A stretch of DNA of 64,000 nucleotides from Roseiconus nitratireducens (GTDB lineage: Bacteria > Planctomycetota > Planctomycetia > Pirellulales > Pirellulaceae): NCBI RefSeq assembly GCF_008629675.1, contig NZ_VWOX01000003.1, positions 248,001 to 312,000 on the forward strand, written 5' to 3'. Position numbers and translations under genes: made by a program. How positions within the stretch are numbered: the stretch's first letter is position 1; each line of letters starts with the position of its first letter. Shown here piece after piece: positions 1 through 64,000 of the stretch. Under the pieces are notes generated by a model. It searched no databases. It saw nothing but the letters and a program-made list of their open reading frames with translations, and was not told where the DNA came from.

Positions 1-233
1 GGGTCCAGAAACGCGGCGCCAAAGGACACCACGATCGCGACCACGCCCAGCATGGCGTGGTTGACGCGAAAACTGAGCACGGTCAGCAACACCAGGACGG
101 CAAGCAGGTTGCCGTGCGGGATGATTCCCAGCAACACGCCGAGTGCGACACCGCCGGCCAACTGGTGCGGAAACCTGCGCCCTGCGATCGCCTTGCGAAC
201 GTTGTTGAGCAGTTTGAGCGAAAAAATGACCAT
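1..233 (-). CDS. TIGR03546/DUF2062-like membrane protein, truncated at the window edge
   Basis: The reverse strand gives an open frame from an ATG at 233 to the window edge, so about 77 N-terminal residues are visible and the C-terminus is missing. The protein opens with a short basic stretch (LKLLNNVRKAIAGRRFPHQ). It continues with two hydrophobic segments separated by the turn GIIPHGN and a conserved-looking FRVNHAM. This order, amphipathic start then GxxLGxIPHGNLLA then paired membrane helices, resembles the small TIGR03546/DUF2062 membrane proteins, whose function is not known. The family assignment rests on pattern recall and would need a profile search. Nothing lies between it and the 13-bp repeat array that begins about 100 bp upstream. 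Confidence 0.55.
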   Translation of the reverse strand, partial: MVIFSLKLLNNVRKAIAGRRFPHQLAGGVALGVLLGIIPHGNLLAVLVLLTVLSFRVNHAMLGVVAIVVSFGAAFLD

Positions 234-330
234 GACGCTGCGCCTCCATGCGCACAGCCCGTTGCGGAACGTCCATCCTGTACCGCTATCGGCAATCGCC
301 CGGGCGTGAATCCACACAACCGTCACATTT

Positions 331-434
331 TCACTGATCGGATTCACTGATCGGATTCACTGATCGGATTCACTGATCGGATTCACTGATCGGATTCACT
401 GATCGGATTCACTGATCAGGGTCACTGATCGGTC
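331..434. repeat. 13-bp tandem repeat, 8 copies
   Basis: Eight head-to-tail copies of tcactgatcggat start at 331, 344, 357, 370, 383, 396, 409 and 422. The first six are identical, the seventh reads tcactgatcaggg and the eighth diverges after tcactgatcgg. There are no spacers, so this is a microsatellite-like array and not a CRISPR. It lies in the gene-free stretch 234-604, between two minus-strand genes. Confidence 0.95.
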
Positions 435-522
435 GGATCGGAGCGGGCATTTGGTCCGCCACACGGCCGGCATTGGGCCGCCATCGGGCTGAAACCGGGC
501 CGAAATCGCGTCTGAGAATGCA

Positions 523-555
523 ACCAGGCCCCGCGGAAGTTCCACGGGGCCTGGT
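523..555 (-). terminator. Strong hairpin downstream of the Gly/Met-rich gene
   Basis: A perfect 11-bp stem (accaggccccg at 523-533 and its complement at 545-555) with an 11-base loop lies 50 bp beyond the stop codon of the minus-strand gene ending at 605. On the minus strand the hairpin is followed by TTGCATTCTC, only a weak U-tract. It is a plausible transcript end, but not a textbook intrinsic terminator. Confidence 0.5.
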
Positions 556-604
556 CGTCGGTGCGTTCTAAAAGATCTGTGCCCGGCGGGCGGCACGCGA
601 TCAC

Positions 605-1501
605 TCAGCTGTCACTGGAGAGCGAATCGCTGGAGAGGGACTGGGATTCCGAGCTCTCCGAAGGGGTGCGGCTCTCGGCGATTCGGGTGGCTTCCCGCAC
701 GACCGCCATCGCAGCTTTGATCTCGATCGGTGAGAACCAGCGAACGTTCCCGGTGTATTTGCTTTCGACACGATTCTTGGCGGCCAGAGTCTGCCAGGAC
801 AGGTCGTCCATCAGGTTCCACGCTGCCGCCTGAGCGGTGTTCTGCGCGACTTGACCGTAGCCGAGTGCTTCGCACAGCACGTGAACGCGTTCGTCCTTGG
901 TGACCACTTCCAGCGGCACAATGGTGTAGGCCATCTTGGGGTTCGGATCCGGCTTGCCGTGCTCCAGACACACCGTCGTGACGGAAACCTTTTGCTCGCG
1001 TTGCGGCGGGATCCGCATGAAGCCGCCCATGCCGCCGCCCATGCCGCCCATGCCCATGCCGCCGCCCATGCCACCCATGCCGCCGCCCATTCCGCCCATG
1101 CCGCCGCCCATGGCTTGACCGCCGCCACCCATGCCGCCGCCCATGCCACCCATGCCGCCGCCCATACCTCCCATGCCGCCGCCCATGCCGCCCATGCCAC
1201 CGCCGAACTGGCCGTGGACGGGGACGCCGGCAAACTTGGCGGGCAAACGCAGGGTCATGGGTTCATCGGTCAGGTTGCGGACCAACAGGTTGGCCTTGGC
1301 AGCACTCAGCGGGATGAATTTGACGTCGACCTGACCTCCGTCCATCGCCGCGAAAAGTTCCGCCTGCGGCGGCTCGGGTTGGGCCGGATTGTCCGCCGAC
1401 GCGCCCGACGCCAGCAGCGTCAACGCCAGACAAGCGGATCCGGCCGTGAACAGTGCACGACGGGCGAAACGGAGATCGGCAGAGTGTGTGCGTTGAGACA
1501 C
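605..1501 (-). CDS. Secreted protein with a Gly/Met repeat domain
   Basis: About 298 residues from a GTG at 1501, chosen because AAGGAA lies just upstream and the product then starts with a typical signal peptide (RRALFTAGSACLALTLLASGASA). The frame is open further upstream but gives no sensible N-terminus. After cleavage comes a compact region of about 60 residues (ELFAAMDGGQVDVKFIP and onward). A block of about 64 residues made almost only of Gly and Met in GGM/GGGM units follows, and then a conserved-looking C-terminal domain of about 130 residues (PPQREQKVSVTTVCLEHGKPDP, then a helix-rich end). The layout suggests an exported protein with a flexible linker between two folded domains. I do not recognise the family. 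Methionine-rich repeats can bind Cu(I), but nothing here shows that this one does. Confidence 0.75.
   Translation of the reverse strand: MSQRTHSADLRFARRALFTAGSACLALTLLASGASADNPAQPEPPQAELFAAMDGGQVDVKFIPLSAAKANLLVRNLTDEPMTLRLPAKFAGVPVHGQFGGGMGGMGGGMGGMGGGMGGMGGGMGGGGQAMGGGMGGMGGGMGGMGGGMGMGGMGGGMGGFMRIPPQREQKVSVTTVCLEHGKPDPNPKMAYTIVPLEVVTKDERVHVLCEALGYGQVAQNTAQAAAWNLMDDLSWQTLAAKNRVESKYTGNVRWFSPIEIKAAMAVVREATRIAESRTPSESSESQSLSSDSLSSDS
1018..1205 (-). repeat. Gly/Met codon repeat inside the secreted protein
   Basis: On the plus strand this reads as runs of gccgcccat and gccgccgcccat with some cca variants, giving alternating GGM and GGGM on the coding strand. It covers roughly residues 99-162 of the protein. 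It is broken only by GQA near the middle, suggesting growth by slippage or unequal exchange under selection for Gly and Met. Confidence 0.9.
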
Positions 1502-1880
1502 GTTGAAGTTCCTTGTGCGTTTTGGGCCGGCGGATGAAGAGCGGATCAGATCGGCGCGGCCTGGAATTGGGGATAACTTCACCGCAGCAACATCGCCGTC
1601 TTGAAGGAGGGCGAGGCTGCTTCGGCGAAACCAGGCACGAGGAAGGAGGCAGGTGAATCGCGGCCCAAAACTCCCCAGGGGATGATCGCGAATCGTTCCT
1701 CGAACCTCCTTCAGCATAGTTCGGCGAATAGGCAGGACCAAGTAGAAAGCTCTGCGGGAGCCAGGAGGAACCGCCGAAAAGCGAAAATTTGGGCCAATCG
1801 CTTCAATCCTAAGTGCTTTTCAGGGTGCACCCTGCTTTGGGACACAAGTCGCTTCCCGGGAGGAGGTCGTGCAGCTTTGA

Positions 1881-1905
1881 ATCACCCTCCCTCCGTGAGG
1901 GTGAT
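1881..1905 (-). terminator. Hairpin directly after the HEXXH membrane protein gene
   Basis: A perfect 9-bp stem (atcaccctc at 1881-1889, its complement at 1897-1905) with a 7-base loop begins six bases beyond the stop codon of the minus-strand gene ending at 1912. No U-tract follows. The rest of the gene-free stretch 1502-1911 shows no convincing coding frame. Confidence 0.5.
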
Positions 1906-1911
1906 TTCACC

Positions 1912-2523
1912 TCACTTGACCGGGTCGCCTGCGGAATTCCTGCTGCCGGCACCATCCCTACCGGTGTCATCGGCTGCCGCGTCGGCCTTGCCGCCGCCCG
2001 GTGTGTTCGGAAAGCCGTCCGGCCGCCGGGCTTTTGATTCTTTCACCGACACCGGGGGCAACAGTGAATCCAGGGCGTAGGCCTCGATCTCGAACGGATT
2101 CTCTCGATATCCGTCTCGACCGCGGACATACAACCACAGCGACCACCCCAGGTACGCCGGCACGAACAGCGGCCCCCAACGTCCATACTGGCGGACGTGC
2201 ACGTGCTCGTGCGTCCGCGTCCGTTCCAGGGCCAAACGGTCACAACCGAAGACGGCATATCCCAGGGTCATTGCCGCCGCGGAGACCGGTAATCGGCGTA
2301 GCACCCAGGCCACCCCGGGTCCGTGCATTTCGATGACGCCCTGAACCACCCGGAACCGGGCCAGCAGCAGCAGTCCGATGCCGACGGCGAAACACGTATT
2401 GGGGGCGGCCCACAAATAACACACCGTTCGCCGCACGGCACCGGACCGCTGCGGCGGCGAATCAACCTTCCGGTCATTTCGCTCGGTGATCAATCTGAAT
2501 CCCCTTTCGGCCCTCAGCGACAT
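1912..2523 (-). CDS. Small membrane protein with an HEXXH motif
   Basis: 203 residues from the ATG at 2523. A TTG at 2493 preceded by AAAGGGG is a credible alternative start. The protein has two hydrophobic segments in its first half (CFAVGIGLLLLARF and LPVSAAAMTLGYAVFG). Then comes THEHVHVRQYGRWG, an HEXXH sequence (HEHVH) as used by zinc metallopeptidases, then a third hydrophobic segment (LFVPAYLGWSLWLYV) and ENPFEIEAYA. The Glu in ENPFEIEAY is a candidate third zinc ligand, as in gluzincins. The C-terminal 40 residues are low complexity and rich in Gly, Ala and Asp. I cannot name a family. It is divergent from the phosphofructokinase gene, with a shared 219-bp gap. Confidence 0.65.
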   Translation of the reverse strand: MSLRAERGFRLITERNDRKVDSPPQRSGAVRRTVCYLWAAPNTCFAVGIGLLLLARFRVVQGVIEMHGPGVAWVLRRLPVSAAAMTLGYAVFGCDRLALERTRTHEHVHVRQYGRWGPLFVPAYLGWSLWLYVRGRDGYRENPFEIEAYALDSLLPPVSVKESKARRPDGFPNTPGGGKADAAADDTGRDGAGSRNSAGDPVK

Positions 2524-2742
2524 TTCCGATCTTCACACGATCGGCTCGGCGACCGCCACGTGCTGGCGGCGATCGCCCGCTTGCGGCAACTCGGTCGGAC
2601 GCCGCTACCGATCTGGTTCGGCCCCTCTTTCGCCCGCGGTCACTTTACACCACAACTACGACGGCGCGACGGGAACTCCGGATCCGACTTCTTTTCAGAT
2701 CCGATCCACGTACCAAATCCGATCCACGTACTGGGACACAGC

Positions 2743-3939
2743 ATGTCCGTCGAAATCATCGAGGATGGCAGCGTCCATCTCTACGGCCGCGAACGGCTGA
2801 GCGATCGTCCACGAATCGGAATCCTGACTTCCGGCGGAGACTGCCCGGGGCTCAACGCAGTGATCCGCGCGACCACCAAGGCCGGATTCTGGTTGGGATA
2901 CGACGTCGTTGGCTTTCGTGACGGAATGGAAGGCCTGGTCGATCCGGTTCGCTACCAAGTGCTCAGCCCCCGCAACACGGCCGGAATTCTGGTCCAAGGC
3001 GGAACGATTCTGGGATCGACCAACAAGGGACGCTTTGGGACACGCGTGGGCGTCAGCGGCCGTGCAGAAATCGATCCGGCTCTGGTGCGGAAAGTGGCAT
3101 CCACCTTCGAGTATTTGAAACTGGAAGGGCTGATCATTGTCGGTGGTGACGGCTCTCTTTCCACCGCCCTGCAGTTTCACGAGGCCGGTCTGCCGGTGGT
3201 CGGCGTCCCCAAAACGATCGACAACGACTTGGCGCGAACAGCTTTCACGTTCGGCTTCAACAGCGCGGTCTTGTGCTGCGCCGACGCGCTGGATCGGCTG
3301 CACACGACCGCGGCCAGCCATCGCCGGGTCATGGTCCTGGAAGTGATGGGTCGTCACACAGGCTGGATCGCGCTGCACGGCGGGATCGCCGGCGGGGCCG
3401 ACGTGATCTTGATCCCCGAGATCGGATGGACCTACGAGAACGTGCTCGCGAAGATCGAAGAACGCCGTTCCATGGGGAAGGACTTTACCCTGGTCGTCGT
3501 CGCCGAAGGCGCTCACCTGCCATCGGGCGGCCTGGTCACCAGTGACCAGGAATCGGGCAACGCCCAAGTCAAGCTGGGCGGGATCGGCCCGCTGGTCACC
3601 GCGCGGCTCGCTGAGGTTTGCCAGCAAGACGTCCGCTGCGTCGTGCTGGGGCACCTGCAACGCGGCGGCGGACCCACCACGTTCGACCGCGTTCTCGCCA
3701 GCCAATACGGGGCGCACGCGGTCCGTTTGATCGTGGAACGAAAATTCGGCCAGATGGTCTGCAGCCAGCCGCCCGACATCCTGGACGTCCCGATCGCCGA
3801 AGCGGTGCACCAGATCCGTACCGTGGACGCTCACGGGTCGGCGGTTCAAACGGCGCGGGCCATGGGAATCTGCTTTGGCGATACCCCCGGCTATCAAAAC
3901 CCGTTTGCCGGCGGCTCCGGCAAAGTCGCCTCGGTCTGA
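2743..3939 (+). CDS. pfkA: 6-phosphofructokinase
   Basis: 398 residues. It phosphorylates fructose 6-phosphate in glycolysis in the cytoplasm. The start is the ATG at 2743; the open frame extends further upstream but gives low-complexity residues there. The PFKA fold is clear: GGDCPGLN (31-38), GGDGS (134-138), PKTIDND (156-162) and MGRHTGW (about 202-208). The phosphoryl-donor positions are mixed. Gly follows GGD, as in ATP-using enzymes, whereas Lys in PKTIDND is the residue typical of pyrophosphate-using enzymes. This Gly/Lys pair is known from some ATP-dependent group III enzymes, so ATP is the more likely donor but is not proven. The gene stands alone, about 540 bp before the desaturase. 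Confidence 0.9.
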   Translation: MSVEIIEDGSVHLYGRERLSDRPRIGILTSGGDCPGLNAVIRATTKAGFWLGYDVVGFRDGMEGLVDPVRYQVLSPRNTAGILVQGGTILGSTNKGRFGTRVGVSGRAEIDPALVRKVASTFEYLKLEGLIIVGGDGSLSTALQFHEAGLPVVGVPKTIDNDLARTAFTFGFNSAVLCCADALDRLHTTAASHRRVMVLEVMGRHTGWIALHGGIAGGADVILIPEIGWTYENVLAKIEERRSMGKDFTLVVVAEGAHLPSGGLVTSDQESGNAQVKLGGIGPLVTARLAEVCQQDVRCVVLGHLQRGGGPTTFDRVLASQYGAHAVRLIVERKFGQMVCSQPPDILDVPIAEAVHQIRTVDAHGSAVQTARAMGICFGDTPGYQNPFAGGSGKVASV

Positions 3940-4475
3940 GACGGGGGACGGGCAAGGCCAAACAAAAAACGGCCGAGTTCCACGCCGAAACGGGAAACTT
4001 GGCCGCTGTTTGAAAACCGTCTGGCAAGCAGTCAACGGGATCCTTTCACTCCCACGGTGAAGACGATCCCGCGTCCTCCTGTTCGTCCGCGTCGAGTCCA
4101 CAAAACAGCGGACTCTCACCGGTAACCCGGTCTATCGGCTCGCGCCGGCCCGGATTCGGGTCGGAAAGTGGCGTTTTCCTGGAATCGCTCCCGCGACGGG
4201 TGACGTCCCACCGATCGCTGCAACTGGGTCGAGTTTTCCGCCTGACACCGGTGCGTCGACCACCGACACCCCCACCTCGACAATTTGTCGCATGCCGACG
4301 ACGAAACGGCGGTCCGGCCCGCAGGGGGGAACGGGCAAATCTTTTACACGGCCGTTACATCCATTTGCCGTGGTCTAGACAGAACCGGAAACCAATCTTC
4401 CTAAACTTTCGCCCATCTGCGATGGAATCGACTGCCGCACCGGCACCCAACCGCTTCGAACGAGGAATCGTCATC
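3940..4475. other. Gene-free stretch between phosphofructokinase and desaturase
   Basis: 536 bp without a convincing gene. It holds the hairpin at 3970-4005 and a second, shorter one at 4094-4115 (gagtcc paired with ggactc around a 10-base loop). The right-hand part should contain the desaturase promoter, but I could not identify -35/-10 boxes with confidence. Confidence 0.6.
3970..4005. terminator. Imperfect hairpin after phosphofructokinase
   Basis: The arms cggccgagtt and aacttggccg pair with one mismatch, 30 bp past the pfkA stop. The clean run of six A lies on the left, so a U-tract would form only on the minus-strand transcript. The plus side reads only gctgtttg. It may act weakly or in both directions. 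Confidence 0.35.
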
Positions 4476-5510
4476 ATGGCGAATGTAGTGGAATCCCTTC
4501 CGAATCCCCCCAGCCAACCGGTCGCTCCCGATGCGGAGGAACTGCGTGGCGGCGTGGGTTCGCCCCAAACTGCACCGAACAGCACGAAGGCTCCCCAGGG
4601 ACAGACCAATCCGGAACTTGGCACCGCCGCCCAACGGAAGCGGTTCTCCAATCTGTCTTGGTGGGCAATCGGCTGGCTGGGGTTGGCGCACCTGGTGGTC
4701 ATTTGTGTGGCGCCGTTCACATTCACGCTGGCCGGATTGGCCGTCGCCGTCGTGCTGCACTGGCTGACAGGCAGCATCGGAATCTGTCTGGGTTACCACC
4801 GACTGCTGACGCACTCCGGCATGAAGACCTCCACCTGGTTCAAATACGTGCTGGCGGGTGTCGGATCGCTGGCCGGAGAAGGAACGCCGTTGGATTGGGT
4901 GGCCGACCACCGCAAGCACCACAAACACAGCGACCAAGACGGCGATCCCCATTCGCCGCATGACGGCGGTTGGTGGAGCCACATGTTCTGGCTGGCGTTT
5001 CACACGCACAACGGCGACCGCGATGCATACCTGCAGCGTTGGGTTCCCGACTTGTATAAGTTGCGTGGCATGAGAATCATGGATTACCTGTTCCTGCCGA
5101 TCCACCTGCTCAGCGGCGTCATCTTGTTTGGTGCCGGTTATCTGTTCGGTGGCGTCGAATTGGGTACCTCCCTGTTGGTCTGGGGACTGTTCGTGCGGCT
5201 GGTGTTCGTGCTGCACGCCACCTGGATGGTCAACAGCGCCTCTCACATCTGGGGTTACAAGAACTACGAGACCACCGACGACAGCCGGAACAACTGGTTG
5301 GTGGCGATCGTGGCTTACGGCGAAGGTTGGCACAACAACCACCACGCGCACCCACGGATGGCAAAACACGGTCACAAATGGTGGGAATTCGACATCACCT
5401 GGCAAGCCATTCGCCTGTTCCGAAAACTGGGCTTGGTTTGGGACGTCGTCGACTATCGAACGGCGGCGGAGAAGAAAGCCCGCGAACAACAACCGACGTC
5501 GGCCGCCTGA
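4476..5510 (+). CDS. Membrane fatty-acid desaturase (acyl-CoA delta-9 type)
   Basis: 344 residues from the ATG at 4476, chosen for the GAGGAA ribosome site 9 bases upstream; an in-frame ATG at 4422 has none. The enzyme inserts a double bond into saturated acyl chains using a di-iron centre and O2, and so adjusts membrane fluidity. The three histidine boxes are intact: HRLLTH (108-113), HRKHH (145-149) and HNNHH (286-290). Four hydrophobic segments fit the usual two-hairpin membrane topology. The first 55 residues are Pro/Gln/Thr-rich and unlike the core. A perfect intrinsic terminator follows, so it is probably a single-gene transcript. Confidence 0.9.
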   Translation: MANVVESLPNPPSQPVAPDAEELRGGVGSPQTAPNSTKAPQGQTNPELGTAAQRKRFSNLSWWAIGWLGLAHLVVICVAPFTFTLAGLAVAVVLHWLTGSIGICLGYHRLLTHSGMKTSTWFKYVLAGVGSLAGEGTPLDWVADHRKHHKHSDQDGDPHSPHDGGWWSHMFWLAFHTHNGDRDAYLQRWVPDLYKLRGMRIMDYLFLPIHLLSGVILFGAGYLFGGVELGTSLLVWGLFVRLVFVLHATWMVNSASHIWGYKNYETTDDSRNNWLVAIVAYGEGWHNNHHAHPRMAKHGHKWWEFDITWQAIRLFRKLGLVWDVVDYRTAAEKKAREQQPTSAA

Positions 5511-5589
5511 ACCCTGGCGGAACGACGCAGCCCTCGCCAGACTTGACGCCTCCGTACGTTCTGTCAGCTGGCGACCTTCAACCGATCGG

Positions 5590-5621
5590 CCCGACGCATG
5601 TCACGCATGCGTCGGGTTTTT
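5590..5621 (+). terminator. Intrinsic terminator of the desaturase gene
   Basis: A perfect 11-bp stem (cccgacgcatg paired with catgcgtcggg), a 5-base loop and five T residues at 5617-5621. This is the cleanest Rho-independent terminator in the window, 80 bp beyond the desaturase stop. Confidence 0.92.
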
Positions 5622-5655
5622 CGTTGGACCGAATTGCTTTTGCCCGATCGCTTTT

Positions 5656-5709
5656 GGCGGGTCACTGCTGGCGGGTCACTGTCGGCGGATCACTGTCGGC
5701 GGGTCATTT
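5656..5709. repeat. 14-bp tandem repeat, 4 copies
   Basis: Copies of ggcgggtcactgtc begin at 5656, 5670, 5684 and 5698. They differ at one or two positions, and the last is incomplete. The array lies between the desaturase terminator and the FabZ-like gene, ending about 45 bp before its start codon. Confidence 0.9.
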
Positions 5710-5752
5710 TCGTCTCGACCGCCATCGTTCTTGCTCAACCGAGGAACCGTTG

Positions 5753-6295
5753 ATGAACGACCATCCGCATCCCACTGCCCCTTCGCAACCGACCGATCAC
5801 CAGCACCAGTTTGAACGCGTCGAGGACTACCTGCACCACCGCGCCCCGTACCTGCTGATCGACGCCATCGAACGCCTGGAATCCAAGTCGATCGTCACCC
5901 GATCGACCGTGCCGGACGACGCCTTCTTCATCACCGGCCATTTTCCGGGCGCCCCGATCCTTCCCGGTGCGATGATGCAGGAGATGACGACCCAAACCGC
6001 GGGGATTCTGATTGCGGCCCGGTACAATCCGATGGCCCAATTTGACACGCACGATCCGGACGCGAACCCGTACGCCCTGGGCGTCCTGGTCAAGGTCTCC
6101 CACGCCCGCTACCGCGGCTTTGCCCGTCCCGGCGACGAGTTGCGGATCGAAGTCCGGTTGGAAGATCGGTTCGCCAACGTCTTCGATTTCAAAGGCCGCG
6201 TCGCCTGCCGTGATCAGACACTGATGCGGAACCAGTTCCAATTGGCCAATGTCGCCTCGCGGACGCTGCGTGGCCTCCCGGCGGCGACGTCTTGA
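5753..6295 (+). CDS. FabZ-like 3-hydroxyacyl-ACP dehydratase (hotdog fold)
   Basis: 180 residues from the ATG at 5753, with GAGGAA about 7 bases upstream. FabZ enzymes dehydrate 3-hydroxyacyl-ACP in fatty-acid elongation. The signature is present: HFPGAPILPGAMMQE at residues 63-77, with the catalytic His63 and Glu77, after YLLIDAIERLE. At 180 residues it is longer than the usual 140-150. It carries an extra His-rich N-terminus and an insert after the active-site helix (YNPMAQFDTHDPDANPY). This suggests a paralogue with a special substrate rather than the housekeeping FabZ. It is not in a fab operon, but the previous gene is a fatty-acid desaturase. It converges on the NIPSNAP gene with a 28-bp gap. 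Confidence 0.82.
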   Translation: MNDHPHPTAPSQPTDHQHQFERVEDYLHHRAPYLLIDAIERLESKSIVTRSTVPDDAFFITGHFPGAPILPGAMMQEMTTQTAGILIAARYNPMAQFDTHDPDANPYALGVLVKVSHARYRGFARPGDELRIEVRLEDRFANVFDFKGRVACRDQTLMRNQFQLANVASRTLRGLPAATS

Positions 6296-6323
6296 GACGG
6301 CCCGCCGCGTCCTCGATGCCCCA

Positions 6324-7139
6324 TCACATCTGCGAATAGGGCTTTGCCGCCAACACGTCCTGATCAATCCGGCTGACGGTGCCTTTGTATTTCTCCACGC
6401 CTTTGAGCACTTGCCAGTCGGGATGATTGCGAAACGTGTCCCAGGCTTTCTGGCGGGCCGCATCGTCGGGATACACCGTCAGGTAGATCAGGCAGGGCGT
6501 CTGGGGACCGATCAGGCACTGGCCCAGGAACACCGGCTGGATCCCGCTGTCCAAAAAGATCGGCACCTCCCCGTTGTTGAACATGTCCACCTTCAAATCG
6601 CCAAGCCGCTCGTTGGGGCTTTCATACAATCGCAGCTCGTAGACCCGTTGCTGATTCTCCAGCGTTCCCGCCGGCACGTTCAGTTTCGGCATGCAGTCCA
6701 TCGCCACGAGCAATTCACTGCGAATCCGCTTGTAGGGAACCTGATCCGGCTCGATGCCGATCGACTCCCGGGCGTCCTGCTGGAATTGCGAGTCATCCCG
6801 CAAACCGGAAGCAACGCGGACCAGATCGTTGGGCGAGTCATAGGGAATGACCACGATCACGCGGGAATCCTCGCTGGAATCCTTCTCCGTCGGCTCCGCC
6901 GGAGCAAACACGCCGACCGGTCCGACATCCTGCCTGCCCAGGGCGGGCAACAGGGCATCGCGCAAATAAGCATCCAACGCTTTCGCCGACGAGGCATCTT
7001 TCAACTGGTAGGTGCGTACTTCGTAATACTGCTTGTCCATCGGCTTCTCCGGATCGGCGGCGTGCGACAGGCCCGCGAAAAAGGTGGCCAAAAGGGCAAG
7101 GGCGACGGGCAGAATCGCAGCACTCGATCGATCAATCAT
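6324..7139 (-). CDS. Secreted NIPSNAP-family protein
   Basis: 271 residues with a signal peptide (LPVALALLATFFAGLSHAA). It holds two copies of a ferredoxin-like NIPSNAP module, one starting YYEVRTYQL (about residue 38) and one starting VYELRLYES (about 165). GGAGAG precedes the ATG. NIPSNAP domains belong to the dimeric alpha/beta-barrel group and their biochemical role is poorly defined. Exported versions are common in planctomycetes. It is divergent from the TerC gene. Confidence 0.82.
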   Translation of the reverse strand: MIDRSSAAILPVALALLATFFAGLSHAADPEKPMDKQYYEVRTYQLKDASSAKALDAYLRDALLPALGRQDVGPVGVFAPAEPTEKDSSEDSRVIVVIPYDSPNDLVRVASGLRDDSQFQQDARESIGIEPDQVPYKRIRSELLVAMDCMPKLNVPAGTLENQQRVYELRLYESPNERLGDLKVDMFNNGEVPIFLDSGIQPVFLGQCLIGPQTPCLIYLTVYPDDAARQKAWDTFRNHPDWQVLKGVEKYKGTVSRIDQDVLAAKPYSQM

Positions 7140-7350
7140 GGTCTCTCTCCAATCATCTTTTCGGAAGGTTAGCGGGGTTGAGCCCGCGACGGCCCGCGCA
7201 TCATAATCCCGCCTCGCCCGCGGCGCGGAGCGGTCCAGGCCGGCCGATCGGCTTCAGCCGTTGCTCCGTGGGGGCGAATCCTTTCGCAATTCTCCTCTCG
7301 CTTCGGGTACCAGCGTGTTCGACAAGATTGGTCAGATCGCGTCCATCGGG

Positions 7351-8223
7351 ATGCAACCTCATCTGTTGTTGGCCGAAGCAGCTGCGACCGCTGAAGAAGC
7401 AACGGCGGCGGCGGGCGAAGAATCATTGTTCTCCATCGGCGGCCTGCTGACACTGGGGATGCTGGTGCTGCTGCAAGCGGTGCTGGGATTCGACAACCTG
7501 CTGTACATCTCGATCGAAAGCAAACGGGTTCCGGAAGAGCAGCAGTCGATGGTCCGAAAAACCGGCATCGGACTGGCCATCGTATTCCGAATCGTTTTGT
7601 TGTTCGTCGTCGTGCACCTGATCCAACGGCTGGAAAACCCGTTCGCGCACTACGTCTCCGATCCGCTGGAAATGCACGTCTCCGGCCACAGCCTGATCGT
7701 GTTGTTCGGCGGCGGTTTCATTTTGTGGACGGCGCTCAAGGAAATCTATCACCTGCTGGCGATTCATGAGGTGGGCGACGGAAGCGAAGACGAGTCCAAA
7801 CGCAGTTCGGCCGGCAAAGCCATCGGGCTGATTGTCGCGATGAACCTTGTGTTTTCGTTCGATTCAATTTTGAGCGCGATGGCGCTGACCGACTCGTTCG
7901 CGATCATGGCAACGGCCATCGTGATCAGCGGTCTGCTGATGATCTGGCTGGCCGACCACGTTGCGGAATTCTTGAAGAAGAATCGGATGTATGAAGTCCT
8001 GGGACTGTTCATCCTGTTCATCGTCGGCGTGATGCTGGTCAGCGAGGGCGGGCACTTGGCCCAGCTGGAGTTCTTTGGGTATCACGTCACGCCGATGGCC
8101 AAGAGCACTTTCTACTTCGTGCTGTTCGTGCTGATCGTCGTCGACATTGTCCAGGGACGCTATCAGAAGAAGCTGATCGCCAAACAACAGCGTTCCCAGA
8201 CGAAGACGCCCACGACGGCGTGA
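7351..8223 (+). CDS. TerC-family integral membrane protein
   Basis: 290 residues from the ATG at 7351. A GTG at 7315 in the same frame is possible, and neither start has a strong ribosome site. Seven or more hydrophobic helices are visible. The family's acidic membrane motifs are present in the order LGFDNLLYI (early) and FSFDSILSA (middle), and a charged cytoplasmic loop (EVGDGSEDESKRSS) lies between the halves. TerC/Alx proteins have been linked to export of manganese and other metals and to tellurite resistance. Which ion is moved here cannot be told. Confidence 0.87.
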   Translation: MQPHLLLAEAAATAEEATAAAGEESLFSIGGLLTLGMLVLLQAVLGFDNLLYISIESKRVPEEQQSMVRKTGIGLAIVFRIVLLFVVVHLIQRLENPFAHYVSDPLEMHVSGHSLIVLFGGGFILWTALKEIYHLLAIHEVGDGSEDESKRSSAGKAIGLIVAMNLVFSFDSILSAMALTDSFAIMATAIVISGLLMIWLADHVAEFLKKNRMYEVLGLFILFIVGVMLVSEGGHLAQLEFFGYHVTPMAKSTFYFVLFVLIVVDIVQGRYQKKLIAKQQRSQTKTPTTA

Positions 8224-8242
8224 CGGGCGTTCCGGTGACCGG

Positions 8243-8278
8243 CTGGGATACCGGCGGGGACACCAACTGGGACACCGG
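8243..8278. repeat. Degenerate 12-bp repeat, 3 copies
   Basis: Three adjoining 12-mers (ctgggataccgg, cggggacaccaa, ctgggacaccgg) lie just after the TerC gene, in the 275-bp gap before the Dabb protein. No gene or promoter could be recognised in this gap. Confidence 0.6.
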
Positions 8279-8498
8279 CAGGGCGGCAAAGCCGATGCAG
8301 GTGTCCCACACCGATCGGAATCGGCCGAGGGGAACCGACCGTCGGGAAGACAGGCGTGCCAAAGTCGGTTTTCCGGCCCCTGACCGTCCCCCGGGGAATC
8401 GGCGTCGATGTACAATCGTCGCTGCGCCGCACGCGTCCCGTGGTTGCTGTTTTACCCTCCCAACCGCCGTCTCCCTCTCTTTGACCCCCAGTTGCACT

Positions 8499-9296
8499 AT
8501 GCTCCCCCGCCGAATCTTTTTTCGAATCGCATTGATTGCCGGATTCTTCTGCCTGGCCGCCGGACCAGGCTGTTTCGCCCAAAACGACGACGCCTCGCAA
8601 TCGGAGAATGCGGTGACTGGAGACCCCACCGAAACCGCCGGCGACTCCGCGGAGTCACAAAAGAAAGGGCTGCTGCGGCACGCCGTGTTCTTCTCCTTCA
8701 AGGATTCTGCCAGCGAAGCCGACGTGCAGGAAGTCGTTGACGTGTTTGCCGCGTTGCCCAGCAAAATCGACTCGATCATTGACTTTCAATATGGCACGAA
8801 CAACAGCCCGGAAGGCTTGGACGACGGATTCACGCATTGCTTTCTGTTGACCTTTGCCGATGAAGCCGGCAGAAAAGAGTACTTGCCGCACGCGGCCCAC
8901 AAGGCATTCGGTGACGTGCTGCGTCCTCACATGAAAGATGTTTTCGTGCTGGACTACTGGGGCGACCCCTCGCAACCCAAACCAGAAAAATCGCTGCTGC
9001 ATGCCGTGTTCTTTGATTTCAAGGACGATGCTTCGCCCGAGAAAATCAAACAGGTCGAGGAAGCGTTTGCCGCGTTGCCGGAGAAAATCGACACGATTCG
9101 GGCCTTTGAATGGGGGACCAACAACAGCCCGGAAAGTCACGACGACGGTTTCACCCATTGCTTCCTGGTGACGTTCGATAGTGAAGAAGGACGCGCGGCG
9201 TACCTTCCCCATCCCGATCATCAAGCGTTCGTCGACGTCCTCAAACCCGTGTTGGAAAAGGCCCGCGTGCTGGATTTCTGGGCAGCGCAGCCGTAA
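8499..9296 (+). CDS. Exported protein with two Dabb (stress-responsive alpha/beta barrel) domains
   Basis: 265 residues from the ATG at 8499, which gives a signal peptide (FFRIALIAGFFCLAAGPGCFAQ). The Cys in GPGC could be a lipidation site, but the lipobox is imperfect. Two tandem Dabb domains follow, starting LLRHAVFFSFK (about residue 57) and LLHAVFFDFK (about 165). Each contains FxxGTNNSPE, DDGFTHCFL and a closing VLDYW/VLDFW. The two copies are very alike, so this is a recent internal duplication. Dabb domains form dimeric barrels, and here one chain would supply both halves. The function is unknown. Confidence 0.8.
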   Translation: MLPRRIFFRIALIAGFFCLAAGPGCFAQNDDASQSENAVTGDPTETAGDSAESQKKGLLRHAVFFSFKDSASEADVQEVVDVFAALPSKIDSIIDFQYGTNNSPEGLDDGFTHCFLLTFADEAGRKEYLPHAAHKAFGDVLRPHMKDVFVLDYWGDPSQPKPEKSLLHAVFFDFKDDASPEKIKQVEEAFAALPEKIDTIRAFEWGTNNSPESHDDGFTHCFLVTFDSEEGRAAYLPHPDHQAFVDVLKPVLEKARVLDFWAAQP

Positions 9297-9328
9297 AGGC
9301 TTCGACTGTCTAGAAGACGAACGCTCGA

Positions 9329-9360
9329 TTCCGCCGTCGCCGGCCGCGGCGCCGGCGGAA
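9329..9360 (+). terminator. GC-rich hairpin after the Dabb gene
   Basis: An imperfect palindrome of 32 bp (ttccgccg paired with cggcggaa at the ends, GC-rich inside) lies 33 bp past the Dabb stop. No U-tract follows. The rest of the gap to 9570 shows nothing recognisable. Confidence 0.45.
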
Positions 9361-9570
9361 GTCACCTCGTGCCGGACCGGCCGCTTCAAGCCGACTCTCC
9401 CGTGGCGGCCTTGCTGCTTGCCCAGCGGCTTGCTTCTGGCATCGTCCGCGTTTCGGTCCGTTCGTCACCGATCCGTGGTTTCACGGCTGCAGCCATTTCG
9501 TTAACGTTTTCGCTGTCGCGTAGCAGGACACGGATCTTTCAGGAACATTTGGCGAGGTCGACGAGCAACG

Positions 9571-10650
9571 ATGCTATACGCAGTGATCATGGCCGGCGGC
9601 AGCGGGACACGGTTCTGGCCGGCCAGCCGGAAGATGAAGCCGAAGCAATTGCTGTCGCTTGCCGGGGATCGAACGATGATCCAGGCCACCAGCGATCGGC
9701 TGACCGGGCTGGTGCCCATCGATCGTCAATGGATCGTCACGAACCGCAACTTGGTCGAACCGATCGCCGAGCAGCTGCCCGCGATGCCAAAGGCCAACCT
9801 GATCGGCGAACCGGCCAAACGCGACACCGCCCCTTGCATCGGATTGGCTGCCGCGTTGATCCAGCGCCAAGACCCCGACGCGATCATGGCCGTCATGCCG
9901 TCGGACCATGTCATCCAAACGTCCGATCAGTTTTCCGAAGCGATTGCGGCGGCCGAGCAGCTGGTCCTGCAGGACCCCGAGCGAATCGTCACCTTTGGAA
10001 TCAAGCCAACGTACCCGGCCGAGTCGTTCGGCTACATCCAACGCGGGGATGCCGTGACGACAGCGGACGGCCCCAAGGCCTTCGCGGTCGCGGAATTCCG
10101 CGAGAAACCGGACCAGCAAACAGCCGCCGAATACTTGGCCTCGGGCCGCTACTACTGGAACAGCGGCATTTTCGTTTGGAAAGCTTCCACGATTCTGGAT
10201 GCGCTCCGGAGCCGGCAGCCGGACATGTACTCCCATTTGCAAGCCATCGCCGACAGCATCGGGACTGCCGAGTACGCCGAAACGCTGGATCGGGAGTTCA
10301 CAGCCATCGAAGGGACGTCCATCGACTACGCGGTGATGGAGTCTTACCCGAACGTGGTCGTCATCGAAGCCCCGTTCGGTTGGGACGATGTCGGCAGTTG
10401 GCAGTCGCTGGGAAGGCTTCATCCGTCCGACCCGCAGGGCAACACGGTGGTCGGCAAGCACCTCGGAATCGACACGACCGGCTCCATCATCTTTGGGTCA
10501 CCGGATCACACAATCGTCACCATCGGGGTGGAGGACCTGATCGTGGTGCAGACAAAGGACGCCACCCTGGTGGCTCCAAAGTCGGCTGAAGAGCGGGTCC
10601 GCGAAGTCGTCAAACGGCTGCAAGAGTCCGGACAGACCGATTGTTTGTAG
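9571..10650 (+). CDS. manC: Mannose-1-phosphate guanylyltransferase
   Basis: 359 residues. It makes GDP-mannose from mannose 1-phosphate and GTP, a precursor for polysaccharides and glycans. The nucleotidyltransferase signature GGSGTRFWPASRKMKPKQ is at the N-terminus. MPSDHVI, FREKPD, YYWNSGIF and APFGWDDVGSW follow in the order of the family. The length fits the single-domain form without a fused phosphomannose isomerase. No other GDP-sugar gene is adjacent. Confidence 0.92.
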   Translation: MLYAVIMAGGSGTRFWPASRKMKPKQLLSLAGDRTMIQATSDRLTGLVPIDRQWIVTNRNLVEPIAEQLPAMPKANLIGEPAKRDTAPCIGLAAALIQRQDPDAIMAVMPSDHVIQTSDQFSEAIAAAEQLVLQDPERIVTFGIKPTYPAESFGYIQRGDAVTTADGPKAFAVAEFREKPDQQTAAEYLASGRYYWNSGIFVWKASTILDALRSRQPDMYSHLQAIADSIGTAEYAETLDREFTAIEGTSIDYAVMESYPNVVVIEAPFGWDDVGSWQSLGRLHPSDPQGNTVVGKHLGIDTTGSIIFGSPDHTIVTIGVEDLIVVQTKDATLVAPKSAEERVREVVKRLQESGQTDCL

Positions 10651-10822
10651 GGCGACGATGAAACCGGTCAAAAGGGCGGAAACCGCCGCCGGAACGCCGC
10701 GACGGTAAGTCGATGCTAGGCTGTGTTCAGCCGGCCACGAGCAAATCGCCGGAAAATCCGTACACAGAGACTACGATTAGTCGCTCCGACGTCCTCCACT
10801 CTCGCTCGAATCGCCGCGACTC

Positions 10823-12727
10823 ATGCCTGTCCGCCTCCTGATTCTGTTGTCCCTGCTGTTGGCCCCCGCTGTCTCGGATCGCCTGGCGTCTGCCCAGGAC
10901 GATGCGGCATCCGAACAACCGCCAGACGAATTGGTCCGTCAATTGGAATCGACGGCGGCCCAGGGGGGAGATCGTTTGCCGCAGGCCATCGAATCACTGG
11001 CCCGCATCGGCGCCTGGCCGCAAGTCGATCGCTGGCTGGCGAAATTGGATGAGGTCCAGGATCAAAACGAACTGGCCCGCGCAGCGCAGATCATCGGCAA
11101 CAACCTGCTGCTCCGCATCTCCTTGCGCGAGGAACTCGGCGACGCCAGCCGCTCGGCGTTGGGCAAACTTACCGCGGCGGCCAAAGCCGTGATGGAATCT
11201 CCCCAGCGTCTCAGCCAGGCGCTCGAGCAGCTCGGATCCAGTCAGATCGACGACCGACTGAATGCCAACCGAACGCTGCTGCAAGGCGGCAACGCATCGA
11301 TCCAAACCATCGTGGGCGCGGTCGGCAAGGGCTTGCCGCAGCCGCAGCGGGGACGCGCGCTGAAAGTCCTGCGGTCGCTCGGTGATGGTGGTCAGCAAGC
11401 CCTGCAGCAGTTGGCCCTTTATGGTGCCGCATCGGTCCGTGCCAACGCGCTCGCCGCGCTGATTGAGATCGCCCCGGATGCCGCCACCGACGTGGCCGTC
11501 TCCGCCGCGTTCGCCGAGGATGCCGGGGACCAGGAACGTCAGCTGGCAGCCGACTTCCTGAATGCCATCTCACCCGGCATGACGCTCGATCGATCTGTCG
11601 CCTACCTGGCCGACCGTCTGCGGACGGCGCGATCGGTCGCCGCGCGCACCTCCAACGATCCGACGCCGGCGATCCTGTGGTCGGTCAATGAGGATCGAAC
11701 GGGTGTCGATTTCGTCCGCACCACTGAACTCTATGCCCAGTACCGCCAGGCCTACGATGCCGGGCAGCAGTTGCTCCGCCTGGGCGACGTCCCACCGAAG
11801 GCGTTCCAGTCCGCGCTGGCGGCCGATCTGGCCTATCGCGTGCTGGTCGACGTGATGTGGGGTGACGAGGACCAGGTCCAAGCGATCCTGAAGACTTATG
11901 GCGACCGGCTCACGCCGCAGCAGATCCAACTGGCCCTCGGAGCGGCACGCCGCGACCACCAGGTTCCCGCAGCGGTCGGGCTGCTGCGTTTGCTCACCAT
12001 GCTTCTGACCGACGACTCCGCCCCGTCCGCCTCCGACGCGCGGTCGATGTTGTTGACCGACGACGCCGGTGGCAGCTCGGAAGTCGTGCAGGCGACCTTG
12101 GACCCGGACCCGAGAGTCCGCTACGAAGCCGCCGCGATGATCGATCGAGTCGCCGGCCCGCTCACCGACGACGTTTCCTTTGCCGGATCCAGCTACGTCC
12201 GCAAGACCTTGGCGGAAATGTCGCGTTTGTCCCGCCAGCCCTCCGTCGTGTTGATTGAAACGCGGCCGTTGGTTGCCCTGCGTCAGGAAACCATTCTGGG
12301 ACAGCTGGGTTATCAGGTTCGGGCCGTGCAGAGTGTCGCGGCTGCCGAACGGGCGGTTTCCCAAGGAGGCGATCTGCGAATGGTGCTCAGCAAACTCCGG
12401 CTTGCCGATGCCACGCCGACCGAGCTGGTGGATCGAATCCGACGACTGCCGAAAGGGAAACACACTCCGATCGTGTTTTTCCAAGACGACGACGCCGACG
12501 AACGTGTGGTCAAAGCGGCGGAACTGGAAACGACGTCGCTACGTTGGAGCGACGCCACCACTCCGGCCGTGTACCTGGTTCCGCTGCCCGGCAGCATCAA
12601 CGCATTTGCCGACGTTCGAGCGGAAGTCGAATCCAAGCGTCGGCTTCCCCCGCTGAGCGTTTCGGAGCGGCTGAATTTTCAGGCAATCGGCACTCGGGCC
12701 CTGCAAGACGCAAAGATCGCCCGCTAA
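10823..12727 (+). CDS. Exported HEAT-repeat protein with a C-terminal receiver-like domain
   Basis: 634 residues with a signal peptide (LLILLSLLLAPAVSDRLASAQ). Residues 80-460 are helical and Ala/Leu/Gln-rich and look like HEAT/ARM repeats (for example ALKVLRSLGDGGQQALQQLA and VQATLDPDPRVRYEAAAMID). From about residue 473 the sequence changes to an alpha/beta pattern: PSVVLIETRP, GYQVRAVQSVAAAERAV, RMVLSKLRLADATPTELVDRI, TPIVFF. This is the pattern of a CheY-like receiver. The phospho-acceptor Asp would fall at the Ser/Lys of VLSKL, so it would be inactive. A receiver-like fold on an exported protein is odd, since receivers are cytoplasmic. The fold assignment needs a profile or structure search. 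The gene lies between manC and the sigma-54 activator, on the same strand. Confidence 0.7.
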   Translation: MPVRLLILLSLLLAPAVSDRLASAQDDAASEQPPDELVRQLESTAAQGGDRLPQAIESLARIGAWPQVDRWLAKLDEVQDQNELARAAQIIGNNLLLRISLREELGDASRSALGKLTAAAKAVMESPQRLSQALEQLGSSQIDDRLNANRTLLQGGNASIQTIVGAVGKGLPQPQRGRALKVLRSLGDGGQQALQQLALYGAASVRANALAALIEIAPDAATDVAVSAAFAEDAGDQERQLAADFLNAISPGMTLDRSVAYLADRLRTARSVAARTSNDPTPAILWSVNEDRTGVDFVRTTELYAQYRQAYDAGQQLLRLGDVPPKAFQSALAADLAYRVLVDVMWGDEDQVQAILKTYGDRLTPQQIQLALGAARRDHQVPAAVGLLRLLTMLLTDDSAPSASDARSMLLTDDAGGSSEVVQATLDPDPRVRYEAAAMIDRVAGPLTDDVSFAGSSYVRKTLAEMSRLSRQPSVVLIETRPLVALRQETILGQLGYQVRAVQSVAAAERAVSQGGDLRMVLSKLRLADATPTELVDRIRRLPKGKHTPIVFFQDDDADERVVKAAELETTSLRWSDATTPAVYLVPLPGSINAFADVRAEVESKRRLPPLSVSERLNFQAIGTRALQDAKIAR

Positions 12728-12971
12728 ATCAAACCCGGTATCAAAATCCGCCGCCAAACGCTAATTTTTGCGTGATGCCCGTCGGCATCGATCGGACGAT
12801 CAATTCGTGGGACGCGTCAAAGACCAGCGTGTTGCCGCCGCGGCGGCCGGTGGCGGAATCCCGATCGATTGCCCAGGCAAGACGGACATTCCGGCGATCC
12901 ATTTCCGCGTTGAAAAAACCGCTGGCGGCGGCGACGTCTGCTCGCCCCGCCGCGATGACCGCGAATGCTCC

Positions 12972-14042
12972 ATGGCAATTATTGGTAACTCCGCGACGAA
13001 CCATCCCAACAGCCCCTTGCCGGGGATCATCGGGAATTCTCCGGCGATGCGCGACGTGTATCGCATCACGCGGCGGGTCGCCGTCAGCAACGCTTCCGTC
13101 TTGGTGTTGGGTGAAACCGGCGTCGGAAAAGAATTGATCGCCGGGGCCGTTCACCAGCTCAGCCATCGCAGCGGCCGCCCGTTCGTGCGCGTCAACTGCG
13201 GGGCCCTCAGCGAAAGCTTGCTGGAGAGCGAACTGTTTGGACATGTTCGCGGTGCTTTTACCGGTGCCGTCACGAACCGCACCGGACGATTCGAAGCCGC
13301 CCAGGGTGGCACGATCTTTCTGGACGAAATCAACAGCACGTCGTTGACCCTGCAAGTCAAATTGCTGCGGGTGCTGCAGGAAAAGGAATTTGAGCGGGTG
13401 GGGGATACCAGCACGCTCCGGACGGACGTCCGAATCATCGCGGCCAGCAACCGGGACCTGATGGGCGAGGTGCGGGAAGGGCGGTTCCGCGAAGACCTTT
13501 ACTGGCGGCTTAACGTCGTCCCCATCGAGATCCCCGCCTTGCGAGAACGACGCGACGACATTCCCGCGTTGATCTCGCACTTTCTGGACTACTACAACGA
13601 ACTGAACGACCGGTATGTCGTTCACATCGGTCCCGGAACCATGGAAGCCCTGCAGGATTACCACTGGCCGGGAAACGTCCGGGAATTGCAAAACTACGTC
13701 GAACGGGCCGTCGTGATGGCCGAGACCGACGAGTTGACCACCGACCTGCTTCCCGATTGTGTCCGCAACGGCCGGACTCAGATGGCCCCTGATGCCGACG
13801 GCCCCACGCCGGCCAATTTTGATAGCTTGGCCCGCAACGTCGTTCAGGCAGGGCTGGACGAAATCGGCCAGGACGCCGGGGACGCCCACGGCAGCATCGT
13901 CAATCGCGTCGAGCGCGAACTGATCCAGCAGATCCTGCAGGCCTGTGGCGGCGTTCAGACCAAGGCCGCCGCCCGGCTGGGGATGAACCGCAACACCCTG
14001 CACAAGAAGATCAAAGAGTACGGACTGGGCGACGACGGCTAG
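12972..14042 (+). CDS. Sigma-54-dependent transcriptional activator without a sensory domain
   Basis: 356 residues. The AAA+ ATPase that opens sigma-54 promoters starts almost at the N-terminus. Walker A GETGVGKE is at 47-54, the sigma-54 contact loop GAFTGA at 94-99, and Walker B GGTIFLDE at 112-119. The later landmarks [11 protein letters not shown] and [10 protein letters not shown] are also present. The C-terminus has a Fis-type helix-turn-helix ([21 protein letters not shown]). The start at 12972 follows the usual beginning of the domain; it has no obvious ribosome site and the frame is open to 12768. With no receiver, PAS or GAF domain, control must come from a partner protein, as for PspF, or from the expression level. 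Confidence 0.88.
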
Positions 14043-14054
14043 GGGACCAGATCT

Positions 14055-14104
14055 GTCTTCAGGCACAGCCTGACCTACAGAGCGTCTTCAGGCACAGCCT
14101 GACC
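14055..14104. repeat. Two direct copies of a 21-bp palindromic element
   Basis: Two identical 21-mers (14055-14075 and 14084-14104) start 29 bp apart. Each contains the perfect inverted repeat tcaggcacagcctga (6-bp arms, aca loop). They lie 13 bp past the stop of the sigma-54 activator. Confidence 0.9.
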
Positions 14105-14373
14105 GACGAAGAGGCTCTGCCCCACGTCGCCAGCGGATCCCCCCGCTGCAGAGCCGCACTTCGTAATGGGGCACAACACGACACAGGGAGATTCTGCGGC
14201 AAGAACCAATGAACAAGCGTTTCGGTCCGGAAATGCTCCCCAAAGAAAATTGGAAATCTGGCATTTTCGACGTGGGACATTCGGCGATTGGTGCGTTCTG
14301 GCTTTGTGCGGGGGCCTCTGAAGAACAGAAGCTTTCAACATTCATACGCAAGAACGCCTAGAAGACACGCACC

Positions 14374-14571
14374 ATGAAAAACCCCGAATTTACGCTGGAA
14401 CTCTCTGACGGAACGACCTTCGCCGTGGACTGCCGAGGGGATCACCGGCACCCGGACATCAAAGCGTTCTACCTTCCCGAAGGCGCCCTGCAGCCGTTCA
14501 GCAGCAAGAATTTGCCCACCGAGCGGCGTCGACACGCTAATCCGGAAGCCGCCCTTTCGGGGTCCCTGTAG
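14374..14571 (+). CDS. Doubtful small hypothetical protein
   Basis: 65 residues beginning MKNPEFTLELSDGTTFAVDC. The first 45 residues have a balanced, protein-like composition. The last 15 are Arg/Ala-rich and look like read-through of non-coding DNA. There is no clear ribosome site, and an open frame of similar length lies opposite. It could be a remnant or chance. Confidence 0.25.
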   Translation: MKNPEFTLELSDGTTFAVDCRGDHRHPDIKAFYLPEGALQPFSSKNLPTERRRHANPEAALSGSL

Positions 14572-14752
14572 GCGGCAATCGCCACTGCGCTTGCGTTCAC
14601 CATTTTTCCCTTGCGACGGCTGACCAGCGACCACTTCGGTCGCGGGGAAGGACCGCAAGGGCAGCTGGAATCACAGCGTCAAACCGGCCCTGGCGATCGA
14701 GTTGTTCCAGGGGTGATCGTCTTTCCGTGCGATGGAGCGTCCGTGATGCCGA

Positions 14753-15337
14753 TCAGGCATCATGAGCTGCCAGTCCTTCTGCGACCAATGCGATCGCGGC
14801 GCTCTGCATCGGCGTGCTCATGCTGGACATCGCCAGCCGTTCACGGGCCACTTGGGCCGGCGTCAGCGGCAGATGCATGAACACGCTGCGCGTCTTTCGC
14901 CCCATCATCTCGCTGTAATGCTGGCTCAGATACAGCGTTGCGTTGCACAGGTAGGTGCCCGCATGATGGGACACCTCCGCAGGAATCCCCGCCTCTAGCA
15001 ATCGGCCCAGACAGTCGTGCAGGTCCGTCGGCGAGCGGTACGCGGTGGGGCCATCGGAAATCAACGGTTCACCGTCGGTGCGGAGATTCAATCCGACCGA
15101 TTCCAGCTTGATCAGTGGCGATCCGGGAGACTGGCCCAAGTGGATCGCGAAGTCAAAATCTTGCTGGAGATCCAGTTCCAGCTGTCGCTGGGTGCGTCCC
15201 AGGTCCACCGGGTAGCGGCGGGTGGTGATTTCCAGGTTGCCCTCATACCAGCTGGTGAAATCGATCACGGCCAGCCAGCTTGAGTTATCGTCCCAGCGGT
15301 CATACGGCTCGAAAGCGGTCAACAGAACTCGAGTCAC
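14753..15337 (-). CDS. pcp: Pyroglutamyl-peptidase I-like cysteine peptidase (family C15)
   Basis: 194 residues from a GTG at 15337, preceded by AAAGG and giving the family's typical opening TRVLLTAFEPYDRW. Family members remove N-terminal pyroglutamate from peptides. The catalytic triad can be placed: Glu79 (KLESVGLNL), Cys131 (HHAGTYLCN) and His155 (VFMHLPLTP), with the same spacing as in the family. It is a little shorter than the usual 200-220 residues. The region around the Glu is divergent (GQSPGSP), so the substrate may differ. Confidence 0.8.
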   Translation of the reverse strand: MTRVLLTAFEPYDRWDDNSSWLAVIDFTSWYEGNLEITTRRYPVDLGRTQRQLELDLQQDFDFAIHLGQSPGSPLIKLESVGLNLRTDGEPLISDGPTAYRSPTDLHDCLGRLLEAGIPAEVSHHAGTYLCNATLYLSQHYSEMMGRKTRSVFMHLPLTPAQVARERLAMSSMSTPMQSAAIALVAEGLAAHDA

Positions 15338-15557
15338 GATCGCCTTTGCGAAAGACAGGGACGAATGCGCGCAGCAACAGACAGGGTGTCCGTTACCCGG
15401 CGAGGTTCGCCACATCATAGTTCACCGCGGAAACAGAATTGCCTGCGGGAGTCGCGGAATAGGCAAGATTCTCCGGGACGGGTTGCGTCGGCGCCCTCGC
15501 AGACGACGCAGATGCCTTGCCGCACCGTCAAATCACCCCGCTGGTCATCGGCCTGGC

Positions 15558-16511
15558 TCAGGCTGCGGCTCGGCCGTTTTGCCGCAGTCGCAATTCCTCG
15601 TCCTCGATCAGATTCCGATGCGACTGTCCGTCAAGCGCTGCGGTCATCCGCCGCTGCAAACTGCGTCGCATGGCGCGATGATAGCCCACCGATGCGGCGA
15701 ACAAGGTCAGCAGATTCGCGAAGCCGCTGTGGCGGACCAGCGGGTGAGGATCCATCACGAGATGGCTGTCGCTGCCGAAGGAGAACAACTTTCCGTCGAT
15801 CTCGCCGATCGTCTCTCCATCGGCCTCGACTTCGAAATCGGCACCGATGGAGAACCAGTGACGACGGAGCACCAGATTCCACATCTTCCGGCCGTCATAG
15901 AAACAGAAACTGAAGATTGACGGGATGCGAAAAGTGCGGTGGTTTTGTTGGACGTAAGTGACGTGTTCGCGGCGTCCCAACATGGCCGCGAAGGAAAGCA
16001 AGGGTTTCCCGGTGGCGATGGAGTTGTGTACTTCGGTGGCCGTCACCTGCTCCAACGTGCCGACCCATCGGACCCGTTGCCCGGTCGTGCGAAACAGCTT
16101 CAAAACCAACCGGCGAGATTCGATGTCCCCGGTTTCCAGTTTCATGATGGCATCATCGGCCAGGTTGACTTCCAGCTCTCGTTTCTGCTTTGACGAAAGC
16201 CGACCCGACCGTTTGATTTGTCGCTTCAACTCGTACCGACGTTTGTCCTTCATCGCCTCCAAACAGCTGTGCAGCTCTTCCTCGTCAGGCTTCCAGACAT
16301 CCGTCCGCAGTCCGACCAGGTGCGTCTTTTCCCAGTCACCGGTTTCGGAATCCAGCGAGCTGACCGTTCCGACGCAATCCATGTGCGTGGTGAAGTGATT
16401 CGAGTCGGCCGTTTTCAGTTTCTGCAACAGTTCGACATTGCTGGGATGAATTCCCGGCACGGCCCACATGTCGACAAACCGTTCGCGTCCAGTGTCAGAT
16501 GCATCCGCCAC
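15558..16511 (-). CDS. Conserved hypothetical protein, possibly with a tubby/LURP-one-like half
   Basis: 317 residues from a GTG at 16511, with GAGGGA 7-8 bases upstream. The first 130 residues are charged and helical. The C-terminal part has short beta-like strands with MWNLVLRRHWF, ADFEVEADGETIGEIDGKLF and SHLVMDPHPLV, which is how LURP-one/scramblase-like (tubby C-terminal) folds read. That comparison is tentative. No signal peptide or membrane helix is evident. It starts 18 bp after the BBP7 barrel gene on the same strand, so the two are probably co-transcribed. Confidence 0.6.
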   Translation of the reverse strand: MADASDTGRERFVDMWAVPGIHPSNVELLQKLKTADSNHFTTHMDCVGTVSSLDSETGDWEKTHLVGLRTDVWKPDEEELHSCLEAMKDKRRYELKRQIKRSGRLSSKQKRELEVNLADDAIMKLETGDIESRRLVLKLFRTTGQRVRWVGTLEQVTATEVHNSIATGKPLLSFAAMLGRREHVTYVQQNHRTFRIPSIFSFCFYDGRKMWNLVLRRHWFSIGADFEVEADGETIGEIDGKLFSFGSDSHLVMDPHPLVRHSGFANLLTLFAASVGYHRAMRRSLQRRMTAALDGQSHRNLIEDEELRLRQNGRAAA

Positions 16512-16529
16512 GACTGATCCCTCGGGTCC

Positions 16530-18191
16530 TCAGTAGATATAAGACAAACCGAAATGAATTCCCTGCACGTAAAACGTGTCATAGCGGAATTGGGGACTCG
16601 GTCGCGCGGCTCCCGTCGGCGGGTCCGCGAGGTTGACGGCCAACGACGGATCGATCGCGCCGGAAACTTGCAGAGCGTCGGTCATCGCAATCACGTGATA
16701 GCCGACCGTCACGTCAAAGGCTGGATAGCGCTGCCAGCCGAGCGTGAAATCCAACTCAGGCACCCAACCGAACGTGTCGTCATCGATGGTGCCATCATTG
16801 GTGGACCGAACCAGCAGCCCGTTCGGATTGGTCGCATTGTTGCCGTCGATGCTGGTCAACGTGTTTCCGGTTCGAGTCGCCTTGCGTTGAATCGAACCGA
16901 ACCCGATTTTCGCCAACGAACTGAACGACCAACACCCTTCGCGGTAATGGGTTGCCACCCCCAATTGACCGCCGTGAAAATCGTTTTCGATATCAAAGGC
17001 GTCGCGAACCGCGATCACCGCACCGACGGGCGCAAAGTCGTCGTCGATCGAAATGCTGCGGCTGGAAATCGACAGTGATTCGTCCATGCCCATGTATTGG
17101 TACCCGTACAGCAGATCGATCGTACCGCCGAACGGCTTGGCCCAAAGTTGGCGAATCGACAGGTCGGCTCCATACACATCGCTGTCGCCCTGAATCTGAA
17201 TCGCGCCGGTCGCTCGATCCGGAAAGGCAATGATCTGCGTGTCCTGAGCCGGTGTCACACCATCGGTCACGTTCAGAAACGGGCGGGTCAACACGGAGCT
17301 TGAATCTTGGTTGGCCGAAAAGGCATGAGATTCCTGACCGGCGAACCAGCCCCGTGCCACCAGGCTGCGATCCTTGTAGGCGTCCAACCAGGTCCCCAAG
17401 GTGAAGCGGCCACCGGCGCGCAAGTCTTTGAAAACCGACTCGCGTCCGGCCAGCACCACGGTGCCGGCATCATCCAATCGTCCGGCAGTCTCGGCGTCCG
17501 GATCCGCGTCAGTCGTCGTGGTCACCAGCGCCGGCAACCGATCTCCCGAACGCCACATCAGCAGCAGTTCGACCGTACCGAACCACCGATCGCAGTCCAC
17601 CCGACCGGTGGTGCACCCGCCGTCACAGCCCATCGCATCACATCCGGACGCGTCGCAACCAACGTCGAACCCTCCGTCAAACGCTCCATAGCCGGCGACC
17701 TCGCCCAGCAACGGAGCAGGTCGCGAGGACGATGCGGTGCAGCTTTGACAAGAACATTGCTGAACCGAACCCTCGACGTGGTCCTTTGGATACTGCGTCA
17801 CCGATTCTTCGGACCGTTGATAGGACGCGATTCCTTCGATCGGCAACGCCTGCAGCTCCGCATCCACTTGTCGGTGGTCGACCGGCTGCAGCCCTTCGTG
17901 CGAAACCGGGCGGACCGAATCGTCCCAATCGCCATCCTCCCAATCGTCCACGTTGACGGGTGCGGGCAGGTCCGACTGCGCCGGTAACTGCCTGACGGAG
18001 GACGCTTCCAGGGAGGTGACGGATACCGGCTGAAGTTCACCCGGGCGAATCTCCGGCGGCGTCCAGGAGCCGCGATCGGGTGTCTTGCCGCGAACCAAAC
18101 CCTCAACGGCCGCCGCGCTGTGGCACATGGCAAGCATGCCACACAGCAACAACATCCGTGGCGAGGAGCGGCGGAAGGCTTCTTGAGTCAT
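16530..18191 (-). CDS. BBP7-family outer-membrane beta-barrel protein
   Basis: 553 residues from the ATG at 18191, giving a signal peptide (SSPRMLLLCGMLAMCHSAAA). A Pro/Asp/Gln-rich, Cys-containing spacer of about 170 residues follows (QQCSCQSCTASS and CDASGCDAMGCDGGCTTG). The barrel domain starts at DRWFGTVELLLMWRSGDRLP, a recognisable BBP7 opening. It continues with alternating strands (GGRFTLGTWLD, IDLLYGYQYMGMDE, GGQLGVATHYREGCWSF) and ends in the aromatic HFGLSYIY typical of outer-membrane barrels. BBP7 proteins are a planctomycete surface family of unknown role. The eight or so spacer cysteines may form disulfides. Confidence 0.83.
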   Translation of the reverse strand: MTQEAFRRSSPRMLLLCGMLAMCHSAAAVEGLVRGKTPDRGSWTPPEIRPGELQPVSVTSLEASSVRQLPAQSDLPAPVNVDDWEDGDWDDSVRPVSHEGLQPVDHRQVDAELQALPIEGIASYQRSEESVTQYPKDHVEGSVQQCSCQSCTASSSRPAPLLGEVAGYGAFDGGFDVGCDASGCDAMGCDGGCTTGRVDCDRWFGTVELLLMWRSGDRLPALVTTTTDADPDAETAGRLDDAGTVVLAGRESVFKDLRAGGRFTLGTWLDAYKDRSLVARGWFAGQESHAFSANQDSSSVLTRPFLNVTDGVTPAQDTQIIAFPDRATGAIQIQGDSDVYGADLSIRQLWAKPFGGTIDLLYGYQYMGMDESLSISSRSISIDDDFAPVGAVIAVRDAFDIENDFHGGQLGVATHYREGCWSFSSLAKIGFGSIQRKATRTGNTLTSIDGNNATNPNGLLVRSTNDGTIDDDTFGWVPELDFTLGWQRYPAFDVTVGYHVIAMTDALQVSGAIDPSLAVNLADPPTGAARPSPQFRYDTFYVQGIHFGLSYIY

Positions 18192-18479
18192 CACGAATCC
18201 GAATTGAACGGCAGTGGTGGTGGAATCATTCGGAGCGCAAGCCCGGACCGGCAGCGCGCCTACAAAAACCTTTTCGACCATGCCGGTTGTGCCGCTTAAG
18301 AAAAACCCGCCGACTTTAACGATTAGGGCGACGTTGATGCGACAAGCAGGGAAGTCAATCGCAGGGCCGAACCGTCAATGACCCGACGTCGCGGCCCTCA
18401 AGCTCTTCACGCTCTGAGGAACTTCGCCACGACCAGTGCGTGCGGCGCAGCCACCGTCGGCACTGCGTTTAAAACGGAT

Positions 18480-19808
18480 TCAGGCCGCCCGTCGCGCCCC
18501 GGAATCGACGGCCGCGTCGCGCTCAATCGGATCCGCGGAGGTGCCGGCAGGCACGGCGGACGTCGGTCGGCGCTCCATCCCCAACCAAACCCCCAACCGC
18601 GTCCGGCGCACAAAGCATTCGTAGGTGGCAAGTGACAGGAGCACCGCACCGGTGCAGGACGCCGCCGCTTTCATGCCCGGATTTCCCTCTCCCAAAGCCC
18701 ATTTCAAATCGATGTGCAGCAGCCCGACCAACGGGTGGTGGACCAGGTAGATCCAGAAGGAGGCGGCAGCGACGTACTGAATCGCTTTGGGCGCCCGACG
18801 GAAATACCGCGTGGATCCTCCGATCAATGCCAACGTGGTTGCTCCGGCGGCAAGCGTCGTCAGCACCGCCAACACGAACACGGTCGCGGTGTCGACCGGT
18901 AACTGTTCCTCCGCGCGTTGCAGGTACCAACGGCCCAACCCGACTGAAGCAAACAGCGTGATCACGCCAACACCGCCGGTCCGCCAACACGTCATCGAGG
19001 TCCAGCGAAGCTCGGGATCACGTGCGGCAAGCAGCCACCCGCCGACGAAGAAGGCACCGCTGTAAATCCACTTGCTGGGAACCGGCAGAAAAGCATGCTG
19101 GAATCCCCAAACCACTTCGGGCGCGATCACCAGTGCCATGATAGCGACCGCGACAATCGCCACGACGGCGGACGAACCGCTCAACACATTGCGGAATCGT
19201 TGCCCGATTTCGATGCGACGGCCGATCCACAACACGCTCGCGATCACCGCGACGTACAGGAAGACGTACAGCAGAAACCAAAGGTGACTGAGGCCCCAGA
19301 TCTGGTCCGAAATCGGTGCATCGAATTTCAAACTTTTCAACTTCACAGCCGGCATGGCACCTTCGGCGACCAATCCGATCGCCCAGATGTACAAATCGGC
19401 AGGCAGGACCACCAGCATGCCAAAGGCCAGCGGAACCAGCAATCGCTGCGCCCGGCTGCGAACCAATTGCCAGGGCGTTGATCGTCGAGCAGACCGCCAG
19501 AGCAGAAAGCCGGCTATGGCGAGAAACAGCGGCATGATGAACACTTCGATGGTCCAAAATGCACAATCCACCCATTCCCCGCCGGCGTCGCGGACCGGCC
19601 AAACCAAGCCGGGCATCGGATGCCGCAAGTAGGGAACACACGCGTGCAGCAGGACGACAGCCAGTGCCGCCGCGGCGCGAAGTCCGACCAGACCGGCCAG
19701 GGCGGACGCTGCGGTTCCTTTCGCCCCCGGATCGACTTTGCGATGCGGAGGATTCTCGCCCGCGATTTGCTCAGGCGGTCGTCGATGCGGCAGACGGATC
19801 ACGTTCAT
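18480..19808 (-). CDS. Acyltransferase-3 family membrane protein (OafA/YrhL-like)
   Basis: 442 residues from the ATG at 19808; an in-frame GTG lies at 19817. About ten hydrophobic helices are visible. The family landmarks are LVGLRAAAALAVVLLHACVPYL near the start, with the conserved membrane His, and then RAQRLLVPLAFGML and LWFLLYVFLYV. The family transfers acyl groups to sugars or other surface molecules. The substrate cannot be inferred. It lies 288 bp upstream of the BBP7 gene, which is probably a separate unit. Confidence 0.82.
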   Translation of the reverse strand: MNVIRLPHRRPPEQIAGENPPHRKVDPGAKGTAASALAGLVGLRAAAALAVVLLHACVPYLRHPMPGLVWPVRDAGGEWVDCAFWTIEVFIMPLFLAIAGFLLWRSARRSTPWQLVRSRAQRLLVPLAFGMLVVLPADLYIWAIGLVAEGAMPAVKLKSLKFDAPISDQIWGLSHLWFLLYVFLYVAVIASVLWIGRRIEIGQRFRNVLSGSSAVVAIVAVAIMALVIAPEVVWGFQHAFLPVPSKWIYSGAFFVGGWLLAARDPELRWTSMTCWRTGGVGVITLFASVGLGRWYLQRAEEQLPVDTATVFVLAVLTTLAAGATTLALIGGSTRYFRRAPKAIQYVAAASFWIYLVHHPLVGLLHIDLKWALGEGNPGMKAAASCTGAVLLSLATYECFVRRTRLGVWLGMERRPTSAVPAGTSADPIERDAAVDSGARRAA

Positions 19809-19876
19809 GATCCGCACATATCAAATCACGACGACGCAAAGGAAGCGCAATTCTAATCCCCACCGATGACGATCCT

Positions 19877-20191
19877 TCAGCGAATCAAGAAAGGCTCCCC
19901 ACGCAGGGTCGTCCGTCCAAACAGGATCTGCCGAAGCGGCGCGACTTCGTATCCGGCGGACCGCTGATCGAACAGCCGAATCGTGTTGCCGTAGACGTGC
20001 AAAGGTCGGCCGGGTCGATGTTCGATCGGCATCGACTTGATCCGTTCCCGGTACGGTCCCGTCGGGACCACGACCGGACTCCAGCCCGTTGGGGATGAGG
20101 CGTCGGCAGTGGCCGAATCACCAAACAGAACGACGGCAGCGATCATCGCGACCGGTGTCAGCCACGCCAAGTGTGTTCGCTTTTGTTTCAC
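19877..20191 (-). CDS. Small exported hypothetical protein
   Basis: 104 residues from a GTG at 20191, with AGGAAG 5-6 bases upstream. A signal peptide ([20 protein letters not shown]) is followed by a compact domain of about 70 residues containing [21 protein letters not shown] do not recognise it. It lies 68 bp upstream of the acyltransferase on the same strand. Confidence 0.6.
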
Positions 20192-20655
20192 GATGCTTCC
20201 TGTGGTTGAAAATCCTAGTTGCTCAAGTCATCCCGATCCGCGGCGCGGCCCCCCCATCGACCGTCTCTCCGTCGCATCACGTCGGTCCAACCTGTGTCCC
20301 GACGCCCGTGGCGGCCGACGGACGTTGCAAAAACGATGCCAGTGGGTTGGGCCGCCTGGTCAGCCCGCGAACGCATGGCGGATGCAGCGGACGTCCGGCG
20401 CCCGCCACCGGTGGGGCACCTGGCTTGATTTGGGAACGTGTAGCGACGGTCGCCAAAGCGTGGCTTTCCGCCGCGATCGCGACGGCAGCTATCGGGAATG
20501 TGTCGCGATGCTCGGCGAAGCCGGGAAATCCACCTGGCACCGATGGCGATCGTCGCCCGCCAGGTCCTCCGGTGGTCTTCGCAGCTTGGGCGGTGGAGAA
20601 TATTCAGCGGCCCACCAATTTCCACCCCTCCACCAAGCGTTCTCAGGACTTCGAA
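20192..20655. other. Gene-free divergent region
   Basis: 464 bp between the minus-strand small exported protein and the DJ-1/PfpI gene. It should hold both promoters. I see no repeat, RNA motif or credible coding frame; open frames here read as Arg-rich noise. Confidence 0.5.
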
Positions 20656-21231
20656 ATGGGAAAACGTATTTTGATGATCGTCGGCGACTATGTTGAAGAT
20701 TATGAGGCCATGGTTCCGCTTCAGATTCTTCAAACCGCCGGCCACCAGGTCGACACCGTCTGCCCGGACAAGCAGCCCGGTGAGACGGTGGCGACGGCGA
20801 TTCACGATTTTGACGGCGACCAGACCTACAGCGAGAAACCCGGTCACCGGTTCGCGATCAACACCGATTTCGATTCGGTCAAAACCTCGTTGTACGACGC
20901 GTTGGTGGTTCCCGGCGGGAGGGCCCCCGAGTACCTGCGGCTGAACGACCGGGTGCTGGAAATCGTTCGCGAATTCGACTCAGCCGCGAAACCGATCGCA
21001 GCGATCTGTCATGGTCCCCAGATCTTGGCCGCCGCGGGCGTGCTGTCCGGCAAGGAATGCAGCTGCTATCCAGCGGTCCGCTTTGAGGTGACTTCCGCCG
21101 GCGGACAATACGTCGACCCGGCCGCCACGATGGATTCCGCGCACCGCTCGGGCCATTTGGTTTCGGCACCCGCGTGGCCCGCCCACCCGGCATGGATGCG
21201 ATCGTTCCTGGACCTGCTGGGTGATGATTGA
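20656..21231 (+). CDS. DJ-1/PfpI family protein
   Basis: 191 residues from the ATG at 20656. The Rossmann-like class I glutamine-amidotransferase fold is indicated by [35 protein letters not shown] and the nucleophile elbow [13 protein letters not shown], whose Cys is the reactive residue of the family. [13 protein letters not shown] closes the domain. Members act as proteases, glyoxalases or deglycases, and the specific activity cannot be decided. It stands alone. Confidence 0.85.
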
Positions 21232-21437
21232 ACGGCCAGGTTGCCCTGCAGCCACCTCGCATCCATCCCGCCGACCGGGTGATTCCTGGTGTCTGCGGAG
21301 GCCGCGGTTCGCGAAATGGACTACGATGAAGGAACGGAAAACGTGACAACCATGCCTCCGGGCGACCGGATGATTCCCCGGGGTGCCATTTCGCGTCGAC
21401 CGACTCTTCTCAACCGAGTTTCCCCAGGAGCCCAGGA

Positions 21438-22355
21438 ATGCGCCGTTTGCCCGCCGGAGTCTTTGTTCTTGCTATTGCATTCTCCTTGACGTTCACGACT
21501 TCCGCGTCCGCCCAGCGTTCCCGAACGAAAGTCGAGCCGCCGCCGAAACCTCGTCCGGTCAAGCTGCGGACCAAAGACGGAGTCGACCTGAGTGCGTTTT
21601 ACTTTGGGTCCAACAAAGGCAAGGAAGCGATTCCGGTGCTGCTGGTCCACGAATGGGAAGGCCAGATGGCTCCGTACGGGCCACTGTGCATGGCGCTTCG
21701 CGATGCCGGATGCGCAGTATTGGCGTTGGACTACCGCGGGCACGGCGGATCGCGCGAGTACACCGATGCGAGTGGAAAAACCGAAAGCTTCAACCTGGAG
21801 ACGATGGGACGTCGCGACATTCTGGGAATCGTGCAGTACGACTTGGAGGAAGCCAAGAAGTTCCTGGAACGGGAGAACAACGACGGCAAGTTGAACCTGA
21901 ACGCCTTGGCGATCATCGGTGTCCGCGAAGGATGCGTCTTGGCGGCCGGCTGGGCCCAACGTGACTGGCAGTTCCCCAACGTCGGTTCACGCAAGCAAGG
22001 TCGTGACGTCAAAGCCCTCGTCCTGGTGTCGCCCGAACGTTTGCTGAAAGGCGTGCCGATCGAAGGCGCGATCAGCAACCGCAACGTTGCCGCGTTGCCC
22101 ACCTTGATCGTCGTCGGCGAAGGGTCGGAGGAACAGGACGATGCCGACCGGATCTATCGCCGGCTGGGCGTCGTCAAACGGCGACTGAGCGGCGGCAGCG
22201 AACCGGACAACCTGACCCTGCTGTCGGTCAAAGAGCCGTTGGGCGGATCAAGCCTGGTCACGCAATCTCCGACCGTGGTTCCCAAAATCGTCGAATTCAT
22301 CACTTCGGAAATCGAAATCGGCGACCAGGACAATCCCTGGATTGAACGCGAGTAG
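21438..22355 (+). CDS. Exported alpha/beta-hydrolase-like protein lacking the nucleophile serine
   Basis: 305 residues with a signal peptide (VFVLAIAFSLTFTTSASAQ). The fold pattern is clear: IPVLLVHEWEGQMAPYGPL, CAVLALDYRGHGGS, a nucleophile-elbow position at 161-165, ALVLVSPERLLKG and LPTLIVVGEGSEEQDDA. The elbow, normally G-x-S-x-G, reads GVREG, so Arg163 replaces the catalytic Ser. It is therefore probably a non-catalytic relative, or it uses another mechanism. It converges on the VWA gene with 41 bp between the stops. Confidence 0.75.
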   Translation: MRRLPAGVFVLAIAFSLTFTTSASAQRSRTKVEPPPKPRPVKLRTKDGVDLSAFYFGSNKGKEAIPVLLVHEWEGQMAPYGPLCMALRDAGCAVLALDYRGHGGSREYTDASGKTESFNLETMGRRDILGIVQYDLEEAKKFLERENNDGKLNLNALAIIGVREGCVLAAGWAQRDWQFPNVGSRKQGRDVKALVLVSPERLLKGVPIEGAISNRNVAALPTLIVVGEGSEEQDDADRIYRRLGVVKRRLSGGSEPDNLTLLSVKEPLGGSSLVTQSPTVVPKIVEFITSEIEIGDQDNPWIERE

Positions 22356-22396
22356 TCATCAGACCGAGCGTGTCGATCCGGCAGCGCAACGTCGCA

Positions 22397-24106
22397 TCAC
22401 GGCGGCTTGGGGACATGGCGATAGCGTCCCCCGTTCTGTTTCGCGATGCGCCGCATCCGGGTTTCACCTTCGCGGCTGTGATACCCGATCGTGTGCACGA
22501 TGCAGATCGGATCGTCGTCGCCGAACAGATTGTCCACCCGATTGTTCCGGGCAAGCAATGCTTCGATCGATTGCGGGAATTCACCATCGGACAGCAAGAA
22601 GATCACGTCCGGATGCAAATCGATCGCAAAAGGAAGGGCCTCATAAGGTGCCCGCCCGCGGTCCATCTTGATCGACATCGCCCAGCGGCCGAGGGCCTGT
22701 TTGTTTTCCGGCGTCGCGTAAACACTCCGCGGCTCGTCGCGATCCGGTGTCGTCAGACGCATGTAGTCGGGCTGCTCGTCAAAGAAAATGACGTAAAACC
22801 GCTGCTGAGGTTGCAGTGCTGCGATCGATTGCAGCAATTCACGGCGAGCCGAATCAAAAGCGTCTCCCATGCTGCCGCTGCTATCGACCAGGTAGACAAA
22901 GTGCTTGCCGCCCCCTTCGACGCCGCAAAACTGGATCTTTGCATCCGAGCTGGACTGCAATGACATCGCGGCAGCGCCCGAACCGGCCAACAGCTCGGAA
23001 CTTGGTGCCGGTGCAGCCGCGTCGGGAACCTCCAACGTGGGCACGGTGATGGGAAGTTCTCCCACGGCCAGGGTCGGCGCGGCGACCGGACTGGCTTCGG
23101 GTTCGGCGGCTTGGGGCTGAACCTCCGCGGATTCGATTTGAATCGACTCGATCACCACTTCCTCTGATTCGGAGACGGCACCCTCGATCGAGATTTGGTC
23201 CCCCGGCGGGTCCGTGGTCAGCGTGAAAAAGGCCAGCAACACCAACAAGCCGACGTGTGTGACCAGACTGACCAGCACGGCGGCCGGCCGTTTGTGCCGC
23301 GCTGGCCTGGCCTCGGGCGATCGGTCCAGCGGCCGCCCAGCCGGCCGCCCAGCCGGCCGCCCAGCCGGCAGTCCAGCCGGCAGTCCGTTGGCTTCTGGCC
23401 GTCGCCCCGACGCTGGATCTTGATCCAGCGCCCACGGACCCGGCGACTTTCTGCGGCGTCTCGATTGCCTGTCCCCAGATCCTTCGGCCGCTTCCGATGT
23501 AGCCTGCCGGCCATTGCTTGGCTGCCGTTTTTTTCCCGGATCCGGTCGGCCGTGGCCGTGGGGCACCGTCGGCATGGATTTCCCGGCATCGACCGCTTTC
23601 GATCGGTTCACGGGCTTTGGTCCGTCTTCCCCTTTGGCCGGGCCGGTGATGCGTCGATGGCCACCGTGACGTCCCGGCGAACTGGTCGACCGCGCAGCCG
23701 GAGACTCGGATTCGCTTGTCGGCGTGGCGAACGTCGACAGCCGAGTCGGCCGCGACGACGGTTCGAGCCCGTCAATCCGAAGGACCAAGTCTTTGGTCGG
23801 ATCCCTCGCGGATTGCGATTCATCCTTCGAGGCCGGCGCGACGGCGGGAGACGTTCGTCGCAGCTCGTGTTCGCACGGCGATGCCTGAACATCCTCTTGG
23901 TGGGCGATTTGCTCGCTCAGTTGCTGGATCTGCAACTGCAATTCCGCCGCTCGAGCCTCCAGTCGTGCCGCGGCGGCTTCACTTTGCGTCTGCTGCAGCT
24001 TCAACCGCAAACGGCGAAGCCGTTCGACCGCCGGCACATGATCCTCCGACCGACCATTGGGACCGACCGGATCGGTGCTGCGAGAATCCCATTCTGACCT
24101 GTTCAT
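22397..24106 (-). CDS. Membrane protein with a von Willebrand factor A domain
   Basis: 569 residues from the ATG at 24106 (MNRSEWDSRSTDP). The order is a coiled-coil stretch of about 60 residues (LRRLRLKLQQTQSEAAAARL), a long disordered region rich in Ser, Pro and Arg, and a single membrane helix (AAVLVSLVTHVGLLVLLAFF). A Glu/Pro-rich spacer and a C-terminal VWA domain follow. The metal-binding DSSGSM is in YLVDSSGSMGDAFD, with a later LLSDGEFP. The charged region N-terminal to the helix would be cytoplasmic and the VWA domain outside. VWA domains bind proteins through a divalent metal, and the partner is unknown. Confidence 0.8.
   Translation of the reverse strand: MNRSEWDSRSTDPVGPNGRSEDHVPAVERLRRLRLKLQQTQSEAAAARLEARAAELQLQIQQLSEQIAHQEDVQASPCEHELRRTSPAVAPASKDESQSARDPTKDLVLRIDGLEPSSRPTRLSTFATPTSESESPAARSTSSPGRHGGHRRITGPAKGEDGPKPVNRSKAVDAGKSMPTVPHGHGRPDPGKKRQPSNGRQATSEAAEGSGDRQSRRRRKSPGPWALDQDPASGRRPEANGLPAGLPAGRPAGRPAGRPLDRSPEARPARHKRPAAVLVSLVTHVGLLVLLAFFTLTTDPPGDQISIEGAVSESEEVVIESIQIESAEVQPQAAEPEASPVAAPTLAVGELPITVPTLEVPDAAAPAPSSELLAGSGAAAMSLQSSSDAKIQFCGVEGGGKHFVYLVDSSGSMGDAFDSARRELLQSIAALQPQQRFYVIFFDEQPDYMRLTTPDRDEPRSVYATPENKQALGRWAMSIKMDRGRAPYEALPFAIDLHPDVIFLLSDGEFPQSIEALLARNNRVDNLFGDDDPICIVHTIGYHSREGETRMRRIAKQNGGRYRHVPKPP
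23331..23390 (-). repeat. 12-bp in-frame repeat in the VWA protein linker
   Basis: Three copies of ggccgcccagcc followed by two of ggcagtccagcc, in frame, give a Pro-Ala-Gly-Arg/Leu repeat in the disordered cytoplasmic region next to the membrane helix. Confidence 0.85.
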
Positions 24107-24415
24107 TCCAGCGTTTGCCCCCCGCTTAGAACCGGCGTGAAACGTCGAAACGACGCTTCCAATCAAGTCTCGGACCGGTAGCAATCCGACCCGAATCGGA
24201 CACCATCTTACCGCCGTCGCGCTCGCCTGTGGGAGGGAGGCGACTGGTCCGATCGGGCCGTCGCAAGCGGCTGACATCCAACGAATTGCGGCGATTCCCG
24301 GGCCACGTTCCGGAGAAGTCGCCTTGCCGTGGGACGTCCGGGGAGGCTATAGCCAATCACGCAGGCGCGGTCTTGCTCAAGATTGCGACGAACGGTTCTT
24401 ACAGGGATGGTGACG
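24107..24415. other. Divergent intergenic region
   Basis: 309 bp between the VWA gene and the secretin-like gene, which are transcribed away from each other. It must contain both promoters. No repeat or regulatory palindrome stood out. Confidence 0.5.
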
Positions 24416-25702
24416 ATGCGTTTTGGCCAGTTTGATTGTTCCGCGAAACACCTTGTGCCCCGCATGCTGGCGGTAGCAGGGATCCTCACCCTTGCCGTCT
24501 TTCAATCCGCGGCTTCCGGTCAGGGAATCGGGCTACCGGGATCTTCCGGCAATGCGCCGCAGGCCGGCAACGGAACTCCGGGCGGCAATCCGGGTGCGGG
24601 CGGCAACGCGGGGCAGGGGAATGTCAGTACGCCGCCCAGTTTGCAGAACCAACCCTCAAGCTTGCCGAATTCGAGTAGCGGCGCGTCGTCCGGCGGCGGG
24701 AATCTACCCCGAACCGCGGGACAAGAACATCGCGTCTACGATTTGACCCCCTACACCGGATACCTGCCCAAACACGACCGGCCCGAACAAGCCGTCGTCG
24801 ACTGGGTCCTGAGAGAAACCGGGACCGACGTCTGGTTCACCTCGCCGTTCGGTTTTTTGAATGCCGACCGTGACAAGCTATCGGTCTATCACACGCGAGA
24901 AATGCACCAGGTCGTCGCTGGAATCGTCGATCGCTTTGTTGCCGGGGAAAAGGACCCACAGGTTCTCTCGCTGCGCGTGATGACGGTGGGCAATCCCAAC
25001 TGGCGTAGCCAAGCGCACCAACTGATGCAGCATGTCAACGTGGACTCCCCCGGCGTGCAAGCCTGGCTGCTCAGCAAAGAGAACGCGGCCCTGGTGCTGA
25101 ACCTGCTCCGACAACGGACGGACACCCGCCAAGTCCAGGCCCTGGATCTGATCACCCACAACGGACAGACCCAAAAACTTTCCAGCGTTCGCGGACGCAA
25201 TTACGTGCGAAACATCAAGCCGGCAACCACCGGCTGGCCTCCCTATGAGCCGGAGACCGGTGAAATTCAGGAAGGCTACCGGCTGGAGATCAGCCCGCTG
25301 CTGAGTGTCGACGGTTCCGCGATTGACTGCGTGATCAAGGCTGAAATCGACCAGGTCGACAAACTCAAACCGGTCGAGCTGGATCTGCCGTTGCCCAATG
25401 CCGAAACTTACCGAGCCAAGATTGACGTGCCTCAAGTCGTCAGCTGGCGGCTGCACGAACGTTTTCGCTGGCCCAGCGACATGATCCTGGTGCTCTCCTG
25501 CGGCGTGATCGCCAGCCCGGAACGTCCCCAATCGGCGGTTCCGTTGTTGAATCTGGAAATGCTGACCGGAACCACGGCCGGCCGGGCCGACGCGTTGATG
25601 TTCATCGCATTTCGCGGACGAGCCTCGGACAACCTGACGACCACCCCGCTGACGCCGCAAATCGCGACCGGAGTGGGTGCCCCCAACCGCGGGCGATACT
25701 AA
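24416..25702 (+). CDS. Exported secretin-like hypothetical protein
   Basis: 428 residues from the ATG at 24416, which has GGGATGG at about 9 bases; an ATG at 24407 in the same frame has poorer spacing. A signal peptide is followed by a Gly/Asn/Ser-rich linker (about residues 40-100). A conserved domain begins HRVYDLTPYTGYLPKHDRP. The C-terminal part (EGYRLEISPLLSVDGSAIDC, then KAEIDQVDKLKPVELDLPLP and SDMILVLSCGVI) resembles the beta domain of type II/III secretins. The N-terminal domains usual in secretins are not obvious. Without a profile search the kinship is only suggestive. Confidence 0.55.
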   Translation: MRFGQFDCSAKHLVPRMLAVAGILTLAVFQSAASGQGIGLPGSSGNAPQAGNGTPGGNPGAGGNAGQGNVSTPPSLQNQPSSLPNSSSGASSGGGNLPRTAGQEHRVYDLTPYTGYLPKHDRPEQAVVDWVLRETGTDVWFTSPFGFLNADRDKLSVYHTREMHQVVAGIVDRFVAGEKDPQVLSLRVMTVGNPNWRSQAHQLMQHVNVDSPGVQAWLLSKENAALVLNLLRQRTDTRQVQALDLITHNGQTQKLSSVRGRNYVRNIKPATTGWPPYEPETGEIQEGYRLEISPLLSVDGSAIDCVIKAEIDQVDKLKPVELDLPLPNAETYRAKIDVPQVVSWRLHERFRWPSDMILVLSCGVIASPERPQSAVPLLNLEMLTGTTAGRADALMFIAFRGRASDNLTTTPLTPQIATGVGAPNRGRY

Positions 25703-25889
25703 CCGCCGCCCGATCCCCTTCCTGCGAAGGAGGGACGGTGAAGGGTGCCTGCCAGGGTTTGCATCGGTCTGAAGAAAACCCAGGTCGGGCAGGGCTCAGT
25801 TCGCCGGCAAGCCCCCCTCTTTGCTTCGCCAATTTACGCCTAGAATGCGGCGGTTCAGTCATCCCCGCCCCGTGTCGTCTGGCTCATTC

Positions 25890-27200
25890 ATGGAAAACGT
25901 TCCGTCCCCGCGCGTGGTCATCACCGGCCTGGGTGTTGTGACCCCCCTTGGAAACGAAACCGATCGGCTGGTCGCCGGATTGCGCGATCGCACCAGCGGC
26001 GTCGCGCCCCTGACGCAGGTCCCGCAGAACGTGTTGTCGATCAACCATGGTGCCGAGGCCCGCGAATTCACCGGCGACATCGATGACTACGGCCCGATGG
26101 ACAAGAAGCTGCAGCGGACGATCCGCAAGGGCAGCAAGGTCATGTGTCGCGAAATTGAAATGGGCGTCGCGGTGGCCCAACTGGCCCTGACCGATTCCGG
26201 GCTCGGACCGGACCAACGCGACCGAGACCGCACGGGCGTGATCTACGGTTGCGACTACATCATGTCGCTGCCGGAAGAATTTGCCAGCGGCATCAAGAAG
26301 TGCCTGGACGAAAACGGGACCTTTCAATTCGACCGTTGGGGCCAGCAGGGTAAGCCCGAAGTCAATCCGCTGTGGCTGTTGAAGTACCTGCCCAACATGC
26401 CGGCCAGCCACATCGCCATCTACAACGATCTGCGCGGCCCAAACAATTCCATCACCGTCCGCGAGGCATCGGCCGGCGCGGCCTTGGCAGAAGCGTATTC
26501 GACCATCGCGCGAGGCCACGCGGACGCGTTGGTCGTCGGATCAACCGGATCACGGATCCACACCCTGCGATCGCTTCATGCGGACATGCAGGAAGAATTG
26601 GCTTCCAACCGCGAAGACCCGACAAAGATGAGCCGACCGTTTTCGGCCGATCGCGACGGCAGTGTGCTCGGCGAGGGCGCCGGGGCCATGGTCTGTGAAT
26701 CGCTGGAGCACGCCCAGGCGCGCGGCGCCAACATCCTGGGTGAGATCGTCGGCTACGGCAGCAGTGCCGTCGGTCCCGCTTTCGGTCCGACATTTCTGCA
26801 GACCGCCTTGGCCAACGTGATGCGTTCCGCACTGGGCAAGGAATCACCTTCGGCAATCGGTCACGTTCACGCGCACGGGTTGGCGACACCGCAATGCGAT
26901 GCTCAGGAAGCGGCCGCGATCGTTGACGTGTTCGGCCCCGCGGACGAACAACCGCCGGTCACCACCGCCAAGGGTCACTTCGGAAACTTGGGCGCCGGCG
27001 GTGGAATGGTCGAAATCATCGCCAGCTTGAAAGCACTGGGCGGCAACCTGTTTCCCATCTTGAATTGCCAATCGCCGGCAGACGATTGCCCCATCAATGC
27101 GTGCGTGGACGATTCGACACCGGCGGGGTCGCAGTTCATCAACGTCAACATCACGCCCCAAGGCCAAGCCAGCGCGATTCGAATTCAAGCGTTCCAATGA
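25890..27200 (+). CDS. Beta-ketoacyl-synthase-like protein lacking the active-site cysteine
   Basis: 436 residues from the ATG at 25890. The thiolase fold of FabF is evident from the opening VVITGLGVVTPLGNETD to the closing third. Three active-site positions can be compared with FabF. The nucleophile Cys is replaced by Glu192 (ITVREASAG). The first His is kept (His329 in HAHGLATP). The Lys of KSxxGH is kept (Lys361), but its His is Asn366 (KGHFGNLGAGG). The glycine-rich FGFGG loop near the C-terminus is also not apparent. It cannot work as an ordinary condensing enzyme. It could be a decarboxylase, a chain-length-factor-like partner or a binding protein. No acyl carrier protein or partner ketosynthase lies nearby. 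Confidence 0.82.
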   Translation: MENVPSPRVVITGLGVVTPLGNETDRLVAGLRDRTSGVAPLTQVPQNVLSINHGAEAREFTGDIDDYGPMDKKLQRTIRKGSKVMCREIEMGVAVAQLALTDSGLGPDQRDRDRTGVIYGCDYIMSLPEEFASGIKKCLDENGTFQFDRWGQQGKPEVNPLWLLKYLPNMPASHIAIYNDLRGPNNSITVREASAGAALAEAYSTIARGHADALVVGSTGSRIHTLRSLHADMQEELASNREDPTKMSRPFSADRDGSVLGEGAGAMVCESLEHAQARGANILGEIVGYGSSAVGPAFGPTFLQTALANVMRSALGKESPSAIGHVHAHGLATPQCDAQEAAAIVDVFGPADEQPPVTTAKGHFGNLGAGGGMVEIIASLKALGGNLFPILNCQSPADDCPINACVDDSTPAGSQFINVNITPQGQASAIRIQAFQ

Positions 27201-27471
27201 TCCCGCGGCGGCCCCGGTCGACCGGCCGCACGAAAGCTGGAACGAAGCACGGCCCGTCGCGCGACCAAGTCCGGCGTGTGACGATTCGGTCGCTGCCAGA
27301 GACACGCCGGGTACCTGACGCATCGCCTACCTGACACGGTAGACGAAAGGTCGGCTGGTCGGCGGACCACGCTGGCGAATGGTCGCCCGGGATTGTCGCC
27401 CTCCATCGCTGCCGGCACGCCCCGAACCGTGATCGCGCCCTTTCTTCATGCCCCCGACGAAGTCTTCGACC

Positions 27472-28905
27472 ATGAGCCAACATAGCCCGTCTTACGCCAT
27501 CACCGTCCGCTTGCGCTACCGCGACGAAGCCGGACTGCTTGGCCGGATCACCACCGCGATCGGCGAGGAGCACGGCTTCATCGGCGCCGTGGACATTGTC
27601 GGTGTCAGCCAGGGACAGATCTCCCGCGACATCACCATCAATGCCTCGGATGTCGAACATGGCCAGCGGATCGTCGAACGGCTGAAGCAAATCGACGGGA
27701 TCGAAGTCGTCAACGTTTCCGACCGCGTGTTTCTGATGCACTTGGGCGGCAAGATCGAAGTCAACCCGAAGGCCCCCATCAAAACGCGTGACGACCTTTC
27801 CATGGCCTACACACCCGGTGTCGCCCGGGTGTGCAAAGCGATTCACGAGGACCCCGAATCCTCGTTCAGTTTGACGATCCGCAAGAACACTGTGGCCGTC
27901 GTCAGCGACGGAAGTGCCGTGCTGGGGCTGGGCAATATCGGACCGCGAGCGGCCATGCCGGTGATGGAAGGCAAAGCGATGTTGTTCAAGGAATTCGGAG
28001 GCGTCGACGCCTTTCCGATCTGCCTGGAAACCCAGGACACGGAGGAGATCATCGAGACCGTTGCTCGGATCGCGCCTTCGTTCGGCGGAATCAATCTGGA
28101 AGACATCTCCGCGCCCCGCTGCCTAGAGATCGAAGAGCGTTTGGAAAGCATGCTGGAGATCCCGGTCTTTCACGACGACCAGCACGGAACCGCGATCGTG
28201 GTCTTGGCCGGACTAAAAAACTCTCTGCAGATCGTCGGCAAACAGATGGATCAGATCCGGGTGCTGATCAATGGATCCGGTGCGGCTGGGACGGCCATCG
28301 CCAAGCTGTTGATCCACTCGGGCGTCAAGAACGTTGTCGTCTGCGACAGCAGGGGAGCAATCAACCGCTCGCGCGATGACATCGGCGACAACGCGATCAA
28401 GGTCTGGTTGTCTGAAAATACCAATCACGAAGGTGCCTCGGGGCCGCTGGCGGACGTCATCCATGGACACGACGTGTTCATCGGCGTGAGCATCGCCGGT
28501 GTGCTGAAACCGGAGGACGTGGCCAACATGGCCGACGATGCCATCGTGTTCGCGCTGGCCAATCCCGATCCGGAGATCACGCCGACCGACGCGGGATCTC
28601 ACGCGCGAATCATGGCGACCGGCCGCAGTGATTTCCCCAACCAGATCAACAACGTGCTCTGCTTTCCCGGACTGTTCCGCGGCGTGCTGGACGTGCGTGC
28701 CAGCCGCATCAACACCGAAATGAAGATCGCGGCGGCCGATGCGATCGCCGCGGTGATCGAACCGGAGAACCTGACGGAGTACTATATTATCCCCAGTGTC
28801 TTTGATCGCCGCGTCGCCGGCGAGGTGGCGAGTGCGGTGGCGGAAACCGCGTTGGCCACGGGAACCGCCCGCCGCAAACGCAAAATGGCCTTTCAGGTCG
28901 TCTGA
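27472..28905 (+). CDS. NAD(P)-dependent malic enzyme with an N-terminal ACT domain
   Basis: 477 residues from the ATG at 27472; an in-frame ATG at 27448 is possible and neither has a strong ribosome site. It converts malate to pyruvate and CO2. Residues 8-90 form an ACT-type regulatory domain (YAITVRLRYRDEAGLLGRIT). The malic N-terminal domain contains MAYTPGVARVC, NTVAVVSDGSAVLGLGNIG and PVFHDDQHGTA, with the metal-binding Asp residues. The Rossmann part has VLINGSGAAGTAIAKLL, and NQINNVLCFPGLFRG closes it. The ACT domain suggests allosteric control, possibly by an amino acid. The DUF6807 gene starts 3 bp after the stop. Confidence 0.93.
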   Translation: MSQHSPSYAITVRLRYRDEAGLLGRITTAIGEEHGFIGAVDIVGVSQGQISRDITINASDVEHGQRIVERLKQIDGIEVVNVSDRVFLMHLGGKIEVNPKAPIKTRDDLSMAYTPGVARVCKAIHEDPESSFSLTIRKNTVAVVSDGSAVLGLGNIGPRAAMPVMEGKAMLFKEFGGVDAFPICLETQDTEEIIETVARIAPSFGGINLEDISAPRCLEIEERLESMLEIPVFHDDQHGTAIVVLAGLKNSLQIVGKQMDQIRVLINGSGAAGTAIAKLLIHSGVKNVVVCDSRGAINRSRDDIGDNAIKVWLSENTNHEGASGPLADVIHGHDVFIGVSIAGVLKPEDVANMADDAIVFALANPDPEITPTDAGSHARIMATGRSDFPNQINNVLCFPGLFRGVLDVRASRINTEMKIAAADAIAAVIEPENLTEYYIIPSVFDRRVAGEVASAVAETALATGTARRKRKMAFQVV

Positions 28906-28908
28906 ATC

Positions 28909-30006
28909 ATGCATCACGGTGACATTCCGGCCCGGACGTTTCACCCCTTCACGGTTTTGATCACGCTGCTGTGGCTGTGGGTCCACCTGCTCGTCGGCGC
29001 CGAGGGCCTGGCCCAGACGACCGACGCTGTCCCCGGCAACGCCGAAGCAAACGCGGCCGGGGCCGCCGTGGATTCCCCCGGCTTTCAAATCGACCGCACG
29101 GCGGAACATCTGACGGTCCGATTCGGTGAGTCCCCGGTCCTGCGCTACAACATCGTTCCCCCTCCGGCTCCCGACCAGGCTCGAGAGATCTACGAGCGCA
29201 GCGGGTACATCCATCCGATCTTCACTCCGGCCGGCAAGCTGTTGACCGGAGATTTCGCCGCCGACCATCCCCACCAGCACGGGTTGTTCGCCGCCTGGAC
29301 CCAGACCACCTTCCGCGGGAAGACGGTCGACTTTTGGAACCAACAAAAAGGCTCCGGAATTGTGCTGCATGACCGAGTGATCTCGACCGACTCGCAACCG
29401 GACCAGGCCCAGTTTCAAGTTGCGGTGCGGCACTGCGCCCTGGACAAGGAGGGATCGTCCACGCCGATCTTGGACGATGTTTGGACCGTGCGGGTCGGGG
29501 CCGACGTCCGCGAGGGCCAGGCCACGGAGTACCGCATTGAATTCTCAATCGCGCAAACGAACGTCACCGAGGCACCGCTGCAGATCGAGGAATACCATTA
29601 CGGCGGCATCGGCTTTCGCGGCAACAATGATTGGTATTCCGAAGCCGGCGCGAAGGCACTGACCAAATTTGCCAGGTCAGAGCGTGCGGATCCGCGACCG
29701 CCGTTGTCCGTGACGCGGCACCGGTTTCTGACCAGCGAGGGAGCCGATCGCTTTGGCGGCAATCACACGCGTCCAGAATGGACCGAATTGTTCGGGCTGG
29801 TCGGAGACGGCCTGGCCGCCGTTCGGGTCAGCGGCTCACCGGACAACGCCGACCATCCCCACCCCGTCCGGCTGCATCCGACCAAGCCGTATTTCAGCAT
29901 CAGCCCCTGCTACCTGGGCGCGTTCCAAATTGCCCCGGGCGAAACTTACCGGGCCAGCTATCAATTCGTTGTCACGGACCGGCCCGAAGGATCCGATCGG
30001 CCTTAG
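28909..30006 (+). CDS. Exported DUF6807 (PmoA-like) protein
   Basis: 365 residues with an N-terminal hydrophobic segment (FTVLITLLWLWVHLLVGAEGLAQ) that reads as a signal peptide. The DUF6807 hallmarks are here: RYNIVPPP, YERSGYIHPIFTPAGKLLTG, ADHPHQHGLFAAWTQT, and the later EEYHYGGIGFRG and PYFSISPC. The HPHQHG histidines may bind metal or sugar. The family is often called PmoA in planctomycetes by name only and has no shown link to methane oxidation. It is coupled to malic enzyme by a 3-bp gap, though a shared role is not obvious. Confidence 0.82.
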   Translation: MHHGDIPARTFHPFTVLITLLWLWVHLLVGAEGLAQTTDAVPGNAEANAAGAAVDSPGFQIDRTAEHLTVRFGESPVLRYNIVPPPAPDQAREIYERSGYIHPIFTPAGKLLTGDFAADHPHQHGLFAAWTQTTFRGKTVDFWNQQKGSGIVLHDRVISTDSQPDQAQFQVAVRHCALDKEGSSTPILDDVWTVRVGADVREGQATEYRIEFSIAQTNVTEAPLQIEEYHYGGIGFRGNNDWYSEAGAKALTKFARSERADPRPPLSVTRHRFLTSEGADRFGGNHTRPEWTELFGLVGDGLAAVRVSGSPDNADHPHPVRLHPTKPYFSISPCYLGAFQIAPGETYRASYQFVVTDRPEGSDRP

Positions 30007-30038
30007 GAATCCGTCGGTTTTCATTCAAAGCCGCCAAC

Positions 30039-30106
30039 ATTGTCGCCTTTTGCTCCGCAAAAGAAACGCGAACCAACGCTGCTTTCACGGAGTGAAAGCC
30101 GACAAT
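30039..30106. repeat. REP-like inverted repeat with nested palindromes
   Basis: The arms at 30039-30063 and 30082-30106 (25 bp each) are imperfect reverse complements. Each arm contains its own small palindrome (ttttgctccgcaaaa on the left, ctttcacggagtgaaag on the right), and both end in the conserved attgtcg or its complement. It lies in the 182-bp gap between the convergent DUF6807 and channel genes and could fold as a cruciform or a transcript-end hairpin. Confidence 0.85.
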
Positions 30107-30188
30107 ATCGGGCCGACAGGCTGCTAGCGAGGCTCCGCCTGGTCTCTCACCATCCGAGGCTGCAAGAGTTGCGGAGAATCTTCGGACA

Positions 30189-31082
30189 TCAGAGCCGCTG
30201 ACCGCAACGAAAGCAGTAGACCGCATCGGCGCGATGGCCGCGTGTTTCGCAGCGTGGGCAGGGCACCGAAGGTTCCGATTCGCGATCCGTGTCGCTGGAC
30301 TTCAGTTCCGCCGTCACGAATCCGGTCGGCACGATGATCAGGCTGTAACCCAGCAGGATGAGGGCCGCGGAAATGAACTTTCCGACCGTGGTTTGCGGAA
30401 CGATGTCGCCGTACCCCACAGTCGTCATCGTCACGATGGCCCAGTACATCGACTGTGGGATCGAACTGAACTGGCTTGCCGGCGGTGCGGTGTCCCCTTT
30501 CGCCAGCACGCGCTGCAACTGGTTCTCGATAAAGAACATCAACGTGCCGCTGATGGTCACGGCAACCAAAACAACGATCAGAAAGACCACGACTTTGTGG
30601 CGGGCTTTCCACACCGCATGCGACAGTTCATCGGCGTCGTCCATCATCCGCCAGAGCTTCAACACCCGGAAGACTCTCAGCAGCCGGATGCTGCGCAGGA
30701 TCACAAAGGACCCGCTGCCTTCCAGAATCAGCCCTGCGTACGTGGGCAGGATGCTCAGCAGATCGACGATCCCCCAGAAGCTGACGGCGTAGCGGATGGG
30801 GTGGCGGGCGCAGATCAGGCGGGCGACGTATTCAATGGTGAACAGGATCGTCAGCAGCCACTCGATACGGTACAGCGTCGATGAGCCTTCGTAGCTGGGT
30901 AGCGTCTCCGTCGAAACCACCACCACGCTGCACAGGATCGCGATCAACAGGGCGACATCGAACCACATCCCTGCGGGCGTGTCGCTTTCGAAGATCACAT
31001 CGTGCATCTTGACCCGCCAGGGCGGGCCGGCGGGTCGCTGCACAGCAGCCGTTTTGCGGCTTCGGGTCGGATCGTCGCTCAT
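30189..31082 (-). CDS. Voltage-gated-type potassium channel with a C-terminal zinc ribbon
   Basis: 297 residues with the six-helix channel layout. S4 carries regularly spaced Arg residues (RSIRLLRVFRVLKLWR, 130-145). The K+ selectivity filter TVGYGD is at 221-226 after a pore helix (SMYWAIVTMT), and S6 is ISAALILLGYSLIIVPTG. After S6 there is a short charged linker and a four-cysteine zinc-ribbon-like end (Cys275, Cys278, Cys290, Cys293) in place of the usual RCK or cyclic-nucleotide domain. It lies 15 bp after the lipoprotein gene, so it may be read with it. Confidence 0.87.
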   Translation of the reverse strand: MSDDPTRSRKTAAVQRPAGPPWRVKMHDVIFESDTPAGMWFDVALLIAILCSVVVVSTETLPSYEGSSTLYRIEWLLTILFTIEYVARLICARHPIRYAVSFWGIVDLLSILPTYAGLILEGSGSFVILRSIRLLRVFRVLKLWRMMDDADELSHAVWKARHKVVVFLIVVLVAVTISGTLMFFIENQLQRVLAKGDTAPPASQFSSIPQSMYWAIVTMTTVGYGDIVPQTTVGKFISAALILLGYSLIIVPTGFVTAELKSSDTDRESEPSVPCPRCETRGHRADAVYCFRCGQRL

Positions 31083-31097
31083 CCCAAACCGCCGGGG

Positions 31098-32018
31098 TTA
31101 CTGCGCGTCGTCGGCGACCGGCATGCGAATCCGCCGTGGTGCGGACACCGTGGGCATTTCGGCGCTGGCGGCCATGACGGTCGGCTTGGCGGGCGTTAGC
31201 GGAACATCGACAAACGGAGTGTCTCCGTCGACCTGCCGGGTCCGGTGGGTCGAAGCGATGCGATCGAGACGCTTGGAAATCGACTCGACCGATTCGTGTC
31301 GCGGTCCCAGGTTGGTGCCCGAGTGACGTCGGATCGTGGTCGTGACCAATCCGCTCGGACGGGTCGCATGCTGGGCCACCGCATCGACGTGCCCTTGATA
31401 CTGCTGCGACACCGGCCGGCCGGCGATCTGGCTCTGGTCGTTCGCCTGGGCGCCGGGCAAGATGATCGTCGTGGGACTTGCCTGGACAAACTTGCCGGAC
31501 GTCGTTTGGAACGTTGCCACCAGTGAAACGCGTTTCTGAGGCCCACCGGCGGCGTCCCAGGGAATCCAAATGCTGTAGCTTGCGCCGAAGTCGCTTTGGC
31601 TGAAGTGTCGGGTGAACTGCTCGGGCGTGAACTTGAACGGTCGCACTTGCGTCGACTCGGAGCTGGTATCACCCTCGAAGCCATGGACCGTCAGCGTCCC
31701 TTCTACCGGAACCGCCTTGGACTTCTCATCGAAAAAGAACAGGCGTCCGCCGAAGCCACGCGTCGGTTTGCGTCCGGTTTGTACCAACACATCCGGTGTC
31801 CAGGTGACCGCCAGCTTGACCGGCCCCGGATAGGGCTCCGGGGCGGATGGTTCTTTTTTGGACCAGGGCGCTTTCATTCGCCATTCCGGCGTCTTGAAAA
31901 AGTCGGCCAACTTGCTGTCGGAGCGATTCGTGGGCGAGGTGCAACCGATTGCCAGCACCGCGACACCCGCCAAACAGGCAAGACCAGTGGAGAATCGTAG
32001 GGGGCGTGAGTCAGTCAT
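31098..32018 (-). CDS. Lipoprotein downstream of the secretin
   Basis: 306 residues from the ATG at 32018, giving a lipoprotein signal (TGLACLAGVAVLAIGC; the Cys at the end is the lipid site). The body contains PVKLAVTWTPDVLVQTGRKP and GGRLFFFDEKSKAVPVEGTL, then a Ser/Thr/Gln-rich C-terminal tail. It reads as an all-beta domain and I cannot name the family. It is 53 bp behind the secretin gene. A lipoprotein beside a secretin raises the possibility of a pilotin-like role, but only position supports it. Confidence 0.65.
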   Translation of the reverse strand: MTDSRPLRFSTGLACLAGVAVLAIGCTSPTNRSDSKLADFFKTPEWRMKAPWSKKEPSAPEPYPGPVKLAVTWTPDVLVQTGRKPTRGFGGRLFFFDEKSKAVPVEGTLTVHGFEGDTSSESTQVRPFKFTPEQFTRHFSQSDFGASYSIWIPWDAAGGPQKRVSLVATFQTTSGKFVQASPTTIILPGAQANDQSQIAGRPVSQQYQGHVDAVAQHATRPSGLVTTTIRRHSGTNLGPRHESVESISKRLDRIASTHRTRQVDGDTPFVDVPLTPAKPTVMAASAEMPTVSAPRRIRMPVADDAQ

Positions 32019-32071
32019 GGTGAAACCAGAAGTAAAGATTCCTAAAGCTTGGATGGTCAACCGACAATCGA

Positions 32072-35000
32072 TCAGCGGCCCGGCGGTGGCGTGCGGCCGG
32101 TCGACGATGACGGTGCCGCTGCCGAGGTTCGCGGTGCGGCGTCGTCAATCCAGCTGGCCGGCAGCATCATTCGATCCTGGTCGCTGAGGTAGCTGGCGGG
32201 AATCGGCGAAGTGCGCGGCGCCCCGGGTTGCATTGCCCCGGGTTGCATTGCCCCGCGTTGCATTGATCCGGGTTGCAATCCGGGCCGCATCGTGCTCGCT
32301 TGCGGTGCTTCGCCCTGGGGGACTCCGTACAGGTCCGACGGGGACGCGGTTTCTTGAGGCACACCGGGGACGCCCGATCCCGTGGGGAGCGGGTCTGTGG
32401 GGAACTGGCCGGGAATCCGTCGCGGCGGTGACATCGATCCTGGATGCTGCGTCGGGTAGCCTTGGCCGGGCAGCGGCGGTGCTTGGGGGATCGCCCCCGG
32501 AGGCAGTGGCTCGTCCAATTCGAAGCCGCGATCCAAGATGCTTCCCGGTGCCGGCTCCACCGGCACGCCTTGCAGCGGCGGTGCTTCGGTGGGGGCCTGC
32601 ATCATGTCGGTCGGTTGGCCGTACATCAGGTCGCCGCCCTGCGGCACGCCGTGGGGATAGTACGGCGATCCGGTGCCGTCGGAGAACACGTCAGGACGCA
32701 TCTGATCGGTCATCAGACCCTGGGGAATGTTCCCAACGACGACTTCTCCGTCGACGGTCGGCTGCAAATCCGGATAGATCGTTGGACCAATCGCCGGTCC
32801 CCACAGCCCGTAGCCTCCGCTCAAGCCCACGTCGCCATTCATTTCGACGACGTCCGCCAGGCACCAGCTCATTCGGCTGGACTCTTCCTGCTTGATGTAT
32901 TCCAGGTCCTGCCCACCGGTCACCAAGATCGGTGTCATCACGACCAGCAATTCACGACGCAATTCTTGTTCGAAGTCATACTTGAACAGATTGCCCAGCA
33001 ACGGAATGTCGGCCAGGTGCGGCAGCCGTCGACTGCTGTTGATGCGTTCTTTCTGGATCAGGCCGCCCATGATCACGGTTTGACCACTGAAGACGGTGAT
33101 CGTTGATTGGGCGGTGGTGTCCGTGATGTCGTTGATCAGAATGGTTCCGCCCTGACCGTCGGGAACGAGTGTTCCGTTGGAGTCGTCTCGGGCCGAGCGC
33201 GTGATGTCCACGTCCACGGTGATCAACCCGTCCGCTCCGACGCGGGGGCGGATGTTCAAAATCAAACCGACCGTGATGTCGTCAATGTTCTGCACCACGG
33301 TGTTGTTGGTCACCGTGCTGCCACGGAACCGAGCGATTTGCCGCCCGACGTTGACCAAGGCTTCCGTATTGTCAGCCGTCATCAAGACGGGCCGGCTGAG
33401 GATCTGCAAGCGGCTGGCATCCTGCAGCGTGCGAAACAGCAAGCTGACCGAATCGCTGGCGGCATTCAGGACAAAGCCCCCGTATCCGATCGCAGGATTG
33501 CTCTGGCCCAATCCGAACGTCGACACGGTACTGCCGGCCAGGCTGTCCCGGGCAATGTCATTGACGTTGGGAACGCCAGCGTTGTTGAAGTTGAACCCCG
33601 GATCGCCCGCAGCAGCAGAACCGGGGACATCAGCGACCGCCTGTCCGCGGCTGAACGCCAGCGAATCCTGCAGTCCCAATTCGGTTCCGATCTCGAAGGA
33701 ATCCTCCAGCGCGACTTCCGCCAACAGCAGTTTGATCATCACCATCGGACGGCGACGGTCCAACTGGTCGATCAGTCGACGCACCTCTTCGTAAAGCCTC
33801 GGTGAGACGCTCAACAGGATGCTGTTGCTGTTGACCTCGGGGATGGCCACGATGTCGCGGTCCAGCAGGTCAAACGGCCCCAGCCCTTGCTGGTATTGTT
33901 GGATCACGGTGATGGACGTTTGGCGTTGGTTGACATAGTTGGTGATCGCCTCGGCGACCAACAGGGCGTCGTTGTTCCGCAGCCAAATGACCTCCGTGAT
34001 CCGCTCGGCGAAGCCTTCGCTGTCCAGCCGCAGCAGGATGCTCTCGACCACTTCCAGATCCTCCGCCGAGCCGCTGGCCACGATGCTGTTGGTCCGGATG
34101 TCCGTCGAGAACCGCAACGGCACCAACGAGCTTTCTCCGGCGGCCGTCGATGGCGGCAGCCCCGCCAGGTTGCCCGCTCCGACGGCGGTCCCCGTGGTTG
34201 CCGCGTCGGAACCGAACAAGGTTTCCAACGCGATGGTCAATTGGCTCGCGTCTCCGTTCTGGATCGTGAAGACCTTCACCAGCGAGTCAATCCCGGGTGC
34301 TTTGTCCAGTTGTCGAATCAGCTCGCCGATCAGCGGCATGCTGGACGAGGGGGCTCGAACCACGATCGCGTTGGCCCCGGTGTCGGCCGTGATCGTGGCT
34401 CCGGACAGGATGCCCGAATCGATCACGCGTTTCTCATTGCTGTCGATCGCAACGATCGACAAGGAGGTCGACGGCGAACTGGAATCTTCGCTGGCGGTGA
34501 TTTCGTTTCCGGTGAACGCGTCTTGCAACGTCGCCGCGAGATCTTCGGCGATGGCATTGTTCAACGGGAACACTTTCAACTCGCTGGTCGCGGCGGTTTC
34601 CTTGACGTCCAGCTCGTTGATCAATCGCGTCACCTCGGTCATGTCGCGGGGTGCGGCACTGACGATCAAGGAGTTGGTGCGGTAGTCGGCTTCGACGCGA
34701 ACGCGTGGCCCAAGGCCGGGGCGCAGCTCTTCGTCGTCGCCCGGCTGATTGGTGAAGAAGTTACGGATCGTCTCCTGCGCATCCAACGCCGACGCGTTTT
34801 GCAGACGGTAGACCCGCAACCGACTGGTTTCGTCGACCGGCTGGTCGATTTTGCTGATCAATTCTTTCAACGACGCGATCGCTTCGCTCCGGCCGATCAG
34901 CAACAGCGCGTTGGGACTGTCCAGCGAGGTGATGCTGACGTCGCCTTGTCGCGATGAAAGCACGTCTTCGTACAACTGCGTCAGCAAGGTCGCGACCGCG

Positions 35001-43100: not shown

Positions 43101-43952
43101 ATGCGGTGGCGGGGAAGAGAGCAAAGCACCAATGTGGAAGACCGCCGGCGTTCGGGCGGTCGGGTGGCGGTCGCCGGTGGCGGTTTAGGACTGATCATCA
43201 TCGCCATCCTGTACGCATTGCTTGGTGGGAATCCGCAGCGGGTCCTTCAACAGCAACAGCAGGTCGCCGTGCAAGCGCCTGGCGAGCAGCAGGAGTTGAC
43301 CCCCGAGGAAAAAGAACGCGGCGAGTTTGCCAGCGTGGTGCTCCGTGACACCGAAGAGGTGTGGTCGCAACTGTTCCAAGAGAATGGCCTGCGTTACGAA
43401 CCGCCGAAAATGGTGCTGTTCTCTGGCAGCATCCGATCGGCCTGTGGCGGTGCGACCGCGGCCTCGGGACCGTTTTACTGCCCCGCCGACCAAAAGGTGT
43501 ATCTGGACACCTCCTTCTTCACGCAACTCGCTCGTGACCTGCAGGCCCCCGGGGACTTTGCCCAAGCCTACGTGATTGCCCACGAAGTCGGCCATCATGT
43601 TCAGAACCTGCTCGGTCAAACGGAAGTTGTTGACCAGATTCGCCGCACCCGACGCCCCGAAGAAGCCAACGCGGCCTCGGTTCGGCTGGAGCTGCAAGCC
43701 GATTTCTACGCCGGATGCATGTTGCATCACGCCCAGCGGATGAAGCAGATCATCGAACCGGGAGACGTCGAAGAAGCGTTGCGCGCGGCCACCGCCATCG
43801 GCGACGACCGATTGCAGGCCAAAAGCCAAGGCTACATCGTTCCGGAATCATTCACCCACGGGACCAGCGAACAGCGTCTGCGTTGGTTTACCAAAGGCTT
43901 GGAAACGGGTGACCTCAGCCAGGGCGATACCTTCTCGGCGACTCAGCTGTAG
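43101..43952 (+). CDS. ypfJ: YpfJ-family neutral zinc metallopeptidase
   Basis: 283 residues with GAGGG just before the ATG. The opening MRWRGREQSTNVEDRR is characteristic of the family. One membrane helix follows (VAVAGGGLGLIIIAILYALL), then the peptidase-like domain with GSIRSACGGATAASGPFYCPAD and YVIAHEVGHHVQNLLG (HEVGH zinc motif). RLELQADFYAGC supplies the likely third ligand, and FTHGTSEQRLRWF ends the domain. The family is named for its zinc motif and its substrate is unknown. It converges on folD. Confidence 0.92.
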   Translation: MRWRGREQSTNVEDRRRSGGRVAVAGGGLGLIIIAILYALLGGNPQRVLQQQQQVAVQAPGEQQELTPEEKERGEFASVVLRDTEEVWSQLFQENGLRYEPPKMVLFSGSIRSACGGATAASGPFYCPADQKVYLDTSFFTQLARDLQAPGDFAQAYVIAHEVGHHVQNLLGQTEVVDQIRRTRRPEEANAASVRLELQADFYAGCMLHHAQRMKQIIEPGDVEEALRAATAIGDDRLQAKSQGYIVPESFTHGTSEQRLRWFTKGLETGDLSQGDTFSATQL

Positions 43953-43975
43953 CCGGCCGCCGCTCCCGCGGCCGG
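43953..43975 (+). terminator. Hairpin at the ypfJ stop codon
   Basis: A perfect 8-bp GC stem (ccggccgc and gcggccgg, 7-base loop) begins immediately after the stop codon. The sequence beyond is acgttgtcc, so there is no true U-tract. Confidence 0.45.
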
Positions 43976-44006
43976 ACGTTGTCCCAGTTTGGCCGCAGTC
44001 GATGCC

Positions 44007-44052
44007 TGCAGTTCGGCTGCGATCAAGATCTCTGCAGTTTGGCTGCGATCAA
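44007..44052. repeat. 26-bp tandem duplication across the folD stop codon
   Basis: The 20-mer tgcagttcggctgcgatcaa at 44007 is repeated with one change at 44033, a period of 26 bp. A weaker third copy starts near 43985. The folD stop codon (44023-44025) lies in the outer copy. Confidence 0.85.
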
Positions 44053-44904
44053 CGTATTGTGCAGCAGCATCGCGATCGTCAGCGGCCCCACGCCCCCGGG
44101 GACCGGCGTGATTGCCGACGCCACTTCGCAGGCCTGATCGTAGGCCACGTCGCCGACCAGCTTGTCTCCGACACGGTTGATCCCCACATCGATGACCACC
44201 GCTCCCGGCTTGATCATGTCTCCGGTGATCATTTCCGGCCGTCCGACCGCGGCGATCAAACAATCCGCCTGGCGGCAGACGTCCCCCAGGTCGGCGGTCC
44301 GGCTGTGGGCCAGCGTGACCGTCGCATTGGCGATTTCCGGGCCGCAGGTTCCCGTCCGCTGCGCCAACATCATCGCCATCGGTTTGCCGACGATGTCGCT
44401 GCGACCGACCACGCACACCCGCTTGCCCGCCACCGACAACTGGTACCGACCGAGCAGTTGGACGATCCCGTGGGGCGTGCAGGGGAGGAAACGGGGGCGG
44501 CCCTGCATCAGCAAGCCGACATTGATGGGCGAAAAAGCATCGACGTCCTTCAACGGGTCGACCGCGTCCAAAATTGCCCGTTCGTCGTAGGAAGAATCCG
44601 GCAGCGGCAACTGAACCAGGATCCCGTGGACGCTAGGATCGGCATTCAGCTCCGCAATCAGCCGCAGCAATTCGGTCTGGCCGACGTCGGCGGACAGCCG
44701 ATGCGTGCGACCATCGATCCCGGCCTTTTCGCAGGCACGCGCCTTATTCCTCACGTACACCTGGCTGGCCGGGTCCTCCCCCACCAAGACGGCGGCCAGG
44801 CAAGGGGTCGGGCCACCGGAAGCGACGAATTCCGCCACGTCCGCGGCGACTTCTTGCCGAATTTCGGCCGCCACACGTTTTCCATCCAATCGTTCCGCTG
44901 TCAT
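44023..44904 (-). CDS. folD: Bifunctional methylenetetrahydrofolate dehydrogenase/cyclohydrolase
   Basis: 293 residues from the ATG at 44904, which has a strong AGGAGGTGATTG ribosome site. It interconverts methylene-, methenyl- and formyl-tetrahydrofolate. Motifs in order are VGEDPASQVYVRNKARACEKAGI with the catalytic Lys, GILVQLPLPD, PLKDVDAFSPINVG, CTPHGIVQLL, VVGRSDIVGKPMAMML and PVPGGVGPLTIAMLL. The last residues (KLQRS) are encoded by a recently duplicated 26-bp segment. It is divergent from the sulfite reductase gene. Confidence 0.95.
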   Translation of the reverse strand: MTAERLDGKRVAAEIRQEVAADVAEFVASGGPTPCLAAVLVGEDPASQVYVRNKARACEKAGIDGRTHRLSADVGQTELLRLIAELNADPSVHGILVQLPLPDSSYDERAILDAVDPLKDVDAFSPINVGLLMQGRPRFLPCTPHGIVQLLGRYQLSVAGKRVCVVGRSDIVGKPMAMMLAQRTGTCGPEIANATVTLAHSRTADLGDVCRQADCLIAAVGRPEMITGDMIKPGAVVIDVGINRVGDKLVGDVAYDQACEVASAITPVPGGVGPLTIAMLLHNTLIAAKLQRS

Positions 44905-45227
44905 CAATCACCTCCTCTCCAATGTCGCCCGTTTCCGCCGTCCGGACCGCCGATTCTTCCCGCCGATTCTTCCCGCCGAATCGGCTGGCCACGTCGCGGT
45001 GGCCGGTGATCGCCATAGTGAGAACGACGAACGAGCGTTATAGTTGCTTGAAATACGAAAACCGTTGTCCGCAACGTCATTTTCGCGGACCGGTTCCTAC
45101 GAGGTCCCCCTTCCGTCCGACCGATCGCCGTGAACCTTTCGGCGGCAGCACGATCCGAAACATCAGCCGCCGGACGGAAAATCACTCGCCTCACCTTCAG
45201 ACAGAATCACACAGGATTTTTGACTCG
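44905..45227. other. Divergent region between folD and cysI
   Basis: 323 bp. It holds two copies of a 13-mer (cgccgattcttcc, 44948-44973) and a small perfect palindrome (cgttg tccg caacg, 45063-45076) in front of cysI. No riboswitch-like structure was recognised. Confidence 0.5.
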
Positions 45228-46940
45228 ATGTCTACCGATGCGCCCAAGCTTAGCCCCGTCGAGAAGATCAAACAGGACAGCGAATTCCTGAAAGGCAGCA
45301 TTGACACCGAAATGGCCGCCGACACCGATCATTTCGGCAAAGAGGACATCCAGCTGCTGAAATTCCACGGCACCTACCAGCAAGATGACCGCGACAAACG
45401 CGTCGAATTGAAAAAGTCCGGCGGCGGGAAGGCCTACAGCATGATGGTTCGCTGCCGAATCCCCGGCGGACGGATCACCAGCGACCAGATGCTCGCGCAG
45501 CTGGATTTGTGTGACGAACTGGGGAATTCCACGCTGAAAATCACCACCCGCCAGACGATCCAGCTGCACGGGGTGCTCAAGCGAGACCTGCGCGACACGA
45601 TCAACCGCATCAACGAAATTGAACTGTCCACCCTGGCCGCCTGCGGGGATGTCAACCGCAACATCATGTGCTGCCCGGCCAAGAACGCGGACGGCGTGCA
45701 CCAGGAGATGTTGCAGCTGACCGACGCGTTGACCGAGGCGCTCGCCCCGCAAACCCCCGCCTACCACGAATTGTGGATCACCGATCCGGACACCGGGGAA
45801 AAGACGCTGCAAGGCGGCGGCCCCGTGGTCGAACCCCTGTATGGTCCGACCTACCTGCCGCGAAAGTTCAAAATCGGGATCGCCCTTCCCGAAGACAACT
45901 GCATCGACATCTACACGCAGGACCTGGGCTTCCTGGCCGTCGTCCGCGATGCGAAGGTGATCGGATACAACGTCCTGGTCGGCGGCGGGATGGGGACCAC
46001 GCCCGCGCTCAAACGGACCTATCCCGCACTGGCCAAACGGATGGCGTTTTGCACTCCCGACCAGGCGGTCGACGTCGCCAAGGCCGTCATCAAGGTTCAG
46101 CGGGATCACGGCAACCGGGCCGACCGCAAGGTCGCCCGGATGAAGTACCTGGTCGACGAGTGGGGCGTCGAAAAGTTCCGACGCTCGGTCGAGGAATATT
46201 ACGGCCAGCCGCTGAAGGATTGCACGGAAGATGACGTCACCGGCTTCGACGACCACATGGGATGGCAGGATCAAGGCGATGGCTTGTGGTCTTATGGGCT
46301 GAACATCGAAAACGGTCGCATCTATGACGACGAACAACGACAGCTGAAATCCTTGATGCGGGAAATCTGCCAAACCTTCGGGACCGAGCTCCGCATGACC
46401 GGTCACCAGAGCATCATCGTCACCGATCTTCAGGAGCAGGACAAAGACCGCTTGATCGAAATCATCCAGCGACACAAGGTGCCCACCACCGAACAAACCA
46501 GCACCGTCCGCCGTTGGTCCATCGCCTGCGTGGCGCTGCCGACCTGTGGGCTGGCGATCACTGAAAGCGAGCGTCGCCTGCCCAGCATCATCGACGGGCT
46601 GGAACAGCCGCTTGCCAAGCTGGGGTTGGACAAGGAACGCTTCACCGTCCGCATGACCGGCTGCCCCAACGGATGCGCGCGGCCCTACAACGCGGACATC
46701 GCTTTGGTCGGGAAAGCCAAGGACAAGTACACCCTGTACGTCGGCGGCGGCTGGCTGGGCAATCGGCTGGGTTACATTTACAAGGACCTGGTCCCCGACG
46801 CGGACATCGTCGACGAAATCGTCGGCATCGCGGCGGCGTTCAAGGCCAACCGGAACGCGGACGAATCGCTGGGCGACTTCTGTGACCGCGTCGGCAAAGA
46901 CGATTTGGCCGTGCTCGCGGCCGCCGCTGAACGTCCGTAG
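45228..46940 (+). CDS. cysI: Sulfite reductase hemoprotein (siroheme/4Fe-4S), CysI type
   Basis: 570 residues from the ATG at 45228. It reduces sulfite to sulfide in sulfur assimilation. The cluster and siroheme ligands are Cys434, Cys440 (CVALPTC), Cys479 and Cys483 (CPNGC), the same numbers as in E. coli CysI. TTRQTIQLHGVLKRDLR and NVLVGGGMGTT are family landmarks. No flavoprotein partner (cysJ) is adjacent. The reductant could be a distant CysJ or ferredoxin. A 693-codon frame on the other strand is a compositional shadow. Confidence 0.93.
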   Translation: MSTDAPKLSPVEKIKQDSEFLKGSIDTEMAADTDHFGKEDIQLLKFHGTYQQDDRDKRVELKKSGGGKAYSMMVRCRIPGGRITSDQMLAQLDLCDELGNSTLKITTRQTIQLHGVLKRDLRDTINRINEIELSTLAACGDVNRNIMCCPAKNADGVHQEMLQLTDALTEALAPQTPAYHELWITDPDTGEKTLQGGGPVVEPLYGPTYLPRKFKIGIALPEDNCIDIYTQDLGFLAVVRDAKVIGYNVLVGGGMGTTPALKRTYPALAKRMAFCTPDQAVDVAKAVIKVQRDHGNRADRKVARMKYLVDEWGVEKFRRSVEEYYGQPLKDCTEDDVTGFDDHMGWQDQGDGLWSYGLNIENGRIYDDEQRQLKSLMREICQTFGTELRMTGHQSIIVTDLQEQDKDRLIEIIQRHKVPTTEQTSTVRRWSIACVALPTCGLAITESERRLPSIIDGLEQPLAKLGLDKERFTVRMTGCPNGCARPYNADIALVGKAKDKYTLYVGGGWLGNRLGYIYKDLVPDADIVDEIVGIAAAFKANRNADESLGDFCDRVGKDDLAVLAAAAERP

Positions 46941-47001
46941 CCCAACGGGTGCCGGACAGAAACGACTCGGTTTGACGGCCGGTCGCCGCGGGACGTGCCG
47001 T

Positions 47002-47336
47002 GGGGCAAATGGCCGGACCTTCGGCCCTCGACCGATGGCGGATTCCGGGTTCCCAGCCCTGGCGGGCTGGGCTGGGCAAACCAGCGGGCCTTCGGCCCGC
47101 GCAATCAGCCATCCGATGCCCCCGCGGATCGGCAAACGTGCTCTGTCCCCCGGAGGTGCTCTGTCCCCCGGACGCACTGAGGTGCTCTGTCCCCCGGACG
47201 CACTGATTTCGGCCGCACGGGCCCTGATTCGGGGCAACGCCCCGATCATTTGTTTTGCCCAGCCCGGCAGGGCTGGGGTAACGGACAACCATCAATACAA
47301 AGGGCCAACGGCCCGGCCGTTTGTTCGCACCGTTCC
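47002..47336. repeat. Cluster B of the two-hairpin dispersed repeat
   Basis: This reads as the reverse order of cluster A: a forward partial copy at 47002-47030, a forward full copy at 47052-47100, a reverse full copy at 47231-47278 and a reverse partial copy at 47291-47336. Block 47231-47336 matches the reverse complement of 39045-39150 nearly end to end, including the stretch between the hairpins. It occupies most of the 532-bp gap between cysI and the sulfatase, both plus strand. Confidence 0.85.
47138..47198. repeat. Three copies of gtgctctgtcccccgga
   Basis: Copies are at 47138, 47156 and 47182. The last two are parts of an identical 25-bp direct repeat including cggacgcactga. A shortened fourth copy (gtgctctgtcccc) is at 47354. 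The array lies inside cluster B and is absent from cluster A. Confidence 0.9.
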
Positions 47337-47472
47337 CGACCGCTCCGATTGACGTGCTCTGTCCCCAAACTCGCCGTCCCCACAAACTCGCCGATCACGC
47401 GGCGGACGTGACTACGGCTAAAATGGGGCGGTTCCTCCCGACTCCCGCTTTCCTTTCCCTCTCGACACGCCG

Positions 47473-49047
47473 ATGTTTGCTTCGTCCCGTCCGCTCTCGT
47501 TGCTCGCCCTGCTGATCGCCGCCGCACTGCTCCCTTCGCTGGCTCGCGCGGAGACGCGGCCCAACATCTTGCTGGCGATCGCCGACGACTGGTCTTACGG
47601 GCATGCCGGAGCCTACGACTGTCCCTGGGTCTCCACCCCGGCCTTTGACCGCGTCGCTCGGGAAGGACTTCTGTTCCGCAACGCGTTCACGCCGAATGCC
47701 AAGTGCGCCCCATCACGAGCAATCATTCTGACCGGTCGGTATTCCTGGCAGTTGGAACAGGCCGGCAACCACATGTGCTACTTCCCGGCCAAGTTTGGCG
47801 GGTATGTCGAGCGTCTGGCTGCCGACGGCTATTTCGCCGGCTACACGGGCAAGGGTTGGGGCCCCGGTGTTGCCAACGATGCGAACGGAAACCCCAGAGC
47901 GATTACCGGCAAGGCTTACTCGAAGAAGAAAGCCAAACCGCCCACCAACCGCATCTCCAACAACGACTACGCAGCCAACTTCAAAACCTTTCTTGACGAC
48001 GTTCCCGACCAAACGCCGTGGGTGTTCTGGTACGGGACCACCGAACCGCATCGCGCCTATGAGTATGGCAGCGGCGTTCGGTCCGGAAAGAAACTGACCG
48101 ACATCAAGGAGGTCCCCGACTACTGGCCCGACAACGAAACGGTTCGCAACGACATGCTGGATTATGCCGTCGAAGTGGAGCATTACGACCAACACCTCGG
48201 ACGCATCATTGAACACTTGGATGCCGCCGGCCAACTGGATAACACATTGATCGTCGCCACGAGCGACCACGGGATGCCTTTTCCACGGTGCAAAGGCCAA
48301 GCCTACGAGGACTCCAACCACATTCCATTGGCGATCCGTTGGCCTTCCGGCATCGTCTCGCCCGGTCGCACCGTTGACGCCATGGTTGACTTCACCTCGC
48401 TGGCTCCCACGTTTTTGAAAGCCGCGGGTGTGGAAAGCCCCCAACCGATCATGCAGACGATCACCGGCCGGGACTTGTTTGACCTCTTTCAATCGGACTC
48501 GCCGGCCACCGGGCGCGACCACGTGTTGGTCGGAAAGGAACGTCACGACATCGGGCGTCCCGAGAACGGCGGTTACCCGATCCGCGGCATTCGCAAAGGC
48601 GATTGGTTGTATCTGAAGAATTACCAACCGGACCGCTGGCCGGCAGGAAACCCGGAAACGGGATACCTGAATTGTGACGGCGGTGCGACGAAGACGGACA
48701 TCCTGCAACTACGCCGCGATGGGACCGCCACCACCTTCTGGAAACTCTGCTTCGGCAAACGTCCCCCCGAAGAACTTTACAACGTGGCCAGCGATCCGGA
48801 TTGCATCAACAACCTGGCCCGTTCGGACGACCAGCAAGAACGACTGGAGTCCTTACGAGATCAAATGCAAACCGAATTGCGCGAGCAAGGAGACCCGCGA
48901 CAATTCGGAAACGGTGACGTCTTCGAACGATACGAATACACCGGTGCATCGACCGACAACTTCTATGATCGATTCATCTCCGGCGAGAAGGTTCGAGCCG
49001 GCTGGGTCAATCCGGGCGATTTTGAAAAGGACGCCGATCTGCCCTGA
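47473..49047 (+). CDS. Secreted sulfatase (formylglycine-dependent, family S1)
   Basis: 524 residues with a signal peptide ([19 protein letters not shown]). The core is [18 protein letters not shown] with the metal-binding Asp pair, then Cys78 in [13 protein letters not shown]. That Cys-x-Pro-Ser-Arg is the site converted to formylglycine. [12 protein letters not shown] supplies further metal ligands. It resembles heparan N-sulfatase-type sulfatases more than arylsulfatases ([10 protein letters not shown]), but the substrate is uncertain. Such enzymes let planctomycetes use sulfated algal and animal polysaccharides. A dedicated anaerobic maturase is not nearby. Confidence 0.9.
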
Positions 49048-49404
49048 GTTTCTACCCTGCGATTCCACCCTGCGATTTCGACAGGACGGATCCAGGCTGC
49101 CGCCGCGATGGCCGGCCGTGAACGGTGGATGACTTGTCAGCGGATGCAAGTTGGCGCCGCGAGACTCTCCACGCGAGATTTTCCCGTGCCTTGCGTTCGC
49201 CGACTCGGGTTTTTCTGACCGTCACGCCCAGGCACATCGCCAGCCTGGCAACCTCGCGAGTGTTGAAAACCGGTCGTTCGCGCCCGGCATTCTTGCGCAA
49301 AGACCCGTCTCCGATTAACCGAATTCAAATACAGCCCCGCTAGACTCGGCCGCACCTCAGGACGACCTCCACGAAGCCCTTTTCAAGGGCGAGGGATCCA
49401 TGGC
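49048..49404. other. Region upstream of the lipid-remodelling operon
   Basis: 357 bp. It should contain the promoter of the plcP-btaA-btaB genes. I looked for pairs of CTGTCAT-like sites (Pho box) at 11-bp spacing and found no convincing pair. A short direct repeat (accctgcgattyc) lies just after the sulfatase stop. Confidence 0.5.
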
Positions 49405-50364
49405 ATGAGCCAAAGCGAGCCGACATCGGTCCGAACGCTGCTCGTCAGCGACGTGCACCTCGGTTGCAAACACGCGCGCACCGAAGAATTCCTGTCCTTC
49501 TTCCAACGCTACCGCCCCCGAACCCTGTATCTGGTCGGAGATTTTCTGGACGCATGGAAGATCAACTCGGGTTGGCATTGGACACGGCAATGCGATCAGG
49601 TCATCCACCATTTGATGTCATTGATCGATGGTGGGACGGAGGTGTTCTACACCCCCGGGAATCATGATGCGTTTCTTCGTCAAAGTGTGTTTCGGTCAAT
49701 GCTGCCGACAGGTTTTCCGGCAATTCGGATCGCCGACCAGTTCATCTTCGAGACCAGTGGCGGGTGGCGTTTTCTGGTCACCCATGGCGATCTGTTCGAT
49801 TTCTTTGAAACCAAAGCCCAATGGATCTCCAAGGGCAGTTCGTCCTTCTATGACGGATGCCTGAGTTTGAATCGTTGGTTCCAAAGTCGATTTCTGCACG
49901 CCGACCGCAACCCCTATGGCGCGTGCGCGGTGGTCAAGGGACGGGTCAAGCGCGGCGTGAAATTCATCAGTGGGTATGAAAACAGAATCATGCGTCACGC
50001 GGCGGATCATCGCTGTGACGGTGTGATCTGCGGTCACATTCATACACCTGCGATCAAGCAATCCGAATCCGTCTGGTACTGCAACACGGGTGATTGGGTG
50101 GAGAACTGCTCCGGGCTGGTCGAACGTCTGGACGGCAGTTTTCAACTGGTCTCGCGATACGACCAGGCAATCGATTTGCAACTGCCGCCGAAGATGGCAT
50201 CGCTAGGGATTGACGCCACGGCCCGACGCGACAACGGGATGGCTGCTTACCCATCACGCCCAGCCACAGCAGATCCCTTCATCGATGCCGAACCTGGCGG
50301 GCAGGCGTCGGCCTCATCGGGTGAACATCAAGCGTCCAAGGTCTGTGCCCGATCGGTCGCTTGA
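49405..50364 (+). CDS. Metallophosphoesterase, PlcP-like phospholipase C or LpxH relative
   Basis: 319 residues from the ATG at 49405, with GAGGGA upstream. The calcineurin-type two-metal site is complete: DVH (16-18), GDFLDAW (45-51), GNHD (85-88), THGD (126-129) and GHIH (210-213). The family includes LpxH (lipid A synthesis) and the rhizobial phospholipase PlcP, which strips phospholipid head groups during phosphate shortage. The btaA start only 33 bp downstream favours PlcP. That would supply diacylglycerol to BtaA. The last 60 residues are low complexity. Sequence alone cannot separate the two activities. Confidence 0.72.
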   Translation: MSQSEPTSVRTLLVSDVHLGCKHARTEEFLSFFQRYRPRTLYLVGDFLDAWKINSGWHWTRQCDQVIHHLMSLIDGGTEVFYTPGNHDAFLRQSVFRSMLPTGFPAIRIADQFIFETSGGWRFLVTHGDLFDFFETKAQWISKGSSSFYDGCLSLNRWFQSRFLHADRNPYGACAVVKGRVKRGVKFISGYENRIMRHAADHRCDGVICGHIHTPAIKQSESVWYCNTGDWVENCSGLVERLDGSFQLVSRYDQAIDLQLPPKMASLGIDATARRDNGMAAYPSRPATADPFIDAEPGGQASASSGEHQASKVCARSVA

Positions 50365-50397
50365 CGCGGCGGCTCTCCTTCCAGTTTGGATTCTTCA

Positions 50398-51603
50398 ATG
50401 GTGAAACAATGGATTGGTCAGAAGTATTTTTCGGCGGTCCACCAACGCAATCTGGTCTACAACACTTGTTGGGAGGACCCGCGTTTGGATCGTGCCGCAT
50501 TAAACCTAGGTCCCGACGACACCGTGCTGGTGATCACGTCGGCCGGGTGCAACGCCTTGGACTATGCTTTGCAAGGACCACGTGCCATCCACGCCGTCGA
50601 CGTGAATCCGCTCCAAAACTCGCTCCTGGAACTGAAGAAAGCGGCGATTCAGACGCTGGACTATGGCGACTTTTTTCAGGTGTTCGGCCGGGGACAACAC
50701 CCACGTTGGAAATCGCTGTATGCCGACGGCGTGAGACCAGCTCTGGCGCCGCACGTTCGCCGCGTTTGGGATGACCGCCAGGGTTTCTTCGACGGATCCA
50801 GCCGCCGCAAGAGCTTTTACTATCGCGGGACGTCCGGGATGTTTGCCTGGATGATCAACGGCTATCTGAATCGTCCCCGCGGACTACGGGATGCCGTGCG
50901 GGAAATGTTGGCCGCCGACACCGTGGATCAACAAGCTGAAATCTACCGGCGGCGACGCGTCTCCGAATTGCTGTTCACCGGCCCGATTCGCTGGGTGCTT
51001 CGACGGGATACCACCATGTCCCTGCTGGGTGTCCCGCGAAGCCAGCGGATGCAGATCGAGCGGGGGTACCCACGCGGAATCGCAGGCTTCGTCCAGGATC
51101 GGATCGAAGCGGTGTTCAATCAGATCCCCCTGAAAGACAATTACTTCTGGCGTGTCTACCTGACCGGACAGTACTCGCCCAATTGCTGCCCGGAATACCT
51201 GACGCGGGACGGGTTCAACGCGTTGCAAGCGGGCCTTGCCAATCGCATTCAAACCGCCACCGCCACGGTGGAAGACTTTCTGAACCGACACGACGGCGCG
51301 GTTTCCCGGTTTGTGCTATTGGATCACATGGACTGGCTGTACGAGAACATGCCGGAGCGGTTGGCGGCGGAGTGGCAGAGCATTGTCAACCGGTCGGCGC
51401 CCCAGACGCGGATCCTGTGGCGGAGCGCGGCGTTGGACGTCGACTTCGTGGACCCCCTGCGGGTCACCGCCGCCGGAGAACTGATTCCGGTTGGAGACTT
51501 GCTGCGGTACCAGCGGACGCTTGCTGGAAAGTTGCATCGGTCCGACCGGGTCCACACCTACGGCAGTTTTTACATCGCCGATCTGCAAGGCGGTGCCGCA
51601 TGA
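50398..51603 (+). CDS. btaA: S-adenosylmethionine:diacylglycerol 3-amino-3-carboxypropyl transferase
   Basis: 401 residues from the ATG at 50398. BtaA moves the aminocarboxypropyl group of S-adenosylmethionine onto diacylglycerol, making diacylglyceryl-homoserine. DUF3419 landmarks are LVYNTCWEDPRLDRAAL at the N-terminus, the cofactor-binding VLVITSAGCNALDYAL and HAVDVNPLQNSLLELK. YWRVYLTGQYSPNCCPEYLT lies in the middle and LLDHMDWL near the end. The length matches rhizobial BtaA. It overlaps btaB by 4 bp (ATGA), so the two are coupled. Confidence 0.87.
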   Translation: MVKQWIGQKYFSAVHQRNLVYNTCWEDPRLDRAALNLGPDDTVLVITSAGCNALDYALQGPRAIHAVDVNPLQNSLLELKKAAIQTLDYGDFFQVFGRGQHPRWKSLYADGVRPALAPHVRRVWDDRQGFFDGSSRRKSFYYRGTSGMFAWMINGYLNRPRGLRDAVREMLAADTVDQQAEIYRRRRVSELLFTGPIRWVLRRDTTMSLLGVPRSQRMQIERGYPRGIAGFVQDRIEAVFNQIPLKDNYFWRVYLTGQYSPNCCPEYLTRDGFNALQAGLANRIQTATATVEDFLNRHDGAVSRFVLLDHMDWLYENMPERLAAEWQSIVNRSAPQTRILWRSAALDVDFVDPLRVTAAGELIPVGDLLRYQRTLAGKLHRSDRVHTYGSFYIADLQGGAA

Positions 51604-52400
51604 GCGTCACGACCGATCCCAAGGGTGCCGGCGATGGCTCACCCCCAACGGTCGACTTCCAAGACGCGACGCTTGCGAGTGACCTGAAAGTTCTTTGGAA
51701 TCTGATCGCCCGTCCCGTCCGCGGCGCCACGCACGCCGAGCGACTGGAAAGTTTTTACGGACACCAGGCGGACCAATATGATTCGTTCCGATCGCGGATG
51801 CTGCACGGCCGCAACGAATTGATCGACCGCATTGTGTTTCCCGCCGCGGGCATTTGGGTCGATGTGGGCGCGGGGACGGGCAACAACATCGTCCACGCCG
51901 GTCATCGCACACGGGCGTTGCGTGAGATTCATTTGGTGGACTTGTCGCGATCACTGCTGGAGGTCGCCCAGAAGCGGATCTCCTCGGCCGGCATCGAGAA
52001 TGCTCGCGTGCACCTTGCCGACGCGACGCAATTCCAATTGCCGGCGGAGAGCGTCGACGTCATCACTTTCTCCTATTCGCTGACGATGATTCCGGATTGG
52101 TTCGAAGCGATCCGACAGGCCGAACGGATGCTCAAGCCGGGTGGGACGATCGCGGCGACGGACCTCTATGTCTCGCGAAAGTACGCTGCGGATACCTGCC
52201 GGCAGCACGGGTGGCTTCGACGTGCATTTTGGACGCACTGGTTCGCCGCGGACAACGTCCACTTAAGCGGTGACCATTGCGCGATGCTGCAACGCACGTT
52301 CGACTGCGAACTCTTTCACGAGCGGATGGGCCGCGTTCCCTATTTGCCGCTGATCCGCGCTCCGTATTACTTGTTTGTCGGCACGAAACCGGGACGCTGA
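51600..52400 (+). CDS. btaB: S-adenosylmethionine:diacylglyceryl-homoserine N-methyltransferase
   Basis: 266 residues. BtaB adds three methyl groups to diacylglyceryl-homoserine, yielding the betaine lipid DGTS. It is a class I methyltransferase: IWVDVGAGTGNN (motif I), IHLVDLSRSLLEVAQKR (motif II), VDVITFSYSLTMIPDWFEAI (motif IV and beyond) and MLKPGGTIAATDLY. AERLESFYGHQADQYDSFRSRML before the fold is typical of BtaB. The 4-bp overlap with btaA makes the assignment much stronger than sequence alone. Confidence 0.84.
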   Translation: MSVTTDPKGAGDGSPPTVDFQDATLASDLKVLWNLIARPVRGATHAERLESFYGHQADQYDSFRSRMLHGRNELIDRIVFPAAGIWVDVGAGTGNNIVHAGHRTRALREIHLVDLSRSLLEVAQKRISSAGIENARVHLADATQFQLPAESVDVITFSYSLTMIPDWFEAIRQAERMLKPGGTIAATDLYVSRKYAADTCRQHGWLRRAFWTHWFAADNVHLSGDHCAMLQRTFDCELFHERMGRVPYLPLIRAPYYLFVGTKPGR

Positions 52401-52420
52401 ACGGTCCAGGCACCGCGATG

Positions 52421-52439
52421 GGCCCGGCATCACCGGGCC
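52421..52439 (+). terminator. Short hairpin after btaB
   Basis: A perfect 7-bp stem (ggcccgg, loop catca, ccgggcc) starts 20 bp past the btaB stop. No U-tract follows. It may mark the end of the operon before the transketolase gene, 261 bp from btaB. Confidence 0.4.
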
Positions 52440-52661
52440 GCAGCGGAAAGCCGGATTGATGCTCGGGCCCTGGCGAAACCGCTCGCGCGGGCGACGCCCT
52501 TGGGCCAGAATCCGCCGCTTGGCCAACATCAACGGGCGGAGGCGGCACCTTGGCGGAGCCTCCGTCGGTGACGACCCTTTCGAAATCGACGCCGGGCAGG
52601 TACCTTTTTAGCCTGGCGATTCCCGTCCCTACCCCTCCAGCGACCAGACAGACCACGCAAA

Positions 52662-54704
52662 ATGAGTGTTGCATCGACCGATATCCAAAACCTAGCCGTC
52701 GACACGATTCGCACCCTGAGCATGGATGCGGTGCAAACGGCCAACAGCGGTCACCCTGGCACGCCGATGGCATTGGCCCCGATCGCCTATCAGCTTTTCA
52801 ATCACACGATGCAGTACGATCCTGCCCAGCCCCTGTGGCCCAACCGGGATCGCTTCGTCCTGTCATGCGGCCACGCATCGATGTTGCTCTACAGCACGCT
52901 TCACCTTGCGGGGGTCAAAGCCACCGACAAGTCCGGCAAGGTGCTGGATGAATTGTCGATCACGCTGGAAGACATCAAAAACTTCCGGCAATTGGGAAGC
53001 GTTTGCGCGGGCCACCCGGAGTACGCCGAAGCGGCCGGGATCGAAACCACCACGGGTCCACTGGGCGCGGGGGTCAGCAACAGCGTGGGGATGGCGATCA
53101 GCCAGAAGTGGCTGGCGAAGAACTACAACACCGCTGACCACACGCTGTTCGACTACAACATTTTCGCATTGTGCAGCGACGGGGACTTGATGGAGGGCGT
53201 CGCGTGCGAGGCCGCTTCGCTGGCCGGCCACCTGCAATTGGATAATCTGTGCTGGCTGTACGATGACAACAGCATCACGATCGAAGGTGACACCGATCTG
53301 TCGTTCTCCGAAAACGTCGGCGAACGTTTTAAAGGATTGGGTTGGAACGTCGTTCACGTGGCTGACGTCAACGATCTATCCTCGCTCGCCGACGCGATTG
53401 ATCAGTTTCGTGCCTGCGAAGACAAGCCCACGATCATCATCTGCAAGACCATCATCGGCTACGGTGCTCCGAACAAGCAGAACACCCACGGCGCCCACGG
53501 CGCCCCGCTGGGATGGGATGAAGTCGAACTGGCCAAGAAATCCTACGGTTTTCCGCCCGAAGAGAAGTTCCACATCCCCGACGGTGTGATCGAACATTTC
53601 CGCGAACACCTCGGCAACCGTGGCCAAGCCGCCTATGCGTCCTGGCAAGAAACCTGGAACGCCTACCAGAAAGCCAACCCGAAGCAAGCCGCGGAATTGC
53701 AATCCGTGTTCGACCGGAAACTTCCCGCCGGCTGGGACAAGGACATTCCGGAATTCGAAGCCAGCGAAAAAGGTGACGCCACGCGGAACAGCAGCGGCAA
53801 AGTGCTGAACGCGATCGCGGCCAACGTCCCCTTCATGATCGGCGGTTCGGCTGACTTGGCACCGAGCAACAAGAGCGACTTGAAGTTTGAGGGCGCCGGT
53901 GATTTTCTGCCGCAGCACTACGGCGGACGCAACTTGCACTTCGGCATTCGCGAGCACGCGATGGCGGGCGCCGTCAACGGGATCTGCCTGTCCGGCCTGC
54001 GAGGCTACGCGGCGACCTTCTTCGTGTTCACCGACTACATGCGTGGTGCCATGCGGCTGTCGGCGATCATGCACCAGCCCACCCTGTACATCCTGACGCA
54101 CGATTCGATCGGCGTCGGTGAAGACGGTCCCACCCACCAACCGGTCGAGCACTTGACCGCTTGCCGGGCGATCCCGGGCTTGAACGTGTTTCGTCCGGGG
54201 GACGCCAACGAAGTGGCCGAATGTTACCGCACCGCCATGCAGATCGATGATCATCCTTCCGCCATGGTCTTGTCGCGTCAAAACATGCCGACGCTGTGCC
54301 GAACGAAATATGCCCCCGCGGCGGGCTGTGCCAAGGGAGCGTACGTGTTGAGTGACTGCGAAGGCACACCCGATGTGATCTTGATGGGCAGCGGTAGCGA
54401 ACTGGGACTGTGTGTTTCTGCGGCTGAGGAATTGACCAGCCAAGGCAAGAACGTCCGTGTCGTCAGCGTGCCCTGCATGGAACTGTTCGAAGACCAAAGC
54501 CAAGCCTATCGCGATCAGGTCTTGCCGCCGGAAGTGACCAACCGCGTGGCCGTCGAAGCGGGCATCCGGATGTGCTGGGACCGCTGGATCGGATCGCAAG
54601 GCAAATTTGTCGGCATGTCCGGATACGGGGCAAGTGGCCCGTACACGGAAGTTTACGAACACTTCGGGATCACCAAAGACGCCGTCGTGGCCGCCGCTAA
54701 ATAG
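52662..54704 (+). CDS. tkt: Transketolase
   Basis: 680 residues, the usual length. It moves two-carbon units between sugar phosphates in the pentose phosphate pathway. The N-terminal TPP domain has SGHPGTPMALAP and CSDGDLMEGVACEAASLAGH (the GDG motif). The middle domain has GGSADLAPSNKS, FGIREHAMAGAVNG and HDSIGVGEDGPTHQPVEHL. The C-terminal domain contains LMGSGSELGLCV. All catalytic phrases are intact. The gene has its own upstream gap and is probably transcribed alone. Confidence 0.96.
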   Translation: MSVASTDIQNLAVDTIRTLSMDAVQTANSGHPGTPMALAPIAYQLFNHTMQYDPAQPLWPNRDRFVLSCGHASMLLYSTLHLAGVKATDKSGKVLDELSITLEDIKNFRQLGSVCAGHPEYAEAAGIETTTGPLGAGVSNSVGMAISQKWLAKNYNTADHTLFDYNIFALCSDGDLMEGVACEAASLAGHLQLDNLCWLYDDNSITIEGDTDLSFSENVGERFKGLGWNVVHVADVNDLSSLADAIDQFRACEDKPTIIICKTIIGYGAPNKQNTHGAHGAPLGWDEVELAKKSYGFPPEEKFHIPDGVIEHFREHLGNRGQAAYASWQETWNAYQKANPKQAAELQSVFDRKLPAGWDKDIPEFEASEKGDATRNSSGKVLNAIAANVPFMIGGSADLAPSNKSDLKFEGAGDFLPQHYGGRNLHFGIREHAMAGAVNGICLSGLRGYAATFFVFTDYMRGAMRLSAIMHQPTLYILTHDSIGVGEDGPTHQPVEHLTACRAIPGLNVFRPGDANEVAECYRTAMQIDDHPSAMVLSRQNMPTLCRTKYAPAAGCAKGAYVLSDCEGTPDVILMGSGSELGLCVSAAEELTSQGKNVRVVSVPCMELFEDQSQAYRDQVLPPEVTNRVAVEAGIRMCWDRWIGSQGKFVGMSGYGASGPYTEVYEHFGITKDAVVAAAK

Positions 54705-54865
54705 CCGACGCCCTGGAGCCGAGACGCCCTGGGGCCGATGCTACGAAGCCGGCGTGCGGGTGCTTCAGGTCCTGACGTCGGATGATCGAACCGCGCCGCC
54801 GCCTGGCGTGCGCGAGCTTTCTGACATCGCGTGTTCTCGGCTTCCTTCCAATCAGCGAGGCATCG

Positions 54866-55291
54866 GTGAAGATCCCCGATCAGCAAAACCGCCCCTTCAC
54901 CGGGGCCAACATGACACCGATGATCGACGTGGTGTTCCTGCTGATCATTTTCTTTCTCGTCTCCAGCCATTTGGCTCGCCAAGAAGCTCGACTACCGGTC
55001 GACCTGCCGACCGCCAAAACGCACGACCCGCTCAGCACCGCCCCGGTCTCGTTGACCGTGACGGTTGACGCCGACCAACGCGTGCTGGTCGGCGGACGCC
55101 TGATCGGCCCCACCGAACTTGCGACGGTCTTCGCGCAAGTCGTTTCCGAAGAGGGCGAATCGGCGTCGTTACGGATCCGGACCGACGGCGCGGTGCCCTA
55201 CCGGATCATCGAACCCGTTCTGCAAGCCGCCGCAAAGTCGGGACTGCTGGACGTCAAGCTGGCGGTCCAAGAACCTTCACCCACGTCCTAG
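54866..55291 (+). CDS. ExbD/TolR biopolymer transport protein (first copy)
   Basis: 141 residues from a GTG at 54866, with GCGAGG about 6 bases upstream; an ATG at 54782 in the same frame gives an unlikely N-terminus. The single membrane helix has the family signature ANMTPMIDVVFLLIIFFLV, whose Asp is the proton-coupling residue. The periplasmic part ends VKLAVQEPS. ExbD works with ExbB to pass proton-motive force to outer-membrane processes. No ExbB is in the window. Confidence 0.88.
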   Translation: MKIPDQQNRPFTGANMTPMIDVVFLLIIFFLVSSHLARQEARLPVDLPTAKTHDPLSTAPVSLTVTVDADQRVLVGGRLIGPTELATVFAQVVSEEGESASLRIRTDGAVPYRIIEPVLQAAAKSGLLDVKLAVQEPSPTS

Positions 55292-55459
55292 TCAGACGGT
55301 CGCTGCGGGAAGATGACGCAGCGATCGGATGACATTTCCCCCCGCACCAATTTCCACCGTCACGACCTATCGCAACCCGCATCATCGCCGGTTGCGAGGC
55401 AATTCGATGCAAGGGATAATGCGTCGTTCGTGTGGTCATTCCCTACCAGGAGCAGAACG

Positions 55460-55864
55460 ATGTCACGTGCGCTTTTCGCAGTTATCGCCCTGACGTTGTT
55501 TCTTGACGTTGCGGGCCGTGCCGATGACGTGACGCTGGCCTCGATGCCTCCCGTGGTCGTCAAGACAAACCCGGTCGCCGGTGCCTCGGATGTCGACCCG
55601 AAAGTGGCTGAGATTCGAGTCACGTTTAGCAAGCCGATGGCCGATGAAAGCTGGTCCTGGTCCACGTTGAGCGAAGAAAGCTTTCCGCAGGTCAACGGCA
55701 AGCCGTCTTACCAGAAAGACCAACGCACCTGTGTCTTGCCCGTCAAGCTGTTGCCCGGCAAAACCTACGCGATCTGGATCAACAGCAACAAATTCCACAA
55801 CTTCAAGGATCCCGACGGCCGCCCCGCCGTCCCTTACTTGCTGGTGTTCAAAACCAGCGAGTGA
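55460..55864 (+). CDS. Small exported Ig-like (Big_5/SbsA-type) protein
   Basis: 134 residues from the ATG at 55460, with AGGAG 8 bases upstream. A signal peptide (ALFAVIALTLFLDVAGRA) precedes one domain of about 100 residues: VVKTNPVAGASDVDPKVAEI, then VTFSKPMADESWSW, KLLPGKTYAIWIN and YLLVFKTSE. This is the Big_5 Ig-like pattern. It is the only domain, so the protein may bind another envelope component. It lies between two exbD genes on the same strand. Confidence 0.8.
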   Translation: MSRALFAVIALTLFLDVAGRADDVTLASMPPVVVKTNPVAGASDVDPKVAEIRVTFSKPMADESWSWSTLSEESFPQVNGKPSYQKDQRTCVLPVKLLPGKTYAIWINSNKFHNFKDPDGRPAVPYLLVFKTSE

Positions 55865-55887
55865 TTTGAACCCGGCAAGGTTTCGGC

Positions 55888-56352
55888 ATGCGGTTGCCAA
55901 AACAACACCAGCAAGATCCCCTGGAAGTGAAGATGACGCCGATGATCGACGTCGTGTTCTTGCTGCTCGTGTTCTTCGTCTGGACCAGCAGCTTTGAATT
56001 GCCCGAATATGACTTGCCGGGTGCCATGGCGGAGACGCCTGCGACCGGCAGCGTCGCCAACGAGCCGTCCACCCCGCCGGCCGAAGCGTTCGACGAGATC
56101 GTGGTGAAGATTTTGGTTCGCGACGGTTTGCCGGTGATCGAGATGGGAGGGCAGCGGGTTGGTTCCACCGATGAGCTTCGGTCGAAGCTTGCCGAGGTGA
56201 TCCAGTTGGGCGTGCAGCCTCCGGTCATCATTGATCCGGAACAGGATGTCGCGATGCGGCGGGCGATTGAAGTCTACGATGTCGCCCGCGACGCGGGAGC
56301 CGACCGCGTTTTGTACGCAATTGAACCGCCGGATTCCGCGTTGCAGCGGTAG
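55888..56352 (+). CDS. ExbD/TolR biopolymer transport protein (second copy)
   Basis: 154 residues. The membrane helix has VKMTPMIDVVFLLLVFFVW with the conserved Asp. The periplasmic domain (FDEIVVKILVRDGLPVIEMG, then PVIIDPEQDVAMRRAIEVYDVARDAGA) is better conserved to the family than that of the first copy. It starts 23 bp after the Ig-like gene. Paired ExbD genes usually follow an exbB in planctomycetes; here they are separated by another gene and exbB is missing. Confidence 0.88.
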   Translation: MRLPKQHQQDPLEVKMTPMIDVVFLLLVFFVWTSSFELPEYDLPGAMAETPATGSVANEPSTPPAEAFDEIVVKILVRDGLPVIEMGGQRVGSTDELRSKLAEVIQLGVQPPVIIDPEQDVAMRRAIEVYDVARDAGADRVLYAIEPPDSALQR

Positions 56353-56433
56353 GTTTCGTCGTCGCGGCTGAATTCACGTCGACCAGCTGGCCAGAGCCAC
56401 TTTCAATCAAAAACACCGTGATTTGCAGTGTGA

Positions 56434-56497
56434 TGAGCGGCAAGGCGCTAGCCGCCGGTCGAGGCGAGAAAACCCGCGGCTAGCGTCACGCGGCTCA
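56434..56497. repeat. REP-like inverted repeat between convergent genes
   Basis: The arms at 56434-56458 and 56473-56497 (25 bp each) are reverse complements with five mismatches and share the core cgctagccgc. The loop is 14 bases. It lies in the 189-bp gap between the second exbD and the propeller gene, which converge. Confidence 0.85.
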
Positions 56498-56541
56498 CCC
56501 AGAGTAGCGCAGTCAAGCTGGGCTCTGTCTGGTTCGAGCGA

Positions 56542-58107
56542 TCAGTTGCCAAACGGATCGCCGCTGAACGGATCACTGTTGTCTCCACCCGGTACCGCAA
56601 ACGGATCGTCCATTTTCTCGTCTCCGCCTCCGAACGGATCATTCCCTCCGGCTCCGAAAGGATCATTGGAATTGAACGGGTCGTTGCCGGGAGTCTCGGT
56701 TTCCTCTTTGGGCTTCTTCTCGGTTTCCGGTTCCGGCTCCTCCGCTCCAGGATCGGTCGACTCGCGAACGGTCGGCAGAATTTTTCCGACGGGCCTGAGA
56801 CACTGAACCGTGCCCACGGAATTCACAAAGTACAACCGATCGGAAACTCGGTTGACCAGCAATCGCTGCGGCCGCAACGTGCTATCCAGATCCAAGATCT
56901 TGCCCGTATCCAGGTCGATGGCAGCGAACTGACCGCTCAGCAGACTGACGTACACCCTGCCGTCAAATCCGCCGAGAATCTTTTTGACGTTCGGAACCGG
57001 TCGATCCCAGGTCCGCAATCCCGTCTTCTCGTCCAGGGCGAACAGATTGCCGTAAGCAGATGGCAGCAAGACTTTGCCGCCGACCAGATACGGAGCTTCG
57101 TAAAAAGGCTCGCCGAAGGGTTGGTTCCACAACACCTCGCCGGTGCGTGTCGCGCGAATGCCATACACCTGGCCCGATTCGCTGCCGAAAAAGAAGCGGT
57201 CACCCGGTGCCGCCGCGATCCGTCCACTGACGATCCCGTCGGTGTTCAGACGAAACAAGACGGAGGGTTCGCCGGAAAGTTCCATCACGTAAACGAATCC
57301 CCGGTCGGTGGCCCAAGCCACCTTGGTGGAACTGGGGGACTTGGTCGGCGGGGCCAAAGCCAACCCGGCCACGATCTCCATGAACGGATCGACCGTGATG
57401 TCTTCCAGCGGGTAGCCCTCGACACCGTTGCGGATGGTCGGCACCAACGAGAAGTCGCCCGCATGGATCGCACCATACATCGGCGTGCTCATGGTGCGCA
57501 CCGTCGTGATCGGTTCGCCGGTATCGGCATCGATCTTGATCAGGTTTCCGCCGTTGGTGACCGTGACAAATTTCTGATTGATTCCCAGCTTCCCGTACCG
57601 CAATCGTGCATTGCCCACCTGGGTGATCCAAATAGGAACTCCGGTTTCGGCATCCCGGCACTCGATCGTGCCGTTGTCACTTGCCGTGTACAGGCGGATT
57701 TCGGGAATGGGTTCGGTGCGGATGGTGGTTTCCCCGACCCGCCGTTTTAAGAAACGCACTTCGCGGCGAGCCAATCGTTCCGCTTCCTCCTTTCCGATCG
57801 GTTGACCGTCGGGTCCGGCCTGGTCGGTAGAGACGCGGTAGTACACTTCCGGCGGCTCACCTTCCTTCGCAGGCCCCACCACTTCCACGAATTCCCGCGT
57901 CATGTCCGGGAATGCCACGATCTGCTGGTCCACCATCGAATCGGAACCCGCGGGCACCGGCATCTGACGACGCCAGGCTTCTTCCAAGCCCAACCGGGCA
58001 GCCGTTTGCGGGGACATCAGTTCGCCGGCATGGCTGCAGCGGTTCGGTGCCGAGACGAGGCCAAAAACAGCCAACAAGATCGCTGTAGCTTGGTGTGAAC
58101 GAATCAT
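56542..58107 (-). CDS. Exported PQQ-type beta-propeller protein with a DPF-rich tail
   Basis: 521 residues from the ATG at 58107. A signal peptide (TAILLAVFGLVSAPNRCSHA) is followed by about 100 residues with no clear match. Propeller blades of the PQQ/BamB kind come next: LYTASDNGTIECRDAETGVP, VTVTNGGNLIKIDADTGEP, FFFGSESGQVYGIRATRTG, LLPSAYGNLFALDEKTGL and VYVSLLSGQFAAIDLDTG. A Glu/Pro linker then leads to a tail of six DPF motifs set in Gly/Asn. The propeller is probably a periplasmic protein-binding scaffold. The cofactor-binding residues of true quinoproteins are not evident. Confidence 0.82.
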   Translation of the reverse strand: MIRSHQATAILLAVFGLVSAPNRCSHAGELMSPQTAARLGLEEAWRRQMPVPAGSDSMVDQQIVAFPDMTREFVEVVGPAKEGEPPEVYYRVSTDQAGPDGQPIGKEEAERLARREVRFLKRRVGETTIRTEPIPEIRLYTASDNGTIECRDAETGVPIWITQVGNARLRYGKLGINQKFVTVTNGGNLIKIDADTGEPITTVRTMSTPMYGAIHAGDFSLVPTIRNGVEGYPLEDITVDPFMEIVAGLALAPPTKSPSSTKVAWATDRGFVYVMELSGEPSVLFRLNTDGIVSGRIAAAPGDRFFFGSESGQVYGIRATRTGEVLWNQPFGEPFYEAPYLVGGKVLLPSAYGNLFALDEKTGLRTWDRPVPNVKKILGGFDGRVYVSLLSGQFAAIDLDTGKILDLDSTLRPQRLLVNRVSDRLYFVNSVGTVQCLRPVGKILPTVRESTDPGAEEPEPETEKKPKEETETPGNDPFNSNDPFGAGGNDPFGGGDEKMDDPFAVPGGDNSDPFSGDPFGN

Positions 58108-58433
58108 GCCTTCAGAGGGGTAAGATGAGGAGCGATCCGGACAAACCGAATCGGCGGTGAAAAATCGTCTCGTCGGGAGAAACGGGCCTGAATGCGTCAT
58201 CGCCCGATTCTGAAGTTTACTCAATCCGTAGCGGACGACCAACGAAAGCCATGGAATTGCTCGACCCGATGGGCGGGCTATCGCGGTTGTTCCAGAATTT
58301 CCGGAAAAGATCCTTGCCCGCACCATCCGTCCTGCCGGGCGGACCGGACACCACACGCCGGACACCCCACGCCGGTCCCTGAATCGTCAACACCAGCGGA
58401 TGCGTGGCCCCACGATGCTTGCGTCGATCCCGA
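58108..58433. other. Gap between the sulfatase and propeller genes
   Basis: 326 bp on the minus-strand side between two genes read in the same direction. A short direct repeat (cacacgccggacaccccacgcc region, near 58350) is visible. No terminator or promoter could be assigned. Confidence 0.45.
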
Positions 58434-59933
58434 TCAAAGATCTTTTTCGGTGGCGGGGAACCGTTTGCGTGCTTGGCTGTCGATCGGCTTTCCCGTGCGC
58501 ACGCTCCACCACTCGCCGGCACGGTCCGGATCGTAGTGCGGATTGGGGATCGGCATCCGCGCGACCACGGAGTTTCGCCAGCGGGAAAGTTGTTGACGTA
58601 GTTGCTGCGTCCGTCCCGGATTGCTTTGCGAAAGATCGGTGGTTTCACCTAGATCATCGGCCAGATTGAACAGCAACGTCTGTCCCGTCCCGTCGATGTA
58701 TTCGATCAATTTCCAGTCGCCCTGGCGAATGGCGCTGGACGGTCGGTCATGGTGGTAGTGCGGGTAGTGCCAGTACAGTGCCTCGCGGCCCAGCGATCCT
58801 TGCGGATCACGGATCAAGGGCAACAGGTTGACCCCATCGATCGGCTGATTCTCCGGCAGGCTCCCGCCGGCAAGTTCGACAAACGTCGGATAGAAGTCGT
58901 GCGTGATCGTGGGCTCGTCACAGACCTTGCCCTGCGCGGCCACCCCGGGGTAACGGATGATCAACGGCACGCGAATGCCGCCTTCGAACAGCGTTCCTTT
59001 CTCGCCGCGTAACGGTTTCTGGACCGAAACGCTTCGATCGGCTTCCGGATTGAAATCGTAGCGTCGGTACAGACCGCCGTTGTCGGACGTGAACACCACC
59101 ATGGTGTTTCGATCCAGTCCGGACTGCCGCAGTTGGTCCATGATCCGGCCCACCATGTCGTCGACGTGTTCGATCATCGCCGCGTAGATGGGATGCGGCA
59201 AGTGGGTGTCCGGATTGTCGCCGGCTTTGGCGCGATACTTCTCGACCTTGCTGCTCATCGCCCCGAGGGGGATGTGAACGGCAAACGGGCTGATCATCAG
59301 GAAAAACGGCTTCTCGGAGGAGCGTTGGATAAATCCTCGGGCAAGATCGGTTTCGAATTCCGTCCGATACTGTCCTGCTTTGGGTTTCAAATCCTTGCGT
59401 CGGGCGCGGTACTTGCCTTCAAAGTGCGGCCCATTGATCTCGGCATCAAAGTCATATCCTTGCCCGCCGGGTGAAAACAGTTCGCCGGATCCCAAATGCC
59501 ATTTGCCGATGTAGCCGGTGGTGTATCCGGCCTGCTTCAAGGACTCGGCGACCGTCACGGTTTCCGACGGCATCGCGTTCGTCGGCCGAGGTGTTTGCAC
59601 ACGTTCAAACGGACGCCAGTGGCCGGGAATGTGCGCCGTGATCCCGATTCGTGCCTGGTTCTGGCCCGACTGCAAGGCACAGCGAGTCGGCGAACAGACC
59701 GCCCCGGAAGCGTAAAAATTCGTGAACCGTACGCCCTCGGCCGCCAACTGATCGATGTTCGGCGTTTCAACGAATTCGTTGCCGTAGCACCCCACGTCTT
59801 TCCAACCGAGGTCGTCGACAAAGATCAGCACGATGTTTGGTCGTTCTGCGCTGGCCTGGGCCGCCGGAAGAACCTCGACGGCCCCCAGGACCAAAAGAAT
59901 CGCGAGCAGGAAACGAGAAAAGAGCCGCGACAT
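58434..59933 (-). CDS. Secreted sulfatase, arylsulfatase-like (family S1)
   Basis: 499 residues from the ATG at 59933, with GGAG 8 bases upstream, giving a signal peptide (FLLAILLVLGAVEVLPAAQA). The sulfatase core is RPNIVLIFVDDLGWKDVGCYG (metal Asp residues) and Cys80 in AVCSPTRCALQSG. CSPTR fits the broader Cys-x-Pro-x-Arg formylglycine site. YTTGYIGKWHLG, VVFTSDNGGLYRR and LFEGGIRVPLIIRYPG follow, a pattern seen in arylsulfatase A-type enzymes. It shares no close similarity with the sulfatase at 47.5 kb beyond the core. Confidence 0.92.
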   Translation of the reverse strand: MSRLFSRFLLAILLVLGAVEVLPAAQASAERPNIVLIFVDDLGWKDVGCYGNEFVETPNIDQLAAEGVRFTNFYASGAVCSPTRCALQSGQNQARIGITAHIPGHWRPFERVQTPRPTNAMPSETVTVAESLKQAGYTTGYIGKWHLGSGELFSPGGQGYDFDAEINGPHFEGKYRARRKDLKPKAGQYRTEFETDLARGFIQRSSEKPFFLMISPFAVHIPLGAMSSKVEKYRAKAGDNPDTHLPHPIYAAMIEHVDDMVGRIMDQLRQSGLDRNTMVVFTSDNGGLYRRYDFNPEADRSVSVQKPLRGEKGTLFEGGIRVPLIIRYPGVAAQGKVCDEPTITHDFYPTFVELAGGSLPENQPIDGVNLLPLIRDPQGSLGREALYWHYPHYHHDRPSSAIRQGDWKLIEYIDGTGQTLLFNLADDLGETTDLSQSNPGRTQQLRQQLSRWRNSVVARMPIPNPHYDPDRAGEWWSVRTGKPIDSQARKRFPATEKDL

Positions 59934-60029
59934 GGAAGCACTCCGGGAGGGATCGAGGCGGGTGAGACGACGGTGGGAAAGCACCCTGGGGAACCGTCGG
60001 AAAACCCGTGCAGGATAGCAAACTGACGA

Positions 60030-61319
60030 TCACTCCGCAGAGTCGCCACGACCGAACCGGGGTTCGTCCGGTATCACGGACGTCACCACGGAGCTGAATC
60101 GCCCGCCGACGACGATCGTTTCCACCTGCTGCTGATCGGTGACTTGGTCCACATGGGTCACCGCCTGGCCGGACTGGTTCAGCGTCACGCTGTAACCGCG
60201 GGCCAACGTCTTCAACGGCGAAAGCGCCGAGAGCTGGGCCGCGGAATTGGCAAGCCGGTGCCGGGCGCGTTCCATCTGCCGATCCATCGCCTGACGGGCG
60301 CGCATTTCCAGTTCGTCCATCAGCCTGGAACGTAAGTGCACGATCTCCATCGGCCGCTTGAACATCGGGTGACGTTCCAAAGCTTCCAACTTTTGGCGGC
60401 GCAGCTCCATCGTCAGCTGCATCGCCCGTTGCAAGCGTCGGTCCAGGTGATCGACGCGTTGGGTGATCCCGTCGCGATCGGGAAAGACCTTGGTTGCCGC
60501 ATCGGTGGGCGTCAAAGCTCGCACGTCGGCCGCCAGGTCCGCCAACGTGACGTCGATCTCGTGTCCGACCGCGCTGACCGTCGGCACCGGACACTCTGCA
60601 ATGGCACGCACCACGGGCTCTTCATTGAAGCACCACAGGTCTTCCAAACTGCCACCACCGCGGGCCACGATGACGGCGTCAAGTTTGGGACGGATCATTG
60701 CGGCCGCTTGCAACCCGCGACGGATTGTTTCCGCGGCACCGGCCCCTTGAACTTGAGCGGGAATCACGAAGATCTCCGCGGACAGCATGTTCCGACGGGC
60801 GGCCACCAGGAAGTCGTGGATCGCCGCACCGCTGGGGCTGGTCACGATGGCGATTCGCCGAGGGTGTTTCGGCAGCGGACGCTTCCGCTCGGCGGCGAAC
60901 AGCCCTTCGGAGTGCAGCCTGGCTTTCAGTTTTTCGAATGCCTGCTGCAGCGCGCCAACGCCTTGCGGTTGGGCTTTGCGGACGACCAACTGATAGGTCC
61001 CGCGAACGGTGTAAATCTCCAAACCGCCGAAACACAGCAGCGACTGGCCGTTCTCCAATTTGAACGGCAAGCGGGAAACCACGCTGCGCCACATGATCGC
61101 ACGAATCTGGGAATCGTCGTCCTTCAAGGTGAAGTACAGGTGACCGCTGCGAGGGCGCGTCACGTCGGTGACTTCACCGGCGACCCACAATGGCGGAAAC
61201 GTCGCTTCGACCACCGCTTTCAGATGGCCGTTTAATTCGCTGACCGAGACGGCCCGGCCGACGCCGCCCGCATCACCGGGCGGCAGGTCATAGGCGTCGT
61301 TCAAAGATCCATCCCTCAA
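60030..61319 (-). CDS. xseA: Exodeoxyribonuclease VII large subunit
   Basis: 429 residues from a TTG at 61319 whose TTGA overlaps the dapF stop. A TTG at 61304 with GAGGG 8 bases upstream is an equally good or better start. XseA carries the nuclease active site and degrades single-stranded DNA. The OB-fold is at the N-terminus ([20 protein letters not shown]). The catalytic core has [38 protein letters not shown] and [22 protein letters not shown] long coiled coil and a C-terminal segment ([13 protein letters not shown]) close it. The small subunit xseB is not seen within the window. Confidence 0.93.
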
Positions 61320-62188
61320 GAACGACTGGGAAGATGAAATTCACCCGAAAAGACTTCGCTCGCGGGACCGGTCATCAGCACGTGCCCGTTCTCGGCATTC
61401 CATTCCAAAGTCAAGTCACCGCCAAGCAGATGATTCAGGATGCGACGCTCGGTGCGGCCCGCCAACACGCCTGCGACACAGACGGCCGACGCCCCCGTTC
61501 CGCACGCCCAGGTCTCGCCGGACCCCCGCTCCCAGGTCCGCTGCCGAACTTCGCTCGGCGAAATGACCTCGACGAACTCCACGTTGACTCGGTTCGGGAA
61601 CCTGGGATCCGTTTCGATCTTGGGGCCGAGTCCCAAGACCAGATCGTCCGTCGCCTCATCAACGAAGATGACGCAGTGGGGATTCCCCATCGAAACACAC
61701 GTCACTTCAAACTGCCGGCCGTCAAATTCCGTGGGCACCGAAACAACGTGTCCATCGTCCGAAGACGCAGCAATCGTCGTCGGGATTTTGGGGCCTTCCA
61801 GAATCGGCTGCCCCATGTCGACGGTGACCTGATCGACCCGACCGTCATCCCCGACTTGCAGGCGAAGCTTCAATACTCCGGCGCCGGTTTCGATCGAAAG
61901 CGACTCCTTGGCGGCAATCGAATGGTCAAACACGTACTTGGCCACACAGCGGATGCCGTTGCCGCACATCTCACTTTCACTGCCATCGGCATTGAACATC
62001 TGCATCCGCGCGTCGGCCACGTCACTGGGCCGGATCAAAATCAATCCGTCGCCGCCGATCCCGAAGTGTCGGTGCGACATCTGCCGCGCCAATTCCGGCG
62101 CGTTTTCCGGCAGCGATTGCGAAAAACAATCGACGTAGACGTAGTCGTTTCCGGCACCATGCATTTTCGTGAATTTCATCCCAGACAT
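61316..62188 (-). CDS. dapF: Diaminopimelate epimerase
   Basis: 290 residues from the ATG at 62188 with GGAG upstream; an ATG at 62179 ([12 protein letters not shown]) is the other option. It turns LL- into meso-diaminopimelate for lysine and peptidoglycan. The two catalytic cysteines are Cys75 (MCGNGIRC) and Cys229 (TWACGTGAS). [12 protein letters not shown] and [11 protein letters not shown] also match the family. Its presence fits a planctomycete with a peptidoglycan wall. It overlaps xseA by a few bases. Confidence 0.95.
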
Positions 62189-62243
62189 GCTACGACCACG
62201 CTCCAATAATTCAACCGGGGAAAGAGTCACTCACGTGGCCCGC

Positions 62244-63071
62244 TCAGTCAGGCCGATCATCGACACGGCCCCGGGGATCACGTTCGCCATCGACGCGGAC
62301 CGGTTGCGATCGAAAACGCTGCATCAACCGACGGACGGCCAACGGAAAAACCCCCAGCAGTGAAAAGGCCACCGCCAATTGCAGCAACTGTCCGGGGGCA
62401 AACACCGCAGCCGCCCCCTGTTCGGCCAACACCTCCAGATTGGGAACCCTGGAACCGGCATACACATACACGGCAGTACCGGCAAGCATCCCCAATTGGC
62501 TGACCCACCAGTAGGTCCACACGCCGATCGGCGTCAGGCCCATCACCAGGTTGATCACAAAAAACGGGAACGCGGGGATCAATCGCAGCGTGAACAGGTA
62601 GAACGCTCCCTCGGACTCCAACCGACGCCGAAAGGTTCGCATCGATTCTCCGTAGCGGGACTCCACCGCGTCGCGGAGCAAGTACCGGCTGCTCAGAAAG
62701 GCCAACGTCGCCCCCGCGGTGGAGGCGAAACTGACCAGCAGCACTCCAGGTCCCAAGCCAAAATACCAACCGTACAACAACGTCAGCGGAGTCGCCCCCG
62801 GTAACGACAAACCGGTCACCGTGACGTACACCAAAAACGCTACGCCATAAGTGACAATCGGATGCGCCGACTGATAGGCCCGCAACGACGCTTCCTTGTC
62901 GGCAAGCGTCTGCAGCGTGATGACATCACGTAGGAAATACCCGGCGACGGCCAGGACAACCGCCAGCACCACGAACACGCCTACCTTCCAGCGATCCGCA
63001 TGCTTTTCCGAGGGGCAAGAAGTCTCGCTCTCGGCTGCGGAATCCGGTGATCGTGTCAAGTTGAATCTCAA
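62244..63071 (-). CDS. TVP38/TMEM64-family membrane protein
   Basis: Up to 275 residues. The frame has only TTG candidates (63071, 63059), so the start is uncertain. There are five to six hydrophobic helices. The family core is LSLPGATPLTLLYGWYFGLGPG and FASTAGATLAFLSSRYLLRD, then LRLIPAFPFFVINLVMGLTPI with the re-entrant loops of the DedA/VTT superfamily. These proteins are thought to move lipids or act in membrane homeostasis. It lies 43 bp behind the truncated membrane protein and 56 bp before dapF. Confidence 0.83.
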   Translation of the reverse strand: MRFNLTRSPDSAAESETSCPSEKHADRWKVGVFVVLAVVLAVAGYFLRDVITLQTLADKEASLRAYQSAHPIVTYGVAFLVYVTVTGLSLPGATPLTLLYGWYFGLGPGVLLVSFASTAGATLAFLSSRYLLRDAVESRYGESMRTFRRRLESEGAFYLFTLRLIPAFPFFVINLVMGLTPIGVWTYWWVSQLGMLAGTAVYVYAGSRVPNLEVLAEQGAAAVFAPGQLLQLAVAFSLLGVFPLAVRRLMQRFRSQPVRVDGERDPRGRVDDRPD

Positions 63072-63113
63072 GGAGACGGAATTGCAGGGCAGGTGTGATG
63101 GTCGGCTCCAAGG

Positions 63114-64000
63114 TCATCGCTTCCGAACCTCCCGCGACTCTTCTGGCACAATGACCTTTTCCGATCGGCGACCGCCTAAACCCGACGGTTCCGGGATACG
63201 CCTTCGTTCAAGATCGGCTTGCTCCATCAAATCTTGATAGGTCCGCTTCTGACGTTCGACGTTTCTGGCCACCGCCGCGTCGCGAGGGGAAAGCTGATCG
63301 ATCAGCTCTGGCGGTACCGGTTCACCTTCCACGTAGGGCCGATAGGGCATGCTGATCAAGGTACCCGCTGCGCCGGTGATCAGCAGCACCAACAACAACG
63401 TGGACAACGCCGCCGCGCGAACCGAAATTCGGCCAACGAACGGCTTGAAAAGATACCGCAACGCGGCCGGAAACAACACGTGCAACACCAACACGGTCAG
63501 CCAGAATGCAGCGCTGATGATGGTCGCCACCGACACCACGTGCACCCAATCACGAAACCAGCCGGATTGTCCAGGCTCTCGCACGTCTCCTTGGATTGCG
63601 ATCCAGGTAACAATGGCGACGATAACCGGAGCGACGACCGCCACGCCGGCGACCATCAAGTATTCGGCTCCGAGAACGAAACGGATTAGCAAGTTCCCCT
63701 CGTCGGTTCGCTGACGTTCTTCCCGCGACAACGCCAACCGGGCGAGAATCAATGCCGCGACGCAAGCAACGACGAAGGTCAACAGCGCCGCAAACTCCCC
63801 CCTCGGCTCCGACGATAAAAACATCGCCAAACCACACCCGCCAATCAGCAGGACCGCGGAGACCACCGCCGGGCCATCCACCGACGGATGTTTCAGCAGC
63901 GAATGTTGCAAGTCGGTCGCTGATTCACGGCCGCGCCGGTAGGCCGTCGACGCAAAGTTCGATGCCGTGGCAGCATAGCGTCGGGCGTTCTGACGCAGAT
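63114..64000 (-). CDS. Multi-helix membrane protein, 5' end beyond the window
   Basis: About 295 residues are visible. No stop codon interrupts the frame up to 64000 and no good start codon occurs, since the first candidate (TTG at 63911) lacks a ribosome site. The gene therefore very likely begins outside the window. There are about five hydrophobic helices (AVVSAVLLIGGCGLAMFLSS, LLTFVVACVAALILARLAL, LMVAGVAVVAPVIVAIVTWIA, IISAAFWLTVLVLHVLF, AALSTLLLVLLITGAAG). A charged tail follows (RNVERQKRTYQDLMEQADLE). I do not recognise the family. Confidence 0.65.
   Translation of the reverse strand, partial: LRQNARRYAATASNFASTAYRRGRESATDLQHSLLKHPSVDGPAVVSAVLLIGGCGLAMFLSSEPRGEFAALLTFVVACVAALILARLALSREERQRTDEGNLLIRFVLGAEYLMVAGVAVVAPVIVAIVTWIAIQGDVREPGQSGWFRDWVHVVSVATIISAAFWLTVLVLHVLFPAALRYLFKPFVGRISVRAAALSTLLLVLLITGAAGTLISMPYRPYVEGEPVPPELIDQLSPRDAAVARNVERQKRTYQDLMEQADLERRRIPEPSGLGGRRSEKVIVPEESREVRKR

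Follow-up and report, generated by a model that had tools for sequence, protein, structure and literature searches.

Three adjacent genes in the window, the whole 64,000-nucleotide stretch of the Roseiconus nitratireducens genome that was analysed, read as a phosphate-starvation membrane-remodelling operon, plcP-btaAB, by which phospholipid would be swapped for a phosphorus-free lipid; we give this reading a probability of about 0.88. The genes follow each other in a single direction, plcP, then btaA, then btaB, which is the layout of a type 1 cluster:

49405-50364, + strand: plcP, intact ORF of 319 aa, calcineurin-type phosphoesterase, predicted intracellular phospholipase C
50398-51603, + strand: btaA, intact ORF of 401 aa with an ATG start, predicted SAM:diacylglycerol 3-amino-3-carboxypropyl transferase
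51600-52400, + strand: btaB, intact ORF of 266 aa, predicted diacylglyceryl-homoserine N-methyltransferase

The plcP stop codon and the btaA start are separated by 33 bp, and btaA and btaB overlap by 4 bp (ATGA). This three-gene layout, as given by the original prediction, proved exact to the base, with all ORFs intact. The same gene order was found in all 11 best-scoring BtaA loci (L015-L025), with a plcP-btaA distance (taken up to where the BtaA match begins) of -4 to 53 bp and a 4-bp stop-start overlap of btaA and btaB in every case (ATGA in 10, GTGA in L019). The proteins of these loci are 54-75% (PlcP), 64-72% (BtaA) and 56-69% (BtaB) identical to those of the window. Since order and spacing are kept in 11 loci despite such divergence, the arrangement is not a chance one. 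The window operon is an additional 'type 1' cluster in the sense of Sebastian et al., of a kind known from other marine bacteria.

A PlcP-like phosphoesterase

The phosphoesterase matches the Metallophos family (PF00149, 44.1 bits for a Pfam cut-off of 21.5). On the LpxH models NF003743 and TIGR01854 it scored 51.7 and 47.0 bits, reaching neither of the equivalog cut-offs (134 and 190.35) and staying close to Sinorhizobium PlcP (38-39 bits); E. coli LpxH scored 364.3 and 388.9. Such low scores argue against a divergent LpxH of lipid A synthesis whose position ahead of btaAB would be incidental, a reading favoured by the public annotation of PlcP relatives as 'UDP-2,3-diacylglucosamine diphosphatase'. 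The window protein is 31% identical to S. meliloti PlcP (275 columns) and 22% to E. coli LpxH (223 columns). Residues D16, H18, D46, N86, H127, H211 and H213, which we take to be the metal ligands, are invariant across 19 aligned PlcP sequences, that of S. meliloti included. The motifs GNHD and N-x-GDWVE are present in the window protein and in four PlcP references but not in E. coli LpxH. The LpxH-type GNRD motif, whose arginine is presumably important in LpxH, is missing from the window protein, where GNHD stands in its place as in the PlcP references.

The alignment and tree against PlcP and LpxH that the original prediction had proposed placed the window sequence on the PlcP side: six LpxH references separated at 100/99, opposite the window protein and the planctomycete and proteobacterial PlcP sequences. 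A seventh row, from Thioclava and annotated as LpxH-like, fell among the PlcP rows on a long branch. A search of the genome for a separate lpxH, suggested at the same time, found none; the LpxH models returned the window phosphoesterase alone, below cut-off, and this sole copy counts in favour of a divergent LpxH. Thus, of the combination held to speak against PlcP, namely clustering with true LpxH and being the only copy, the second part was found and the first was not. Instead, lpxD is adjoined by lpxI, the product of which exceeds both LpxI Pfam cut-offs, with a score of 136 on the strict NCBIfam LpxI equivalog model (cut-off 400). Because lpxI, able to replace LpxH, lies beside lpxD, LpxH would be dispensable for lipid A. 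A psd gene was also found, so that phosphatidylethanolamine (PE), the PlcP substrate, can be made.

LpxH is the closest solved protein to the window phosphoesterase by sequence and also by fold, which again favours the LpxH reading; a fold search with the PlcP model gave LpxH as the closest structures, as is expected from the superfamily, and fold did not separate the two functions. Linkage of the gene to btaAB or to glycosyltransferases is conserved, however, and a pstS-like promoter repeat goes with it. Taken with the model scores, the GNHD motif, the tree and the lpxD-lpxI pair, this makes a divergent LpxH extremely improbable, and we rejected that assignment. By sequence criteria the phosphoesterase is PlcP-like, not LpxH, and is predicted to hydrolyse PE or phosphatidylcholine (PC) to diacylglycerol.

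BtaA, BtaB and the predicted lipid

We take DUF3419 (PF11899) to be the BtaA family. The window BtaA matches this Pfam model over its full length (residues 12-394, 385.2 bits for a cut-off of 28.2) and shares 33% identity (361 columns) with a DUF3419 protein of Sinorhizobium sp. RAC02. Comparison with S. meliloti BtaA was limited to the first 203 residues, because btaA comes as two pieces in CP090106.1. The segment ITSAGCNALDY, mostly invariant in 22 sequences, resembles a SAM site and would be that of BtaA. A fold search with the predicted BtaA structure returned no match under E 0.001; the weak ones obtained were mostly methyltransferase-like. BtaB is matched by several class I methyltransferase models in Pfam (PF13649/PF08241) and shares 28% identity (223 columns) with the methyltransferase adjoining btaA in S. 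meliloti. The two proteins are thus predicted to be the 3-amino-3-carboxypropyl transferase and the N-methyltransferase of DGTS synthesis.

Since identity of BtaA and BtaB to the proteobacterial type is only about 30%, a different diacylglycerol-based aminolipid, such as unmethylated diacylglyceryl-homoserine or DGTA, might be made in place of DGTS. Mass fragments alone cannot separate DGTS from DGTA, because both fragment alike according to the accessible part of PMC10667739. Nevertheless, BtaA and BtaB are paired in 42 of 42 genomes and, plcP apart, there is no further gene family that most loci keep next to btaA or btaB, so that we regard another aminolipid as very unlikely and retain DGTS as the predicted product.

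A promoter repeat shared with pstS

What is new here is a repeat of 11-bp period upstream of plcP, common to pstS. It has the form TTAACA-N5-TTMACA and precedes plcP both in the window and in 11 relatives. The corresponding elements of the window are:

49315..49331, + strand: candidate Pho box TTAACCGAATTCAAATA, direct repeat of 11-bp period, aligned footprint
49339..49346, + strand: -10-like element GCTAGACT, 7 bp after the repeat, putative function

Of the 12 aligned regions, 9 have a G(A/C)TA..CT element exactly 7 bp past the repeat; L020, L024 and L025 lack it. When a matrix was trained on the repeat sites upstream of plcP, 8 of the 11 genomes gave scores of 12 or more ahead of pstS, with a background of about 1 such score per 25 kb of strand (80 loci); the remaining three pstS regions scored low (7.5, 4.6 and 3.7). 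PstS was searched in 15 genomes and matched in 14; the regions used were those of the window's own genome and 10 others. G009, G018 and G043, whose matches were no more than 28-31% identical, and G038, which had no match, were left out. With a matrix built from the 11 relatives only, the window site ranked first of 127968 window positions, at 16.9 (next 10.7).

In the reverse direction, the pstS-trained matrix reached E<0.05 ahead of plcP in 15 of 20 loci. The corresponding figures were 8 of 59 for btaA lacking plcP (one locus with too short an upstream sequence having been dropped) and 12 of 252 for other conserved genes; the weak PlcP-like locus L077 was left out of the test. Second or glycosyltransferase-linked plcP copies reached this level in only 3 of 7 cases. 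Among the best scores of the 12 regions, that of the window site ranked last, at 6.0 (chance expectation 0.10). Across the group, there is good support for this pstS-like repeat as a candidate Pho box. As for the window, the repeat common to plcP and pstS promoters supports phosphate control of plcP-btaAB, its own copy being weak by the pstS matrix and backed by the matrix of the relatives. The original guess of phosphate control gains support at the sequence level from the shared repeat and is weakened by the low score of the window copy on the pstS matrix.

This low score, the little enrichment of the repeat ahead of btaA without plcP (the 8 of 59 above) and the lack of a plcP match in 26 of the 42 btaAB-bearing Pirellulaceae genomes would fit DGTS being made constitutively or under some non-phosphate control. 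We consider this unlikely, as operons headed by plcP have kept the repeat that pstS shares and are enriched in it.

Strict genome-wide patterns revealed no wider regulon in the window's own genome, where the pattern TTAACANNNNNTHMACA had 0 matches. The looser pattern TTMACNNNATYTTMA had 3, one before the pst operon and two inside coding sequence; no wider regulon can be drawn from it, because it does not fit the plcP site of the window. An E. coli-type Pho box (CTGTCAT-N4-CTGTCAT) was tried upstream of plcP and discarded, the best matches in the 12 regions having 5-7 mismatches out of 14. The sequence upstream of plcP yielded no TTGACA-type promoter, and a scan for sigma-70 promoters and terminators gave no excess over shuffles.

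Under phosphate-responsive control, low phosphate would be sensed by a PhoR/PhoB-type system, whose PhoB-type regulator would bind the observed TTAACA-N5-TTMACA repeat ahead of plcP and turn on plcP-btaA-btaB, presumably as a single transcript given the gene spacing. By analogy with the S. meliloti enzyme, PlcP would remove the head group of phosphatidylethanolamine-type lipids, yielding diacylglycerol and a phosphoalcohol, the phosphate of which could be recycled. As in characterised BtaA and BtaB proteins, BtaA would then transfer the 3-amino-3-carboxypropyl group from SAM to diacylglycerol and BtaB would add three methyls to the product, giving DGTS. The net effect, membrane phospholipid converted to a phosphorus-free lipid, would be the replacement that had been proposed from the gene content, and the PlcP identity and the shared promoter repeat support it.

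Distribution and related systems

Among 60 Pirellulaceae genomes, btaA and btaB are both present in 42 and both absent from 18, an exact co-occurrence at strict cut-offs; G034 and G040, with a weak BtaA only (E 7e-8 and 2e-5) and without BtaB, are not counted in the 42. At 11 loci where btaB does not accompany btaA, a 400-aa gene following btaA was considered as a BtaB substitute. It was dropped, genome searches having located btaB away from btaA (e.g. in G008, G010, G017, G031, G051 and G059), and judging from its sequence we take it to be ArgJ. plcP was found in 16 of the 42 btaAB-bearing genomes. It occurs in 17 Pirellulaceae genomes overall and adjoins a phosphorus-free-lipid gene in 14 of them, with btaAB in 9 (two gene orders) and with a glycosyltransferase in 5. 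Tentatively, and at somewhat less than even odds, two DGTS regimes may exist: a constitutive one in most Pirellulaceae (btaAB, no plcP or Pho box), and in Rhodopirellula-Stieleria a phosphate-starvation switch, created by plcP and a Pho box placed ahead of btaAB. In that case the planctomycetes would form a large bacterial source of betaine lipids that has gone unrecognised.

Among the closest known systems is the 'type 1' cluster of Phaeobacter sp. MED193, in which btaA and btaB likewise lie downstream of plcP and which makes DGTS under phosphate starvation, plcP being required (accessible part of Sebastian et al., ISME J., PMC4796936). The available text of that article also assigns putative Pho boxes to plcP clusters, comparable to the candidate one of the window. 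However, Phaeobacter belongs to a different phylum, the planctomycete PlcP and BtaA are divergent, and the window repeat is TTMACA-like, not CTGTCAT-like. The S. meliloti PlcP and BtaAB (L097, L098) are homologous to the window enzymes, and the accessible portion of PMC3972451 reports that PhoB controls plcP and btaAB; in S. meliloti the genes are unlinked, about 390 kb apart (CP090106.1), whereas they are adjacent in the window.

No description of a plcP-btaA-btaB operon in planctomycetes was found in the literature searched, in the parts accessible and with subscription journals little covered. A planctomycete BtaA is included in the phylogeny of PMC10685587, the available part of which holds nothing on planctomycete plcP, operon structure or phosphate control. 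Betaine lipids are traditionally credited to phytoplankton (PMC4796936, accessible text). A 2023 lipidome paper gives them as known only from Alpha- and Gammaproteobacteria, Actinobacteria, Verrucomicrobia and Bacteroidetes, and in its samples they correlated with Planctomycetota too (PMC10667739, accessible part). If Rhodopirellula and Stieleria do carry a phosphate-controlled DGTS operon, and with btaAB in 42 of 60 Pirellulaceae, part of the betaine-lipid signal ascribed to phytoplankton could be planctomycete.

In the plcP-glycosyltransferase pairs (type 2 in the accessible text of Sebastian et al.), the PlcP step is the same and diacylglycerol passes to another enzyme of phosphorus-free lipid synthesis. 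A glycolipid, not a betaine lipid, is expected from these pairs, which occur in other Pirellulaceae and not in the window. One such pair was also seen on a P. aeruginosa plasmid.

Organization and conservation of the operon

The compact operon of the original prediction, with its 33-bp gap and 4-bp overlap, was recovered as three intact open reading frames (ORFs) on the + strand:

49405-50364, + strand: plcP, phosphoesterase (predicted phospholipase C), 319 aa, intact ORF
50398-51603, + strand: btaA, DUF3419 protein, 401 aa, intact ORF, 33-bp gap after plcP
51600-52400, + strand: btaB, methyltransferase, 266 aa, intact ORF, 4-bp ATGA overlap with btaA

BtaA matches PF11899 along residues 12-394 and is 33% identical over 361 columns to a Sinorhizobium sp. 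RAC02 protein; its fold is predicted well (mean pLDDT 86.8) and finds only weak matches among solved structures. BtaB shares 28% identity over 223 columns with the methyltransferase adjoining S. meliloti btaA. With BtaA of the window as query, scanning genomes returned 236 relatives, of which the best 80, mostly planctomycete, were retained. A PlcP-like match lay inside the fetched flank at 20 of these best 80 loci; in 19 it was strong (E no worse than 1e-64), and the match at L077 was weak (24% identity). Short contigs were frequent among the 80, so at the remaining loci the lack of a neighbour cannot always be taken as evidence. The order plcP-btaA-btaB was kept in all eleven best-scoring loci (L015-L025, Stieleria, Rhodopirellula and Neorhodopirellula among them), with plcP and btaA -4 to 53 bp apart, counting to where the BtaA match begins, and a 4-bp stop-start overlap of btaA and btaB identical to the window's. 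At L026, L028 and L029 plcP adjoins btaA and no btaB homologue was found in the fetched flank; it may sit elsewhere in the genome. In 12 btaAB loci of Mariniblastus and other Pirellulaceae (L033, L039, L045, L047, L048, L057, L065, L066, L068, L069, L070, L089), genes for a pair of small, mutually related proteins (median 235 aa) lie upstream of btaA.

The cluster has the known "type 1" arrangement of Sebastian et al., whose main text has no occurrence of the word planctomycete (PMC4796936). A 2023 lipidome paper leaves planctomycetes out of the known producers of betaine lipids, although these lipids correlated with them in its samples (PMC10667739). Since a 2023 phylogeny already includes planctomycete BtaA (PMC10685587), its presence there is not new. 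Neither the operon nor its Pho control in planctomycetes was found described in the literature searched.

Identity of the phosphoesterase

One alternative is that the phosphoesterase is the lipid A enzyme LpxH. On two LpxH models the window's protein scored 51.7 and 47.0 bits, against cut-offs of 134 and 190.35. Similarly low scores were obtained for PlcP of S. meliloti (38.1 and 38.9) and for the PlcP encoded on a P. aeruginosa plasmid (55.1 and 44.5), compared to 364.3 and 388.9 for E. coli LpxH. The S. meliloti reference, LZK74_26085, which we take to be the characterised PlcP SMc00171, lies next to acyl-homoserine-lactone synthase and LuxR genes. In the alignment, GNHD and N-x-GDWVE are common to the window's protein and four PlcP references, whereas E. 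coli LpxH has GNRD in place of GNHD and lacks N-x-GDWVE. In a 43-row tree, a 100/99 branch set six LpxH references on one side and the window's protein fell in a starred planctomycete group (98/100). Long branches in the tree, which include three of the six LpxH references, are of unsure placement; a seventh row, from Thioclava and labelled LpxH-like, grouped among PlcP rows. On scores far under the cut-offs, motifs and tree split, LpxH identity was rejected, and the phosphoesterase is PlcP-like, as predicted.

A search of the window's own genome, which holds one PlcP copy, found no separate protein above the LpxH cut-off; at 93% completeness in 108 contigs, a missed lpxH is possible. An lpxD gene overlaps that of LpxI, which can replace LpxH and scored over both Pfam domain cut-offs and under the strict NCBIfam equivalog cut-off. 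Because this gene pair is present, the genome would not need lpxH. PlcP relatives in public plasmid annotations are often named UDP-2,3-diacylglucosamine diphosphatase, the LpxH name; such annotation hides a lipid-remodelling pathway in databases.

Promoter repeat and candidate Pho control

Alignment of the 260 bases upstream of plcP in the window and L015-L025 (12 regions) revealed one conserved 17-base block, starting with TTAAC (CTAAC in L020) and mostly ending in ACA. It can be taken as a direct repeat of 11-bp period, TTAACA-N5-TTMACA, and G(A/C)TA..CT follows 7 bp downstream in 9/12 regions. The period and letters of the repeat resemble those of the Bacillus-type Pho box.

A matrix trained on the 12 plcP sites was scanned upstream of pstS, which heads the phosphate transporter operon (PF12849; PstC model 241.7 bits, cut-off 196.45). 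The 11 genomes scanned comprised seven that carry plcP-btaA-btaB (G000, G011, G013, G028, G036, G037, G045), one with btaA-btaB-plcP (G006) and three with no plcP match (G019, G053, G055). Eight regions had best scores of 22.6, 21.9, 19.0, 18.6, 14.6, 13.0, 12.6 (own genome) and 12.3, and the other three scored low (7.5, 4.6, 3.7). Over the 80 loci, with the plcP sites counted in, a score of at least 12 turns up roughly once every 25 kb of strand; reversed pstS regions (n=10) reached at most 11.4. Conversely, a pstS matrix, whose training sites were picked by a generic repeat rather than the plcP matrix (the G037 site being one of four ties), gave E<0.05 upstream of plcP in 15/20 loci (in L016 and L020 away from the aligned block), at 3/7 second or glycosyltransferase-linked plcP copies, at 8/59 btaA without plcP and at 12/252 other conserved genes (Fisher p 7e-7 for plcP versus btaA alone and 1e-13 versus other genes, kinship uncorrected). 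The window's own site scored weakly with this matrix (6.0, E 0.10); with one built from the 11 relatives it ranked first of 127968 window positions (16.9 versus 10.7 for the next). In scans run in both directions the repeat is shared by plcP and pstS promoters, which we take as good sequence evidence for placing the operon in the Pho regulon of the window's group.

Gene content, order, homology, co-occurrence and a common promoter repeat are observed directly. In the mechanism we propose, PhoB would bind at the operon, plcP, btaA and btaB would be carried on one transcript, PlcP would act on PE-type lipids, and BtaA and BtaB would convert the diacylglycerol released into DGTS. The own genome has psd, so PE can be made. 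Activity on PE-type lipids is reported for S. meliloti PlcP in PMC4796936 and PMC3972451; the former also describes a same-type cluster in Phaeobacter MED193, where DGTS is made on phosphate starvation and plcP deletion abolishes it.

Distribution across Pirellulaceae

Among 60 sampled Pirellulaceae genomes, 44 had a BtaA match (E 0.001 or better), strong in 42 (E below 1e-50; split in two pieces in G021), and 42 had BtaB (E 1e-30 or better). The strong-BtaA and BtaB sets are the identical 42 genomes, even though some pairs lie far apart or on separate contigs; G034 and G040 have a weak BtaA match without BtaB. Such an exact match between the two sets argues for BtaA and BtaB acting together in planctomycetes, as in proteobacteria.

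PlcP was found in 17/60 genomes, 16/42 with btaAB and 1/18 without (Fisher p 0.012, a guide only as the genomes are related). The more surprising lead is that plcP went unmatched in 26/42 btaAB genomes and that the repeat is little enriched upstream of btaA lacking plcP, a hint that DGTS may be constitutive in much of the family.

The plcP gene immediately precedes btaA in 8 genomes. In G006 the order is btaA-btaB-plcP (L145, G006:C1:1981500-1987500) and PlcP is 35% identical to the window's, which suggests that plcP came to adjoin btaAB more than once. A glycosyltransferase of PF13528 type or similar adjoins plcP in G009 (divergent), G018, G043 and G059 (pair identified by tblastn alone). In G057, a genome lacking btaAB, the neighbour of plcP is related to the P. 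aeruginosa glycosyltransferase (L146, G057:C75). With btaAB (9) or glycosyltransferase (5) neighbours, PlcP thus adjoins an enzyme expected to use its diacylglycerol in 14/17 genomes; neither neighbour was found with our queries in G027, G029 and G049. Pirellulaceae loci L114, L115, L116 and L148, where plcP stands with a PF13528-type or similar glycosyltransferase, may represent a glycolipid-making form of this remodelling in planctomycetes. G036, of the window's genus, encodes a second PlcP at a site separate from btaAB (L109, G036:C1:3434755-3435549); it shares 60% identity with the window's PlcP, and its gene adjoins one that is sulfatase-like by eye.
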